From Bacteroidia bacterium (GTDB lineage Bacteria > Bacteroidota > Bacteroidia > B-17B0 > Aurantibacillaceae), in NCBI GenBank assembly GCA_026414605.1, contig JAOAIP010000026.1, positions 1 to 54,647 on the forward strand: 54,647 nt of DNA, given 5' to 3'. A program made the translations under genes and the position numbers. Positions 1 through 54,647 of this stretch are shown piece by piece. Positions within the stretch are counted from its first letter, which is position 1; each line of letters begins with the position of its first letter. The notes under the pieces were generated by a model that was not told the DNA's origin, did not search any database, and saw only the letters and a list, made by a program, of their open reading frames with translations.

Positions 1-1
1 T

Positions 2-121
2 GACCGCAAAACATCTGTAAACATAGGGACAACAACAGTTGGGTATAAAGCACAAGTGGTGAGTGTGAGTGATTACTATTTTTCCTGGTCATGGAAAGCA
101 GGGAAATCAACACGAATATAA
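2..121 (+). pseudogene. 3' remnant of an RHS-repeat core protein (partial)
   Basis: The window opens inside a reading frame ending in TAA at 119-121 (about 39 codons). The peptide has an initial DRK, then a stretch containing VVSVSDYY and a downstream AGKS. This matches the layout of the RHS-core segment of Bacteroidota RHS proteins, typically ...SDRK...EVVSxSDYYPFGMxMPGR... The usual continuation (YRFGFNGKE...) is missing and the frame stops 20 bp before a MITE-like element, so it looks like a truncated or decayed copy. Identification is from remembered family motifs only. It could instead be the natural end of an unrelated protein. Confidence 0.4.
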
Positions 122-141
122 ATCGCATATTCATTTATAAC

Positions 142-315
142 CACTATTTCCTAAAATGTTTTTTGATGCCATATGAAAAATATCAATAGTAGCAATGAAA
201 TGCGGAGATGAAAAGAAAAGGAGAAAGTGCCTTTTCAGACCATCAAATTTTAAAATTTAATTTATTGATAGTCAATGTTTTAATTTTTTATTAACAATTA
301 TCTTGGACAATAGTG
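142..315 (+). repeat. MITE-like element, copy A
   Basis: This 174-bp non-coding element has imperfect terminal inverted repeats. The left end is CACTATTTCCTAAAATG. The right end, read on the opposite strand, is CACTATTGTCCAAGATAA. The interior is nearly the same as 1525-1697 and as the reverse complement of 22852-23042; shared landmarks are ATATGAAAAATATCAATAG, a purine-rich run and ACCATCAAATTTTAAAAT. Short length, inverted ends and dispersed copies fit a non-autonomous transposable element. No target-site duplication is obvious. Confidence 0.75.
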
Positions 316-370
316 ATATGAAAGTTTATTTTTATTAAAAAAATTGCACTTTTTGGTTGAAAGTTCAAAA
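316..370 (+). repeat. 55-bp dispersed block Y, copy 1
   Basis: This block directly abuts the MITE-like element and is identical to the reverse complement of 23640-23694, about 23 kb away. It starts ATATGAAAGTTTATTTTT and ends GGTTGAAAGTTCAAA. In both places it lies just upstream of an orphan gene (95 bp from the ATG here, 36 bp in the other copy). It may carry a promoter or be one edge of a mobile unit; neither can be decided from sequence alone. Confidence 0.75.
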
Positions 371-465
371 AATAAAGATATTGATCGTAAAATGTATGAC
401 AAAAGAGATAATAAGGTTAGATAATATTAATAATAATATAAATAAATCTAAATCAAGGGTACTGT

Positions 466-1134
466 ATGGTGTTTAGTTTAGCGTTTGAAAAAACTTGTTT
501 GGGAATAGTTTCTATTTGTATTATAATTTTACTTTATTCATGTAATAATAAAAAGAATGATATACCATTCAATTATATTTTAAGAGAAAACAATTTTTTT
601 GAATTAAATCAAATGGGTAATTTTTTGATCAAAATAGGAGATGATACTTCAAATGTGAGAAAGAAATGTAGAGAATTAAATTATTTGATTTTGTATGATA
701 ATGAGATGGATAATTTCGTAATTATAGATCAAGAGCATCATCCCATAATAAGATTTATGATAGATAATAATGTAGTATCATATATTGAATTTAATAAAAT
801 AGAAAATTTCAAGTATCAGTTTAAGATCCTTGAATATTCTATAGGCGATACTATCATAAAAGACAAGTATTATTTTGCTGATAGTTTGTGGACATATTTG
901 GGGAATTTTGATAAAAGTGAAAATTTATACGTTTTCGATACCATCCAATGGAAAGTAGGGAATTATATTGAAAAAGAACTAATATTTGAAGGATTATTTT
1001 TATTTAAAACTGTAAGAATGGTCAATAATAAAAAGAGTAAGATATGTGTATTTTTAATCTTTTCGACAGAAATAGAAAGTGACTTATCTTCAAAACACAG
1101 AGTCATTGATAAAATATGTTATTATTCCTTTTAA
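466..1134 (+). CDS. Hypothetical lipoprotein, orphan
   Basis: Function not recognised. The 222-aa product starts at an ATG and has an N-terminal hydrophobic stretch ending in a lipobox (LLYSC, Cys at about residue 26), then a polar NNKKND segment, as expected for an SPII-processed lipoprotein. The rest is rich in Asn, Ile, Lys and aromatic residues and has no recognisable catalytic motif; secretion to the periplasm or outer membrane is inferred. It is flanked by repeats: block Y upstream and MITE-like copies on both sides (142-315 and 1525-1697). It has no operon partner, and its composition looks even more AT-rich than mdh next to it. Together these suggest a recently acquired accessory gene. 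Confidence 0.7.
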   Translation: MVFSLAFEKTCLGIVSICIIILLYSCNNKKNDIPFNYILRENNFFELNQMGNFLIKIGDDTSNVRKKCRELNYLILYDNEMDNFVIIDQEHHPIIRFMIDNNVVSYIEFNKIENFKYQFKILEYSIGDTIIKDKYYFADSLWTYLGNFDKSENLYVFDTIQWKVGNYIEKELIFEGLFLFKTVRMVNNKKSKICVFLIFSTEIESDLSSKHRVIDKICYYSF

Positions 1135-1273
1135 GGAAAGATCAACTAATTTAGAATCTCTATGAGAATTGAAACAATTAAAAAGGCAATATCTTATGGT
1201 TACTTTGTTGTTAAAAAAATATTTTGAGTTATGAGTTAAAATATTTCAATGGCGATTACAAAGCAATAGGAAC

Positions 1274-1480
1274 TTACAGCACAAATAATTTTTCTAATTT
1301 CGTTTCGTTGTATAGTTGTATAACGGAAATATTGCCGCCACAATGATTGCACAAGACATACTCACTCCCCTCATTCGCCTTACCGTTATGATGCACTAAA
1401 CCGTTTACGCTCACAAAATGTTTTCCTGCACAATTTACCAAATTAGGGCTTGGTGAAAAATCAGATTGTAGAAAGTAAAA
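1274..1480 (-). other. Possible small or decayed ORF with a CxxC motif
   Basis: Reading the minus strand, a frame stays open from inside the MITE-like element at 1525-1697 down to a TAA at 1274-1276. It has no ATG; a TTG could start a roughly 54-residue peptide beginning MVNCAGKHFVSVNGL. The peptide contains a Cys, two adjacent His and then CNHCGG, spaced like a small zinc-binding domain. Its codons are visibly more GC-rich than the surroundings, which suggests real or formerly real coding. It may be the 3' remnant of a larger gene cut by the MITE. Function unknown. Confidence 0.3.
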
Positions 1481-1524
1481 TTTTGGAAGGAAAATTTTTT
1501 TGATAAAGTTGACATATTTGTATT

Positions 1525-1697
1525 CACTATTGCCTAAAATGTTTTTTGAAATTATATGAAAAATATCAATAGTAGCAATGAAATGCGGAGATAAAAAAAG
1601 AAAGGGGAGTGCCTTTTCAAACCATCAAATTTTAAAATTCAATTCATTGATAATCAATATTTTAATTTTTTATTAACAGTTATTTTGGACAATAGTG
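1525..1697 (+). repeat. MITE-like element, copy B
   Basis: This 173-bp element is in the same orientation as copy A at 142-315, to which it is nearly identical apart from scattered substitutions. The terminal inverted repeats are CACTATTGCCTAAAATG and, on the other strand, CACTATTGTCCAAAATAAC. With copy A it brackets the orphan lipoprotein gene in direct orientation. The rest of the 650-bp gap before mdh holds the possible small minus-strand ORF and otherwise nothing recognisable. Confidence 0.78.
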
Positions 1698-1785
1698 ATA
1701 AAATTTCACAAAGTCATACACGGATAAAATTATTTGGCTAATTCCTTTTAATTCTCTTAAATTAGCCCCCTAAAAAATTAAAACT

Positions 1786-2727
1786 ATGAAAGTATCTATT
1801 ATTGGCGCAGGAAATGTAGGTGCTACCTGCGCAGAAGTTATCGCCTATCGTTCTATCGCTAGTGAAGTGGTATTGTTAGACATCAAAGAAAAATTAGCCG
1901 AAGGCAAAGCAATGGATATGGATCAGGCCTCTAACATTACTGGCTATAATACTAAAATCGTAGGAAGTAGTAATGATTATTCTCTTACTGCTAATAGCGA
2001 TGTAGTAGTTATTACCAGTGGTATCCCCAGAAAACCAGGTATGACAAGAGAAGAACTCATAGGTACTAATGCGGGCATTGTAAAAAACGTTGTAGACAAT
2101 GTATTGAAATACTCTCCAAATGCTATATTTGTAGTCGTTTCTAATCCAATGGATACAATGACCTATTTGGCCGTAAAAGAAAGCAAACTTCCAAAAAATA
2201 AAATTATTGGAATGGGTGGCATTTTGGATAGTGCTCGTTTCAAATTTTATCTTGCCCAAGCCCTCAATGCTTCTGCCGCTGATGTAGACGGTATGGTAAT
2301 TGGCGGACACGGCGACACCACAATGATTCCTCTCACGAGATTAGCCACTTACAGAGGCGTTCCCGTTTCTCAATTTTTAGATGCTGATACCTTAAAAAAA
2401 GTAGCCGCTGATACAATGGTAGGAGGGGCTACACTCACTGCAATGATTGGAACTTCTGCTTGGTATGCCCCAGGTGCTGCTGTGGCTGCATTAGTAGATA
2501 GTATTTTACATGATAGAAAAAGATTATTCCCTTGCAGTGTTTATTTAGAAGGTGAATATGGTCAAAAAGATATCTGTCTTGGTGTTCCTGTTGTTATTGG
2601 AAAAAATGGCTGGGAAAAAATAGTAGATATTAAATTAAACAATGAAGAACAAGAACTTTTCAACAAAAGTGCTGATGCAGTTAGAAAAATGAACAATGTT
2701 CTTAAAGAACAAAACATACTTGCTTAA
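1786..2727 (+). CDS. mdh: Malate dehydrogenase
   Basis: NAD-dependent malate dehydrogenase interconverts malate and oxaloacetate in the TCA cycle, in the cytosol. The 313-aa length is typical of the LDH-like MDH family. Visible landmarks are the Rossmann GAGNVG at residues 7-12, an Asp ending the second strand (LLD, NAD preference), the substrate-loop RKPGMTR at about 82-88 (Arg rather than the Gln of lactate dehydrogenases), SNPMD at about 119-123, Arg151, and the catalytic GGHGDT with His175. The ATG start follows an A-rich leader. A strong terminator follows at 2755-2786, so it is probably transcribed alone. Confidence 0.96.
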   Translation: MKVSIIGAGNVGATCAEVIAYRSIASEVVLLDIKEKLAEGKAMDMDQASNITGYNTKIVGSSNDYSLTANSDVVVITSGIPRKPGMTREELIGTNAGIVKNVVDNVLKYSPNAIFVVVSNPMDTMTYLAVKESKLPKNKIIGMGGILDSARFKFYLAQALNASAADVDGMVIGGHGDTTMIPLTRLATYRGVPVSQFLDADTLKKVAADTMVGGATLTAMIGTSAWYAPGAAVAALVDSILHDRKRLFPCSVYLEGEYGQKDICLGVPVVIGKNGWEKIVDIKLNNEEQELFNKSADAVRKMNNVLKEQNILA

Positions 2728-2754
2728 AATTATTTTAATCCTTATTTGTAATTT

Positions 2755-2786
2755 AGCCCCGATATAATTGCATCGGGGCTTTTTTA
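2755..2786 (+). terminator. Rho-independent terminator of mdh
   Basis: A perfect 9-bp stem, AGCCCCGAT / ATCGGGGCT, with an 8-nt loop is followed by six T. It starts 28 bp after the mdh stop codon. It is a conspicuous GC-rich island in very AT-rich DNA. Confidence 0.93.
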
Positions 2787-2805
2787 TTTTAAAGATACTA
2801 CTCAT

Positions 2806-2859
2806 CACTTCAAACTTAACTACAATAATTAGTGAAAAGTGAAAAGTATTAAAACGCTA
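2806..2859 (+). repeat. Dispersed intergenic repeat E, copy 1
   Basis: This segment from CACTTCAAACTTAAC to GTATTAAAACGCTA recurs with small changes at 16751-16817. Between the shared ends both copies have ACAA...ATAATTAGT followed by GTGAAAAGT-type units. It lies between mdh and dnaG and has no coding potential. The full extent and copy number in the genome are unknown. Confidence 0.6.
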
Positions 2860-2914
2860 CATTATTTTACTTTCAAAATTTCTACTTCTAACTTTATTAC
2901 TTACAAAATAAAAT

Positions 2915-4900
2915 ATGATTACACCATATTCCATAGACAAAATTCTCTCTACTGCAAAAATTGAAGAAGTAATTTCTGATTTTGTTGCACTAAAAAAAAG
3001 AGGCGTTAATTATGTAGGTCTTTGTCCCTTTCACAATGAAAAGACACCATCATTTAGCGTATCACCTACCAAAGGCATTTACAAATGTTTTGGATGTGGG
3101 GCTTCAGGAAATGTTGTAAAGTTTTTAATGGATCACGAAAAGTTAAGTTATCCCGATGCATTAAAATGGTTAGCCAAAAAGTACAACATTATAGTAGAAG
3201 AAGTAGAAGAAACAGAAGAACTTAAAAAAGAAAAATCAGAAAGAGAAAAAATTTTAGAAGTACTTCAATTTGCTCAAAAGTATTTTACAAACATTCTACT
3301 TAATACACCCGAAGGAAAAGAAGTAGGATTACATTATTTATACAATAAACGAAAAATTGATTTCTCGCTCATTCAAAAATTTCAATTAGGTTTTAGTCCA
3401 AATAATAAAAGATCATTTACCGATCTTGCTCTTCAATCAGGGTATTCTCCTGATATACTACTAAAAGCAGGATTAATCAATTGCCCTGATTGTGAAGAAA
3501 ACAAACCTATTAATGTTCATAAAATATATGACAAATTTTTTGGTCGTGTAATTTTTCCAATAGCCGATATTTCTGGTAAAGTTATTGGTTTTGGAGGTAG
3601 AACTTTGCTGGACGATAAATCGGTTGCTAAATACATTAATTCGCCACAAACACAAGTGTATGACAAAAGCAAAACTCTTTATGGCATTCATTTGGCTAAA
3701 AAAGCCATTATGCAAAAAGATGTTTGCTACTTAGTAGAAGGATATGCAGATGTTATTTCTTTACATAAAGCAGGAATTGAGAATGTTGTGGCTTCATCAG
3801 GGACTTCGCTTACCACCGAACAAGTAAAATTAATCCATCGTTTTACCAACAATGTAGTTGTGTTATACGATGGCGATGCCGCAGGAATTAAGGCAGGTAT
3901 TCGTGCCATAGATATGCTTTTAGAAGAAGGAATGAATGTAAAAATTGTTCTATTTCCTGAAAATGATGATCCTGATAGTTTTGTCAATAACCATTCTTCC
4001 GAAGAAGTCATCCATTACTTAAATCAAAATCAAAAGGATTTTATCCAATTCAAAAAAGAACTTTATCATTCAGAAACTCAAAATCCTCTTGAAAAAGCCA
4101 AAGCCATAGAAGAAATACTCACCTCAGTAGCACGAATACCCAATGATATTCAAAGAAGAGTTTATATTCAGTACTTAGCCAATGATTGGAAAATTGAAGA
4201 AAGCACCTTGCTGAGAACTACACAAAAAATTCGCCAACAACTTTATGCCAAAAAAGAAAATATATCAATCCCCGATACTGAACCCAATATCAATCCAGAT
4301 ACAAGTAGTGAAGCAACAACTTCTTCTACATCTCTGACTTTTAATGAAGAAAAAGAATTGATTAAACATCTTATTAAATATGGCAATGTAATCATTGAAA
4401 TAGAAGCAGAAGTAGATGGACGAGAACAATCAATGGAAATCACCACTTGTGAATACATTGTATTATACGAATTAAAACACGATAACTTACAATTAGAAAT
4501 TCCCGATCATCAATTAATAATAGATGAAATTGAAAATTGCTTGAAAAACAACTTTGTACCCGAAGAAAATTATTTTTACAAACATCCCAATCCAACAATT
4601 AGTCAATTAGCCATTAAATACACTGATGAACATAAAATAAGTCCTCATTGGTATGAAAAATTTAAAATAAAAGTAACTGAACCTATTGAAGATATTGATG
4701 ATACCATTCGTTATCTTATTTTATCATTCAAAGAAAAAAAATTAAGAAAGATTCTTCAAGAAAAACAAGAATTATTAAAAAAATATGAACAAGAAAAGAA
4801 TGAAGAACATGTTCAGCAACTACTTAAGGAAATTAACTTATTAGAAAATACTAAAATACAAATCAATCAGCGATTAGGAAACAGAATTTTAGTAATTTAA
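2915..4900 (+). CDS. dnaG: DNA primase DnaG
   Basis: Replicative primase: makes the RNA primers for Okazaki fragments at the fork. The 661-aa length fits bacterial DnaG. The N-terminal CHC2 zinc-binding domain has its ligands at Cys37, His40, Cys58 and Cys61 (CPFH ... CFGC). The catalytic TOPRIM domain runs roughly 265-350, with VEGYADV and the acidic LYDGDAAG. A Lys/Glu-rich C-terminal third with coiled-coil character ends the protein, where the DnaB helicase-binding domain normally sits. The ATG start is in an A-rich context. It is not in the classic rpsU-dnaG-rpoD operon and stands alone between mdh and a convergent gene. Confidence 0.97.
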   Translation: MITPYSIDKILSTAKIEEVISDFVALKKRGVNYVGLCPFHNEKTPSFSVSPTKGIYKCFGCGASGNVVKFLMDHEKLSYPDALKWLAKKYNIIVEEVEETEELKKEKSEREKILEVLQFAQKYFTNILLNTPEGKEVGLHYLYNKRKIDFSLIQKFQLGFSPNNKRSFTDLALQSGYSPDILLKAGLINCPDCEENKPINVHKIYDKFFGRVIFPIADISGKVIGFGGRTLLDDKSVAKYINSPQTQVYDKSKTLYGIHLAKKAIMQKDVCYLVEGYADVISLHKAGIENVVASSGTSLTTEQVKLIHRFTNNVVVLYDGDAAGIKAGIRAIDMLLEEGMNVKIVLFPENDDPDSFVNNHSSEEVIHYLNQNQKDFIQFKKELYHSETQNPLEKAKAIEEILTSVARIPNDIQRRVYIQYLANDWKIEESTLLRTTQKIRQQLYAKKENISIPDTEPNINPDTSSEATTSSTSLTFNEEKELIKHLIKYGNVIIEIEAEVDGREQSMEITTCEYIVLYELKHDNLQLEIPDHQLIIDEIENCLKNNFVPEENYFYKHPNPTISQLAIKYTDEHKISPHWYEKFKIKVTEPIEDIDDTIRYLILSFKEKKLRKILQEKQELLKKYEQEKNEEHVQQLLKEINLLENTKIQINQRLGNRILVI

Positions 4901-4945
4901 TACAAATGAAAAAATATTGTTGATGATCAATACTCTTGAAAGTCA

Positions 4946-5863
4946 TTAGAATTTTGCTCTAATTTTTCGAACTCTTCTTTTAGATTTCTTTCCAAACCAA
5001 GAAAATTTACTACGATAAAAAGAACTCTTTCCACGAATAACATAACTATAAGATACACTCATCGTCAAAAAAGCATCTTTGTGAGTAGGATCCCCTCTTT
5101 TTTGTCCCCAATTGTGTGATAAATAAACAGCAGGATTATCTGCATACGCTTGTGTGCCTAATTCAGGAGTTCGTAAAGACATTGCTTTGGCTAAATTATC
5201 TTTTGGAGGCGTAGAAGGATAATTTCTACTAATATCATCCAGATAATCTGTAAATGTTTTCCAATAAGTTGCTTCAAAGCCAATACGGTGTTTTTTATTA
5301 AAAGTAAAATAAAATCCCAAGCCCATTGGAATAGCAAAATTAATAGGTGAATAAACAACACCTTCTGTTTGTAAAGGTCTTAAAGCAATCCATTGTCCTT
5401 TGTAAAATCCTTTAGGATTGTGATAAAAGCCACTCAAACCTGCAAATAAATACGAACGAAAACTATTTCTATAACGATAAGTATTACCTAAATCAGGATC
5501 TTCATAAAATACCCATTCGCCTGTCAATGATAATGCAAATAAATTGTTTCTAAAATTCAAGTTTCTATAACGGCGAGCAGGATTAGTAGTTAGTTTGTCA
5601 TCTCCTTCAATACGAATGTAATCAAATGCTAATTTCGCATAAAAATTAGGAATAAGAAGTCTATATCGTGCAAAAGCACCTATATTAAATCTTGTTTTAG
5701 CAAGTTTCATATCATAAACAAAATCCCTTCTTGTTTTTTCTTTACCACCAATATCACCCAAATAATTGGAGGCACCAACACCTCCACCAAAATCCCAAGC
5801 CCATTGAGCATTAACACTTATTTGAATGCACAAAATTATTAAAAATAATAAACCTCTTTTCAT
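4946..5863 (-). CDS. PorG-like outer-membrane beta-barrel protein (DUF6089)
   Basis: The 305-aa product has a Sec signal peptide (MKRGLLFLIILCIQISVNAQ) and then WAWDFGGGVGASNYLGDIGG, the opening typical of DUF6089 / PorG-like proteins. Many alternating aromatic strands fit an outer-membrane beta-barrel, and the tail is strongly basic (KKSKRRVRKIRAKF). PorG of Porphyromonas is an outer-membrane part of type IX secretion; the assignment here rests on the resemblance of the N-terminal region. It is convergent with dnaG and unlinked to other T9SS machinery in this window, so it could be a paralogue with another envelope role. Confidence 0.75.
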   Translation of the reverse strand: MKRGLLFLIILCIQISVNAQWAWDFGGGVGASNYLGDIGGKEKTRRDFVYDMKLAKTRFNIGAFARYRLLIPNFYAKLAFDYIRIEGDDKLTTNPARRYRNLNFRNNLFALSLTGEWVFYEDPDLGNTYRYRNSFRSYLFAGLSGFYHNPKGFYKGQWIALRPLQTEGVVYSPINFAIPMGLGFYFTFNKKHRIGFEATYWKTFTDYLDDISRNYPSTPPKDNLAKAMSLRTPELGTQAYADNPAVYLSHNWGQKRGDPTHKDAFLTMSVSYSYVIRGKSSFYRSKFSWFGKKSKRRVRKIRAKF

Positions 5864-5970
5864 TTTATTTTTTCCTGCAAAAATAATAAAAATATTTCAG
5901 TCAAAAAAATGTATCTTTTGAAATTCTGTGCCCTGCCCTATGCATTTTTATTTGTCCCCACGAAACATTT

Positions 5971-6009
5971 CACTTTCAACTTTTCACTTTCAACTTTTAA
6001 CTTTCAACT
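5971..6009. repeat. Degenerate heptamer repeat tract (CAACTTTT/CACTTTC)
   Basis: Tandem 7-8-base units of CACTTTCAACTTTT type fill part of the gap upstream of the bacilliredoxin gene. Similar tracts occur at 8537-8588, 17139-17196, 23897-23930 and 23967-24020. They are all intergenic and occur on either strand. Confidence 0.65.
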
Positions 6010-6095
6010 CCCCACTCTTTCTTAAATACCGAATTCTGCAAACACGGCTTCATCAATCAAAACTAATTAGGTATATTTGCCAAAAAATTAAAACT

Positions 6096-6506
6096 ATGTA
6101 TCCAGAAGCCATTGTAAAACCAATGAAAAATGAACTTACTTCAAAAGGGTTCAAAGAGATATTAACTCCAGAAGATGCTGATAATGCAGTAAAATCAAGC
6201 GGAACTGCACTTATAGTTATCAATTCTGTTTGCGGATGTGCCGCAGGTTCTGCAAGACCAGGAGTTATCTTAAGTTTAATGAATGAAAAAAAACCTCAAC
6301 ATCTCTTTACAGTATTTGCAGGAGTAGATAAAGAAGCCACTGCACAAGTAAGAAAATACCTTCTCCCTTATCCACCATCCTCTCCAAGTATTGCTCTATT
6401 CAAAGATGGTAAGTTAGTGCATTTTGTAGAACGTCATCATATTGAAGGAAGAACTGCCGAAATGCTTGCAGAACACTTAAAAGAAGTGTATAATCAATAT
6501 TGCTAA
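6096..6506 (+). CDS. Bacilliredoxin, BrxA/BrxB (YphP/YqiW) family
   Basis: Family members are small thioredoxin-fold proteins that remove bacillithiol or similar low-molecular-weight thiols from oxidised proteins. I place the start at the ATG at 6096, giving 136 aa beginning MYPEAIVKPMKNEL; the open frame continues upstream only through a CAACTTTT-type repeat and is not protein-like. The active-site motif is Cys46-Gly47-Cys48 in the family context VCGCAAGSARPG. A conserved-looking LPYPPSSPSIALF follows, then the ERHHIEGR helix. The family is usually about 140 aa. Which thiol this organism uses cannot be told here. Confidence 0.93.
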   Translation: MYPEAIVKPMKNELTSKGFKEILTPEDADNAVKSSGTALIVINSVCGCAAGSARPGVILSLMNEKKPQHLFTVFAGVDKEATAQVRKYLLPYPPSSPSIALFKDGKLVHFVERHHIEGRTAEMLAEHLKEVYNQYC

Positions 6507-6612
6507 TCTCTATTTGTAAATATCATCGTTGACTTAATATTTTTTCTTTGAAAAAAGATGATCTATTATTTTTCCAATAATAAAAATAATTACTAATTAT
6601 TAACCATTAAAA

Positions 6613-8538
6613 ATGTCTTACATCCGCTTAAAAACATTAGAAGTAAGCATAGGCGATTTAAAGATGGGTGGTCAAAATCCTATTAGGGTACAAAGTATGA
6701 CCACTGCTGATACAATGAATACTTCTGCCGTGGTTGATGAGTGCATTCGCTTGATAAACGCAGGATGTGAAATGATTAGAATAACTGCTCCAAGTATTAA
6801 AGAAGCAGAAAATCTTTTGAATATCAAAAATGAATTAAAAAAACGTGGCTACTCTATTCCTCTGTGTGCGGATATTCACTATACACCCAATGCGGCAGAA
6901 GTCGCAGCGAGAATTGTAGAAAAAGTACGAATCAACCCAGGGAATTATGCCGATAAGAAAAAGTTTGAACTTAAAGAATATTCCGATGCAGAGTATAATG
7001 CCGAACTGGAAAGAATTAGAGAAAAATTTTTGCCATTAGTTCGTGTATGCAAAGAATACGGAACAGCCATGCGAATAGGAACCAATCATGGATCTTTGAG
7101 TGATAGAATTTTAAGTCGTTATGGCGATACCCCATTAGGAATGGTAGAAAGTGCAATGGAATTTATAAGAATCTGCGAAGATGAAAATTTTCACAACATT
7201 GTTATTTCAATGAAAGCGAGCAATCCGCTGGTGATGATTGAAGCATATCGCTTGTTAGTAGATACAATGATTAAAAACAATAAGGTCTATCCTATTCACT
7301 TGGGCGTAACAGAAGCCGGCGACGGCGAAGATGGAAGAATAAAATCCGCTATTGGTATTGGGACATTATTAGAAGATGGTATAGGAGATACCGTTAGAGT
7401 ATCACTAACAGAGCCGCCCGAATACGAAATTCCTGCTGCTCAAAAATTAGTAGCCCCTTATAACGAATACCGATTGAAATATCTCGCAGAAATTGACGAT
7501 TGGCTTTTGTCAGATCACCCAAAATGGCACATTACCTCTCTACCAAAATTGAACAAAACAAGTAGTGTTGTCAAAAACATCGGCAATGAAAATGTTCCCA
7601 TAGTTATTCATTCATTAGCCAAGAAAAATGATGATATTACACCTGCCAATTTATTCAGTGCAGGATATATTTACAATGTCCAATCCGATAAATGGAACAT
7701 TACAGATTTTGCAGCCGATTATGTGTATATCCAAAATAAAAACATCCCCTTTGATTTACCAGGAAACATAGGCATTATACAAGATTATGAAGTTTGGATT
7801 AAAAATCCATTGCCTCAACATTATCCTTTAATAAAATACGAACAATTATCTACTGTAAAAGAATTTCACAAAGAATTAAATTTTATTGAACTATCAGATA
7901 ATCATTTAAATGAAGTCCAATTACCTGAAAGCAAAAACAATGTAGTTATCATTGAAATTGAAGATACATTTTTTAGTGCTGGATATTTAGCAGAAAAATT
8001 AAAATTATTTTATGAAAGATATTCACAGCCAATAATATTTAAATTGAACATTTCTACTGAAGATCAAGAGAATTTTATTATTCAAAGTTCAAAGATAATA
8101 GGATATTTATTTACTAATCATTTTGGAAATGGAATAATGATAGATAATCCAAAAGGATATAAAAATTATTCACCACAATTTTTAAATCAATTAATGTTCA
8201 ATATCCTTCAAGGATTAAGAGAAAGAATTAGCAAGACCGAATACATTGCGTGTCCTTCTTGTGGAAGAACATTATTTGATTTGCAAGAAACAACAAAAAA
8301 GATTAAAGAAAAAACCGCACACTTGAAGGGACTAAAAATTGGTATAATGGGATGCATAGTAAATGGTCCTGGTGAAATGGCAGATGCGGACTTTGGTTAT
8401 GTTGGAACAGGACCAGGAAAGGTCTCACTCTACAAAGGTCATACAGTTGTAAAAAGAAATGTCCCCGAAGAAAAGGCAGTAGATGAACTTATCAATCTTA
8501 TCAAAGAATATGGAATGTATAGAGAAGTGGAAGGATGA
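6613..8538 (+). CDS. ispG: 4-hydroxy-3-methylbut-2-enyl diphosphate synthase, long form (IspG/GcpE)
   Basis: IspG converts 2-C-methyl-D-erythritol 2,4-cyclodiphosphate to HMBPP, the penultimate step of the MEP isoprenoid pathway, using a [4Fe-4S] cluster. At 641 aa it is the three-domain type found in plants, Chlamydiae and Bacteroidota: an N-terminal TIM barrel (about 1-280), an inserted middle domain (about 300-530), and a C-terminal ferredoxin-reductase-like domain. The cluster ligands are visible as Cys547 and Cys550 (CPSCGR) and Cys581 (GIMGCIVNGPGE), with the acidic residue of NGPGE following. It fits with the polyprenyl diphosphate synthase at 38530. Start ATG follows an A-rich TTAAAA leader. 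Confidence 0.96.
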   Translation: MSYIRLKTLEVSIGDLKMGGQNPIRVQSMTTADTMNTSAVVDECIRLINAGCEMIRITAPSIKEAENLLNIKNELKKRGYSIPLCADIHYTPNAAEVAARIVEKVRINPGNYADKKKFELKEYSDAEYNAELERIREKFLPLVRVCKEYGTAMRIGTNHGSLSDRILSRYGDTPLGMVESAMEFIRICEDENFHNIVISMKASNPLVMIEAYRLLVDTMIKNNKVYPIHLGVTEAGDGEDGRIKSAIGIGTLLEDGIGDTVRVSLTEPPEYEIPAAQKLVAPYNEYRLKYLAEIDDWLLSDHPKWHITSLPKLNKTSSVVKNIGNENVPIVIHSLAKKNDDITPANLFSAGYIYNVQSDKWNITDFAADYVYIQNKNIPFDLPGNIGIIQDYEVWIKNPLPQHYPLIKYEQLSTVKEFHKELNFIELSDNHLNEVQLPESKNNVVIIEIEDTFFSAGYLAEKLKLFYERYSQPIIFKLNISTEDQENFIIQSSKIIGYLFTNHFGNGIMIDNPKGYKNYSPQFLNQLMFNILQGLRERISKTEYIACPSCGRTLFDLQETTKKIKEKTAHLKGLKIGIMGCIVNGPGEMADADFGYVGTGPGKVSLYKGHTVVKRNVPEEKAVDELINLIKEYGMYREVEG

Positions 8539-8588
8539 AGTTAAAAGTTGAAAGTTGAAAGTATAAAGTGATAAGTGGAAAGTGATAG
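8537..8588. repeat. Degenerate heptamer repeat tract (AAAGTTG/AAAGTGA)
   Basis: Tandem units of GTTAAAAGTTGAAAGTTGAAAG type begin at the ispG stop codon. This is the same family as the tract at 5971-6009, in the opposite sense. Confidence 0.65.
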
Positions 8589-8710
8589 GTCCCATAATAA
8601 CAAATGTTTAAAGAATAAGACATTCTATCAAAATACTTGTCTTAAAATTACAAAATATCAAAATAGTAAATCATTCTTTTAATACAAGAACATTTTAATT
8701 TGAATAATCA

Positions 8711-9220
8711 ATGACATTCAAAACCATTGAAGAGTTTAAGCAAGCCCCCAAACATCCTGTTATTATTGTGTTAGACAACATAAGAAGTTTGAATAATGTT
8801 GGTTCTTTTTTCAGAACTGCCGATAGTTTTTTATTAGAAGGTATTTATCTATGTGGCATCACAGGAAAACCTCCTCATAGAGAAATAGAAAAAACAGCAT
8901 TAGGTGCTACACTTTCTGTGGATTGGAAATACTTTGCAACAACCGAACAAGCCATCATTGAATTAAAAAACAATGCTTACAAAGTATTAGCCATTGAACA
9001 ATCCGATAATAGTATTTACTTACAAAATTTTGACTTAAATGATTCCCCAAAAATTGCTCTTATTTTTGGAAACGAAGTAACAGGTATTGATAAGTCCATA
9101 TTGGCAATGTGTGATGCCATTATTGAAATTCCACAAATGGGCACCAAACATTCCTTGAACGTAGCCGTATGTGGCGGTATTGTATGTTGGGAGATATTAC
9201 GAAAAATGAAATGTATTTAG
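8711..9220 (+). CDS. TrmH/SpoU-family RNA 2'-O-methyltransferase
   Basis: The 169-aa SPOUT enzyme shows all three SpoU motifs: NIRSLNNVGSFFRTAD (motif 1, conserved Asn and Arg), FGNEVTGI (motif 2) and IPQMGTKHSLNVAVCGGI (motif 3, completing the SAM-binding knot). It would transfer methyl from SAM to a ribose 2'-OH in tRNA or rRNA. It lacks the N-terminal substrate-binding extension of RlmB or TrmH, so the target is uncertain; short forms such as TrmL methylate the tRNA wobble position. Its 3' end converges with the next gene at a gap of only 12 bp. Confidence 0.92.
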   Translation: MTFKTIEEFKQAPKHPVIIVLDNIRSLNNVGSFFRTADSFLLEGIYLCGITGKPPHREIEKTALGATLSVDWKYFATTEQAIIELKNNAYKVLAIEQSDNSIYLQNFDLNDSPKIALIFGNEVTGIDKSILAMCDAIIEIPQMGTKHSLNVAVCGGIVCWEILRKMKCI

Positions 9221-9232
9221 GACTGAAATCAA

Positions 9233-10330
9233 CTACATCCATTTGTAAACTTTCGTATTCATAAACCATCTGTATGGCTTTGGTGGTTTTATAGAAAAAC
9301 GCCATCCTATAATGAAATTGATAGGAACAGAGTACATTGTGAATTTTACTTTTTCATAATCCATCATTACTCTATCGGCTGAACCATAAATGACAGCAAA
9401 AAATTTATCTGTTGTCCAACCCATAGAAAATCTTATATCACTGGCATATCCTGTTTTTTCTTGTTTTACAGAAATACTATCTTTGAAAAATACTTGTTTA
9501 TTTTGATATCCGAGCATAATAGCGGCTGTAAATCCCACAAAAAATCTTTTCTTTTTTCCAATAGCAAAAATATGACCATAACCACCACCTAAATTTACTC
9601 CCCAAATATTAAACCTATTTAATTTTTTTACTGTATCATAAGCCAATTCAACAGATTTTGGATAAATAATACTATCAGAACGCATTTTATTAATATAAAA
9701 ATTAGCCACTGCCATCCAACTTCCTTTTGATTTCAATTGTCTATTTGTAAACCCTGACATTGTTCTATATGCAAATTGTTTATTATTAAAAAAATAAATA
9801 CCATTTACTTTTGCAGAAAATATCTGCAATGAAGGATCTGCGTGATAACGTTTATTCTTTTTGTAAAGCGTATCATTATTGGGAGTATTAGAATCATAAA
9901 AACCTGTAAAACGAACAATATAGGGCTCTATAATAAACTTATTTCCACCAAAAGAAAAATTGTATGCCATATACTTGCTCTTTGGTTTGGATTGCGTACT
10001 GTCATAATCGTATTTTTTAGAAAATCCAAAACTCAATCCAATTTTATCATAAGAAAACCCAAAAGAATAATTCATTGGCATAAAGGTGGTATAATTTATA
10101 CCTGTAGAATATTTGTATGGATGCTTAAAAGTAGAACTAATGTCCAAATGATAATCTAATCTACTTGTACCAAAGTAAACATTGAGTTTGTGCGAATAAG
10201 TAGTATAACACGTAGTATCCCAATTTTTTGGAGATTGTGGAATGAGTTGAACTTTTACATCATTGACTTCCTGCGAAAAAAGGATATTTATAGAATGTAT
10301 TAAGATTAAAATGAATCCAATTCTATTCAT
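9233..10330 (-). CDS. DUF4421-like predicted outer-membrane beta-barrel protein
   Basis: The 365-aa product has a clear signal peptide (MNRIGFILILIHSINILFSQE). Its mature part consists of short amphipathic, aromatic-rich strands with periplasmic-turn-like Asn/Lys stretches, and ends in an aromatic residue near the C terminus. The segment around YSTGINYTTFMPMNYSFGFS and the FIIEPYIVRFTGFY region resemble Bacteroidota DUF4421 proteins, which are of unknown function; I place it there with moderate confidence. A likely -7 box (TATTTTTG on this strand) lies at 10440-10447, about 110 bp upstream. Confidence 0.65.
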   Translation of the reverse strand: MNRIGFILILIHSINILFSQEVNDVKVQLIPQSPKNWDTTCYTTYSHKLNVYFGTSRLDYHLDISSTFKHPYKYSTGINYTTFMPMNYSFGFSYDKIGLSFGFSKKYDYDSTQSKPKSKYMAYNFSFGGNKFIIEPYIVRFTGFYDSNTPNNDTLYKKNKRYHADPSLQIFSAKVNGIYFFNNKQFAYRTMSGFTNRQLKSKGSWMAVANFYINKMRSDSIIYPKSVELAYDTVKKLNRFNIWGVNLGGGYGHIFAIGKKKRFFVGFTAAIMLGYQNKQVFFKDSISVKQEKTGYASDIRFSMGWTTDKFFAVIYGSADRVMMDYEKVKFTMYSVPINFIIGWRFSIKPPKPYRWFMNTKVYKWM

Positions 10331-10439
10331 AGTTATCCAAATTTTGGTGTTAAGTATGTTGTTACTACTTAGCAGATTACTACATAGAAAGTTATCAACA
10401 AAGAATTATTTGAAAAAATTTCTTTATAGTATTTGACTG

Positions 10440-10447
10440 CAAAAATA
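10440..10447 (-). promoter_or_regulatory. -7 box upstream of the DUF4421-like gene
   Basis: On the minus strand this reads TATTTTTG, a match to TAnnTTTG. It overlaps a perfect 9-bp inverted repeat, ACTGCAAAA (10436-10444) and TTTTGCAGT (10453-10461), which could be an operator or a cruciform. The remainder of the 304-bp gap to the hmu-like operon holds the possible terminator pair at 10553-10620 and nothing else recognisable. Confidence 0.45.
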
Positions 10448-10552
10448 CAGAATTTTGCAGTAACTTTATGAGAAAGTAGTAGAAAAAGTGGTATAGGAAG
10501 AGAAAAGATACAATAGCCCATTTGAAGATATTAAACAGTAATTACAAAAATT

Positions 10553-10620
10553 TTATACCAAGAAAAGTCATAATCATTAAAAAAATATAACACTGATACT
10601 GTCACATTATTTTGGTATAA
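10553..10620 (-). terminator. Weak candidate terminator of the hmu-like operon
   Basis: TTATACCAA (10553-10561) and TTGGTATAA (10612-10620) are perfect 9-bp inverted arms separated by 50 bp, just past the last gene of the operon. On the minus strand the distal arm runs into AATTTTT. The long loop makes this an uncertain call; it could also be an unrelated inverted repeat. Confidence 0.3.
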
Positions 10621-10634
10621 TGTTAATAGGATAA

Positions 10635-11591
10635 CTACAATCTTTGAAACTCAAAAGTAGGATATCCTTTTTCACCACCGCTACTATAAAAATCAATAAA
10701 TCTAAGTTTGTAGTAATATCCCTTTTGGTCTTTAATGATGTAAAATAAATTTGGTTTAATAACATAAGAAGATGAAGAGAAATCATATACTTTCCAATCA
10801 TATCCAATCGTATTAAGAGAATTACTTAAGTTAAACTTAATAGCATCAGAATAGGTTGCATTATCAAAATTGGAATTTGATAACTTTAATGCAAAAGTTT
10901 GATAACGATTCAAAATTGTTCCCACAACGAGATATGGTTGAGTTAATTTTTCAGTATATTGAGAAAATTGAAGGTCCCATGTTTTTTTAGGTGGTTCAAT
11001 ACTTAAAACGGTTTTTTGAGAGTAAGAAAATCCAATTACATTATAATTTGTATCTAATGGAATCGTGTATTGAAAATAGGTAGTATCATTTACATTAGAA
11101 ACAGCAATTTCAAAAGAGGAAGATGTGTAATTTAATACTTTAAATTTAAAGAACCCTAGGAAATTTCCATTTTCGTCATATCCACGACTTATGATATATA
11201 TATTGCTAGGTTGATTCCACCATTTTCCTATAGACGTGCTGTCAGTGTTTCCAGTAGGTGAATCAAATGTTTTATTTTTTTCAAATCCGATGGTGTCGGT
11301 TACACTTTTCCATTGAGTTGAATTTGTCAGATAGGCATACATAAGCTTTGAACTATTCAAAAAAATGTTTTTATCTTTACACGAAAAAGCTAGATCCCAA
11401 GTGGTTTTTAATTGTGAATACACAATTTTATTTTCCTGTAATGAAAAGAAGATCTGATATTTATAAGAAGAAGTTAAAGGAATAACAGCTTTTTGTAAAT
11501 TTCCCGATGAGTGTTTTGGAACAGGTAATTCCTTTTTCTTGCAGGAATAAATAAAAGATATTAAAACAAAAATAAAAATTCTTATCTTCAT
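10635..11591 (-). CDS. HmuY-like haemophore lipoprotein
   Basis: The 318-aa product starts with a lipoprotein signal (MKIRIFIFVLISFIYSCKKK; Cys17). The body follows the HmuY layout of Bacteroidota haem-binding proteins: paired blocks with TTWDLAFSCKDKNIFLNSS and KKTWDLQFSQYTEKLTQPYLVVG, then NTIGYDWKVYDFSS, YVIKPNLFYIIKDQKGYYYKLRFIDFY and a C-terminal TFEFQRL. HmuY binds haem at the cell surface and passes it to a TonB receptor; binding residues cannot be assigned here. Its ATG overlaps the TGA of the receptor gene by 4 bp (ATGA), so the two are translationally coupled. It is the last gene of the operon. Confidence 0.85.
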   Translation of the reverse strand: MKIRIFIFVLISFIYSCKKKELPVPKHSSGNLQKAVIPLTSSYKYQIFFSLQENKIVYSQLKTTWDLAFSCKDKNIFLNSSKLMYAYLTNSTQWKSVTDTIGFEKNKTFDSPTGNTDSTSIGKWWNQPSNIYIISRGYDENGNFLGFFKFKVLNYTSSSFEIAVSNVNDTTYFQYTIPLDTNYNVIGFSYSQKTVLSIEPPKKTWDLQFSQYTEKLTQPYLVVGTILNRYQTFALKLSNSNFDNATYSDAIKFNLSNSLNTIGYDWKVYDFSSSSYVIKPNLFYIIKDQKGYYYKLRFIDFYSSGGEKGYPTFEFQRL

Positions 11592-13825
11592 AATTTTAAA
11601 TTTAATTGGAAAAAGTAAGTTCTGCCGTTGGATATAAGAACGCTGTTTCCCGAACTGTGAACACCACCGATTGCCATATTCAAATTGGTAACATTTAAAA
11701 TGTTTTTTATTCCTGAAATAAAACTAATTTTTTCATTAAATAACTTTTGTGATACCGTAATATCTATTTGAGTAAAAGAACTGGCGAATTTTATCTTATA
11801 ATCCGATTCATTGTTTTTGACATAATATGGGGTGTTTCCATTGTATTTAACAAACAAATTTAAAGCAGTTTTTTGGAATAAATAAGATAAAGATCCCGAG
11901 TATTCAGGATAAAAGTAAAATTCTGATTTGGGATACAGATAATTTATTCCTGTGTAACTTATGTTTGTGTTAAGTTGCATTTTACTTGAATTCCATTTGA
12001 TATTAAGACCATTTCCAATGATATGTATTTTATCAATATTGATATAAGTATATTGTAATCCATTATCCGATGCCAAGCGTATAAGATTTTTGACGTAATT
12101 TGAAAAAAATATTAAACTCATTTCAAAATTACTTTTTTTATGTTTTGAATAATTTATAGACAAATCAATATAATCAGATGTTTCAGGAGAAAGATTTTTG
12201 TTACCAATGATATTGTGATTGATATCAATAAAATTAAGGTATAATTCTTTAATTGACGGAGACCTGAAACCTTTTGAATATGCCGTAAGTATGTAAAGAG
12301 AAGTTAAAGAAATGTCATTAAATTTATTTGAAAGAATATATTTGTAATGAAAAGACGGAATAAAATACATTCCATACTTTGAATTAAAACCCAATCTTAG
12401 AGATGGCTTCAGGTCATTTTTTGAGTATTGGATTCTTGAAATAATGAATGCAGCATAATCTTGAATGGATTGTGTTCTTTTTTCAATAATAGAACTATAT
12501 GCTTTTTCATTTGACACATCATATCCTAATTCTATTGAATAATTTTTAAATTTTACCTGTAAAGAACCTCTGCTCATTACAGATTCGTAATTTGATGTAT
12601 CGTGGTCTGATGAATTTGGAGTAAGTATTTTATTAAGCGTTGTTAGATCATTAAAATAAGCGTTTTTCAATCTTCTGTAATTGCTTCTTGCCAGTATAAA
12701 ATCAAGCGTTTTCTTTGAATTTAATGCCCCATGAATGAATAATCTTTGATTGTCTCTTCGTGTTTTATAGTAATTATCTATTGCCGTTTCAAAATAGGGT
12801 GATCTTGGTTTTCCCTTATCTTCTATTTCCTCATCAAAAAAATCAGCATTAAAGGTTACTTTTAATTTTTTTATGTAGATATTGTTATTCATAGTGATGA
12901 AATATTGCTCCTTCGGTTTCCACAATTTGTATCTTGTTGAATCGGCAATTTTTTCTTTTTCAATGTAGAATGGCTTTTCACTGATATTCCAACCATCAAA
13001 GTAATTCCTGCCGCCTGATAAAATAAATTCATATTTATTAAATTTTTTTTGGAGTTGAAAATTCGTATTGTATGTCCCATTACTTTCATAATACACATTT
13101 GAATTTATACTGAATGACTTATTCCCGGATGATTTTGTAATGATATTTATAACTCCACCTGTTGCATCAGTTCCATATTTCACTGCCATCGGACCCTGTA
13201 TAATTTCAATTCTTTCAACGTTGTTTGTATTGATTTGTGATAGATCAATATTTCCATTAAGTCTTCCGATAACAGGAACGCCATCTATCAATATTTTTAC
13301 AGATTGACCGGATAATCCCATAAAATTAAGATTAGAACCAAGAACCGGATCTTGCTGAATTCTGAATAAATTACTATTAGTAAGGACGTCTCTGACATTT
13401 TGTGCGCCCATTTTTTCTATTTTATCTGATGATATAACTTCAACTCTATGAAGAATATTTCTCTTAGAGGTGTTTGTAATTTCACCGGTGATAATTACTT
13501 CTTCCAGATTATAGGATAATTTTTTTAAATACACCCTGTACTCTTCAAATACTGATTTTATTGTATCAGTGAAATTTTCATAACCATAATAGAATGCACG
13601 AATGATAAACGGTAAAGTAAAATTTTCTTTAATTTTAATTTCACCTCTTTCATTAGCAAGATATTCATTACAAATTTTTTTGTTTATATCACAAACTTGA
13701 ATTTGTGCAAAAGGTAACGCGTTATTATCGTCCCTATCATAAACAAAAATTGTTTGACAAAATAATTTATTATTCAATAGAAGGCATATCACATATAATA
13801 TGAATAAAATTCTTTGTATTTGCAT
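11588..13825 (-). CDS. TonB-dependent outer-membrane receptor (HmuR-like)
   Basis: Receptor for energised uptake across the outer membrane, probably of haem or another tetrapyrrole given the flanking HmuY-like genes. I start it at the ATG at 13825, which gives a signal peptide (MQIQRILFILYVICLLLNNKLFCQ) and leaves only 2 bp after the upstream gene's stop; the frame extends further upstream but overlaps that gene. After a short carboxypeptidase-regulatory-like segment comes the plug (NLEEVIITGEI, VRDVLTNSN, VKILIDGVPVIGRLNG, VERIEIIQGPMAVKYGTDATGGVINIITK), then a 22-strand-type barrel ending in FFQLNLKL. About 745 aa, normal for the family. The TonB box is not obvious. Confidence 0.93.
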   Translation of the reverse strand: MQIQRILFILYVICLLLNNKLFCQTIFVYDRDDNNALPFAQIQVCDINKKICNEYLANERGEIKIKENFTLPFIIRAFYYGYENFTDTIKSVFEEYRVYLKKLSYNLEEVIITGEITNTSKRNILHRVEVISSDKIEKMGAQNVRDVLTNSNLFRIQQDPVLGSNLNFMGLSGQSVKILIDGVPVIGRLNGNIDLSQINTNNVERIEIIQGPMAVKYGTDATGGVINIITKSSGNKSFSINSNVYYESNGTYNTNFQLQKKFNKYEFILSGGRNYFDGWNISEKPFYIEKEKIADSTRYKLWKPKEQYFITMNNNIYIKKLKVTFNADFFDEEIEDKGKPRSPYFETAIDNYYKTRRDNQRLFIHGALNSKKTLDFILARSNYRRLKNAYFNDLTTLNKILTPNSSDHDTSNYESVMSRGSLQVKFKNYSIELGYDVSNEKAYSSIIEKRTQSIQDYAAFIISRIQYSKNDLKPSLRLGFNSKYGMYFIPSFHYKYILSNKFNDISLTSLYILTAYSKGFRSPSIKELYLNFIDINHNIIGNKNLSPETSDYIDLSINYSKHKKSNFEMSLIFFSNYVKNLIRLASDNGLQYTYINIDKIHIIGNGLNIKWNSSKMQLNTNISYTGINYLYPKSEFYFYPEYSGSLSYLFQKTALNLFVKYNGNTPYYVKNNESDYKIKFASSFTQIDITVSQKLFNEKISFISGIKNILNVTNLNMAIGGVHSSGNSVLISNGRTYFFQLNLKL

Positions 13826-13827
13826 TA

Positions 13828-14421
13828 CTAATTTGTTTGAAAAAGGATAAAATACAAAATGGCTAAAAACGGAGGAACCAGACCTGATAATAATAACCAT
13901 TTTCCTCTTCCGCTCAATCCATACTTTCCTTTCAAAATAAAAAGTCCAGTAAGAGTCAAGATAATCAATAGTATTCCAAAAATGTCCGAAACCCATTTCC
14001 ATCCTCGAACAGAGTTTCTATGAAGTAAATTTGTTTCATAAATTACAGGCCGTTTTGATACTTTTTCATAGACCCCATAAGAGTAATTAAGGTATATGTG
14101 CAAGCTGGCATTATCATAATAAATTTTAATTTGAGATGAGGTAGGTCTATCCCATAATTTAATTTTTTCTTCATTAACTTTGTTCGAGATAATTTCAACA
14201 ATTTTTTTTGTATATTTATTTTCTTCTTTAAGTCCCATGATATAATTCGGCTCAATCTTAACAGTATCTCTTCTTATTATAAAATCAGGATTAAAATCAT
14301 TGATATGATTTAATGCAATACCGGAAATACAATATATTATTATTAGTCCTGAAAGAAAATAACCAATATCTCTGTGCCATTCAATAATAATTTTTCTAAT
14401 AGATTTTTTAGTCGGAATCAT
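13828..14421 (-). CDS. PepSY-associated TM-helix protein
   Basis: The 197-aa inner-membrane protein has a first transmembrane helix at about 16-36 after a basic IRKIIIEWHRDIGY start, a periplasmic middle part of PepSY type, then two more helices near the C terminus (about 140-162 and 173-193) separated by LKGKYGLSGRGKW. HR and WHRDIGYF resemble the haem-related or redox PepSY proteins found next to siderophore and haem receptors in Bacteroidota. Its role there is thought to be in iron reduction or coupling to the inner membrane; this is an inference from family context. It is 20 bp from the upstream CbiX gene and 2 bp from the receptor gene. Confidence 0.85.
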   Translation of the reverse strand: MIPTKKSIRKIIIEWHRDIGYFLSGLIIIYCISGIALNHINDFNPDFIIRRDTVKIEPNYIMGLKEENKYTKKIVEIISNKVNEEKIKLWDRPTSSQIKIYYDNASLHIYLNYSYGVYEKVSKRPVIYETNLLHRNSVRGWKWVSDIFGILLIILTLTGLFILKGKYGLSGRGKWLLLSGLVPPFLAILYFILFQTN

Positions 14422-14441
14422 AGGATTTTATAAATTTTAAC

Positions 14442-15410
14442 CTAAATGTTAGTGTTACTTGGCGATTTATTTATCTCTTCAACATACTTGTTTGTTATAG
14501 CATAAATCCAACCTTCTAAATTTGAATCCGGTAATATGGCATCGGGCTTATATTTTACTCTTTGTTGATAGTCCTTAATTTTTTCAATTCCGCCTCCGAT
14601 TATTTTTATCTGAAACATTTCGTCATGGGCAACAAGCACAGGTATAACAATGGCTTTTTCTTTTGTTTGTAATACTTTATGAATGGCTTTTGTTGTTTCT
14701 TCCGGGTTGTAATGAACCAAATGTCCACACCATCCGTAAGAATATTCAGATATTTTTAAACTATCTTTAATAAATTTTCCGATTTCGTCAAAAAGATTTT
14801 CCCATTCTTTCAGATATCTTTGATCGCCGTAACCAATCAATACCAATCCTTCTTCTTCCGGCTTTTGTGATAAATTTTTTACACGACGCAGAATATTTTT
14901 TTTAAGTAAATCTGTAAAATCTAAAAGAGGGGTTATATGCACTGTTGATTTGGGAAAATATCTTTTAATGTTTTCAATCTTTAATAGCTCTAAAGATTCC
15001 GGATCTTCTTTAAGTCCAAGAATAGTAGGAATATCCTCAAATGTATGAGGGGATACGGTAAGAAAAACAGGAATAATGATAACATCACTGCAACCTATGC
15101 TATCCATTTTTGCAACCTGAGTGGCGATAGACGGTTCCGTATACTCCATAAATGCAGTGGCAACCGATACTACATTCGGAATTTTCATAAGAGAATCTCT
15201 TACTTTTTTTTCTAAATCTAATAATGCATTCCTCCATGTTTCAGAACGAGACCCGTGATTTGCTAATACAATACCGATTCTTTTTGTCTGTGATCTATCC
15301 TGTAAGACAAACTTGTTTTCAGAATTGGAAAATTTGCATTGATAAATTATAAAGAGATTTAATAAAATGCTAGATGCCAATATTATTTTTTTCAATGTTT
15401 TTGTTTTCAT
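14442..15410 (-). CDS. Membrane-anchored two-lobed CbiX-like chelatase
   Basis: CbiX-type enzymes insert metals (Co, Fe, Ni) into sirohydrochlorin. This 322-aa protein carries an N-terminal hydrophobic segment (about 8-25, ILASSILLNLFIIYQC) that reads as a signal anchor or atypical lipoprotein signal, so it is predicted outside the cytoplasm, unlike normal CbiX. The first lobe has the expected catalytic ANHGSR at about 50 and PVFLTVSPHTFEDIP at about 117-131. The second lobe has GYGDQRYLKEW where GHG is usual, and PVLVAHDEMFQ with its own His. It sits inside an HmuY/TonB-receptor operon, 6 bp after the first HmuY-like gene, which suggests metal removal from or exchange on imported tetrapyrroles. 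Confidence 0.87.
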   Translation of the reverse strand: MKTKTLKKIILASSILLNLFIIYQCKFSNSENKFVLQDRSQTKRIGIVLANHGSRSETWRNALLDLEKKVRDSLMKIPNVVSVATAFMEYTEPSIATQVAKMDSIGCSDVIIIPVFLTVSPHTFEDIPTILGLKEDPESLELLKIENIKRYFPKSTVHITPLLDFTDLLKKNILRRVKNLSQKPEEEGLVLIGYGDQRYLKEWENLFDEIGKFIKDSLKISEYSYGWCGHLVHYNPEETTKAIHKVLQTKEKAIVIPVLVAHDEMFQIKIIGGGIEKIKDYQQRVKYKPDAILPDSNLEGWIYAITNKYVEEINKSPSNTNI

Positions 15411-15416
15411 AATGAG

Positions 15417-16652
15417 TTATTTTTTAATAAATTTGATGATTGATTTTTGATTTTTTGTAGTAACTGAGAGGAAATACAAGCCGGGTGTAAGCATATCAGT
15501 ACTGATTCTCAAAGTGAAGGGATACATACCGGTATCAATTGATTCCAGTATCCATTTTTTACCATCTGGACTAAATATAGATAGTTCTTTTATTTCATTA
15601 AATTCGTTAGTATCAAAACTAATCAGTTGAATTATATCTTCAACAGGGTTGGGGTATAACATTAATGTGTTGTTTGAATTTGAAAATTCAGAAACACTAA
15701 CAGCACTTACTTTTTGTTTAATAAAAATGTAATTACCATTAGCACTTCCGCCAAAACCGGTAAATATTACTTTCCATATATCACCCTGTTTGCTCTTTAC
15801 AAAATATACCAATGAATCTTCTATTTGCCAGCTTCCTGAATAATTTTTCCAGTTATATCCGATAGTATTTATCGCTGTATTAAATGAGTGATTATACCAT
15901 TGCATATAAGATGTATCAACAGGATATACTTTTACCGCTGTAACACCTTTGTTCATCAATACACCCGTTACATTATAAGGTGAAGGTACAAAAGCGGTAT
16001 ATTGAGTAAATAATAAATCCCATTGAGAAGAAGGTGGCTCTCTGTCAACAACACCGTTTGTTTGAATAGAATAATAAATAAGCGTCTTTGTATTATAAGG
16101 AGTTTTGGATATGCTAACATTTTGCAGATTATTCCCGTTTAAGTCGCTGTATTGAAAGTAATACGTTCCACTTGCTAATTTTTTAATCCATATTTTTTTG
16201 TAAGAATTATTAGATAGTTTAATAACATAGATGGAATCACCTATAACCTGGTGAGTGATAGTATTATAGATACCCCAGCCCAAATCATTTGGATTATTTG
16301 TTTTACCTTTGTTAAAAGCACCAATACTCCACGATGTATCTGAATTGTAGTAAGGTTTCCATGAACTTATTCCGGTAGTATCCATAGTATTCCATGCAGT
16401 TGTATCTCCATTAGGATAGACCCACAATTGGGTTCCTGTTACCGAATTAATAAAAATTCCTGAACCCATGCCAGAAGTTTCAAAAGCAATATCCCAATTA
16501 TTTTTTGGGGAAGAACCTTGTTCATCGTTCTGCAAACTGTACCATTTTTGTAAGGCATATCCGGCACCAATTGATACGGTGTCTTTTGTTATTTGCCCTT
16601 TTGAATAAAGGGATGATAGAAAAAGACCGGCTGCTAAAATTTTCTTAATCAT
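15417..16652 (-). CDS. HmuY-like protein with T9SS type A sorting domain
   Basis: The first gene of the hmu-like operon. I start it at the ATG at 16652 (MIKKILAAGLFLSSLYSKGQ, a signal peptide), giving 411 aa; upstream codons lie in the promoter. The core has the same layout as the lipoprotein at 10635: NNWDIAFETSGMGSGIFINS, SSQWDLLFTQYTAFVPSPYNVTGVLMN and NTIGYNWKNYSGSW, then DSLVYFVKSKQGDIWKVIFTGFG. The last 75 residues are a type IX sorting domain (LMLYPNPVEDIIQLIS ... PGLYFLSVTTKNQKSIIKFIKK). It is thus predicted to be secreted and attached to the surface by T9SS, whereas its paralogue is lipid-anchored. Confidence 0.87.
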   Translation of the reverse strand: MIKKILAAGLFLSSLYSKGQITKDTVSIGAGYALQKWYSLQNDEQGSSPKNNWDIAFETSGMGSGIFINSVTGTQLWVYPNGDTTAWNTMDTTGISSWKPYYNSDTSWSIGAFNKGKTNNPNDLGWGIYNTITHQVIGDSIYVIKLSNNSYKKIWIKKLASGTYYFQYSDLNGNNLQNVSISKTPYNTKTLIYYSIQTNGVVDREPPSSQWDLLFTQYTAFVPSPYNVTGVLMNKGVTAVKVYPVDTSYMQWYNHSFNTAINTIGYNWKNYSGSWQIEDSLVYFVKSKQGDIWKVIFTGFGGSANGNYIFIKQKVSAVSVSEFSNSNNTLMLYPNPVEDIIQLISFDTNEFNEIKELSIFSPDGKKWILESIDTGMYPFTLRISTDMLTPGLYFLSVTTKNQKSIIKFIKK

Positions 16653-16671
16653 AGTTTTCAATTTTTTGAGG

Positions 16672-16679
16672 CAAAAATA
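16672..16679 (-). promoter_or_regulatory. -7 box of the hmu-like operon
   Basis: On the minus strand this reads TATTTTTG, matching TAnnTTTG, 19 bp upstream of the first ATG. An ATTG at 16701-16704, 21 bp further up, could serve as the -33 element. The two palindromes at 16684-16721 occupy exactly the promoter spacer and upstream edge. Confidence 0.65.
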
Positions 16680-16683
16680 CTTA

Positions 16684-16721
16684 TTTAGACCCATTCTAAA
16701 CAATACCTATAAATAGGTATT
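16684..16721. promoter_or_regulatory. Two palindromic operator candidates in the hmu-like promoter
   Basis: Palindrome 1 is TTTAGA-N5-TCTAAA (16684-16700), lying between the -7 box and the presumed -33 element. Palindrome 2 is AATACCTATAAATAGGTATT (16702-16721), two 9-bp arms around AA, overlapping the -33 element. Repressor binding at either would block RNA polymerase, as expected for iron- or haem-controlled uptake genes. The regulator family cannot be named from the sites alone. Confidence 0.6.
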
Positions 16722-16750
16722 TTTAAATGAGACAGATTGTTACTAACCAG

Positions 16751-16817
16751 CACTTCAAACTTAACCACAAAGAAAATAATTAGTTAAAAGTTCAAAGTGA
16801 AAAGTATTAAAACGCTA
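16751..16817 (+). repeat. Dispersed intergenic repeat E, copy 2
   Basis: Runs from CACTTCAAACTTAACCACAA to GTATTAAAACGCTA and matches 2806-2859 with one extra heptamer-like unit (TCAAAGT). The rest of the 16722-17228 gap contains a decayed MITE-like copy and a heptamer tract; no gene was recognised there. Confidence 0.6.
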
Positions 16818-16924
16818 TATCATTAAATTGAAAGATATTTCCTTTTACTTCCGAACTTGTAACTTTACATTTTTTACTAAATAGTTCTTGGTGATAAAAT
16901 ATAATCTAAACAGTAACAATTTTA

Positions 16925-17023
16925 ATAGGTTTTGAAAAGGTACCCCCTCTTTTTTATCTTTGCGTTTCATTGATCTTACTGCTATTTTTCATAATAATAT
17001 CGAAAAATACTTTAAACAATAAT
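16925..17023. repeat. Decayed, partial MITE-like element, copy D
   Basis: From GGTTTTGAAAAGGTACC to about TTAAACAATAATG this segment aligns in order, with many mismatches, to the right-hand part of the copy at 22852-23042: TCTGAAAAGGTAC, a CT-rich run, TTTCATTG...CTATT, TTTTTCATA and ATTTTAGGCAATGGTG. The other end is not recognisable. It also contains TTTG-N20-TATCTTTG on the plus strand (16931-16962), which looks like a promoter but has no ORF after it. Confidence 0.4.
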
Positions 17024-17138
17024 GTTATCAAAACTAATCAGGTGATATTTACCACAAAGAATAAAGAATACAAAGAATTTGCACAAAATTCACAAAGTAT
17101 TTTTGAATAGATTACATTTTGTCTCTACGGGACACATC

Positions 17139-17196
17139 ACACTTTACACCTTCTACTTTTAACTTTTAACTTTTAACTTTCAACTTTAAACTTTGT
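17139..17196. repeat. Degenerate heptamer repeat tract (AACTTTT/CAACTTT)
   Basis: Consecutive ACTTTTAACTTTTAACTTTTA-type units lie just past the purH stop codon (purH is on the minus strand). This is the same family as 5971-6009. It is preceded at 17050-17095 by an ACAAAGAA/CACAAAG-rich stretch that has a counterpart at 23879-23893. Confidence 0.65.
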
Positions 17197-17228
17197 GTTC
17201 AGTATTTATCTGAAATAGAAATTATTTA

Positions 17229-18749
17229 TCAATGCTTAAAATGTCTAAATGAAGTAAACACCATACTAATGCTGTATTGGTTACAAGCATCAATAACCTC
17301 TTTGTCTTTTACAGACCCACCCGGTTGAATAACGGCACTAATGCCCGCAGAATGTGCTAATTCTATACTATCCGGGAATGGAAAAAATGCATCACTGGCT
17401 AATACTGCACCTTTTGTATCATACTTAAAGTGATGGGCTTTTTCAATAGCATGCCTTACAGCATCTACACGAGAAGTTTGTCCTGTTCCACTTCCTAAAA
17501 GTTGTTTGTTTTTGGCGATAACAATGGCATTGCTTTTAGTGTGCTTAACAATTTTATTAGCAAAAAGTAAATCCTCAGTTTCTTGCGTAGATGGAGATTT
17601 ATCTGTAACTACTTTTAAGTCCTCTTTTGTTTCCACCTTGGCGTCTCTTTCTTGTTTTACAATACCATTCAGTATATTCTTAAATGTATATTTTGGAAGT
17701 TGTTGAATCTTATTCACTAATATTATTCTATTTGGTTTTGTTTTGAGAATACTCAATGCCTCTTCATCATAAGCAGGAGCAATAATCACTTCAAAAAAAA
17801 GTTTATGTATTTCTTGGGCTGTAGTAAGATCAATTTTTCTATTGGCTACCAAAATTCCACCAAATGCAGATATAGGATCTGATGAAAGAGCCGTTACATA
17901 AGCATCATAGATGGTAGAACGACTAGCTACTCCACACGCATTATTATGTTTGATAATAGCAAATGTTGGTTCGTCAAAATCAGAAATCAATTGAACGGCA
18001 GCATCTATGTCTAATAAATTATTGTAAGAAATTTCTTTGCCATTGAGTTTTTCAAAATGACTTTCAAAATCTCCATACCACCACGCTTTTTGATGTGGAT
18101 TTTCTCCATATCTCAACGATTGATGTTCTATAAAACTTTCTTTGAAATAAGGTAAATGAAAAGATTCATTAAAGTACTTAAAAATCATTGTGTCATAATG
18201 TGATGATACTGCAAAGGCGTAAGTGGCAAATTTTTTCCTATCTGCTTCGTCAGTAATGCCTTGTTTGTTGTTGAGTAATTCCAAAAACTCATCGTAATAG
18301 CGTCTATCGGGAACAATGATAGTGTCTTTGAAATTCTTGGCAGCAGCCCTTATTAAAGCAATGCCTCCAATATCGATTTTTTCAATGATTTTTGACTCCT
18401 CATTAGTAGATTTTACAGTATCTTCAAATGGATATAAATCTACAATTACACAATCAATCAAAGGTATTTTGTGTTCTTCTATTTGTAACAAATCATTTTC
18501 ATTATTTCTTCGGGCTAAAATACCTCCAAATACAGCGGGATGTAAGGTTTTTACTCTGCCTCCTAATATCTCGGGAAAGGAAGTAATACTATCTACAGAT
18601 GTTACAGGAATGCCCATTTTTTGAATAAAATCATAAGTTCCACCTGTTGAAATAATTTGTATACCTAATTGATGTAATGTTTGAACAATAGGTTCTATGC
18701 CATTTTTGTTGAAAACAGAAATAAGTGCAGATGTGATTTTTTTTGTCAT
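17229..18749 (-). CDS. purH: Bifunctional AICAR transformylase / IMP cyclohydrolase
   Basis: Catalyses the last two steps of de novo IMP synthesis: formylation of AICAR using 10-formyl-THF, then ring closure. The 506-aa length is typical. The N-terminal MGS-like cyclohydrolase domain (1 to about 195) shows STGGTYDFI and GGRVKTLHPAVFGGIL. The C-terminal transformylase domain contains SLRYGENPHQKAWWY, the catalytic Lys-His in IKHNNACGVA (about 262-270), and SDAFFPFPDSIELAHSAG followed by IQPGGSVKD. Start ATG at 18749 with a -7 box 50 bp upstream. No linked pur genes in the window. Confidence 0.97.
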   Translation of the reverse strand: MTKKITSALISVFNKNGIEPIVQTLHQLGIQIISTGGTYDFIQKMGIPVTSVDSITSFPEILGGRVKTLHPAVFGGILARRNNENDLLQIEEHKIPLIDCVIVDLYPFEDTVKSTNEESKIIEKIDIGGIALIRAAAKNFKDTIIVPDRRYYDEFLELLNNKQGITDEADRKKFATYAFAVSSHYDTMIFKYFNESFHLPYFKESFIEHQSLRYGENPHQKAWWYGDFESHFEKLNGKEISYNNLLDIDAAVQLISDFDEPTFAIIKHNNACGVASRSTIYDAYVTALSSDPISAFGGILVANRKIDLTTAQEIHKLFFEVIIAPAYDEEALSILKTKPNRIILVNKIQQLPKYTFKNILNGIVKQERDAKVETKEDLKVVTDKSPSTQETEDLLFANKIVKHTKSNAIVIAKNKQLLGSGTGQTSRVDAVRHAIEKAHHFKYDTKGAVLASDAFFPFPDSIELAHSAGISAVIQPGGSVKDKEVIDACNQYSISMVFTSFRHFKH

Positions 18750-18799
18750 AAATGGAAGTTTTATTTGTTATGCTAATTTTTTATTTTTCAAATAGCCAT

Positions 18800-18807
18800 C
18801 AAAGATA
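18800..18807 (-). promoter_or_regulatory. -7 box of purH
   Basis: Reads TATCTTTG on the minus strand, a full match to TAnnTTTG, about 50 bp upstream of the purH ATG. Confidence 0.55.
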
Positions 18808-18856
18808 AAAACCCAAAATTATCTTTTCTGACTGTGATTCGTATTTTTATCAATCC

Positions 18857-20494
18857 CTAATTCTTCTCTTTCTCTAATACCTCTATGGCTTTTTGAATGG
18901 TTTTGTCAGTTTTGTTAATGACAGGATAATAACCTGCATTGCCATAAAGCAATCGTCCTATATGGGCTTTTAATAATGTTTTCAATTTTGCCCATTCTTG
19001 ATCATTAAAACTTTGAGATTTTTTTTCCGTTTGTTGGCATTGATATAACATCTTCTTAATCATTTTATCATCAATAGAATATTTATTGATAAACTGTTGA
19101 TCATTAGGATACATTTGTATCAAACTTTTTCTATTTGCATCTACAAAGTGAAATGCATACTGCTGAATACATCCATTCACTAATAATTTATTGATTTTAA
19201 AGTTATGAATACTGGTATCTTCAGGAATAAAAATATCAGGAAGAATACCACCACCTCCATACACGATTTTTCCTTTTGGTGTAATAAATTTTTGAGTGGT
19301 ATCAATCTTAGAACTATCAATTTTTACAACCTCTCCATTAAAGTACCGATCGTATTCTTCCATATAATAATCTGCTAAATTCTTCTTCTTATAAGGTTTT
19401 TGAATACATCTACCAGTGGGCGTATAATAACGAGCAATGGTCAAACGAATAGCAGAAGCATCAGGCAAGTTTAATTCTTCTTGTACTAAACCTTTACCAA
19501 AACTTCTTCGTCCAACAATGACGGCTCGGTCATTATCTTGAATAGCCCCTGCTACAATTTCACTGGCACTGGCACTTCCTTCATCTATGATCACAACAAG
19601 TGGCTGTGTTTCAAACAGTCCCTTTGAAGTGGCTTTGAATTCTTTTTTGGGGTATTTTCTGCCTTGAGTATAAACAATTAAAGTTCCATCTTCTAAAAAG
19701 TGATCCGCAATGCTTACGGCCGCATCTAACAATCCCCCAGGATTATCACGTAAATCCAAAACTAATTTTTTCATTCCTTGCTTTAATAAAGATTGCAAAG
19801 CATTTTCAAATTCTTTGACTGTATTTTGAGCAAATCTATCAATGCGAATATAACCAATATCGTTTTTAAGTAAATAATAAACATCTACACTGTATAATGG
19901 AATCTCATCTCTTTGAATAGTAAAATACAATACATTTTTTACCGAAGGTCGCAAAATGCCCAATTTAACTTTTGTGCCTTTTTTCCCACGAAGTTTTTTA
20001 AATACTTGTTCATTTGTAATTTTAACGCCTGCTACATTAGAATCATTTACAGAAATAATTTTATCTCCTGCCATTAAACCTGCTTTTTCAGAAGGTCCAT
20101 TACTTATTGTTTGAATAACTCTTATCGTATCATTTATGATATTAAATTCAATACCAATGCCTTCAAAATTTCCCGTCATTTGTTCTTGAATAGAAGTAAA
20201 GTCATGAGGCGGTATAAATTCTGAATGTGGGTCTAAATGATGCAAAAGATCTGCAATAGCATCGTTTTGTAACTCATCAATATTTACAGAATCAACATAA
20301 TTGTTTTCAATGTAATTAAGTATTAAAGATAATTTGTCATTTTCTTCAGTATTATTATTAGAAAAATTATCAGATTTATGAGAATATAAAATTCCTGCTT
20401 GAAAGCCAAAAAACAAAGCCCATAATATTAATACTACAAACAAAACGGGCAATAGTAATCGTTTCAAAAAAGAGGAAGGTTGATCGTTATCCAT
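18857..20494 (-). CDS. S41-family C-terminal processing peptidase (CtpA/Prc type)
   Basis: The 545-aa periplasmic serine protease is tethered by one N-terminal transmembrane helix (about 12-36). A PDZ domain spans about 103-180 (GNFEGIGIEFNI, SEKAGLMAGDKIISVN). The S41 catalytic core has VLDLRDNPGGLLDAAV (about 245-260), GSASASE with the nucleophile at Ser309, and SFGKGLVQ with the general-base Lys334. A PTGRCIQKPY segment follows. The family trims or degrades envelope proteins from their C termini. The C-terminal 130 residues after the protease core are lineage-specific. A -7 box (TAAGTTTG) lies at 20514-20521. Confidence 0.95.
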   Translation of the reverse strand: MDNDQPSSFLKRLLLPVLFVVLILWALFFGFQAGILYSHKSDNFSNNNTEENDKLSLILNYIENNYVDSVNIDELQNDAIADLLHHLDPHSEFIPPHDFTSIQEQMTGNFEGIGIEFNIINDTIRVIQTISNGPSEKAGLMAGDKIISVNDSNVAGVKITNEQVFKKLRGKKGTKVKLGILRPSVKNVLYFTIQRDEIPLYSVDVYYLLKNDIGYIRIDRFAQNTVKEFENALQSLLKQGMKKLVLDLRDNPGGLLDAAVSIADHFLEDGTLIVYTQGRKYPKKEFKATSKGLFETQPLVVIIDEGSASASEIVAGAIQDNDRAVIVGRRSFGKGLVQEELNLPDASAIRLTIARYYTPTGRCIQKPYKKKNLADYYMEEYDRYFNGEVVKIDSSKIDTTQKFITPKGKIVYGGGGILPDIFIPEDTSIHNFKINKLLVNGCIQQYAFHFVDANRKSLIQMYPNDQQFINKYSIDDKMIKKMLYQCQQTEKKSQSFNDQEWAKLKTLLKAHIGRLLYGNAGYYPVINKTDKTIQKAIEVLEKEKN

Positions 20495-20513
20495 TCTATT
20501 TTTTTAATGGCAC

Positions 20514-20521
20514 AAACTTAT
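20514..20521 (-). promoter_or_regulatory. -7 box of the S41 peptidase gene
   Basis: Reads TAAGTTTG on the minus strand, 19 bp before the ATG, a full match to the Bacteroidota -7 consensus. Confidence 0.6.
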
Positions 20522-20686
20522 GAAATTACTTACTTAACTAAACATTTATTTTTATCAAACATTTAATATCTTAAATTCAATAAAAACGATGTCAAAATTC
20601 CAGAAAAATTTAAATCCATTCATTTAAAGAAACAACCTTTTGTAAAAAATAACAATAAAACTTTTTATTTTTTGAAAAAATATTTG

Positions 20687-20694
20687 TAACTTTG
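20687..20694 (+). promoter_or_regulatory. -7 box of the M43 metalloprotease gene
   Basis: TAACTTTG fully matches TAnnTTTG and lies 18 bp before the ATG at 20713. It overlaps the in-frame TTG at 20692 and so excludes that TTG as the start. Confidence 0.65.
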
Positions 20695-20712
20695 TATCGT
20701 AAAATTAAAACT

Positions 20713-22827
20713 ATGAAAAAAATAAGTATTGTTTTATTATCCACATTTGGATTTTACTTATCCAATGCCCAAGAAACAAAGCAAATCATTCCATGTGCTA
20801 CTTATGAAGCCATGGAAATGGCTTTTCAACAAGATCCTGAAGCCAAAGCCCGCTACAATGTCGCTCAAAAAGAATTAGAAGAAGCATACAAAAATTATGA
20901 AGAATCTTTGAAACTTCATCAAGGAAAAACGGCGGCTTTTCAATATACTATTCCTGTTGTATTCCACGTATTACATACGAATGGACCTGAAAATATCTCT
21001 GACGCCGTATTAATCAACGCTCTTGCACAAGTTAACAGTGATTATGCTCGTATGGGATCTGACACTGGAACTATTTATTCTGCGTTTAAATCACTTTATA
21101 TCAATAGTGACATTGTTTTTATGCTTGCTCACAAAGACCCAAGCGGCAATTGTACAAGCGGAATAGTGCATTATTACAATACAAATACCAATTGGGTACA
21201 ATTGAATTTTCCATACCCTTATACTTGGAATCCTACAAAATACTTAAACATCTATATTGTCAAAGAAATTTGTCAATCTGCTCCTAATTGTAGTACAAGC
21301 GGCGGAATAGTTGTCGGTTATACTTACAAACCTGGTACTTGGTCTACAGGTTCATCAAGAGACGCTATTGTTTATAATTATCAATTCTTAACGGGAACAC
21401 AAGCCCGATCTTTATCTCATGAAATAGGCCACTGGCTTAACTTAAGCCATACCTTCGGAAATACTAATAATCCAGGGGTATCTTGTGGCGATGACGGCAT
21501 TGCCGACACACCTCCTACAAAAGGTTTTTTTAGCACCTGTCCAAGTAGTGCTACAGGTTCAGGATGTGCTTCTCCCGAAAATGTTGAAAACATTATGGAC
21601 TATAGTTCATGCCCCAAAATGTTTACCGTAGGACAAACCAATGCCATGCGTTCTGCCTTAGCATCCTCAGTATCTGGTAGAAATAATTTATCTACGTCTG
21701 CTAATTTGATTGCAACGGGTGTAAATGATACATCTACTTGCAAACCCATTGCTTATGGCTACCCCGCCACATTTACAACCTGTACAGGAAGTTCTTTAAC
21801 CGTAACCGATAGATCATTCAATGGTCCTGTAGCAAGTAGAACGTGGGCTGCCACGGGTGGAGCAACGATTGCAAACCCTTCTGCATCTGTTACAACTATT
21901 GTTTTTTCTAATGCAGGTGTTCAAACTGTATCCTTGACAACATGTAATTTTGCAGGATGTACTACTTATACTTTTAATGTTAACGTAGTCAATGGAACAC
22001 CTAATATCACTGCAAGTTATTTAGAAAGTTTTGAAGGAAGTACCAGTTTACCCGCCAATTGGAGTGTTATAAATGGCAGTGGTGGAACTACTTATCAAGT
22101 TTACACAGGTGGGGGTGCAACAGGTTCTAATGCTATGTTTATTGATGGTTCTCTTGAACCACCAGGTGCCGAAGAAACTTTAGAAACCCCTTCTTATGAT
22201 TTTCAAAATAATTCAGGGGCAATCTTTACTTTCAAATATGCGTACGCTCGGAAAACTTCTTCTCACAATGACAAACTTATTGTACAAGCCAGTGCAGATT
22301 GTGGAGGTACTTGGACAAATGTATACCAACCTTCTGCTTCTACTATGGCAAGCGGTTCTGGTGGTACTACCTCTACTCCATTTTATCCTACTCCAAGCCA
22401 ATTTAAGACCTACACACTTACTTCTAATCCTGCATTCACATCCTTTAAAACCAAACCAAATGTAAAAATTAGATTTGTATTCCAAGAAGATGCTACCAAT
22501 GGATTTGGAAATAATTTCTTCTTAGATGATATCAACTTTAGTACTACTGTTGGAGTCAATGAACTTACACAAAGCATTGGTTTATCCGTTTCTCCTAATC
22601 CCACAAATTCTAACTTTACTATCAAATTTACACTCAGTGATCCTGCAGAATTAAATTATCAAGTAACAGATATTTTAGGGAAAACCATTTTAAAGTCAAA
22701 CAAACAAACCTATCAAGTAGGCGAACACGATATAGATGTCAATATCTCTGCATTACCAGCAGGTATTTATTTCCTTCAGTTAGAATTGAATGGACAAAAA
22801 ATAGCACGAAAAATAATCAAAGAATAA
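20713..22827 (+). CDS. T9SS-secreted M43 (pappalysin-like) zinc metalloprotease
   Basis: The 704-aa secreted protease has a signal peptide (MKKISIVLLSTFGFYLSNAQ). The catalytic domain carries the metzincin zinc site HEIGHWLNLSH (about His236, His240, His246) and a Met-turn NIMDYSSCPKMF, with paired cysteines as in the M43B pappalysin family. A PKD-like domain follows (about 350-430), then a jelly-roll-like domain starting YLESFEGSTSLPANW. The C-terminal type A sorting domain (SVSPNPTNSNFTIKFTL ... PAGIYFLQLELNGQKIARKIIKE) marks it for type IX export and surface attachment or release. Start chosen because the -7 box lies just upstream. Substrate unknown; such enzymes often degrade host or environmental proteins. 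Confidence 0.94.
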   Translation: MKKISIVLLSTFGFYLSNAQETKQIIPCATYEAMEMAFQQDPEAKARYNVAQKELEEAYKNYEESLKLHQGKTAAFQYTIPVVFHVLHTNGPENISDAVLINALAQVNSDYARMGSDTGTIYSAFKSLYINSDIVFMLAHKDPSGNCTSGIVHYYNTNTNWVQLNFPYPYTWNPTKYLNIYIVKEICQSAPNCSTSGGIVVGYTYKPGTWSTGSSRDAIVYNYQFLTGTQARSLSHEIGHWLNLSHTFGNTNNPGVSCGDDGIADTPPTKGFFSTCPSSATGSGCASPENVENIMDYSSCPKMFTVGQTNAMRSALASSVSGRNNLSTSANLIATGVNDTSTCKPIAYGYPATFTTCTGSSLTVTDRSFNGPVASRTWAATGGATIANPSASVTTIVFSNAGVQTVSLTTCNFAGCTTYTFNVNVVNGTPNITASYLESFEGSTSLPANWSVINGSGGTTYQVYTGGGATGSNAMFIDGSLEPPGAEETLETPSYDFQNNSGAIFTFKYAYARKTSSHNDKLIVQASADCGGTWTNVYQPSASTMASGSGGTTSTPFYPTPSQFKTYTLTSNPAFTSFKTKPNVKIRFVFQEDATNGFGNNFFLDDINFSTTVGVNELTQSIGLSVSPNPTNSNFTIKFTLSDPAELNYQVTDILGKTILKSNKQTYQVGEHDIDVNISALPAGIYFLQLELNGQKIARKIIKE

Positions 22828-22851
22828 CATCAAAAAATTGCCAATTTAAAC

Positions 22852-23042
22852 CACTATTGTCCAAAATAACTGTTAATAAAAAATCACAATATTGATTATC
22901 AATGAATATTGATTATCAATGAATTAAATTTTAAATTTTGATGGTCTGAAAAGGTACTTTCTCCTTTTCTTTTTATCACCGATTTTCATTGCTATTATTG
23001 ATATTTTTCATATAATTTCAAAAAACATTTTAGGCAATGGTG
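22852..23042 (-). repeat. MITE-like element, copy C (inverted)
   Basis: This 191-bp copy is in the opposite orientation to the copies at 142-315 and 1525-1697. On the minus strand it begins CACCATTGCCTAAAATG; its right end on the plus strand is CACTATTGTCCAAAATAAC. It is longer by about 17 bp because an AATATTGATTATCAATG unit is duplicated in tandem near 22889-22922. It begins 24 bp after the metalloprotease stop codon and lies downstream of the orphan membrane gene. Confidence 0.78.
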
Positions 23043-23075
23043 ATTTTTATTTGTTTTTCTATTATTGATAAAAAT

Positions 23076-23603
23076 TTATTCTATTTCTTTGTTTTTCTTA
23101 AAAATACGGTTTAATAATTTTATTAAAAAAACAACAAACAAATATACTGTTGATAGGTATATGACTATTCCTATAACATAAATAAAAAATAAATACATAT
23201 TATTTTTTAGCCAAAATAGAATACAATGACTTTTCAAAAAATTATACAAAAGTGATGTTGAATAAAGGAAAAAGGTTATAAAAAATAAAGATGTGCCTCC
23301 AGCCTTACCACCAGGTATATAAGCCCTAAATGCTTCTTTACCTCTTACATCAAATTCAAAGTATAGTGGTATAATAGAAAAAAATGCTATTAGACCAATC
23401 ATAATAAATTCATAAAGCATCATATTACATTTACAACTAAATGCAAATTTATCAGATGGTATAATATAAAATACTACTCCAGTCCATATTATTGTTAGGT
23501 AAGAGAAAAATAAATGGAGTTTTTCTTTGTTAAACCTACTTTTTATTAAAGATTTTATTAAGGATTTTTTGATGGTTAGTATCTTATTGATTCTTATGTT
23601 CAT
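23076..23603 (-). CDS. Hypothetical four-helix membrane protein, orphan
   Basis: Not recognised. The 175-aa protein has a basic N terminus with repeated IKKSLIKSLIKS, then about four hydrophobic segments (roughly 31-49, 64-82, 102-120 and 132-162) and a basic KKNKE tail, so it should be an inner-membrane protein. A short loop between helices 2 and 3 contains FDVRGKEAFRAYIPGGKAGGTS, which is Gly-rich and could be functionally important. Start is the ATG at 23603. It lies between block Y (23640-23694) and a MITE-like copy (22852-23042), as the orphan lipoprotein at 466-1134 does, and has no neighbours on its strand nearby. Confidence 0.65.
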   Translation of the reverse strand: MNIRINKILTIKKSLIKSLIKSRFNKEKLHLFFSYLTIIWTGVVFYIIPSDKFAFSCKCNMMLYEFIMIGLIAFFSIIPLYFEFDVRGKEAFRAYIPGGKAGGTSLFFITFFLYSTSLLYNFLKSHCILFWLKNNMYLFFIYVIGIVIYLSTVYLFVVFLIKLLNRIFKKNKEIE

Positions 23604-23639
23604 TTTTTATTTGTCTTAATTTTGGATTTTTCAATGTTA

Positions 23640-23694
23640 TTTTGAACTTTCAACCAAAAAGTGCAATTTTTTTAATAAAAATAAACTTTCATAT
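23640..23694 (-). repeat. 55-bp dispersed block Y, copy 2
   Basis: Identical, on the minus strand, to 316-370. It ends 36 bp before the ATG of the orphan membrane protein. In this copy no MITE abuts its upstream edge. Confidence 0.75.
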
Positions 23695-23700
23695 TTCAAA

Positions 23701-23748
23701 CAAAGGTAACAGGAGATAAAAAAACTACCCTTACCTTTGTCTCCTGTT
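23701..23748. other. Interleaved inverted repeats (possible pseudoknot or switch)
   Basis: CAAAGGTAA (23701-23709) pairs with TTACCTTTG (23731-23739), and AACAGGAGA (23708-23716) pairs with TCTCCTGTT (23740-23748). Arms occur in the order 1-2-1'-2', so the stems are interleaved: they could form a pseudoknot or two alternative hairpins. They lie in a 535-bp gap that also holds block Y and heptamer tracts. No ORF was found nearby that they would control except the orphan gene at 23076-23603. Confidence 0.4.
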
Positions 23749-23896
23749 TGGTCCTGTAAATTATTACCCTATGGCACGCAAATATAAGCAATTAAGCAAA
23801 TGACAGAATTAAAATTCACACTGTTATCTTGCAATATGACACAAAAAAAATTGCACAACTACCTAGGTTGTGTTTTATACCACAAAGAACACATTA

Positions 23897-24020
23897 GTAA
23901 AAAGTGGAAGGTTGAAAGTAATAAGAATATTTTTTCAATTCAGAGATTTAGAGTTATAGTGACCTAAAACTTTTTACTTTACACTTTCTACTTTCAACTT
24001 TAAACTTTTAACTTTCAACT
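23897..24020. repeat. Heptamer repeat tracts facing each other
   Basis: GTGGAAGGTTGAAAGT-type units (23904-23920) and, after a 45-bp spacer, CTTTTTACTTTACACTTTC...CTTTAAACTTTTAACTTTC units (23967-24020) are roughly complementary and could fold as an imperfect long stem. They belong to the same family as the tracts at 5971, 8537 and 17139. ACCACAAAGAACAC just before and TGTGCTTTGTGTGAA just after are also complementary in part. Confidence 0.5.
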
Positions 24021-24138
24021 ACTCGTGTGCTTTGTGTGAATTTCTCTTTATGCCTTTGTGATTACTTTTGAAGTATTGAATAGTAACTTGAAAAATTTAC
24101 ATTTAAGAACAAAACTGATTTTATCTTTAAATTTATTC

Positions 24139-25806
24139 TCAAAACTGAAAATAAATAAATGGCTTACTTTCTGCACTCATCAATTGATACAATACTATCA
24201 CTATTAAACAAGTCAGCGGCACAAGTAAATAAACTGGAATTTTGTAAATACTTTGATAAAGTTTTTCTCGCCACAATTCAGGCATCCAATGAATGAAATA
24301 CATAAGAACAAGTAATATCAAGGTTTCTTTGTAATGCCAAGAAATAGACCAAAGATAATCTGCTTTCCATTGTGAAAACAATTTATCAATCATTTTCATC
24401 GCATTTTCTAATGTTGGGCATCTAAAAAATATCCGTGTAAATGAAATAAACAACAAGGTTAAAAGCATCAAGATAAATTTGACTACTCTATTATTCGTGT
24501 TCTTAAAAGGAGAGATATTTTCCCATTGCTTATGCAAAACCACTGCTAATCCATTCAATCCACCCCATATTACAAACAACCAACTACTGCCGTGCCATAA
24601 GCCACCCAATAGCATTGTTACCATTATATTCACATCTCGTTCAAACCATCTCCTAAATTTTTCACTCCATCTTGACAAACCTATCATCGCTAAAAAAACT
24701 AAAGCAAAAATTCCCAAAATCCACCAATTCCCAAATAACAAAAGCATAAAAACAAGTATGATGCACAATACAAAATAGGATGCCCAAGTCGCACCACGAT
24801 TACCCCCCAAAGGAATATACAAGTATTCTTTTAACCACGATGATAAAGATATGTGCCACCTTTGCCAAAACTCTGATGGGCTCTGGGCTTTGTAAGGATA
24901 ATTAAAATTTCTTTTTAATCTATACCCAAACAATAATGCCACCCCAATCGCAATATCCGTATATCCCGAAAAATCTGCATATACTTGATAAGAATAACCA
25001 ATTATGGCTAAAAAATTTTCATACGCTGTAAAATAATTAGGATTGTCAAAAATTTTATCAATCATTTGAATAGCCAAAAAATCTGCAATAATTTTTTTGG
25101 ATAACCCCTTCATTATTAACCACCACGCTTGTTTGAACTCTTCTATAGTTAATTGATACGGCAAATAAATTTGATAAATAAAATCGTGTGCTTTTACAAT
25201 AGGACCTGCTACCAAGTGTGGGAAAAAACATACATAAAAACCATAATCAATAATTGAACGAACGGGCTGTGTCTTTTGCTGATAAATGTCTATTACATAA
25301 GACATTGTTTGAAATAAAAAGAACGAAATACCAACAGGAAAAATTAATTTATCTATATCAAAATGAGTATTAAAAAAAGTATTTGAAAAAATTGAAAAAT
25401 AATTGACATACGAATAAGAAGTATGAAACAATTGATTTACACTTTCTACAATAAACTGCGAATATTTGAAATATCCTAATAACATCAAACTATTGCAAAT
25501 ACTCAATGCCAACCACCATTTTTTAATTTTTGAATTAGATGATTGATTAATTTTTTTTCCAATAAAATAATCTGCAATAATCACATACCAAAGCAAAATT
25601 ATAAAGACGCCACTGGTTTTGTAATAAAAATAAAAACTAACCAACAACAAAAATAAAATTTTCCATTGATACTTCTTACCTTGTAAATTGTATAAAAAAG
25701 AATAGAACAATAACACTACTAAAAGAAAAATCCAAAAAAATAAATGAGTAAAAAGTAATGGTTCATTTTGTGAATAAAATAATATGTTCAAAATATCTTT
25801 CATCAT
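24139..25806 (-). CDS. MBOAT-family O-acyltransferase (AlgI/PatA-like)
   Basis: The 555-aa polytopic inner-membrane protein passes acyl (usually acetyl) groups to extracytoplasmic glycans. It has roughly ten or more hydrophobic segments. Family signatures are visible: FPHLVAGPI at about 195, YADFSGYTDIAIG at about 278, SEFWQRWHISLSSWLKEYLY and IPLGGNRG at about 312-340, and the catalytic-His motif GLWHGSSW at about 412. The ATG overlaps the stop of the upstream SGNH gene (ATGA), giving translational coupling. Alginate and peptidoglycan systems pair such an MBOAT with a periplasmic SGNH protein; here two SGNH genes precede it. The acceptor could be the polysaccharide encoded at 30-38 kb. Confidence 0.95.
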   Translation of the reverse strand: MMKDILNILFYSQNEPLLFTHLFFWIFLLVVLLFYSFLYNLQGKKYQWKILFLLLVSFYFYYKTSGVFIILLWYVIIADYFIGKKINQSSNSKIKKWWLALSICNSLMLLGYFKYSQFIVESVNQLFHTSYSYVNYFSIFSNTFFNTHFDIDKLIFPVGISFFLFQTMSYVIDIYQQKTQPVRSIIDYGFYVCFFPHLVAGPIVKAHDFIYQIYLPYQLTIEEFKQAWWLIMKGLSKKIIADFLAIQMIDKIFDNPNYFTAYENFLAIIGYSYQVYADFSGYTDIAIGVALLFGYRLKRNFNYPYKAQSPSEFWQRWHISLSSWLKEYLYIPLGGNRGATWASYFVLCIILVFMLLLFGNWWILGIFALVFLAMIGLSRWSEKFRRWFERDVNIMVTMLLGGLWHGSSWLFVIWGGLNGLAVVLHKQWENISPFKNTNNRVVKFILMLLTLLFISFTRIFFRCPTLENAMKMIDKLFSQWKADYLWSISWHYKETLILLVLMYFIHWMPELWREKLYQSIYKIPVYLLVPLTCLIVIVLYQLMSAESKPFIYFQF

Positions 25807-26990
25807 TTCAATTTAAAAAGTATTGCATTTGACAACAATTTACCTAAAAGAAAATATCCTTTTTTATTAAAATGAATTTTATCCTTTGCTGACAATCCTG
25901 CTTTATACCATTTTAGCATAGATTTTTGTCCGCCCATTACCGCATTCAAATCCCAAACAGAAAGTTGGTGTTTTTTTTGAATTTCAAATATCGCTTCATT
26001 GCCAAGTGGCGTGCGAGAATTAGAATTTCTCTTTTTAATAAAATTATCTGAAATTGTGGTCAATAATATACTGCTTTCGGGATGGGCTTTTTTAAGTTTG
26101 AAAATCAGCGAATCGTAATGCTGAATGTATTCTTCTTTTGAAAAAGATTTTTTTCGCACATCATTTACTCCAAATGATAATATAAATAAATCTACAGGAA
26201 TATCCTTTAATTGATGTAACAACAAAGCACATTTCAAAAACGATTCTGACGCTGCACCATTCACGCCAAATCCTGCATAATAAATACCTGCACTATCATT
26301 TTCGCAACTAACACCATCTACAATAAACTCCGATGGAAAACTATCTAACTTTTGAATATCAAAACTTACAGAATCCGATTTTTGTGCCAATACATATTCT
26401 GTATAATTATCTTTTTGAAGAATTGATATAGTTGAAAATTTTGGGATTACTCTGTAAGCCAAATTTTTCCTATAAAAAAATTTTATCCGTGTAAAACCAT
26501 CCAATGCTTGCCATTCATTTTTTATACTCAAATAACAAGATGAATCTGTGATGGCAGATATTCCACACATTCCAAGATAAATTAAGGTATCTGTAATTTT
26601 TGTGCATTTATTCACTTTCCATTTACCATTGCTATACGTTTTAAAGTAATACGGCGTATTTGTTTTAACTTGTTTAAAAGGAAACACGAAATAGCCCCCC
26701 CCTTTTGTTTGAAAATAATTTTGAAGTTCAGTCATTATTGCTTCACTCCAAAATCCACCTTGAACGTGCGAACCGCCAAAATGAACAATAGAAATATGTT
26801 TTCGTTTATTGCTTTTTAAATCTTGAAGTTTTTTGATAAATCTATAAAAATCTGAACTATCCTTATCAAATAAAATTTTATTCTTTTCTAATTGAATAAA
26901 TGAAGGATAATTGATTTCTTGTGATAATATTGATAGACAATTAAGCACAAATAATATAAGTAAAAAGCGATGTGTGTTTAATACAATCAT
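25803..26990 (-). CDS. SGNH/GDSL-family secreted protein 2
   Basis: I start it at the ATG at 26990 (MIVLNTHRFLLILFVLNCLSILSQ, a signal peptide), giving 395 aa; the longer frame would need a TTG start inside the preceding gene. Block I reads HFGGSHVQGG, so the usual GDS is GGS but the Ser remains. Block III is LSFGVNDVRKK, and the distal catalytic pair is DKIHF (Asp-x-x-His), after which the protein ends. It is presumably the periplasmic esterase or acetyltransferase partner of the MBOAT gene that it overlaps. It is a divergent paralogue of the upstream SGNH gene, from which it is separated by only 10 bp. Confidence 0.87.
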   Translation of the reverse strand: MIVLNTHRFLLILFVLNCLSILSQEINYPSFIQLEKNKILFDKDSSDFYRFIKKLQDLKSNKRKHISIVHFGGSHVQGGFWSEAIMTELQNYFQTKGGGYFVFPFKQVKTNTPYYFKTYSNGKWKVNKCTKITDTLIYLGMCGISAITDSSCYLSIKNEWQALDGFTRIKFFYRKNLAYRVIPKFSTISILQKDNYTEYVLAQKSDSVSFDIQKLDSFPSEFIVDGVSCENDSAGIYYAGFGVNGAASESFLKCALLLHQLKDIPVDLFILSFGVNDVRKKSFSKEEYIQHYDSLIFKLKKAHPESSILLTTISDNFIKKRNSNSRTPLGNEAIFEIQKKHQLSVWDLNAVMGGQKSMLKWYKAGLSAKDKIHFNKKGYFLLGKLLSNAILFKLK

Positions 26991-27000
26991 AAAATGAAAT

Positions 27001-28446
27001 TCAAGGTTGTGCAGAATTTTCAATGTAATCTATGTAATCTTTCATCAAAGAATAATAAATCAGTGCTGCCATTTTTCGGGCAGAAGAAGGCGTAAAATGA
27101 ATGTAGTCCTTTGCCGCCATATTTTCTTCTACCCATATTACCATAGAATTTCTACCACCCATAGCAGAATACATATCAAAATACGCACAACGATTATTCA
27201 TCGCCACTTGTTTTAAGCCATTATTTACACTTTCTAAAAAGGGATGTGTTTGCATTACGCCATTAATATTTACACTCATATCCGATGGACCAACAAATAA
27301 AATGGAGATATTCGGTTGTATCTTCTTCAGCACTTTAATTTGAGCATCCATAAAACGAACATATTGTTGGGCTTTTTCTTCACTATCAATCATTGGAAGA
27401 GCATTGCCACCAAATTGCAAAATAATCAATTGCACATTTTGTATCTTAAAAAACTCCCTTAATATCTCGGGTTTAATCCAATGAAAGAAAGTTCCCGAAG
27501 AACCCCGCAATGCGATATTGTCAACATACACACCATTTCCATAACTTTCTAATGATAATCCATAAAAATAAGGACTTTCAAATCCTTCAAAATCCAGGGT
27601 TATTTCTTCTGTAGAACTCACAGGAAATTCCTTTACTGCCAAAGGACTTTTAATACTTAATGTATCCGATACTAATTTTTCATTTCCATTTAAATAATGA
27701 AAGATAATAGGTTCACTTGCATAGCCATAAAATATCTTTAATCTGTTGAATAAACAATTTATAGGCACAGCATTGGAATTACATTTAATAACAATTTTTG
27801 CTTTTCCACTATTGGAATCAAAAAAGAAACTTTGTCCCGCAGGTCCATATATTTCTGAAGTATTTCCAAATGTAGCAAAGCAAGCATATTTTTGCCAATT
27901 ATCAGAATAAATAATTTTTGGTGTAATCCATTGAGCCACAGGCATAAAAGGTAAATACCCTACTCCATTTCCACCAAAATGCATTTGCCATTTTTCTCTA
28001 AAAAATCCTGAAAATCTATCTTCTTCTATTTGTGAATCACCATAATACAAAATGTGTATACTCTTATTTACTGCATTCGTTAAAGCATCAAAAAAATTTT
28101 TTAAAACACTCCTATCATTGTTAGGATATTCAATTTTTGAAATAAAACTTTTATCTACTTGCAAGGGCTTCAAAAAATTTTTAATTTTCAATGTGTCTAT
28201 TTTTAATACTGATGTATCTGCATTAGATTGTGATTCAATGAAAGACGCTTGCTGAATAATGGCTTTAACAGAATCTTCTTTTTGAACGATATTTTTTTCA
28301 GATTCTATAAATTGTTTGATATTAAAAAAACGAATTGAATAATTAGATGTAATACTAAAAGATGTATCTCCCCAAAAATAAGATACAAGGGCTAAAATCA
28401 AAAGACAAGAAAACAAAAACAAAAATGACTTAATAGGTGTAAACAA
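27001..28446 (-). CDS. SGNH/GDSL-family membrane-anchored protein 1
   Basis: The 481-aa product has an N-terminal transmembrane anchor (about 8-26, FLFLFSCLLILALVSYFWG) and an extracytoplasmic body. Block I is LYYGDSQIEEDRFSG at about 136, with the canonical GDS serine. Block III is LQFGGNALP, and the Asp-His pair is in KDYIHFTPSSARKMA near the C terminus. A carbohydrate-binding-like beta-rich stretch sits between blocks I and III. It is the first gene of the three-gene acylation module (SGNH1-SGNH2-MBOAT). A -7 box TATTTTTG lies at 28460-28467. Confidence 0.88.
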   Translation of the reverse strand: MFTPIKSFLFLFSCLLILALVSYFWGDTSFSITSNYSIRFFNIKQFIESEKNIVQKEDSVKAIIQQASFIESQSNADTSVLKIDTLKIKNFLKPLQVDKSFISKIEYPNNDRSVLKNFFDALTNAVNKSIHILYYGDSQIEEDRFSGFFREKWQMHFGGNGVGYLPFMPVAQWITPKIIYSDNWQKYACFATFGNTSEIYGPAGQSFFFDSNSGKAKIVIKCNSNAVPINCLFNRLKIFYGYASEPIIFHYLNGNEKLVSDTLSIKSPLAVKEFPVSSTEEITLDFEGFESPYFYGLSLESYGNGVYVDNIALRGSSGTFFHWIKPEILREFFKIQNVQLIILQFGGNALPMIDSEEKAQQYVRFMDAQIKVLKKIQPNISILFVGPSDMSVNINGVMQTHPFLESVNNGLKQVAMNNRCAYFDMYSAMGGRNSMVIWVEENMAAKDYIHFTPSSARKMAALIYYSLMKDYIDYIENSAQP

Positions 28447-28459
28447 AATCTTTTTTGTG

Positions 28460-28467
28460 CAAAAATA
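28460..28467 (-). promoter_or_regulatory. -7 box of the SGNH/MBOAT operon
   Basis: Reads TATTTTTG on the minus strand, 13 bp upstream of the ATG at 28446; matches TAnnTTTG. Confidence 0.6.
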
Positions 28468-28566
28468 AGTAATTATTAATGGTTAGTGGTTAATGACTGC
28501 AAAAATGGTATTGCTTATTTATAGAGTGAATATACAAACTCTTTATGAAGCATACACAAAATTAAA

Positions 28567-28824
28567 TCAATAATGATATTTACAAGAATACACAATAATT
28601 GCATCAACTGTAACCTTGTATACAAGACGATGCTTTTTATCTATTCTCCTTGACCAAAAACCTTTTAACTCATATTTAAGTGGTTCTGGTTTCCCAATAC
28701 CATTGTAAGGATGCTTGCGAATATCATCTAATAATAAATTTATTCTTTGAAAAATTTTCTTATCAACTTTCTCCCACTCTAAATATTGATTAAGACATTC
28801 GGGAATAAAAATAATTCTCCTCAT
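28567..28824 (-). CDS. yoeB: YoeB-family toxin (mRNA interferase)
   Basis: The 85-aa ribosome-dependent endoribonuclease of the RelE superfamily has a strikingly canonical C-terminal half: GKPEPLK, FWSRRID, HRLVYKV and the terminal CKYHY. These carry the catalytic Glu, Arg and His-Tyr of E. coli YoeB. Binding the A site, the toxin would cleave mRNAs at translation initiation. It overlaps the antitoxin stop codon by 4 bp (ATGA), antitoxin first, the standard order for this family. Nothing suggests truncation, so it is probably active. Confidence 0.95.
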   Translation of the reverse strand: MRRIIFIPECLNQYLEWEKVDKKIFQRINLLLDDIRKHPYNGIGKPEPLKYELKGFWSRRIDKKHRLVYKVTVDAIIVYSCKYHY

Positions 28825-29102
28825 TTTTTAATTTTAACCTTCTTAATTTTTGATAAATCGGGCTTCTGACCTTTAAGAATTTTATCAAATTCTTCATTGG
28901 AAAACTCATATCCCTCATCACTTTTAATGGCGTTCAAAAGATATTCACGATTTGCCTCCGATGCCAACAAATATTCCGTCTCATCTAATTCATTCGCATC
29001 TTTAATAGTAATACAAACTTTTTTCTTTTTGTATAACTTTTTAATCATATCTAATAATTCACTATTAAGTTCAGATGTTTTAAGCAACAATGTAAGTTCC
29101 AT
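28821..29102 (-). CDS. YoeB antitoxin, YefM-like C-terminal part with a different N terminus
   Basis: This 93-aa protein is co-transcribed upstream of yoeB. Residues about 40-64 (DETEYLLASEANREYLLNAI) resemble the YefM toxin-wrapping segment ([20 protein letters not shown]). Its first 40 residues (TSELNSELLDMIKKLYKKKKVCITIKD) are not the usual Phd/YefM DNA-binding fold. The tail is Lys-rich. It should neutralise YoeB by binding it; whether it also represses its own promoter, as YefM does, is open. A -7 box TATCTTTG (29120-29127) lies 17 bp before the ATG. Confidence 0.87.
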   Translation of the reverse strand: MELTLLLKTSELNSELLDMIKKLYKKKKVCITIKDANELDETEYLLASEANREYLLNAIKSDEGYEFSNEEFDKILKGQKPDLSKIKKVKIKK

Positions 29103-29119
29103 AATAAGTTATTTTTTTG

Positions 29120-29127
29120 CAAAGATA
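29120..29127 (-). promoter_or_regulatory. -7 box of the toxin-antitoxin pair
   Basis: Reads TATCTTTG on the minus strand. The phoH promoter points the other way about 100 bp to the right, so this is a divergent promoter region. Confidence 0.6.
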
Positions 29128-29248
29128 ATCAATTTATTCTGAATTTATTATTCGTTTATTAACAAAAAATTATACCCAAACTTTCTTTATTAAATCCTGT
29201 ATTTTGAATGTAAGTTTTTTAGCATATTTGCAGAAAAAAAAGAAAAAA

Positions 29249-30211
29249 TTGATAGAGAAAGTAATTATTATTGATAGCCATAATCCCGTTGAAATTTATG
29301 GGATTAATGATGAAAAACTAAATATCGTTCGCAAGTATTTTCCCCAATTAAAAATCATTGCTCGGGGAAATGAAATCAAACTCATTGGTCAAAAAGAAGA
29401 AATTTTTCGTTTTGAAAAAAAATGGAAACAATTGTTGCGTCATTACGACGACTTTGGCGTCTTGACTATTTCTGTTATTGAAGGACTAATGAGTAATTCC
29501 ACTGAAAAAAAAGAACTTGAATCTATTGGACTTTCAGAGTTTGTTCAACCTAACATTATCCTTTATGGCACTAATGGCACTGTTATTAAAGCCAAAACCG
29601 CCAATCAACAAAAATTAGTTTCTGCAGTAGAAAAATACGACATTGTTTTTGCCATAGGACCTGCTGGTTCTGGTAAAACCTATACAGCCGTTGCATTAGC
29701 CGTCAGATCATTGAAAAATAAACAAGTTAAACGAATCATTCTGACTCGCCCTGCCGTTGAAGCCGGAGAAAATCTTGGTTTTTTACCTGGTGATTTGAAA
29801 GAAAAGTTAGACCCTTATATGCAACCTATTTATGATGCTCTGGCCGATATGATTCCCGCTGACAAATTACAACTATACATAGAAAATAGAACCATTCAAA
29901 TAGCCCCACTTGCTTTTATGCGTGGAAGAACATTGGACAATGCTTTTGTTATATTGGATGAAGCCCAAAATACTACACAAAGCCAAATGAAAATGTTTCT
30001 CACTCGTATGGGAAACAACGCCAAATTTGTCATTACAGGCGATGTTACACAAATTGATTTACCTAATAAACAACCATCAGGATTACTTCAATCTATCCAA
30101 TTACTCAAAGATATTGAAGGTATAAAAATTCTTTACCTTGATGAGTCCGACATTGTAAGGCATCCATTAGTTCGTCAAATCATACAAAGATATAAAACTA
30201 TTGAAAAATGA
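29249..30211 (+). CDS. PhoH-family ATPase (PhoH-like)
   Basis: This predicted cytosolic P-loop ATPase/RNA-associated protein is linked in other bacteria to RNA metabolism and ribosome maturation. The Walker A is AIGPAGSGKTYTAVA and Walker B FVILDEAQNTT, with a GRTLDNAFVI lead-in and ITGDVTQIDLP downstream, all family hallmarks. An N-terminal KH-like region begins PVEIYGIN. I take the TTG at 29249 (MIEKVIIIDSHNPVEI) as the likely start, because family members begin about there and a near-consensus -7 box, CATATTTG, lies at 29223-29230; an upstream TTG at 29204 is possible. The stop overlaps the gmhA start (ATGA). Confidence 0.92.
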   Translation: MIEKVIIIDSHNPVEIYGINDEKLNIVRKYFPQLKIIARGNEIKLIGQKEEIFRFEKKWKQLLRHYDDFGVLTISVIEGLMSNSTEKKELESIGLSEFVQPNIILYGTNGTVIKAKTANQQKLVSAVEKYDIVFAIGPAGSGKTYTAVALAVRSLKNKQVKRIILTRPAVEAGENLGFLPGDLKEKLDPYMQPIYDALADMIPADKLQLYIENRTIQIAPLAFMRGRTLDNAFVILDEAQNTTQSQMKMFLTRMGNNAKFVITGDVTQIDLPNKQPSGLLQSIQLLKDIEGIKILYLDESDIVRHPLVRQIIQRYKTIEK

Positions 30212-30795
30212 AAACAACCCTATTAAAAGCATTTGAAGAATCTGTATCTACAAAGCAAAAAATTATCCAAGACAATGTATTGCTTGAAAAAATTGAGTTA
30301 TTGACTAACAAAATTATTCAATGTTATCAAAATAATGGGAAGGTCTTATGGTGCGGAAATGGTGGTAGTGCCGCAGATGCACAACATTTAGCCGCAGAAT
30401 TGAGTGGCCGTTTTTATTATGATCGTCAGCCCTTGTATTCAGAAGCATTACACGTCAATACCAGTTATATTACTGCGGTGGCTAATGATTACAGTTATGA
30501 TGAGATATTTGCTCGCTTGGTCAAAGCAATGATTCAACCGCAAGATATTTTAATTGGCTTATCTACCAGTGGAAATTCTAAAAACGTTATTAACGCTTTG
30601 ATTGAAGCCAAAAATAAAGGGGCTTATACAGTAGGATTTACTGGTGAAACAGGCGGCAAAATGAAGGACTATGTTGATTTACTTATCAATGTACCCAGCA
30701 AAGACACGCCTCGTATTCAAGAAGCCCATATGATGATAGGACATACCGTTTGTCAATTAGTAGAACAAATCCTTTTCCCAAAAAATGAAAAGTAA
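30208..30795 (+). CDS. gmhA: Phosphoheptose isomerase GmhA
   Basis: The 195-aa SIS-domain enzyme isomerises sedoheptulose 7-phosphate to D-glycero-D-manno-heptose 7-phosphate, the first committed step of heptose synthesis. Markers are WCGNGGSAADAQHLAAELSGRF, the LSTSGNSKNV sugar-phosphate loop, and the zinc/catalytic region with AHMMIGHTVCQLVEQ. It overlaps phoH by 4 bp. The downstream HddC-GmhB fusion supplies the next phosphatase and nucleotidyl-transfer steps. Confidence 0.95.
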   Translation: MKTTLLKAFEESVSTKQKIIQDNVLLEKIELLTNKIIQCYQNNGKVLWCGNGGSAADAQHLAAELSGRFYYDRQPLYSEALHVNTSYITAVANDYSYDEIFARLVKAMIQPQDILIGLSTSGNSKNVINALIEAKNKGAYTVGFTGETGGKMKDYVDLLINVPSKDTPRIQEAHMMIGHTVCQLVEQILFPKNEK

Positions 30796-30885
30796 TTCAA
30801 TAAAAATTTTTTGAATAGTTCTCAAAAACTCTTCAGTTGGCTGAAGCCAAATGCAACTAACCATTAATCACTAATCATTATATAG

Positions 30886-32118
30886 ATGTCAATTCCCGCA
30901 TTGATATTAGCAGGGGGGCTCGGCACACGGTTGCGTCATTTGATTCCTGATTTACCCAAACCCCTTGCTCCCGTAGCCAATAAACCATTCTTGTATTATC
31001 TTTTGAAACACTTGCAAAATCAAGGTGTTAGAGATGTTTATTTATCCGTTGGATACAAAGCAGAAAAAATTGAAGATTACTTTCATCATCATTTTCATTC
31101 TATCCAATTGCATTACATCAAAGAAGAAGAACCTTTGGGAACAGGCGGTGCCATTGCGTTTGCATTACAACAAATTCCATCAGAAAATGTATTGATATTA
31201 AATGGTGATACCTTTTTAAATTTTGAACTAAATAAACTTTTGGCCTCTCATCAAAATCAAAAATTGACAGTTGCTTTGAATTATGCTAAAAATTCTGATA
31301 GATATGGTTTTGTCAATGTAGATAAAAACTATGTTTCTGGTTTTATTGAAAAATCAAGTGAGTTGAGAGATGGATGGATAAATGCAGGTGTTTATGTGTT
31401 GAATAAAAATTTTTACTTATCGCATATTCCTTCACAAAAGATTTTTTCTTTTGAAAAAGATTTTTTAGAAAAAATTTATCGTGAGTATCCAATAAATACC
31501 TATAAAGTAAATGGATACTTCATTGATATTGGCGTTCCTAATGATTACACAAGGGCTCAAAAAGAATTTGCACAACTTCATTTTTTAGAAATTAATAATG
31601 AATGGACATTGTTTTTAGATAGAGATGGTGTTATTAATAAAAAACTTCACAACGATTATGTAAAATCAATTGAAGAATTTGAATGGCTTGAAAATGTTAT
31701 AGATGCCTTAAAGATATTGCGAAAAATTTTTGGAAAAATAATTATTGTAACCAATCAACAAGGCATTGGTAAGGGCTTGATGACTGATGATGACCTGCAT
31801 AAAGTTCATCAATTTATGCAACAAGTTTTAGCCAATGAAGGGATTGTTTTGGATAAAATATATTATGCTCCCGAATTAGCAACTAATCATTCACTAAAAC
31901 GCAAACCCAATATAGGAATGGCTCTGGAAGCCAAAAAAGATTTTCCCGATATACAATTTGCAAAATCAATAATGGTAGGTGATAGTTTATCAGATGTGCA
32001 ATTTGCCCATAATGTAGGGATGTATTCAGTGTATTTAGCATCACAGCCCGAATCATTTATTCCTTATGATTTTACTTTTTCTAACTTATACGAATTTGCA
32101 AAGTGTTTTGAAAAATGA
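30886..32118 (+). CDS. Fusion: heptose-1-phosphate nucleotidyltransferase + HAD heptose bisphosphatase (HddC-GmhB type)
   Basis: The 410-aa two-domain enzyme has an N-terminal part (about 1-235) that is an NTP-transferase with LILAGGLGTRLRHLIPDLPKPLAPVANKPF and NGDTFL; similar HddC proteins make GDP-D-glycero-alpha-D-manno-heptose. The C-terminal HAD phosphatase (about 240-410) has the nucleophile motif FLDRDGVIN (Asp245, Asp247), VTNQQGIGKG and MVGDSLSDV. The zinc-binding Cys/His loop of classical GmhB is not present; the equivalent stretch reads YYAPELATNHSLKRKPN with no Cys. HddA kinase is not in this window. It is 90 bp after gmhA, so probably in the same pathway; substrate specificity is inferred from context. 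Confidence 0.87.
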   Translation: MSIPALILAGGLGTRLRHLIPDLPKPLAPVANKPFLYYLLKHLQNQGVRDVYLSVGYKAEKIEDYFHHHFHSIQLHYIKEEEPLGTGGAIAFALQQIPSENVLILNGDTFLNFELNKLLASHQNQKLTVALNYAKNSDRYGFVNVDKNYVSGFIEKSSELRDGWINAGVYVLNKNFYLSHIPSQKIFSFEKDFLEKIYREYPINTYKVNGYFIDIGVPNDYTRAQKEFAQLHFLEINNEWTLFLDRDGVINKKLHNDYVKSIEEFEWLENVIDALKILRKIFGKIIIVTNQQGIGKGLMTDDDLHKVHQFMQQVLANEGIVLDKIYYAPELATNHSLKRKPNIGMALEAKKDFPDIQFAKSIMVGDSLSDVQFAHNVGMYSVYLASQPESFIPYDFTFSNLYEFAKCFEK

Positions 32119-32858
32119 AATTAGTAAGCATCATAACTGCCACATTTAATAATGCTTCTACCATTGAAGATGCTTTATTTTCTTTGTATTCACAAACGTA
32201 TCCAAACATTGAACATATTATTATTGACAATTGTTCAAAAGATCAAACATTAGATATTGTTCAAAAATATCCATTTAAAAATAGAGTGATCATTTCTGAA
32301 AAAGACAATGGTTTGTACGATGCTATAAACAAAGGTATTCAAAAAGCAACAGGAGATATTATTGGGATATTGCACGCCGATGATTTTTATTTAAACAACA
32401 ATGTTGTTGAAAAAATAGTTAATTTGTTCTCACAAGATTATCAAGGCGTTTATGCAGATATGTACTATGTAGATAGACAAAATACTAAAAAAATTTCAAG
32501 AAAGTGGAAAGCAGGAAATTATACCCTAAACTCATTTTTATATGGATGGATGCCACCACATCCAACTTGTTTTGTAACTAAAAAAGTGTATGAAAAAAAT
32601 GGACTTTATCGTACTGACCTTGGCACTGCTGCCGACTATGAATGGCTATTAAGAAATATGTATAAATACAAAGTGCCATTTGTGTATCTCAATGAATACA
32701 TATTAGCAATGCGAATGGGGGGCGTGAGTAATCAATCTATTAAAAACAGAGTATTAGCCAATATCAACGACCGAAAAGCGTGGGAAGTCAATCAATTACA
32801 GCCCTATTTTTTTACACTCTATTTAAAGCCATTAAGAAAAATTTTTCAATTTTTGTAG
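32115..32858 (+). CDS. Family 2 glycosyltransferase
   Basis: The 247-aa GT-A glycosyltransferase resembles WcaA/WcaE-type enzymes. The nucleotide-sugar site is indicated by SIITATFNNASTIEDALFSL, HIIIDNCSKDQTLDI, the DNGLYDAINKGIQKATGDIIGIL segment and the metal-binding HADD (Asp-x-Asp-like) at about 87-90. It has WMPPHPTCF in the acceptor region, as in colanic-acid-type transferases. It overlaps the HddC-GmhB gene by 4 bp (ATGA). The donor and linkage cannot be told. Confidence 0.9.
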   Translation: MKLVSIITATFNNASTIEDALFSLYSQTYPNIEHIIIDNCSKDQTLDIVQKYPFKNRVIISEKDNGLYDAINKGIQKATGDIIGILHADDFYLNNNVVEKIVNLFSQDYQGVYADMYYVDRQNTKKISRKWKAGNYTLNSFLYGWMPPHPTCFVTKKVYEKNGLYRTDLGTAADYEWLLRNMYKYKVPFVYLNEYILAMRMGGVSNQSIKNRVLANINDRKAWEVNQLQPYFFTLYLKPLRKIFQFL

Positions 32859-32861
32859 TTT

Positions 32862-33899
32862 ATGAAATTACTTGTTTTATATGAAGAATTAGCCCCTTAT
32901 TTTTTGAAAAATATAGAATATTTTGCAACTACTTTTAATGTTCCCGTTTTAATTGTTTCTAAAAATATCAATCCTGTTGCACCATTTCATTTTAATACAA
33001 CATCACACTACATCAAAATTATCAATAGAGATAATTTATCTTATGAAAATTTATTACAAGAAATACTTTCTTTTCAGCCCACTGCCTTAATGCAATCAGG
33101 ATGGATTTATAAACCTTATTTTTCAATAGTAGAAAAATTACAATTAAAACAAAACATATTATTATTAGATAATCAGTGGGAAAACACATTACGACAAATC
33201 ATAGGAAGTTGGTATTTTAAGTGGAAATACAAAAAGTTATTCAACAAAGCATTTGTACCTGGTTCAAAACAAAAGCAATTTGCACGACATCTTGGATTTA
33301 AAGAACGAGATATAGAATTGGGATTTTATTGCTGTGATACTGTACTTTTTGAAAATGTTTATCAAGTCCGAATGCAACAAAAAGAAAGACATTACACGTT
33401 TTTATTTATTGGAAGATATGCCCCTGAAAAAAACATTCAATTGTTATGGGATGCCTTTATAGAAGTGTGTGAAGAATATCCCAATCAGTGGCAACTCTTA
33501 TGCGTGGGAAAGGGAGATGTTACACCTGTTCAGCATCCACAAATAAAACATTTGGGATTTAAACAACCTGATAAATTAATGGAGATATTATTACAAACAG
33601 ATGTGTTTGTTTTACCAAGTATTTTTGAACCTTGGGGCGTGGTCATTCACGAAGTGGCTACTGCGGGCTTACCTATTATTAGTTCAAATAAAGTAGGTGC
33701 AAATGAATATTTTGTAATCCCTAAAAGAAATGGTATTATTTTTTCACCAACTAATAAACAAGAATTAAAAACTGCATTGATTGAAATGATGCAACTCAAT
33801 GACGATGTATACTTTAAGATGTGCGAAGAAAGCCATAATGTATCTCAAAAAATCACATCGGAAAAATGGATAAAAAAAATTTACGATATTTGCCAGTAA
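32862..33899 (+). CDS. Family 4 glycosyltransferase
   Basis: The 345-aa GT-B glycosyltransferase has a C-terminal nucleotide-binding domain starting FLFIGRYAPEKNIQLLWDAF, with the retaining-GT4 EX7E-type motif around EPWGVVIHEVATAGLPIISSNKVGANEYF. The N-terminal acceptor half is divergent. It follows the GT2 gene by 3 bp in the same operon. Donor and acceptor unknown. Confidence 0.9.
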   Translation: MKLLVLYEELAPYFLKNIEYFATTFNVPVLIVSKNINPVAPFHFNTTSHYIKIINRDNLSYENLLQEILSFQPTALMQSGWIYKPYFSIVEKLQLKQNILLLDNQWENTLRQIIGSWYFKWKYKKLFNKAFVPGSKQKQFARHLGFKERDIELGFYCCDTVLFENVYQVRMQQKERHYTFLFIGRYAPEKNIQLLWDAFIEVCEEYPNQWQLLCVGKGDVTPVQHPQIKHLGFKQPDKLMEILLQTDVFVLPSIFEPWGVVIHEVATAGLPIISSNKVGANEYFVIPKRNGIIFSPTNKQELKTALIEMMQLNDDVYFKMCEESHNVSQKITSEKWIKKIYDICQ

Positions 33900-33908
33900 T
33901 TATTTTTT

Positions 33909-34877
33909 ATGAAAACAAATATTCTCATTACTGGTGGAGCAGGAAATATAGGCAGTTCATTAGCACAAAAACTTTCAGAAAATCCAAATTATCAAATTAT
34001 AATTGTAGATAATTTAAGCACGGGAAGTAAGGAGAAAATTCCAATATCACCACATAATAATGTCCATTTTATAGAAGCAGATTGCAATCAATACCAAGAA
34101 ATGGCAAAAGTATTTAATCAATTTCCAATACATTATGTATTTCATTTTGCTGCAGTGGTGGGCGTCAAAAGAACACAAGAAAATCCATTAAAAGTACTTC
34201 AAGATATTAAAGGCATTGAATATATGCTGCAATTATCCAAAACTGCAGGTGTCAAAAAGTTCTTTTTTTCATCCTCATCAGAAGTATATGGTGAACCCAT
34301 TGAAATTCCACAAAAAGAACATAGTACACCTCTTAATTCTCGTGTTCCTTATGCTGTTGTAAAAAATGTTGGTGAATGTTATTGCAGAAGTTATTATCAA
34401 GAGTATGAGTTACCTTACACCATATTTCGTTTCTTCAATACTTATGGACCGTATCAAACCACTGACTTTGTAATCCCAAAATTTTTAGTGGCGGCATTAA
34501 AAAATGAACCAATCACCATTTATGGCGATGGATCTCAATCTCGCACTTTCACTTATATAGACGACAATGTAGATACTATGATCAAAATTTTTGAAAATAA
34601 TTTACTCACCAATGATATTATTAATATCGGAAATGATGAAATGATTAGTGTACTTGAATTGGCTAATAGAATCAAGAATATTACAAAGTCAAAATCTGAA
34701 ATTGTATTCTTGCCACCACTCAAAGAAGGCGATATGACCCGTCGTATGCCCGACAATACTAAAATGCGTCAAATACTTAATCGCCCACTCATCTCATTAG
34801 AAGAAGGTATCAAGAGATTATTAAACAACAAAAAATTTTTAGAACTTAACTCTATTACAAAAATATGTGCGGAATAG
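33909..34877 (+). CDS. NAD-dependent nucleotide-sugar epimerase/dehydratase (extended SDR)
   Basis: The 322-aa sugar-nucleotide-modifying enzyme has the Rossmann motif TGGAGNIGSSLA near the N terminus, VDNLSTGSKEK, FHFAAVVGVKRTQENP, the catalytic SSSEVYGEP serine, and YAVVK (Tyr-x-x-x-Lys). It resembles UDP-glucuronate decarboxylase / UDP-glucose 4-epimerase-type SDRs; which reaction is catalysed cannot be decided from motifs. It overlaps the next gene by 13 bp. Confidence 0.9.
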   Translation: MKTNILITGGAGNIGSSLAQKLSENPNYQIIIVDNLSTGSKEKIPISPHNNVHFIEADCNQYQEMAKVFNQFPIHYVFHFAAVVGVKRTQENPLKVLQDIKGIEYMLQLSKTAGVKKFFFSSSSEVYGEPIEIPQKEHSTPLNSRVPYAVVKNVGECYCRSYYQEYELPYTIFRFFNTYGPYQTTDFVIPKFLVAALKNEPITIYGDGSQSRTFTYIDDNVDTMIKIFENNLLTNDIINIGNDEMISVLELANRIKNITKSKSEIVFLPPLKEGDMTRRMPDNTKMRQILNRPLISLEEGIKRLLNNKKFLELNSITKICAE

Positions 34878-36757
34878 CGGGCATCTTTACCACTCAATCA
34901 GCATTCGATCTTCACAATTTATGCAATACAATGACCTCTGCATTAACGCATAGAGGTCCCGATTTTCAAGCCGTTCATAAATTAGACGATCAATGTGTTT
35001 TTGGACATTCACGCTTAAAAATTATTGACCTAAATGATGCCGCTAATCAACCAATGTATTGTTATCAAAAACGTTTTGTCATTGTATTCAATGGTGAAAT
35101 TTACAATTACCAAACCCTACGATTAGAATTACAAAGAGTTGAATACAAGTCATCCAACAAGCCCTATCCTTTTCAAACCAAATCAGATACAGAAGTTATT
35201 TTAGCCGCTTATCATCGTTGGGGCAAAGAGTGTGTTAAATATCTGGATGGAATGTTTGCTTTTGCCATCTATGATATTTTGAAAAAGGAACTCTTTATTG
35301 CTCGTGATAGACAAGGTAAAAAACCCATCTATTACATTTACAAAGACAATACTTTTGCATTTACATCCGAAATAAGACCACTTATAAATTTACCATTTTG
35401 TAATAAAACACTAAATACTCAACAACTCTTTGATTATTTTCAATATCAAACTTCTTTTTCTCCTTTCACACTCATCAAAGATATACAATTATTAGAAGCC
35501 GCACATACTTTGACCATATCTTTATCTTCTACCAATACTTTAGCATTTGAGAAAAAAAGATATTGGAATTATATAGATCATCTACTGAATGAAGACGATA
35601 TTAGTTATGAAGATGCAAAAAAAAAAGTGAGAGAATTGCTTTTTGCGGCAGTAGAAAAACGTCTGATAAGTGATGTTCCTTTAGGGGCTTTTTTATCAGG
35701 AGGTATTGATTCTTCTGCCATAGTTGGAATAATGAAAAGATATTTATCAACCAATGTCAATACTTTTCACATTACAACCGATGTTCAAGAATTATCCGAA
35801 AAAGAATATGCGTCTTCTCTTTCTTCCATTTATCAAACCAATCATCACACCATATTATTAAAGGAAAATGAAGTTCTGCAACTTGTTCCCGAAGCATTAG
35901 AAAAAATGGACTATCCCTCTGGCGACGGAATTAATACATATATTGTATCAAAAGCAACCAAGCAACAAGGCATTACAGTGGCATTATCTGGAATTGGTGG
36001 AGATGAATTATTTGCGGGCTATCCTCAATTTAAAGTGATAAATAAACTACATCATTTACATCTTGTTGACTTTCCTTACATTCGTCAATTGCTTGCATCT
36101 TTTATCCCACCAAGTTTTTCAAGAACTTCTTATCGGTTAAAAATTTTACTTCAATCAAAATCATTAAAAGCCCCACAATTATTTCCATTGTATCGTCAAA
36201 TTTTCTCCCAATCTAATTTGCCACTTGTCAATACAAATGCTTCTTCTTTCTTTCATTACAATACAAACTATCAATCGCTTATTCAACAAAAGCATTTAAT
36301 CTCTTTTGTTTCCATATTGGAAATGGATAACTATATGCAACACGTATTATTGCGAGATGCTGATCAAATGTCAATGGCTAATGCCCTTGAAGTCAGATCG
36401 CCCTTTTTAGATACGGCATTGGTGTCTTTTGTATTATCCTTGCCTGATAACTACAAATATCCACATACACCTAAAAGATTACTCACAGAAGCACTCAAAG
36501 ATATTTTACCCAATGATATTATTCACCGAAAAAAAATGGGCTTTGTCTTACCTTTCAAAAACTGGATGCGAAAAGAATTAAATTCATTTTGTAATCAAAA
36601 AATCAAAGATTTAAGTAAATATCCATTTATCAATCCTAAAATATTAAATGCTGAATGGAATCATTTTCAATCTCAAAAACACGATAGATGGTGGGAATTT
36701 TGGCATCTCATTGTATTACAACATTGGATTGAAAAAGAAAACATAAAAGTTGAATAA
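34865..36757 (+). CDS. Asparagine synthetase (glutamine-hydrolysing), AsnB/WbpS-like
   Basis: The 630-aa class-II amidotransferase begins MCGIAG, so Cys2 becomes the glutaminase nucleophile; HRGPDFQ, HSRLKIIDL and FNGEIYNYQ complete the N-terminal glutaminase domain. The synthetase domain has the PP-loop FLSGGIDSSAIVG at about 281 and SGIGGDELFAGYPQF. In a glycan cluster such proteins (for example WbpS-like) often amidate uronic-acid sugars or make amidated sugar residues instead of free Asn; here this role is inferred only from position. It lies between the SDR epimerase and a glycosyltransferase with short gaps or overlaps. Confidence 0.9.
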   Translation: MCGIAGIFTTQSAFDLHNLCNTMTSALTHRGPDFQAVHKLDDQCVFGHSRLKIIDLNDAANQPMYCYQKRFVIVFNGEIYNYQTLRLELQRVEYKSSNKPYPFQTKSDTEVILAAYHRWGKECVKYLDGMFAFAIYDILKKELFIARDRQGKKPIYYIYKDNTFAFTSEIRPLINLPFCNKTLNTQQLFDYFQYQTSFSPFTLIKDIQLLEAAHTLTISLSSTNTLAFEKKRYWNYIDHLLNEDDISYEDAKKKVRELLFAAVEKRLISDVPLGAFLSGGIDSSAIVGIMKRYLSTNVNTFHITTDVQELSEKEYASSLSSIYQTNHHTILLKENEVLQLVPEALEKMDYPSGDGINTYIVSKATKQQGITVALSGIGGDELFAGYPQFKVINKLHHLHLVDFPYIRQLLASFIPPSFSRTSYRLKILLQSKSLKAPQLFPLYRQIFSQSNLPLVNTNASSFFHYNTNYQSLIQQKHLISFVSILEMDNYMQHVLLRDADQMSMANALEVRSPFLDTALVSFVLSLPDNYKYPHTPKRLLTEALKDILPNDIIHRKKMGFVLPFKNWMRKELNSFCNQKIKDLSKYPFINPKILNAEWNHFQSQKHDRWWEFWHLIVLQHWIEKENIKVE

Positions 36758-36772
36758 TCTTCAAAATTTCTA

Positions 36773-37924
36773 ATGAAACTTAAAGTAGCCATACTTATAG
36801 ATTGGTTCTTGCCAGGTAATAAAGCAGGCGGACCTGTAAAATCTATTTATTCTTTAATTCAATCTCTTCAAGATAAAATTGACTTTTATGTAATTACAAT
36901 GAATACAGATATTGCTTCTGATAAGGTTTATAATATCCCCGCCAATCAATGGACAAAATATGAAAATATAAATGTCTTTTATTTTTCAAAAGATTATTTC
37001 TCTACAAAAACACTTTTAGGATGTTTAAATACTATTTCACCAAATGTTTTATACATCAATAGTTTTTGGTCATTTCGTTTTTCAATTTTGCCGCTTGTAT
37101 TAAAAAAGATAAATAAGTTAAACATACCCGTTGTGCTTGCCCCCCGCGGTATGCTGGAAGCAGGATCATTAAACATTAAGTCATTTAAGAAAAAAATTTA
37201 CTTGTGGTTGTCCCGATTATTAAATTTGTATAATAATATCATCTTTCACGCTACAAGTGATGCAGAAAAAAAAGCCATTGAAAATTTTTTCTCAACTCAA
37301 CAAATTTTTTTAATTCCAAACTTCTCCGTTGTTGAAAATATCAATGTAAAAATTGAAAAGAAAAAAAATGAACTCAAATTATTTTTTCTATCTCGCATTA
37401 GTCCTATTAAAAACCTTGATTTTGCATTAAGCGTACTTCATCAACTCCAAATACCCAAAGATGCTTACATAGAATACAATCTGTATGGTAACAACGAAGA
37501 TAAAATATATTTCAAACAATGTAAAGAACGCATTCAAACATTACCCCCTAATATCAAAGTTACATACAAAGGCATTCTTGATTTTCATCAAATACCACAA
37601 ATGATCGCACAACATCATTTTTTATTTTTACCTACAAAAAATGAAAATTTTGGACACGCTATTGTTGAAACATTAAGTTGTGGAAGACCTGTATTGATAA
37701 GCAATTGCACGCCTTGGAACGATGTCAATACCAATGGTTGCGGATTTGCTTTGCCACTAAATGAAAAACTTTTTATTCAAAAACTTCAAGAATTAGTAGA
37801 TTTAAATAACGAGACCTTCCAAACAATGTGTAACAATGCAAAACAATTTATTCAATCACAATTAAATCTCTCTACACTATCTCAAGAATACATTAAAATG
37901 TTTGAGTATGCAAGCAAAAACTGA
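36773..37924 (+). CDS. Family 4 glycosyltransferase
   Basis: The 383-aa GT-B retaining transferase starts MKLKVAILIDWFLPGNKAGGPVKSIYSL, a common opening in exopolysaccharide GT4 enzymes. The nucleotide site is indicated by LFFLSRISPIKNLDFALSVL and the late motif FGHAIVETLSCGRPVLIS. It overlaps the acetyltransferase gene that follows by 17 bp. Sugar specificity unknown. Confidence 0.9.
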   Translation: MKLKVAILIDWFLPGNKAGGPVKSIYSLIQSLQDKIDFYVITMNTDIASDKVYNIPANQWTKYENINVFYFSKDYFSTKTLLGCLNTISPNVLYINSFWSFRFSILPLVLKKINKLNIPVVLAPRGMLEAGSLNIKSFKKKIYLWLSRLLNLYNNIIFHATSDAEKKAIENFFSTQQIFLIPNFSVVENINVKIEKKKNELKLFFLSRISPIKNLDFALSVLHQLQIPKDAYIEYNLYGNNEDKIYFKQCKERIQTLPPNIKVTYKGILDFHQIPQMIAQHHFLFLPTKNENFGHAIVETLSCGRPVLISNCTPWNDVNTNGCGFALPLNEKLFIQKLQELVDLNNETFQTMCNNAKQFIQSQLNLSTLSQEYIKMFEYASKN

Positions 37925-38462
37925 TTTATCAAAGTATTCCAATAAAGAATACAATCCTGGCAATATCTTTGCAAGAATACTTTGGTATATAATTGGCGAA
38001 TGCCTTGTCAATTCAATGATTCCAGGAAGTTTTTGGAGAGTGCTATTATTACGAATGTTTGGATCAAAAATTGGGAAAGGCGTAGTCATCAAACCCTACG
38101 TAAAAATAAAATACCCTTGGAAATTAGAAATTGGCGATTATACTTGGATTGGAGAACACGTATGGATAGATAACTTGGGAAAAGTCAAAATTGGAAATAA
38201 TGCCTGTATATCACAAGGATCAATGCTTTTGTGTGGAAATCATAATTACAAAAAAGTAACCTTTGATTTAATTGTTCGTGGAATAGTCATTGAAGATGGG
38301 GCATGGATAGGGGCTAAATGCGTAGTGTGTCCTGGTGTAGTAGTAAAATCACATTCTGTCATTACAGTAGGAAGTATTGTCATTCAGAGCACAGAACCTT
38401 ATACTATTTATCAAGGGAATCCTGCAATTAAATTAAGAGAAAGAGTAATAGAAAATAATTGA
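37908..38462 (+). CDS. WcaF-type left-handed beta-helix acetyltransferase
   Basis: The 184-aa product belongs to the hexapeptide-repeat acyltransferases that O-acetylate sugar intermediates, as WcaF does for colanic acid. I start it at the ATG at 37908; the TTG at 37902 is also possible. After the N-terminal RILWYIIGECLVNSMIPGSFWR come hexapeptide-type repeats (IGKGVVIKPYVKI, IGDYTWIGEHVWID, IGNNACISQGSMLLCGNHNY), then the catalytic-region IEDGAWIGAKCVVCPGVVV and the terminal YQGNPAIKLRER. It is the last gene of the polysaccharide cluster; a second acylation module lies upstream at 24-28 kb. Confidence 0.93.
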   Translation: MQAKTDLSKYSNKEYNPGNIFARILWYIIGECLVNSMIPGSFWRVLLLRMFGSKIGKGVVIKPYVKIKYPWKLEIGDYTWIGEHVWIDNLGKVKIGNNACISQGSMLLCGNHNYKKVTFDLIVRGIVIEDGAWIGAKCVVCPGVVVKSHSVITVGSIVIQSTEPYTIYQGNPAIKLRERVIENN

Positions 38463-38529
38463 TTTTTTACATAAAAACGATCTGAACAAATTTTCTCAAT
38501 AACATTTATTTCCTTACCTTGCAGCCGCT

Positions 38530-39507
38530 TTGAAAGACATAGTTTCCCATATTCGTCAGCCCGTTGAAAAACATTTACTGCAATTTGAACAAAAGTTTGA
38601 ACAAGCAGTATACAGTGATGTTTATTTGCTCAATAAAATCACCAAGTATGTCATTAAACGTAAAGGCAAACAACTTCGACCACTATTAGTATTTTTATCT
38701 ACCAAAATGTGGGGAGATATTAACGATCAAACACATACGGCTGCTTCTCTCATTGAATTATTACATACCGCTACATTGCTTCACGATGATGTTGTAGATA
38801 ATAGTAATGAACGTCGTGGTTTTTTTAGTGTTTATGCCCTTTGGAAAAGCAAAGCCACCGTTTTAGTTGGAGATTTTTTACTTGCCAAAGGATTGCTGTT
38901 ATCTGTTCAAAATAAATCCTATCAACTTTTAGAAATTGTATCAGATGCTGTAAGAGAAATGAGTGAAGGAGAATTATTACAATTAGATAAGTCAAGAAAA
39001 TTAGACATCACTGAAAAAGTTTATTACGAAATAATTTCCAAAAAAACAGCATCTTTAATAGCGGCTTGTTGTGCCTCCGGTTGTGCTTCTACTGTGAGTG
39101 ATGAAAAGATCATTCAAGAAATGAAAAAATTGGGCTACTTAATTGGTATTGCATTTCAAATCAAAGATGATTTATTAGATTATACGCCTTCTGAAATTAC
39201 AGGTAAACCTACAGGGATTGACATTCAAGAACAAAAAATGACTTTACCTGTTATTTATAGTTTACAAAAAGCATCTGCAAACGATAGAAAAAAAATGATT
39301 GGGATATTTAAAAATTATAATGAAGATGCAGATAAAATCAAATGGATGATAGATAAAGTCATAGAACTTGGCGGTATAGAATATGCTCAACAAAAAATGA
39401 AAGAATACCACAATGCTGCAATAGAATTGATCAATACATTTCCTGATAGTGATGCAAAAGAAAGTATGAAATTATTAATTCGCTATACTATTGAAAGAAA
39501 CAAATAA
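38530..39507 (+). CDS. Polyprenyl diphosphate synthase (IspB-like)
   Basis: This trans-prenyltransferase extends farnesyl/geranylgeranyl diphosphate to the long chain used for menaquinone. Its 325 aa start at TTG (38530), just after a TACCTTG-type -7 element. Both Asp-rich motifs are present: LLHDDVVDNSNERRG (Asp86, Asp87, Asp90) and IAFQIKDDLLDY (Asp213, Asp214, Asp217). KGKQLRPLLV and GKPTGIDIQEQKMTLPVIY complete the substrate site. Chain length cannot be inferred with certainty. It overlaps the DUF3109 gene by one base. Confidence 0.94.
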   Translation: MKDIVSHIRQPVEKHLLQFEQKFEQAVYSDVYLLNKITKYVIKRKGKQLRPLLVFLSTKMWGDINDQTHTAASLIELLHTATLLHDDVVDNSNERRGFFSVYALWKSKATVLVGDFLLAKGLLLSVQNKSYQLLEIVSDAVREMSEGELLQLDKSRKLDITEKVYYEIISKKTASLIAACCASGCASTVSDEKIIQEMKKLGYLIGIAFQIKDDLLDYTPSEITGKPTGIDIQEQKMTLPVIYSLQKASANDRKKMIGIFKNYNEDADKIKWMIDKVIELGGIEYAQQKMKEYHNAAIELINTFPDSDAKESMKLLIRYTIERNK

Positions 39508-40079
39508 TGATTTTAATTGATAACATATTTGTAGAAGAAAGTATTCTTACAACCTCATTTTCTTGTTGTTTATCAAAATGCTTTGGGGCTTGTTGTATTG
39601 AAGGAGAAAGCGGAGCACCATTAGCCGATGAAGAATTAGAGTTACTTGAAAAAATTTATCCAAAAGTAAAATCTTATTTGCCTGCTAATAATCAAAAAGT
39701 TTTAAGTGAGAAAGGGCTTTATGTAAAAGACAGTGATGGAGATTGGACAACACCATTATTAGAAGAACAAGGACCTTGTGCTTATGTGATATTCAAAAAC
39801 AATATCGCCTATTGTGGCATTGAAAAAGCATTTAACGACAAAAAAATAAATTGGCAAAAACCAATATCTTGTCATTTATATCCAATTCGTGTGGAATACA
39901 AAAAAGGATTTGTGTATTTACGTTATCATCAATGGGAAATATGCGAACCTGCTTTGAACGCCAATGCTATTCCTCTTTTTCAATTCTTGAAAACACCACT
40001 TATTCGTAGTTTTGGAGAAAACTTTTACAATCAATTAGAAGAGATTTACAAAGAAAAATTTTTGGTTAAAAAGAAATAA
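39507..40079 (+). CDS. DUF3109 family protein, Cys-rich
   Basis: The 190-aa cytosolic protein belongs to a family of unknown function. Cys residues occur in FSCCLSKCFGACCIEGE (about 19-34), PCAYVIF, AYCGIEKAF, ISCHLYPI and EICEPA. They are spaced as in YkgJ-like zinc/iron-cluster proteins. Its TAATG overlap with the polyprenyl synthase gene suggests co-expression and possibly a role around isoprenoid or quinone metabolism, though this is not established. A bidirectional terminator follows. Confidence 0.9.
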   Translation: MILIDNIFVEESILTTSFSCCLSKCFGACCIEGESGAPLADEELELLEKIYPKVKSYLPANNQKVLSEKGLYVKDSDGDWTTPLLEEQGPCAYVIFKNNIAYCGIEKAFNDKKINWQKPISCHLYPIRVEYKKGFVYLRYHQWEICEPALNANAIPLFQFLKTPLIRSFGENFYNQLEEIYKEKFLVKKK

Positions 40080-40111
40080 AAAAATTTTTAAACTAGCATG
40101 ATTATATAAAT

Positions 40112-40141
40112 AAAAAAAGCAGGAAATTTCCTGCTTTTTTC
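40112..40141. terminator. Bidirectional rho-independent terminator
   Basis: A palindrome AGCAGGAAATTTCCTGCT (40118-40135) is flanked by A7 on the left and T6 on the right, so it can end transcription from both sides. It separates the convergent DUF3109 gene and large adhesin gene. Confidence 0.93.
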
Positions 40142-40168
40142 ATAATTAAAAATTCATTTTACCACTCT

Positions 40169-43100
40169 TTATCTTATCAATGAGATAAATCCTTTATTTT
40201 CATATTCTTTACCATCCAGTCCTTTGGCTTTAATAATATAAAAATAAGTACCTGTAGGAGCATCTTTTCCTCCCATTGTTTTTCCATCCCATTGAATATT
40301 TCCTTTATCTGTTGTTACTTCATACATTTTGACTCCCCATCTATCCATAATAGTACAATTAATTTCTGTAAGATTAGTGGTATGTAAAATAAAATAATCA
40401 TTCACCCCATCTCCATTAGGAGTAAATACATTTGGCACTTCTATGTCAGAAGGATTTTCAACACGAACAATTGCTGTATGGGTACTAACACAGGTTCCTT
40501 TTTGTGCAATAAGTGTAACTGTATAAATACCAGCGGAACCATAGGTTGTACTTCCATTAGGAGCAGGTGTTGTAAGAGTATTGGTAAATGTTTGGGTTAT
40601 ACCATTTCCATATATCCAAATTGCTGATGTACCAATATCAGAAGTATTATTAAAAGTTACTGATAGAGGAGCAAATCCATAATCAGGTTGAGGATTAAAT
40701 GAAGCATTTATTGTACCATTAACGACTACTACCGAATTTGTTGAAAAACATCCAGTAGTTGTATTGGTAATAGTTACATAATAGGTGCCGGGCATATTTA
40801 CATTAGTAGAATATCCTGTTAGGGTAGATAATGTTGCATCTTTTGGACCACTCCATAGATAAGTTATGTTCGTACTTGGTGTTGTTCCTGCCTCAATAGT
40901 TGTAGTAGAATAACCACATACTATAGTTGAAGGGGGAACCGATGTAATAGGTGGAGGAGTAGTATTACTTCCTACCAAAACAGTAGTACAAGTTTGACAT
41001 CCATTAGATGTTCTCGTTGTGCATAGAGTATATGTTCCAGAACTATAAAATGTGATTGGATTATTGATATTATTAGTAAATGTTGGTGGGGGTGTCGTCC
41101 ATGTAAAAGTTAGAGGTTCAGAAACTGGATTGGGTGTGAACTGTAAAGTAGTTTGTAAATCCTTACAAGTAAGAGTTGTAGGAGTCGCTTTTGCTGTTAA
41201 ACTTAATGGTTGCTTATCCTGATATAATGTTACAGGTATTTTTCTTTTACACCCATTATTGGGATCAGTGATTTCTAATGTATATGTTCCTATTGTCGTC
41301 TGACTAATATTTGTTGTACTATTGATAGACAATGTCTGATCGGGTACAGTTCCAGGTGTATACCAAATAAAAGTGGCACCATTTACTGGAGAAGTTCCTG
41401 TTATAATAGCGGTAGGATATTTACAACTTAGTGTATTTGTAGGGATATTTAAGGTATACCCTCCAGTTGGCTTAATTGTATCAATGCCCACTGTTATAGT
41501 TTGCGAAATTGTACATCCACCTGGAGCAGGATCATACACTACACAAACATAATTACCAGGTGTATTTGTTGTAAATGTATTTGAGGTACTTAATGTAGAA
41601 CTACCACTTGCATTTGTCCAATAAGGAATAGGAACTCCTCCACCAGACGCTTGTGTCGCATTAACCACTAAAGTAACTGTATTAGGAGAACATTTGATAT
41701 TGTAATTATTATTTGTTGCTGTTACAGTCATTGTCGGAGCATTTGTTGACTGAGTAACAGCCACTGTAAATGTATTATAACACCCATTAGCGATATTCGT
41801 AGCAACAAAAGTATATGTACCTGCTACTCCTGGTGTTAATAAATTACCATTTACGGGAGAACCTCCTGGCTGCAACCACTGATATGTAATATTTGTTGTA
41901 GGTGTTGAACTTCCTGTAAATGTACCTGCACTTCCAGTACAAGGTATATTTAAACTATTAGGAGAAACAGTTACAGAAGGTATGGTAGTATAAATTCCAA
42001 CTGCAAAAGTATTCGTAGCAATACATCCGGTTGATGGATCCATGCCAAACACAGTATAAGTGCCTGGTGTTGAAACAGTAAGAGGATTTGAAGTGGATGT
42101 TCCGGAACTAATACTTGTAAAAGTATAATTCATTGAAGATATATTTGTATTTGTATTGACGGCAGTAGCAGAAATGGTGGGTTGAGTACAAGTAAGAGTG
42201 TCATCTGTTAAACTAATTGAAAAGGATGGGACATTTGGTGAAGAAATGGTAAATACATGTACCGCACTGCAATTACTAGCATCCGAAATAATACAAGTGT
42301 AAGTTCCCGGACTTAATCCTGTTGCAACAGAACCCGAACCACCGGAAGGTATCCACGAATAAGTTATTGGTGCAGTTCCCCCCACAACATTTGCGGTAGC
42401 ACTTCCCGAAGATAAAGTTCCAGAAGCACAAGAGGCATTCGTTGTAACAACATTTGTTGTCATACTATTAAATGCTGTAATTGTAACAGGTGAAGATACC
42501 GTGATATTTAGTCCGTCACAACGAGTATAAGTAGTAACAGCCGTATAAGTAGTCGTAGAAGAAGGACAAACCACCACTGAATTTCCAGTAGCAAATAGCC
42601 CCGAAGCATCATACCATTGTATAGGACCATAAATAGACGGACCTGCTGGAACAAATCTCCACGCTTCATTACTTGCTGTCCATGGTCCTGTATTTCTCCC
42701 AGGTGGAGTATATCCAACTGTACCAGCAGCATTTTGAATACCTATTAAAGCATTTCCACTATTCCATGAACTACAAGTTGGCTTATTTTGAACATATACT
42801 TCAATAACATTTGTCGTTTCATATAAAACTATTTGAAAAGAACTCTTTAAACTATTACAACTAAAATGACATACATTATTAAAATTTACTACTAACATTC
42901 TACACGGTGCGGTTCCAATAAGTGTATAAGTCACGGATCCACATACAGAAGGATCTATATCATGATACACTCCAAAAATAGCATTAGTAATCAATGCAGC
43001 ACTGGGGCATGAAGCCGAAAAAGGCCAAGGACAATACCCCCCCGGAGAATAACCACCACCAGAAGAGGATGTATTAAATGTAATAACACCATTTGAACCA

Positions 43101-43435
43101 ATTAAACATTGTGTATAAGAACTACCAAAAAAACAAAAAGGAAATGGTAAATTAATGATAGGGCTCCAAACATCATCCGTTCCAACAGACACTCCAATTC
43201 CACTTCCTGATATAGGATATGGTGGAGCAAATGGAATAGATGCTACACTGTAAGTTGTTGTTTGTCCAATATTAAATGCTGATGCCGTTAAAGTTACACA
43301 AGGAGAGGAACCGCAACCTACAGAAGGAGAACTTGCAGAAGCAGTGATGTTAGGGCAACCGGGTTGAGCATAGAGTGTAGATACCAAAACTACAACCCCA
43401 CAAGTAAAATTAAGTATACTTCTTTTTGCTTTCAT
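40169..43435 (-). CDS. Large T9SS type B surface protein with Ig/PKD-like repeats
   Basis: The 1088-aa secreted protein starts with a signal peptide (MKAKRSILNFTCGVVVLVSTLYAQ). A beta-rich N-terminal domain contains DIDPSVCGSVTYTLIGTAPCRMLVVNF, typical of Bacteroidota gliding-associated proteins. Tandem Ig-like/SprB-type repeats with FTCIISDASNC, TYTVFGMDPSTGC and YTFVATNIANGC follow to about residue 930, then a PKD domain (ASFNPQPDYGFAPLSVTF). The C-terminal gliding-motility-associated domain (VPNVFTPNGDGVNDYF ... DRWGVKMYE) is the type B sorting signal. It probably works as a cell-surface adhesin; no ligand is predictable. -7 box at 43476-43483. Confidence 0.92.
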   Translation of the reverse strand: MKAKRSILNFTCGVVVLVSTLYAQPGCPNITASASSPSVGCGSSPCVTLTASAFNIGQTTTYSVASIPFAPPYPISGSGIGVSVGTDDVWSPIINLPFPFCFFGSSYTQCLIGSNGVITFNTSSSGGGYSPGGYCPWPFSASCPSAALITNAIFGVYHDIDPSVCGSVTYTLIGTAPCRMLVVNFNNVCHFSCNSLKSSFQIVLYETTNVIEVYVQNKPTCSSWNSGNALIGIQNAAGTVGYTPPGRNTGPWTASNEAWRFVPAGPSIYGPIQWYDASGLFATGNSVVVCPSSTTTYTAVTTYTRCDGLNITVSSPVTITAFNSMTTNVVTTNASCASGTLSSGSATANVVGGTAPITYSWIPSGGSGSVATGLSPGTYTCIISDASNCSAVHVFTISSPNVPSFSISLTDDTLTCTQPTISATAVNTNTNISSMNYTFTSISSGTSTSNPLTVSTPGTYTVFGMDPSTGCIATNTFAVGIYTTIPSVTVSPNSLNIPCTGSAGTFTGSSTPTTNITYQWLQPGGSPVNGNLLTPGVAGTYTFVATNIANGCYNTFTVAVTQSTNAPTMTVTATNNNYNIKCSPNTVTLVVNATQASGGGVPIPYWTNASGSSTLSTSNTFTTNTPGNYVCVVYDPAPGGCTISQTITVGIDTIKPTGGYTLNIPTNTLSCKYPTAIITGTSPVNGATFIWYTPGTVPDQTLSINSTTNISQTTIGTYTLEITDPNNGCKRKIPVTLYQDKQPLSLTAKATPTTLTCKDLQTTLQFTPNPVSEPLTFTWTTPPPTFTNNINNPITFYSSGTYTLCTTRTSNGCQTCTTVLVGSNTTPPPITSVPPSTIVCGYSTTTIEAGTTPSTNITYLWSGPKDATLSTLTGYSTNVNMPGTYYVTITNTTTGCFSTNSVVVVNGTINASFNPQPDYGFAPLSVTFNNTSDIGTSAIWIYGNGITQTFTNTLTTPAPNGSTTYGSAGIYTVTLIAQKGTCVSTHTAIVRVENPSDIEVPNVFTPNGDGVNDYFILHTTNLTEINCTIMDRWGVKMYEVTTDKGNIQWDGKTMGGKDAPTGTYFYIIKAKGLDGKEYENKGFISLIR

Positions 43436-43475
43436 AAAAAAGGTGTTTTAAATTATTCAATAAATTTTGAAGGCA

Positions 43476-43483
43476 CAAATATA
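43476..43483 (-). promoter_or_regulatory. -7 box of the 1088-aa adhesin gene
   Basis: Reads TATATTTG on the minus strand, about 40 bp upstream of the ATG. Confidence 0.55.
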
Positions 43484-43514
43484 ATGCTATTTTTTGTTAA
43501 ATTAAAACTTCACG

Positions 43515-44729
43515 TCAATCTGCTTCTATAATAAGCATTGCCACATCGTCTTTTAATGTATATTCAACTGTTTGTAATTTTTTTATCCAATTAATAATTT
43601 GTTTTTTGATTTCAATAACAGATCGTTTCTTATATTTTTCTACAAATTTTACTAATTCATTAAAATTCAAATGATGCTCATCTAAAAAATCTGTCAATCC
43701 ATCTGTGTATGAAAATAACAATAATTGCTCTGAATATTCTAATATCGTAACTTCAACATAAGCCAAGTTTTCCATAAAACCTAAAAGCGTAGTCCCTTTA
43801 TCTAACAATTGTAATTGATTATCTTTCCACGCAAAGGGAGGATTGTGCCCCGCATTAATGTAGGTTAACTGCCTACTATAAAGATTTATCTTACCCAAAA
43901 ATAAAGAAACAAATTTTTCTCCTTTGGCATTTTCTAATACTCTTTTATTAATATGGATAATAATATCTTTGAGATTATGCGTAAATTCAATGGCTGTGTG
44001 TAAGGCGGCTTGAATATTACTCATCAAGAGAGCGGCAGATATGCCTTTCCCTGACACATCTGCTATGCAAAATATGTATTCGTGATTATTTAATTTAATA
44101 ACATCATAATAATCTCCACCAACAAGTGAAAATGGGATATATTCTGCAGTTATCTTTAAGTTTTTTTGAAAAGGTAATTGTTGGGGCAAAAGCATTGATT
44201 GTACTTGTTTGGCAAGTTCTATCTCTTTATTAATTTCTGCTTGTTGAATAGATTGACGGTACAATTTTTTATTTTCAATAGCAACTACAATGATATTGGT
44301 CAATGTTTGCACAAATGGTAAATGTTGTATAACAGGGCTCATTCCTATTTTATGCGGATTTACTTCTCCCATCAACAAATATGCTAATGGTAAATCTTTG
44401 TGATAAACAGGAATTACAACATCAAAATCTTTACTTAATGTACGACGAAAAGTAGTAAGCGTTTCTATATCTTTTATCAACAATAATTCTTTATCAAATA
44501 CAATTCTTTTGGTTTTTAATCCCTCATTTATCAAACATTCCCAATCTCCTTCTGCATTATTGATACTATTATTTACAAAAAGACAAAACCTTTTTATAGA
44601 CAAAACATTACTTAAAAAATCCTTATACATTTCTAATAATTCTGCAACAGATGCATTATTATTGATGGCTTTGGTAATATTCAAAAGAACCTGTAACTTT
44701 AAATCTTTAATTTCACTATGAGATAACAT
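43515..44729 (-). CDS. SpoIIE/PP2C-type serine phosphatase with GAF-like sensor domain
   Basis: The 404-aa protein has an N-terminal GAF-like domain (about 15-165) followed by a coiled-coil linker (AIENKKLYRQSIQQAEINKEIELAKQ) and a SpoIIE-type PP2C phosphatase: QSMLLPQQLP, VGGDYYDVIKL, IADVSGKGISAALLMSN and YTDGLTDFLDE with the metal-binding Asp residues. Such RsbU-like enzymes dephosphorylate anti-sigma-antagonist proteins in partner-switching circuits; no anti-sigma or STAS partner lies nearby. A -7 box (TAATTTTG) at 44761-44768. Confidence 0.92.
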   Translation of the reverse strand: MLSHSEIKDLKLQVLLNITKAINNNASVAELLEMYKDFLSNVLSIKRFCLFVNNSINNAEGDWECLINEGLKTKRIVFDKELLLIKDIETLTTFRRTLSKDFDVVIPVYHKDLPLAYLLMGEVNPHKIGMSPVIQHLPFVQTLTNIIVVAIENKKLYRQSIQQAEINKEIELAKQVQSMLLPQQLPFQKNLKITAEYIPFSLVGGDYYDVIKLNNHEYIFCIADVSGKGISAALLMSNIQAALHTAIEFTHNLKDIIIHINKRVLENAKGEKFVSLFLGKINLYSRQLTYINAGHNPPFAWKDNQLQLLDKGTTLLGFMENLAYVEVTILEYSEQLLLFSYTDGLTDFLDEHHLNFNELVKFVEKYKKRSVIEIKKQIINWIKKLQTVEYTLKDDVAMLIIEAD

Positions 44730-44760
44730 TGTTTCTATACTACTATTTCTAATTTAAATT

Positions 44761-44768
44761 CAAAATTA
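44761..44768 (-). promoter_or_regulatory. -7 box of the SpoIIE-type phosphatase gene
   Basis: Reads TAATTTTG on the minus strand, 31 bp upstream of the ATG; matches TAnnTTTG. Confidence 0.45.
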
Positions 44769-44880
44769 AAATTTTCAAATGAACTTGCTTTGTACTTGTT
44801 GTTTTTATTACAATCAAAGCAAATAAAAATTAGCCATCATTCACACATTCATAAACCCAAATTCTAAATACCCGTCTTTA

Positions 44881-45663
44881 TTATCTATTAATGATAATCT
44901 TTTGTGTGAATGTTTTTGAATAGTTTGTTGAATTAAGTAAAACAAAATAAACACCGTTTGGAAGCGATGATACATCCAAGGTTTTAAGATTGAACCCATC
45001 TTTGATTTTAACTTGTTGCTTTAAAACCGTTTGACCGAGTATATTAGTAATAGAAAGCGTTGCATCCAATGGAAAATGGGACTTCAAATGTATAAAGATA
45101 TTTTCCTTTGCAGGAATTGGATAAACAGAAATATCTTCTACAATAGAATTATTTTCAGAAACACTATTTAACGATGGATTGTAATAAATTGTAAAACCAA
45201 GAGTATCATTAGGATTATTAACATTAAAAATTTTATAATAAACTTCAGAATAGCCAATAGGATTAATTTCATTAAAATAAGTAATAATTCTTTCTGAATT
45301 TCCAGTAGTGAGTATAATATAATCACCAGAACTTAATGTATTAGCAGTAGGTGGTAAGCAAGTAGCCCCTGCACAAAAATAGGTTTCTGAAGTAAATGTA
45401 CCTTGTGTGTTAAGTACTTTAATAGTTCGTAGGATATTATAAGTGTAAGTATTAGTAGCATCTGTATTATAAAACCTAAACCTCGCAGGAATATCTGTTG
45501 TATTTGGCGATGTAGTAACGGTATATCCACCTCCATTACCAATCACAGAAATAGTACTTGTACCTGCAGCGTTTGTTGTAACTAAATGAATACTACTTTG
45601 AGCAAAATAATAGAAATTTAAATTGCAAATTAGAATGCCCATTAAGATAAAATTCTTTCTCAT
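44881..45663 (-). CDS. Secreted protein with T9SS type A sorting domain
   Basis: The 260-aa product has a signal peptide (MRKNFILMGILICNLNFYYFAQ) and a beta-rich body of unknown function, one Cys pair (FCAGATCLPP), then a type A sorting domain (ISVYPIPAKENIFIHL ... LPNGVYFVLLNSTNYSKTFTQKIIINR). It is predicted to be surface-exposed or secreted by type IX secretion. It follows the Omp28-like gene on the same strand, but a strong hairpin terminator lies between, so it is probably transcribed separately. Confidence 0.87.
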   Translation of the reverse strand: MRKNFILMGILICNLNFYYFAQSSIHLVTTNAAGTSTISVIGNGGGYTVTTSPNTTDIPARFRFYNTDATNTYTYNILRTIKVLNTQGTFTSETYFCAGATCLPPTANTLSSGDYIILTTGNSERIITYFNEINPIGYSEVYYKIFNVNNPNDTLGFTIYYNPSLNSVSENNSIVEDISVYPIPAKENIFIHLKSHFPLDATLSITNILGQTVLKQQVKIKDGFNLKTLDVSSLPNGVYFVLLNSTNYSKTFTQKIIINR

Positions 45664-45680
45664 AATTTTTAGTTTTACTT

Positions 45681-45725
45681 AAAAAATTCCATCTCTTCTC
45701 TTTGATTTTTAGAGAAGAGATGGAA
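45681..45725 (-). terminator. Terminator of the Omp28-like gene
   Basis: A perfect 15-bp stem, TTCCATCTCTTCTCT (45687-45701) and AGAGAAGAGATGGAA (45711-45725), with a 9-nt loop. On the minus strand it is followed by six T (45681-45686). It lies directly after the Omp28-like gene stop. Confidence 0.92.
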
Positions 45726-45732
45726 AAATGTA

Positions 45733-47538
45733 TTAATGTGTTACTGTAATTTTTTTATTTATTACTTCAGAAGATGTTTTAATACTAATATTATAAATTC
45801 CGTTAGAGAATTGAGAAGTTGGGATAGTGATAACTTCAGATAGTACATTTGTTTTTTCACTTGAATATACCTCTTGTCCTAAAGCATTCATAACGTTTAT
45901 TTGAATATTTTCTTGTTTAGAAAAATTAAATTCAATAGAAACCTTATCATTTGCAGGATTTGGAAATATATTTACAAAATTAGTGTTTAAATTACTCATT
46001 ACGCCTGCGTTTACATCTGTTTTAAACCATTTTGTTAATCCTTTTCCATAATTAGCAGAACCAGAAAAAATAGTATTTCCTCCTGATTTTAAATTATAAC
46101 TTCCATTTCCATAAGAGCAGCAAGCACCATCTCCATAGTCATCCGTAATTTCTAACACATAACATGTATTGGGTTGAAGAGTAAATGTTTTAGTATGTAA
46201 AAGAGTACCTGCTGCCGATAAATCTGACCAAGGACCGTCAGATGCTACTATTGTTCCCGTAGATTCTTCTTTAACTTTCCATTGTATTTCTGATCCGTAT
46301 TGATCTTGATTAAAATCCATCTGCATATTGACACTTGGAGCCACTAATGTAGCAGTAGGAATTACTTTTGTTACAACGTCGTTGGTGGTATTTTGATCTG
46401 TATTACCATTTACAGATGCTACACCTATCACCAAAGTATTAGAAGTTGGTAATGGAGTAAATGTTACATTATTCATAGTTATTAACTTTTGTGTAAAAGG
46501 TAAACATACACCATTCCAAGTATAAGAAACAGGAGAAGAACCATTCACTGCATAAGTAAATGTAACAGTAGTTACTGTATCACTTCCATTATTTGTAAAA
46601 TAAAATTTAGGATTAATAATTCCTGCACACACTTCATTTTCAGCCGACAAACTACTTACAGCAATATCTCTTTGATTAGGGATATTTGTAATGTACAAAG
46701 GACCTCTGGCAGCATTGATGGTTAATGAATTACTTTGTGTAACAAATGCGACTAATTCTAAACGACCTAATAAACAAGATGATGTATACGAACCTGTTGC
46801 AGGAAATTTAGTAGGCACAGTATAAGTTACTGTAGTTGTATACAATGAACCTGCAGTAGTAGGAGTTACAGAAGTTCCAAAAGTAGGCGTAAGTACTTTT
46901 CTCAATACGTGGTTGTGCTTATAGGTACCATCCGGGTTCCAATTCGTAGGGTTAAAGTTTCCATAATCAGATTGTGGTCCTGGTATATCATTTTCTAATA
47001 ACATTATAGTCAATGAGTTTGTACTCACGGGGCTATTGGCCGTATAATAAACTTGTGCTTCTACTGTTAAAACTCTTGATTGAGCATCAACAGTACCTTG
47101 AAGAGCAACATTACAGTATGCTGTTTGAGTTTTAATACTATTGGCATAGGTAGGCCATTGGGTACGGTTAGTAGTTGCAATAGCTGTTCCTGAAACAATT
47201 GTTCTATTAATATCAGCGGCAGGGTAACCACTAATACCCATTCCTGGCATAGCGGCTATACTGTTCCCTTCACTTGTTCTAAAATCAATATCACCTGCCG
47301 CAGAAGGAGAGGCATATCCCCCAGTATGAATATTGATAAGTACAACATTATTAGGATCGGAATTATAGATATTCGTAGCAATTTTATGTCCATCTGGACA
47401 ATACCCACAGTGAATACCTGTAAATTCTTCTAAAACAGCTTTTTTATTTTGAGGCGTCGTGCTTACAGGTAATTGTGCAAACATAGGAATTGCAATCATT
47501 CCTTGTAATAATCCTGATAATAATAATTTTGTTTTCAT
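45733..47538 (-). CDS. Omp28-like secreted protein with T9SS type A sorting domain
   Basis: I start it at the ATG at 47538 (MKTKLLLSGLLQGMIAIPMFAQ, signal peptide), giving 601 aa; upstream codons run through the promoter (TATATTTC-like). The N-terminal half is an Omp28-like thioredoxin-fold region: AVLEEFTGIHCGYCPDGHKIA with a CxxC (HCGYC), NIHTGGYASP and GISGYPAADINRTI. Then come beta-rich Ig-like domains and a DDYGDGACCSYGNGSY segment. The type A sorting domain ends the protein (VNIFPNPANDKVSIEF ... FSNGIYNISIKTSSEVINKKITVTH). The CxxC hints at disulfide or redox chemistry outside the cell, not shown. Confidence 0.9.
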   Translation of the reverse strand: MKTKLLLSGLLQGMIAIPMFAQLPVSTTPQNKKAVLEEFTGIHCGYCPDGHKIATNIYNSDPNNVVLINIHTGGYASPSAAGDIDFRTSEGNSIAAMPGMGISGYPAADINRTIVSGTAIATTNRTQWPTYANSIKTQTAYCNVALQGTVDAQSRVLTVEAQVYYTANSPVSTNSLTIMLLENDIPGPQSDYGNFNPTNWNPDGTYKHNHVLRKVLTPTFGTSVTPTTAGSLYTTTVTYTVPTKFPATGSYTSSCLLGRLELVAFVTQSNSLTINAARGPLYITNIPNQRDIAVSSLSAENEVCAGIINPKFYFTNNGSDTVTTVTFTYAVNGSSPVSYTWNGVCLPFTQKLITMNNVTFTPLPTSNTLVIGVASVNGNTDQNTTNDVVTKVIPTATLVAPSVNMQMDFNQDQYGSEIQWKVKEESTGTIVASDGPWSDLSAAGTLLHTKTFTLQPNTCYVLEITDDYGDGACCSYGNGSYNLKSGGNTIFSGSANYGKGLTKWFKTDVNAGVMSNLNTNFVNIFPNPANDKVSIEFNFSKQENIQINVMNALGQEVYSSEKTNVLSEVITIPTSQFSNGIYNISIKTSSEVINKKITVTH

Positions 47539-47716
47539 AGATTTAATTTTGCCGAAATATAAGGATTTTTTTACGATTAAACAAATGCTTTTAAGCAAAA
47601 AATTTACTATATATCTTCTGCAAAAGAATTTAAATGCCCAATGCAAAAATCAAAATTAAACAAATTTTAATATCTAATGAAACTTATGTTACATAACTAC
47701 TCATTACTTTTATTCC

Positions 47717-47724
47717 TATCTTTG
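47717..47724 (+). promoter_or_regulatory. -7 box of the DUF983 gene
   Basis: TATCTTTG matches TAnnTTTG perfectly and lies 15 bp upstream of the ATG at 47740, and downstream of the earlier in-frame ATG at 47677, so it decides the start. Confidence 0.7.
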
Positions 47725-47739
47725 CAGCAAAAATTATTT

Positions 47740-48156
47740 ATGTGGTTAACCAATATGCTTTATTCTTCATTTGGTAATAAATGTCCTAAATGCCATAAAG
47801 GAAATGTTTTTAAATACAACAATCCTTACAATCTTAAACATTTTGATGAAATGAATACAGAGTGTTCTTGCTGTGGAGAAATCTTTGAAAGAGAAACGGG
47901 CTTTTACTATGGTGCAATGTATGTAAGTTATGCGTGGATGGCAGGTTGGTTTATAGTTACTTTTACAATTAACTCTTTCTTCATTCACGCAGAATTACTT
48001 CACTACTTGATATTCTTTTTTGTATCTATTCTAATTTTATCTCCTATGACATTTAGAGTATCTCGAATAACTTGGCTTAATTTTTTTGTAAAATATGATC
48101 CCAAGAAATCCAAATGTCAAAAAAACGAGGCACTAAATCAAAATATAGAAAACTAA
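47740..48156 (+). CDS. DUF983 family membrane protein
   Basis: The 138-aa product has an N-terminal zinc-ribbon-like pair of CxxC motifs (KCPKCHKGNVF and CSCCGEIFERETGFYYGAMYVSYAW), then two transmembrane helices (about 60-80 and 85-105) and a basic tail. DUF983 proteins are common in Bacteroidota and Proteobacteria and have no established function. I start it at the ATG at 47740 because the -7 box lies just before it; the frame opens further upstream at 47677. It is transcribed alone, divergent from the Omp28-like gene. Confidence 0.9.
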   Translation: MWLTNMLYSSFGNKCPKCHKGNVFKYNNPYNLKHFDEMNTECSCCGEIFERETGFYYGAMYVSYAWMAGWFIVTFTINSFFIHAELLHYLIFFFVSILILSPMTFRVSRITWLNFFVKYDPKKSKCQKNEALNQNIEN

Positions 48157-48216
48157 CTTATTATAACAAAGATTAATTAAAATACACTAACAGTGTCAAA
48201 ATCTAAAATAAAAAAA

Positions 48217-49248
48217 TCAAATTCTAGATTTACTTGAACCAGGACCATAAGGACTGGGTAATACATATCGCAAGAAAATTTCCATAGCGCCTTTTCCTCT
48301 GCTAATTGTTTTCAATTGTGAGATGTTTATATCATAACTAAATCCTATCGTATAACTATCATATTCTAAAACAATATTAGTAGTAACAGCATCTTTATTT
48401 CTATAAATGCTACCAAGGGCTATAGAACCACCACTTTGTCCTCTTTCTTTTGCAAAAATGTATTTTCCGTAAAGCCCTGTCAATAATTCTTGTGATGCAC
48501 CTTGTAATTGATACACAAGTAAAGGACAAACAACAAAATTACTCTTACCAATGCCAATATCCCCTGACAGAAAACCTACATAACGAATAGGCATCTTATC
48601 TTTTGAATTTTGTAGAAAAGTAGCAGATGGGGCATTTACGTGAAATGCACTAAAACCAATGTTTAATTTAATGTTCTGTCCTCCTCTATTATACATTCCC
48701 TGATTAACATCGTAAGTGTATACAAAGCCCAAACCAGCATCGGGAACAATGTAAGTATTTTTTCCATAATTTTCTTGTGACGGAAGTGAAGGATCATAAT
48801 GTCCTGTGGCGTCGTTGTATTGTGACTCCCATTGAGCATTTTGAAAATTAATGCTTTTTTGAATAATACCCGCATAAATACCTATACCAATATACTGACC
48901 ATTTTTAATATTCAAATGGTACGCTCCATTCAATGTTACATCATTCGTTTTTAAACTTAAATCTCCAGCAGCGTCATTAAAAAACTTTATTCCACCTGCA
49001 AAAAAATGTCCCATCGGACTTTTCTTAATCCTACCATCTACAGATAAACCAAATGTATTGTAGGGTGATGCTACTGCTTTCCATTGATTTCTGTATATCA
49101 AATTCCCTGACAAAGCATAATTTGCCCCCACCATAGCAGGGTTTAATGCTAAAGGGAAATATTGTATCTGTGTAAAATGCACATCTTGGGCTTTTATATT
49201 TATTATAGCCATTCCTACTATTACCAGTATTTTAATTTTTGTTTTCAT
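48217..49248 (-). CDS. PorP/SprF-family type IX secretion membrane protein
   Basis: The 343-aa outer-membrane barrel has a signal peptide (MKTKIKILVIVGMAIINIKAQ) followed by DVHFTQIQYFPLALNPAMVG, the PorP/SprF signature. SprF is needed to export or attach type B CTD proteins such as SprB. It lies just downstream (124 bp) of the 1596-aa type B adhesin gene on the same strand, the usual sprB-sprF arrangement, so it is the likely partner of that adhesin. Confidence 0.94.
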   Translation of the reverse strand: MKTKIKILVIVGMAIINIKAQDVHFTQIQYFPLALNPAMVGANYALSGNLIYRNQWKAVASPYNTFGLSVDGRIKKSPMGHFFAGGIKFFNDAAGDLSLKTNDVTLNGAYHLNIKNGQYIGIGIYAGIIQKSINFQNAQWESQYNDATGHYDPSLPSQENYGKNTYIVPDAGLGFVYTYDVNQGMYNRGGQNIKLNIGFSAFHVNAPSATFLQNSKDKMPIRYVGFLSGDIGIGKSNFVVCPLLVYQLQGASQELLTGLYGKYIFAKERGQSGGSIALGSIYRNKDAVTTNIVLEYDSYTIGFSYDINISQLKTISRGKGAMEIFLRYVLPSPYGPGSSKSRI

Positions 49249-49371
49249 AACTTTTTATTTTATTGTTAGTAATTTGTAATTTTTAAATTTCAAAAATTAT
49301 ATTTCACAATCCACTGCAATTCTATTTTTTTTGTTATTCAATTTGTTTATTGTTTTTTAATTCCTATTTAA

Positions 49372-52300
49372 TTATTTCACAATCGTAATATTTCCTTTCT
49401 TATCAATCAATTCATTTTTAAACGTTAAGCCCTTAATGTAATATACAAATGTTGCACCACTCATATCTTTGCCATTATACGTTCCATCCCAACAAGCGTC
49501 TTTATCTGTTGATTCATACACTTTTTCTCCCCATCTGTCAAATATCACTATTTGAAACTCTTTTACACATTTTGTTCCCTTTATACATAACTTATCATTC
49601 TTTGTATCTCCATTAGGTGAAAATACATTAGGTACAAATAATTCTGGACATCTATCATCAACATAAATTCTTATGCAAGCAGAATCGCTACAAACGCCAT
49701 TGGTGCTTATACCTGTAACACAATAATCGGTTGTCACCACAGGATTAGCAATTGGATTCGAGCAATTTGCACAACTTAATCCCGTAATTGGAGTCCAAGT
49801 GTAAGAACTTGCACCCGATGCGTTCAATTGAACTTGATCGCCTATGTTAATTGAATTGTTAGGTATTGAACTTACATTTACATTCACCGAAGGTGTAACA
49901 TTGACGGTAATTGTTTGTGTATTAGTACAAGATCCTGAACTACCAGTAACTACAAATGTTACAGATGATGTGGCAGGGATATTTACAAAACTTGTAGTAT
50001 AAGTATTAGTACCATCAGTCCATGTATAAGTATTTGCTCCACTTGCATTTAAATTGATATTACTACCTTGACATACTGCAGTATTACCTGTAATGTTCAA
50101 TACTAAGTTATTATTAAATCCGATATTTATATTCTGAGTGGTAGAACAACCATTAATTGTATTTGTAACCACTACTTGATAAGTACCGCTATTGGTAGTT
50201 GAAATTGTTGCAGTACCTTGACCGCTAAATGTTCCTGCCCCGTTCCAGTTATAGGAATAGGTTGAATTTGCAGGACTCACAGAAATATCAACTGTACCGT
50301 TTGTACAAGAAATACTCTGACTTGAAGCACTTAAACTTACACTTGGAGAATTGGTATCTATCGCTACATTCACCGTTTGAGTGGCTATACATCCATTTGA
50401 AGTATTCATAACAACAACAGTATAAGTTCCCGATTGATTAACAACAGCAGTAGATGTATTTGATCCACTGACTACTCCACTTCCATTCCAAGTATAACTT
50501 ACCGGCGATGCAGTAGTAGTAGCCGCTATTTGAACGGTTGGATTATTACAAGTAATAGATCCACTGGAATTTGCAGTAACAACAGGTATATTAGCATCAG
50601 GTATTACAGCAATAGTAGCACTGGATGAACATCCATTTGTATTGTCTGTAACCACAATGGTATAAGTACCTGCTGCACAAGCAGAAGTAGTAAAGGTATT
50701 AGTTGCACCGCACACGTTTGGACCAGTCCAATTCACGCTTACATTAGTATTTGGATTAGAACTTGCTCCAATACTTACCGAAGTAGATGCACAGGTCAAT
50801 GTTGGATTTGTTCCCGCAGTAATAACAGGTGCTACGGTATTTTGTGTAATATTAGCAGTAGTTACAGAAGTACAAGTGTTTATAGCATCGGTAACTATTA
50901 AAGTATAAGTATTTGGTTGATTAACGGTTATTGTTCCTGTACCTTGACCACTTACTATACCTGAAGATGGTATCCATGAATATGTAACAAATGTTGGATT
51001 TACAGTAGAAGTTATTTGTATCGTAGCATTATTACAATCTAATGTGCCTGTTGAAGATGCAGCCACTGTAGGAGCAGTAGTATTTTCTGTTACAGAAATT
51101 ACAGTTGAAGTTGAACATCCATTAGATGTATTCGTAACTGTCAATTGATAAACTCCTCCTTGATTCACTGTAATTGTTGCTGTACCATTTCCACTTACAA
51201 TGCCTCCACCAGACCAAGTATAAGTTACAGGAGATACTGTTGTTGAAGCAACAATTTGTACAGAATTAGTAGTACAATTCAATGAACCCGAAGGCGTAGC
51301 AGATATTGATGGTAAATTAACATCAGGTATTACTTGTACAGTAGAACTTGATGAACATCCATTTGTATTATCTGTTACAACTAATGTATAAGTACCAGCA
51401 GCACAAGCGTCCGTGGTAAAACTATTAGTTGAACCGCAAACTCCTCCCAACCAACTTACTGTAACCCCTGTGGATGGAGAAGAGGATCCAATAAGTTGAA
51501 CAGATGGAGAACTACAAGTTAATGTTTGATTAGATCCTGCACTTACAACAGGTGCTACTGTGTTTTGTGTAATATTAGCAGTAGTTGCAGAAGTACAAGT
51601 ATTTACAGCATCTGTTACAATTAAAGTATAAGTATTTGGTTGATTGACGGTTATTGTTCCTGTACCTTGACCACTTACTATACCTGAAGATGGCATCCAT
51701 GAATATGTAACAGATGTTGGATTTACAGTAGAAGTTATTTGTATCGTAGCATTATTACAATCTAATGTACCTGTTGAAGAAGCAGCAACTGTAGGTGCCG
51801 TAGTATTTTGAGTAACAGATTGTGTTATACTTACTGTACAACTATTCGCTGTATTGGTTACCGTTACTTGATATACACCACCTTGATTTACTGTAACTGT
51901 TCCTGTACTACTACCACTCACTATTCCTGGTCCTGACCAATTATAAGTATATGTTCCTGATGGGCTAACAGTAGTAGATATTTGGGCACTCGTTACTGTA
52001 CAATTCAATGAATTACTAACATTCGCTTGTATAGAGGGCACATTATTATCCATCGCTACTGATTGGGATGTCGTCGCTGTACAATTATTCGCTGTATTCA
52101 TTACTGTTACTTGATAGGTTCCCCCTTGATTCACTACGATTGTTCCTGTACTTCCCCCACTCACTATTCCTGGTCCTGACCAGTTGTAACTTATTCCTGA
52201 TGATGGGGTAACATTCGTTGTGATTTGAACGGTATTCGTAGTACAATTCAATGATCCACTCACAGAGGCAGTAACATTAGGTGCTGTAGTATTTTGAGTA

Positions 52301-54162
52301 ATCGCTTGGGACGTCGTCGCTGTACAATTATTTGCTGTGTTCGTTACTGTTACTTGATACGTTCCACTTTGATTCACTACGATTGTTCCTGTACCACTAC
52401 CACTCACAATTCCTGGTCCTGACCAGTTATAACTTATACCTGATGATGGGGTAACATTCGTCGTAATTTGAACGGTATTTGTGGTACAATTCAATGACCC
52501 ACTCGCAGAGGCAGTAACATTCGGTGCTGTAGTATTTTGTGTAACTGATTGAGAAATTGTTGTTGTACAACTATTCGCTGTATTTGTTACCGTTACTTGA
52601 TATACGCCACCTTGATTTACTGTAACTGTACCTGTACTACTACCACTCACTATTCCTGGCCCTGACCAATTATAAGTATATGTTCCTGATGGGCTAACAG
52701 TAGTAGATATTTGGGCACTCGTTACTGTACAATTTAATGAATTACTAACATTCGCTTGTATAGATGGCACATTATTATCCATCGCTACTGATTGGGATGT
52801 CGTCGCTGTACAATTATTCGCTGTATTCGTTACTGTTACTTGATAGGTTCCCCCTTGATTCACTACGATTGTTCCTGTACTTCCCCCACTCACTATTCCT
52901 GGTCCTGACCAGTTGTAACTTATACCTGATGATGGGGTAACATTCGTCGTAATTTGAACTGTATTTGTCGTACAATTCAATGATCCACTTGCGGAAGCAG
53001 CTACAGTTGGTGCTGTGGTATTCCCTGTAATAGAAGTTGTAAAAGAAGAAATACAATTATTATTATCTTTTACCGTTATAGTATAATTTCCGATATTTAA
53101 ATTATTAATTGTATTAGTTGTAATTGATCCAGGTGACCAAGTATAATTATAAGTAGGAGTACCACCAGATGCTATTGCTGTAGCACTTGCTAAGGAGGTA
53201 CAATTAACGGATGTAGAATTAACGGTTAAAGAAATAGCAGGAGGTTGTGAGATATTAATCGTTGCCGTTCTGTTACATCCATTAGATCCTGTTACAGTAA
53301 CTGTATAATTTCCAGCCGATAAACCAGTAGCCACATTACTTGTTCCGCCACTTGGACTCCAATTGTAAGAATAAGGACCTAAGCCCCCATAAGTGGATAT
53401 AGTAGCTGCCCCCGTAGAAGCACCATTACAAGCCACACTTTGAGATGATGTTATAGAAGGAGTTATAGGCACAGATGCTAAAACAAATTGTGCATAAGAA
53501 GTAAAAGGTATAGGACCTACGGTACCGATACCACTTGTTACACCAGGATTACCAGGCCCTTTAAGAGGATTCCAAGAAGTGCCATTCCAGTTTTGGGCTT
53601 TAATAGTATCTGTTTGACAATAACCAGTTCCACTAATTGTATTTTCTGATCCTCTATAAGAAAAAGTTATATCTGCATTGACAGCAGCGTCGGTTTTAAT
53701 GTCCCAATATCTATCAATGGCATTTGCAGATTGAGGAATAGATGACACTGCGGCAACTCCTGATCCATTGCTGGTAGAAGCACCGGGCATTGGAGTATTT
53801 GCAGCATTAGTAGAATACGTAGAAACAGTGAGTGTAACATTAGCAGCATTTGTTTTATTAAAAAAAAGAGGAATATAATCAGTAGCATTACCGCCTACTC
53901 CAAAAGGAATAACATAAGAACCTGTATTGGTGCCTGTAATCCATTTCACATAATTATATTGATTTTCCGAATGAATGTGCCCTGCTGTTCGAACAATACC
54001 CGCTGTATTCGGTTGATTTATAGTCAAGTAAATAGGCGTAGCCGAAGTACCACCATTCATATAAATATAAGCACCATTCAAATAAAGTGCATTATTTTGT
54101 GCAGTTATGTATCCCATAATTAAGGATATTCCCACTAAATTGTAAATGTATACTTTTTTCAT
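49372..54162 (-). CDS. Giant T9SS type B adhesin with tandem Ig-like repeats (SprB-like)
   Basis: I start it at the ATG at 54162 (MKKVYIYNLVGISLIMGYITAQ, signal peptide), giving 1596 aa; the longer frame overlaps the -7 box. After an N-terminal beta domain (about 20-230) comes one SprB-type repeat (CNGASTGAATISTYGGLGPY), then about 13 Ig-like repeats of about 81 aa. Repeat cores read SLNCTTNTVQITTNV...SYNWSGPGIVSG...GTIVVNQGGTYQVTVTNTANNC. Some are almost identical in DNA. The C-terminal type B gliding domain (CPELFVPNVFSPNGDTKNDKLC ... FDRWGEKVYE) marks it for type IX export. The PorP/SprF gene directly downstream fits this. Likely a surface adhesin for gliding or attachment. Confidence 0.94.
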   Translation of the reverse strand: MKKVYIYNLVGISLIMGYITAQNNALYLNGAYIYMNGGTSATPIYLTINQPNTAGIVRTAGHIHSENQYNYVKWITGTNTGSYVIPFGVGGNATDYIPLFFNKTNAANVTLTVSTYSTNAANTPMPGASTSNGSGVAAVSSIPQSANAIDRYWDIKTDAAVNADITFSYRGSENTISGTGYCQTDTIKAQNWNGTSWNPLKGPGNPGVTSGIGTVGPIPFTSYAQFVLASVPITPSITSSQSVACNGASTGAATISTYGGLGPYSYNWSPSGGTSNVATGLSAGNYTVTVTGSNGCNRTATINISQPPAISLTVNSTSVNCTSLASATAIASGGTPTYNYTWSPGSITTNTINNLNIGNYTITVKDNNNCISSFTTSITGNTTAPTVAASASGSLNCTTNTVQITTNVTPSSGISYNWSGPGIVSGGSTGTIVVNQGGTYQVTVTNTANNCTATTSQSVAMDNNVPSIQANVSNSLNCTVTSAQISTTVSPSGTYTYNWSGPGIVSGSSTGTVTVNQGGVYQVTVTNTANSCTTTISQSVTQNTTAPNVTASASGSLNCTTNTVQITTNVTPSSGISYNWSGPGIVSGSGTGTIVVNQSGTYQVTVTNTANNCTATTSQAITQNTTAPNVTASVSGSLNCTTNTVQITTNVTPSSGISYNWSGPGIVSGGSTGTIVVNQGGTYQVTVMNTANNCTATTSQSVAMDNNVPSIQANVSNSLNCTVTSAQISTTVSPSGTYTYNWSGPGIVSGSSTGTVTVNQGGVYQVTVTNTANSCTVSITQSVTQNTTAPTVAASSTGTLDCNNATIQITSTVNPTSVTYSWMPSSGIVSGQGTGTITVNQPNTYTLIVTDAVNTCTSATTANITQNTVAPVVSAGSNQTLTCSSPSVQLIGSSSPSTGVTVSWLGGVCGSTNSFTTDACAAGTYTLVVTDNTNGCSSSSTVQVIPDVNLPSISATPSGSLNCTTNSVQIVASTTVSPVTYTWSGGGIVSGNGTATITVNQGGVYQLTVTNTSNGCSTSTVISVTENTTAPTVAASSTGTLDCNNATIQITSTVNPTFVTYSWIPSSGIVSGQGTGTITVNQPNTYTLIVTDAINTCTSVTTANITQNTVAPVITAGTNPTLTCASTSVSIGASSNPNTNVSVNWTGPNVCGATNTFTTSACAAGTYTIVVTDNTNGCSSSATIAVIPDANIPVVTANSSGSITCNNPTVQIAATTTASPVSYTWNGSGVVSGSNTSTAVVNQSGTYTVVVMNTSNGCIATQTVNVAIDTNSPSVSLSASSQSISCTNGTVDISVSPANSTYSYNWNGAGTFSGQGTATISTTNSGTYQVVVTNTINGCSTTQNINIGFNNNLVLNITGNTAVCQGSNINLNASGANTYTWTDGTNTYTTSFVNIPATSSVTFVVTGSSGSCTNTQTITVNVTPSVNVNVSSIPNNSINIGDQVQLNASGASSYTWTPITGLSCANCSNPIANPVVTTDYCVTGISTNGVCSDSACIRIYVDDRCPELFVPNVFSPNGDTKNDKLCIKGTKCVKEFQIVIFDRWGEKVYESTDKDACWDGTYNGKDMSGATFVYYIKGLTFKNELIDKKGNITIVK
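51824..53028 (-). repeat. Near-identical tandem Ig repeats in the adhesin gene, 729-bp period
   Basis: DNA around 51824-52299 recurs at about 52553-53028 with only scattered substitutions. For example, GGGATGTCGTCGCTGTACAA begins at 52065 and again at 52794, an offset of 729 bp (243 codons, about three 81-aa repeats). The flanking repeats are much more diverged, so this is a recent segmental duplication inside the coding frame. It is a likely spot for repeat-number variation by recombination. Confidence 0.85.
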
Positions 54163-54177
54163 AACTCTATTTTTTTG

Positions 54178-54185
54178 CAAATTTA
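54178..54185 (-). promoter_or_regulatory. -7 box of the giant adhesin gene
   Basis: Reads TAAATTTG on the minus strand, 15 bp before the ATG at 54162. A second perfect -7 match, TATATTTG, lies upstream at 54272-54279. The rest of the gap to 54484 is AT-rich and contains no recognised gene. Confidence 0.6.
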
Positions 54186-54484
54186 TGTAAAAAAAAATGA
54201 ATTAAACAAATTTTTTTTTATTTTTTTTTAGTATGGTGAATTCAAGTCACAAATGCAACTTTTTGATGGTGCAAATATAAATAAAATTTTAATCTTGGAA
54301 AAATAAATAGATGTATGAGTAAATATTTATAGAAAACTCTACTCAAAACAAGCAGTTTTTAGAAAAATTGTAAGGGGATCAAAACAAGAAAAAACACTTT
54401 ATACGATGAAATGTTAAAGGATATAGAGGAGGGTGTATGAATCTTTTGGGAAGTTGATTTCTTTGGTATAACTTAAAGAAGAAA

Positions 54485-54647
54485 TTAAGTTGCAGAAAAA
54501 CAGAGTGCGTTTGATGGAGAGATGTGCGTATAGCACTCTATTGGTGAGAGATAACCCAATCTTTTTCTTGGTCTGTTATTAAGTTTGTCTTGCACTTCTT
54601 GTATCTGTTCATCAGTGATATTTTCAAAAGATAATTTCTTCGGAAAG
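54485..54647 (-). mobile_element. IS30-family transposase, 3' end (partial)
   Basis: The minus strand is open from the window edge to a TAA at 54485-54487, encoding about 53 residues with ITDEQIQEVQDKLNNRPRKR followed directly by LGYLSPIECY. NNRPRKRLGY-x-SP is the classic C-terminal end of the IS30-family DDE transposase integrase core, where the catalytic Glu lies further upstream, outside the window. The remainder and the left end of the element are beyond the edge. The right inverted repeat was not identified in the 300 bp that follow. Confidence 0.8.

Follow-up and report, generated by a model that had tools for sequence, protein, structure and literature searches.

The core of the operon reported here is a gene pair encoding an exported chelatase-fold protein (CbiX) and a membrane protein of the PepSY_TM_like_2 family. 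The role of this operon in iron acquisition is well supported. We believe, with slightly better than even confidence, that it is an iron-regulated system which would take iron from haem or a close iron tetrapyrrole while the ring is kept out of the cytoplasm. The genes, their conservation, the export signal, the pairing, the chelatase fold, and the operators in common with feoAB are computational observations.

The window (i.e., the whole stretch of DNA analysed) comprises 54,647 nt of Bacteroidia bacterium GCA_026414605.1, contig JAOAIP010000026.1, and the operon region occupies positions 10635-16721. Its five minus-strand genes are separated by gaps of 6, 20 and 2 bp and joined by one 4-bp overlap, exactly as the first-pass annotation described them, and the families it named score above the Pfam cut-offs. 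The features are as follows.

16702..16721, minus strand: operator B, a perfect palindrome, AATACC-N8-GGTATT; further copies precede feoAB and a FecA-like receptor in the same genome
16684..16700, minus strand: operator A, TTTAGAAT-NN-TTCTAAA with one mismatch, a Fur-family-like inverted repeat; further copies precede sufAB and the FecA-like receptor
16672..16679, minus strand: TATTTTTG, which fits the Bacteroidota -7 promoter element (consensus TAnnTTTG), just downstream of operator A
15417..16652, minus strand: hmuY1, secreted HmuY-like protein of 411 aa with a T9SS C-terminal sorting domain (gene call, Pfam, aligned members)
14442..15410, minus strand: cbiX, class II chelatase with two lobes, exported and probably a lipoprotein (C25) (Pfam, alignment, model)
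13828..14421, minus strand: PepSY_TM_like_2 membrane protein with 3 predicted TM segments (Pfam, alignment)
11588..13825, minus strand: TonB-dependent outer-membrane receptor (gene call, Pfam)
10635..11591, minus strand: hmuY2, HmuY-family lipoprotein (Pfam, alignment, profile match)

The hmuY1 gene starts with ATG; a longer version with a TTG start at 16703 is unlikely, as it would overlap the operators. A search for the same five-gene order elsewhere, which the first-pass annotation had proposed, found it in the relatives of the same taxonomic order that are readable in full and in 19 of the 80 named CbiX relatives or loci of our comparison set (a small insertion is present in 6 of these), which spans about seven phyla. 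The recurrence in relatives argues that the order is not due to chance. No relatives were found in the viral contigs searched.

The cbiX product matches the Pfam CbiX family with 52.1 bits (cut-off 22). It had been proposed to act outside the cytoplasm on an N-terminal membrane anchor; the location is borne out by an export leader in this protein and its relatives, while the leader is most likely, judging from the alignment, a lipoprotein signal rather than a simple anchor. The reason is that the N-terminal segment ends in a cysteine, C25, which is conserved without exception among the eight closest sequences aligned, and a cysteine is present in 64 of 69 export leaders of the wider set, although the lipobox of the protein itself (IYQ-C) is a poor one. 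Residues H52, E89 and H122 of the N-lobe are invariant in 79/79 compared sequences, including the leaderless ones, and H52/H122, the catalytic His pair, align with H9/H75 of CfbA; in the C-lobe, Y194, C228, H230 and D263 are invariant in the wider set. The GYG motif in the second lobe, earlier taken for a peculiarity, is ordinary, since two-lobed class II chelatases normally keep the catalytic His pair in one lobe only (review PMC7689651).

The structure model of CbiX (pLDDT 90.5) superposes on SirB with Z 18.6 (rmsd 3.7, 240 aligned residues), and over most of the protein on ferrochelatases (Z 15-16), the periplasmic CbiK-P 2xvx (Z 14.8) and P. gingivalis FetB 9b86 (Z 14.7). The score against the CbiK family of Pfam is 15.5 bits, below the cut-off of 26.2, which places the sequence outside CbiK; likewise, the CbiX family profile finds CfbA and SirB in the PDB and does not find CbiK or FetB. 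The sirohydrochlorin chelatases SirB and CbiX-L have the fold and the N-lobe catalytic His pair in common with CbiX; however, they are cytoplasmic biosynthetic enzymes, a role that suits neither the export leader nor the uptake-operon context of the protein considered here. On sequence and model, then, CbiX is a member of the CbiX-L/SirB fold family, distinct from SirB or CbiX-L proper, and its activity is putative.

In 67 of the 80 named loci, the gene immediately after cbiX encodes the PepSY_TM_like_2 protein; almost every gap falls in the range from -70 to +15 bp, and most differ from zero by a few bases only. The export leader is found on CbiX in all 67 paired loci, and the 11 leaderless CbiX relatives have no PepSY gene next door; the recurrent neighbours of the leaderless Anaerolineae proteins are limited to families common to two or three loci. 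The tree shows a single split for export, for PepSY linkage and for residue 262, and these thus are not many independent coincidences. The first-pass annotation named the PepSY gene and left it out of its interpretation; we regard it as the decisive partner. In about half of the loci the pair lies in a gene run that contains no HmuY, and in Nitrospira it occurs with a different receptor; therefore, the substrate may differ among lineages. No description of a PepSY-chelatase pair was found in the literature searched. Exported chelatases as such are already known (IhtB/FetB, CbiK-P), and what is new here is the variant paired with PepSY.

The PepSY protein matches Pfam PepSY_TM_like_2 with 61.4 bits (cut-off 27); among the aligned proteins, PF16357 is found in 17/17 and PF03929, weakly, also in 17/17. 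A phmmer search of the PDB with this protein alone gave nothing useful. The histidines conserved on the membrane face, H16 (67/68), H39 (68/68) and H134 (68/68), are candidate haem ligands, and since there are only three of them, one haem at most is obvious. Known PepSY_TM proteins are periplasmic metal reductases with His-ligated haems (PMC13038864; XusC in PMC13142918).

The attribution of both flanking proteins to the HmuY family is supported by sequence. HmuY1 matches Por_Secre_tail (44.4 bits) and HmuY (27.6 bits, cut-off 27), and its aligned members carry these domains in 21/21 and 16/21 cases, respectively. Its model is poor (pLDDT 71, with low values for residues 217-309), and the fold search with it gave matches for the T9SS tail only and no HmuY structure, so that the HmuY-like identity noted earlier holds at the sequence level for the two proteins. 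HmuY2 scores 67.9 bits with Pfam HmuY, its lipoprotein cysteine C17 is invariant in 23/23 sequences, and its family profile matches solved HmuY proteins (8.6e-21 and 9.9e-17); phmmer with HmuY2 alone against the PDB gave nothing useful. In the parts that align with P. gingivalis HmuY, no conserved counterpart of its axial His pair is evident. We infer that haem is the ligand of these proteins; the ligands known to date for HmuY proteins are haem or porphyrin (PMC12106395). The receptor contains a TonB plug (78.4 bits), and B12-receptor models score with it nearly as high as haem-receptor models.

Operators A and B are located upstream of 13/22 and 15/22 hmuY1-cbiX operons, respectively; the background frequency is about 0.03 per 350 bp. 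Operator B precedes feoAB in the genome under study and in 7/12 other cassette genomes, both operators precede the FecA-like receptor, and sufAB is preceded by operator A or B. We found no description of these operators in the literature searched. Their being common to feoAB, the FecA-like receptor and suf makes iron very likely the metal handled by the operon and suggests FeoB, which is present in 13/13 cassette genomes, as its entry route. The earlier view, in which the metal enters and the ring does not, is thereby probable. The genome has its own HemH and so need not import the ring. The lack of an hmuUV-type permease in the window agrees with the first reading and extends to the whole genome, where no FecCD permease is found; some cassette genomes have no FecCD-type importer at all. 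The PF01126 haem oxygenase has no match in the 13 cassette genomes.

CbiX was thought to take the place of the CobN-type HmuS. Indeed, CobN/HmuS (PF02514) is absent from this and the 12 other cassette genomes (the controls were positive), but the replacement is not one-for-one: where relatives lack CbiX, their version of the operon has DUF6607 in the CbiX-PepSY slot. The HmuY1-DUF6607-TonB-HmuY2 operon of sister genomes matches the one here in its flanking genes, has similar operators A/B, and differs in that DUF6607 (function unknown), sometimes with a DoxX-like protein, stands where CbiX-PepSY stands here. A negative association with CobN at the class level was considered and dropped: CobN occurs in 9/396 genomes and a strong CbiX match in 0/9 of these, where the expected overlap is about half a genome, which is uninformative.

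The mechanism we propose is as follows. The secreted HmuY1 and the surface lipoprotein HmuY2 would capture the ligand, which the TonB receptor would carry into the periplasm; there, the exported CbiX would hold it in the cleft between the two lobes. PepSY_TM, a putative haem-b membrane reductase, would give electrons to Fe(III), and H52/H122 of CbiX would assist the removal of Fe(II), i.e., the ferrochelatase reaction in reverse. The freed Fe(II) would presumably enter the cytoplasm via FeoB. A reductant is needed for HmuS-type demetallation as well, and its physiological source there is still unsettled (PMC12583661; PMC13227078). More tentatively, and at somewhat less than even chances, the CbiX lipoprotein and PepSY_TM may constitute a two-part periplasmic reductive de-chelatase with a dedicated electron donor in about seven phyla, with DUF6607 as an unrelated protein performing the same step in sister lineages.

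CbiX might instead be a periplasmic haem- or porphyrin-binding lipoprotein (a shuttle or a store) and no enzyme, while PepSY alone reduces and frees the iron. The periplasmic CbiK-P of Desulfovibrio, with the same fold (2xvx), reportedly binds haem. XusABC also offers a model, as it combines, like the operon considered here, a surface capture lipoprotein, a TonB receptor and a PepSY inner-membrane reductase, and frees the iron as Fe(II) (PMC13142918); it has no chelatase, and its capture protein belongs to DUF4374, a Pfam family without a match among the proteins of this operon, in contrast to HmuY here. If CbiX merely bound its ligand, loss of the catalytic residues would be expected, whereas both histidines and the glutamate are retained throughout the 79 sequences, and we consider this explanation unlikely. 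There is also a rather small chance that the operon serves a non-porphyrin, xenosiderophore-like ferric complex and CbiX is a ferrous-iron acceptor or chaperone beside a PepSY siderophore reductase. Reduction of ferrisiderophores is the activity for which PepSY_TM proteins are best known (PMC13038864, PMC13142918), some loci adjoin a second pair of TonB receptor and PepSY_TM (L053), and the operators indicate iron as the metal, nothing more; yet the known ligands of HmuY proteins argue otherwise, and it is not obvious what a tetrapyrrole-chelatase fold would do in siderophore reduction.

That CbiX inserts or exchanges a metal, loading another one into scavenged porphyrin, is improbable in our opinion. 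The precedent is the exported chelatase FetB, which has the same fold and is reportedly needed for the production of Mn-protoporphyrin (Mn-PPIX; review PMC13402209), but the operators common with feoAB and suf point to iron supply, and tight pairing with a reductase-like protein suits the removal of Fe(III) better than the insertion of a divalent ion. Cobalamin or cobalt handling, with a BtuB-like receptor and a cobalt-type chelatase, would accord with the nearly equal receptor scores and with the existence of cobaltochelatases among CbiX proteins; it is very improbable considering that the cobalamin riboswitch is absent from the window and nine relatives, the genome has no FecCD (BtuC-type) permease, and iron genes carry the same operators.

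Among known systems, the hmu operon (HmuYRSTUV) of Bacteroides and Porphyromonas also has HmuY-type capture, a TonB receptor and a periplasm-facing chelatase. A reductive iron-releasing role has been shown for HmuS and is proposed for CbiX here, although HmuS is a 160-kDa class I CobN-type protein and CbiX a class II lipoprotein; moreover, the operon described here lacks HmuT/U/V and has its own PepSY protein and two HmuY proteins, one of them T9SS-secreted. In the Iht/Fet system of P. gingivalis (IhtB = FetB), an exported chelatase is already known to be encoded with a TonB receptor; it is, as here, a two-lobed class II chelatase-fold lipoprotein, of the CbiK type by sequence in contrast to the CbiX/SirB type. 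That system has an ABC importer (IhtCDE) alongside, PepSY or HmuY are not reported there, and IhtB production is reportedly not regulated by PgFur. CbiK-P of Desulfovibrio vulgaris is likewise an exported class II chelatase with the fold of CbiX (2xvx/2xvz), but of the CbiK lineage; we know of no PepSY pairing for it.

How bacteria free haem iron outside the cytoplasm without oxygen, and with which reductant, is a question that arises for HmuS too. A chelatase gene travelling with a dedicated gene for a membrane-reductase-like protein is a directly testable answer, and the slot swap provides the first testable role for the DUF6607 family. With the CbiX-PepSY pair, many environmental Bacteroidota and Nitrospira would have one more way of harvesting iron.

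The minus-strand operon of the window consists of five genes, hmuY1, cbiX, a PepSY_TM_like_2 gene, a TonB receptor gene and hmuY2. Gene calls place and space them as the first-pass annotation had done, and every protein exceeds the Pfam cut-off of the family named there. HmuY1 barely does so (27.6 against a cut-off of 27); in its family alignment of 21 members, however, 16 match HmuY and the T9SS tail is present throughout. The HmuY2 family profile matches solved HmuY structures (8b6a at 8.6e-21, 3h8t at 9.9e-17); because the match falls in two blocks with a long stretch between them, HmuY2 looks like a HmuY with an insertion of more than 100 residues.

A search for the same gene order elsewhere had been proposed, and it was found again. 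A close CbiX occurs in 10 of the 87 genomes of the window's order, and fully readable loci of that order repeat HmuY1-CbiX-PepSY-TonB-HmuY2 with differing outer flanks. When 84,980 species genomes were scanned, 107 relatives turned up, and the analysis continued with the best 80; the exact order is present in 13 of these loci, and 6 more have one or two small genes, e.g., DUF6686, between PepSY and TonB. All counts on the 80 loci, those on the gene pair below included, are biased to close relatives, since the search patterns derive from near relatives of the window and only the best 80 of 107 were retained.

At the core stands the CbiX-PepSY pair. The PepSY gene directly follows cbiX in 67 of the best 80 loci; in most of them the two genes overlap or lie within a few bases of each other, and the gap never exceeds 15 bp. 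The pair was found in Bacteroidota, Nitrospirota, Chlorobiota, Calditrichota, Planctomycetota, Myxococcota and Eiseniibacteriota; since most of these genomes were binned from metagenomes, a given phylum could owe its place in the list to a binning error. The same run contains HmuY in 32 of the 67 loci and a TonB receptor in 37. The Nitrospira loci (L035, L036, L039, L054, L065) have a different TonB receptor; in Nitrospira the pair stands behind this receptor and a regulator whose DNA-binding domain is of the OmpR type. In some Nitrospira loci a TonB protein is encoded as well, along with another exported chelatase-like gene (~580-660 aa, weak CbiX/ferrochelatase matches); in Chlorobiaceae (L102, L103) one PepSY gene lies between two different exported CbiX paralogues.

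All 67 PepSY-paired CbiX proteins have a hydrophobic leader, in most cases with a Cys, and one locus (L090) has an exported CbiX without PepSY. None of the 11 leaderless relatives (Chloroflexota, one Armatimonadota, one Ignavibacteriota) has PepSY next door:
L075, L077, L079, L086, L093, L094, L096-L098, L100, L104: leaderless (cytosolic) orthologues without adjoining PepSY
Since the leaderless forms make up one supported clade of the tree, this split is a single evolutionary event and does not count as many independent cases. A stronger argument is that the pair stays together while its surroundings change. We hold a functional partnership of CbiX and PepSY to be quite likely.

The PepSY protein has three predicted transmembrane segments, and H16, H39 and H134 are conserved in 67-68 of 68 sequences. 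Characterised PepSY_TM proteins reduce metal in the periplasm via His-ligated haems (PMC13038864), as does XusC of Bacteroides, whose system is likewise organised as a capture protein, a TonB receptor and a reductase (PMC13142918). Judging by family and conserved His, the window's protein may be a reductase.

The CbiX sequence is CbiX/SirB-like, not CbiK. Its confident AlphaFold model is closest to SirB (Z 18.6), then to ferrochelatases, CbiK-P and FetB. H52, E89, H122, Y194, D196, C228, H230 and D263 are invariant in the exported and leaderless groups, H52/H122 aligning with H9/H75 of the nickelochelatase CfbA; position 262 is mostly His in exported forms and Tyr in leaderless ones. The GYG of the second lobe, remarked on in the first-pass annotation, is not a sign of novelty, because fused class II chelatases as a rule retain the His pair in just one of their lobes (PMC7689651). 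Among the eight closest sequences aligned, C25 does not vary; the lipobox of the window's own CbiX is weak, so its lipidation is probable, not certain.

Two palindromic operators precede the operon, and a -7-like TATTTTTG comes after operator A, which appears to resemble Fur-family sites:
16702-16721, upstream of hmuY1: operator B, perfect palindrome AATACC-N8-GGTATT
16684-16700, upstream of hmuY1: operator A, repeat TTTAGAAT-NN-TTCTAAA
Upstream of 22 hmuY1-cbiX operons B occurs in 15 and A in 13, compared with a rate of about 0.03 per 350 bp in other sequence, a somewhat flattering figure because the motifs were derived from those same sequences. Sites beyond the cbiX operons are independent tests, and they point to iron. 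The window's own genome has only two perfect B sites (reversed control 0), at the operon and upstream of a FecA-like TonB receptor, where B again adjoins an A-like site; the counterpart receptor in the same genus also has A and B. B with one mismatch lies just upstream of feoA-feoB in the own genome, and feoAB is preceded by B (0-1 mismatch) in 7 of 12 other genomes carrying the cbiX operon. The own sufA-sufB is preceded by A, and sufA of another genome (G025) by B.

In five Chitinophagaceae-like loci the place of the operators is taken by a long, conserved hairpin whose GGGAGCAAGA loop is invariant:
L067:6497-6590, L080:6522-6616, L089:1639-1734, L092:6504-6596, L087:6521-6615: hairpin upstream of hmuY1
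Double changes affect 11 of 34 predicted pairs among the five sequences, Rfam gave no match, and the hairpin is possibly a new cis-regulatory RNA. Whether the operon has CbiX or DUF6607, the gene immediately upstream of hmuY1 is often one for a response regulator of the LuxR type (L192:671-1318, L050:5753-6472, others).

Ten further genomes of the window's order have HmuY and lack CbiX. The eight fetched contain the same operon (HmuY1, TonB and HmuY2 ~33-44% identical to the window's), with an exported DUF6607 protein in the CbiX-PepSY slot in all eight:
L193:6111-7067, L196:2575-3573, equivalents in L192, L194, L195, L197-L199: DUF6607 in the CbiX-PepSY slot
Two of these proteins match the Pfam family at 2.7e-109 and 3.2e-106, and the remaining six share 62-82% identity with the first of them. 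No DUF6607 was found in CbiX loci, nor any mention of it in the literature searched. Sites resembling A and/or B lie upstream of DUF6607 operons too; thus, unrelated modules occupy the same place with the same partners and similar operators. Some DUF6607 operons also encode a DoxX-like protein, DUF6686 or a protein resembling hemerythrin. Such hemerythrin-like proteins, to which Pfam gives weak matches, are inserted in one CbiX variant (L024:870-1712) and one DUF6607 variant (L195:3731-4465), and DUF6686, a small Cys-containing protein, in several operons of both kinds:
L067:9565-9906, L193:5573-5908, others: DUF6686 just before the TonB receptor

An exported chelatase as such is not new, since IhtB/FetB, an exported class II chelatase near a TonB receptor, and the periplasmic CbiK-P are known. 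As far as the literature searched shows, it is new that an hmu-like operon includes a lipoprotein of the CbiX type and that this protein is constantly paired with PepSY; the shared iron operators and the swap with DUF6607 are new as well. No paper was found there on PepSY together with a chelatase or sirohydrochlorin.

All 13 carrier genomes searched have FeoB, 12 have their own ferrochelatase HemH, and neither a CobN/HmuS protein nor a PF01126 haem oxygenase occurs in any of them. FecCD permease is absent from the own genome (96% complete) and five other carriers. In these six, therefore, the ring need not enter, and by the FecCD route cannot, while Fe(II) can.

We are strongly inclined to regard iron acquisition as the role of the operon; a haem-type substrate is likely, with somewhat less assurance. 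HmuY1 and HmuY2 would capture the ligand, import would be TonB-dependent, PepSY and CbiX would release iron reductively in the periplasm, and Fe(II) would enter via FeoB; this full scheme, catalysis by CbiX included, is favoured by only a slight margin over its being wrong. Among systems with experimental support, the one closest to it in logic is HmuS, which requires a reductant of as yet unsettled physiological origin (PMC12583661; PMC13227078). If one ligand were processed in alternative ways, an exchange such as that of CbiX-PepSY for DUF6607 would be the expected picture.
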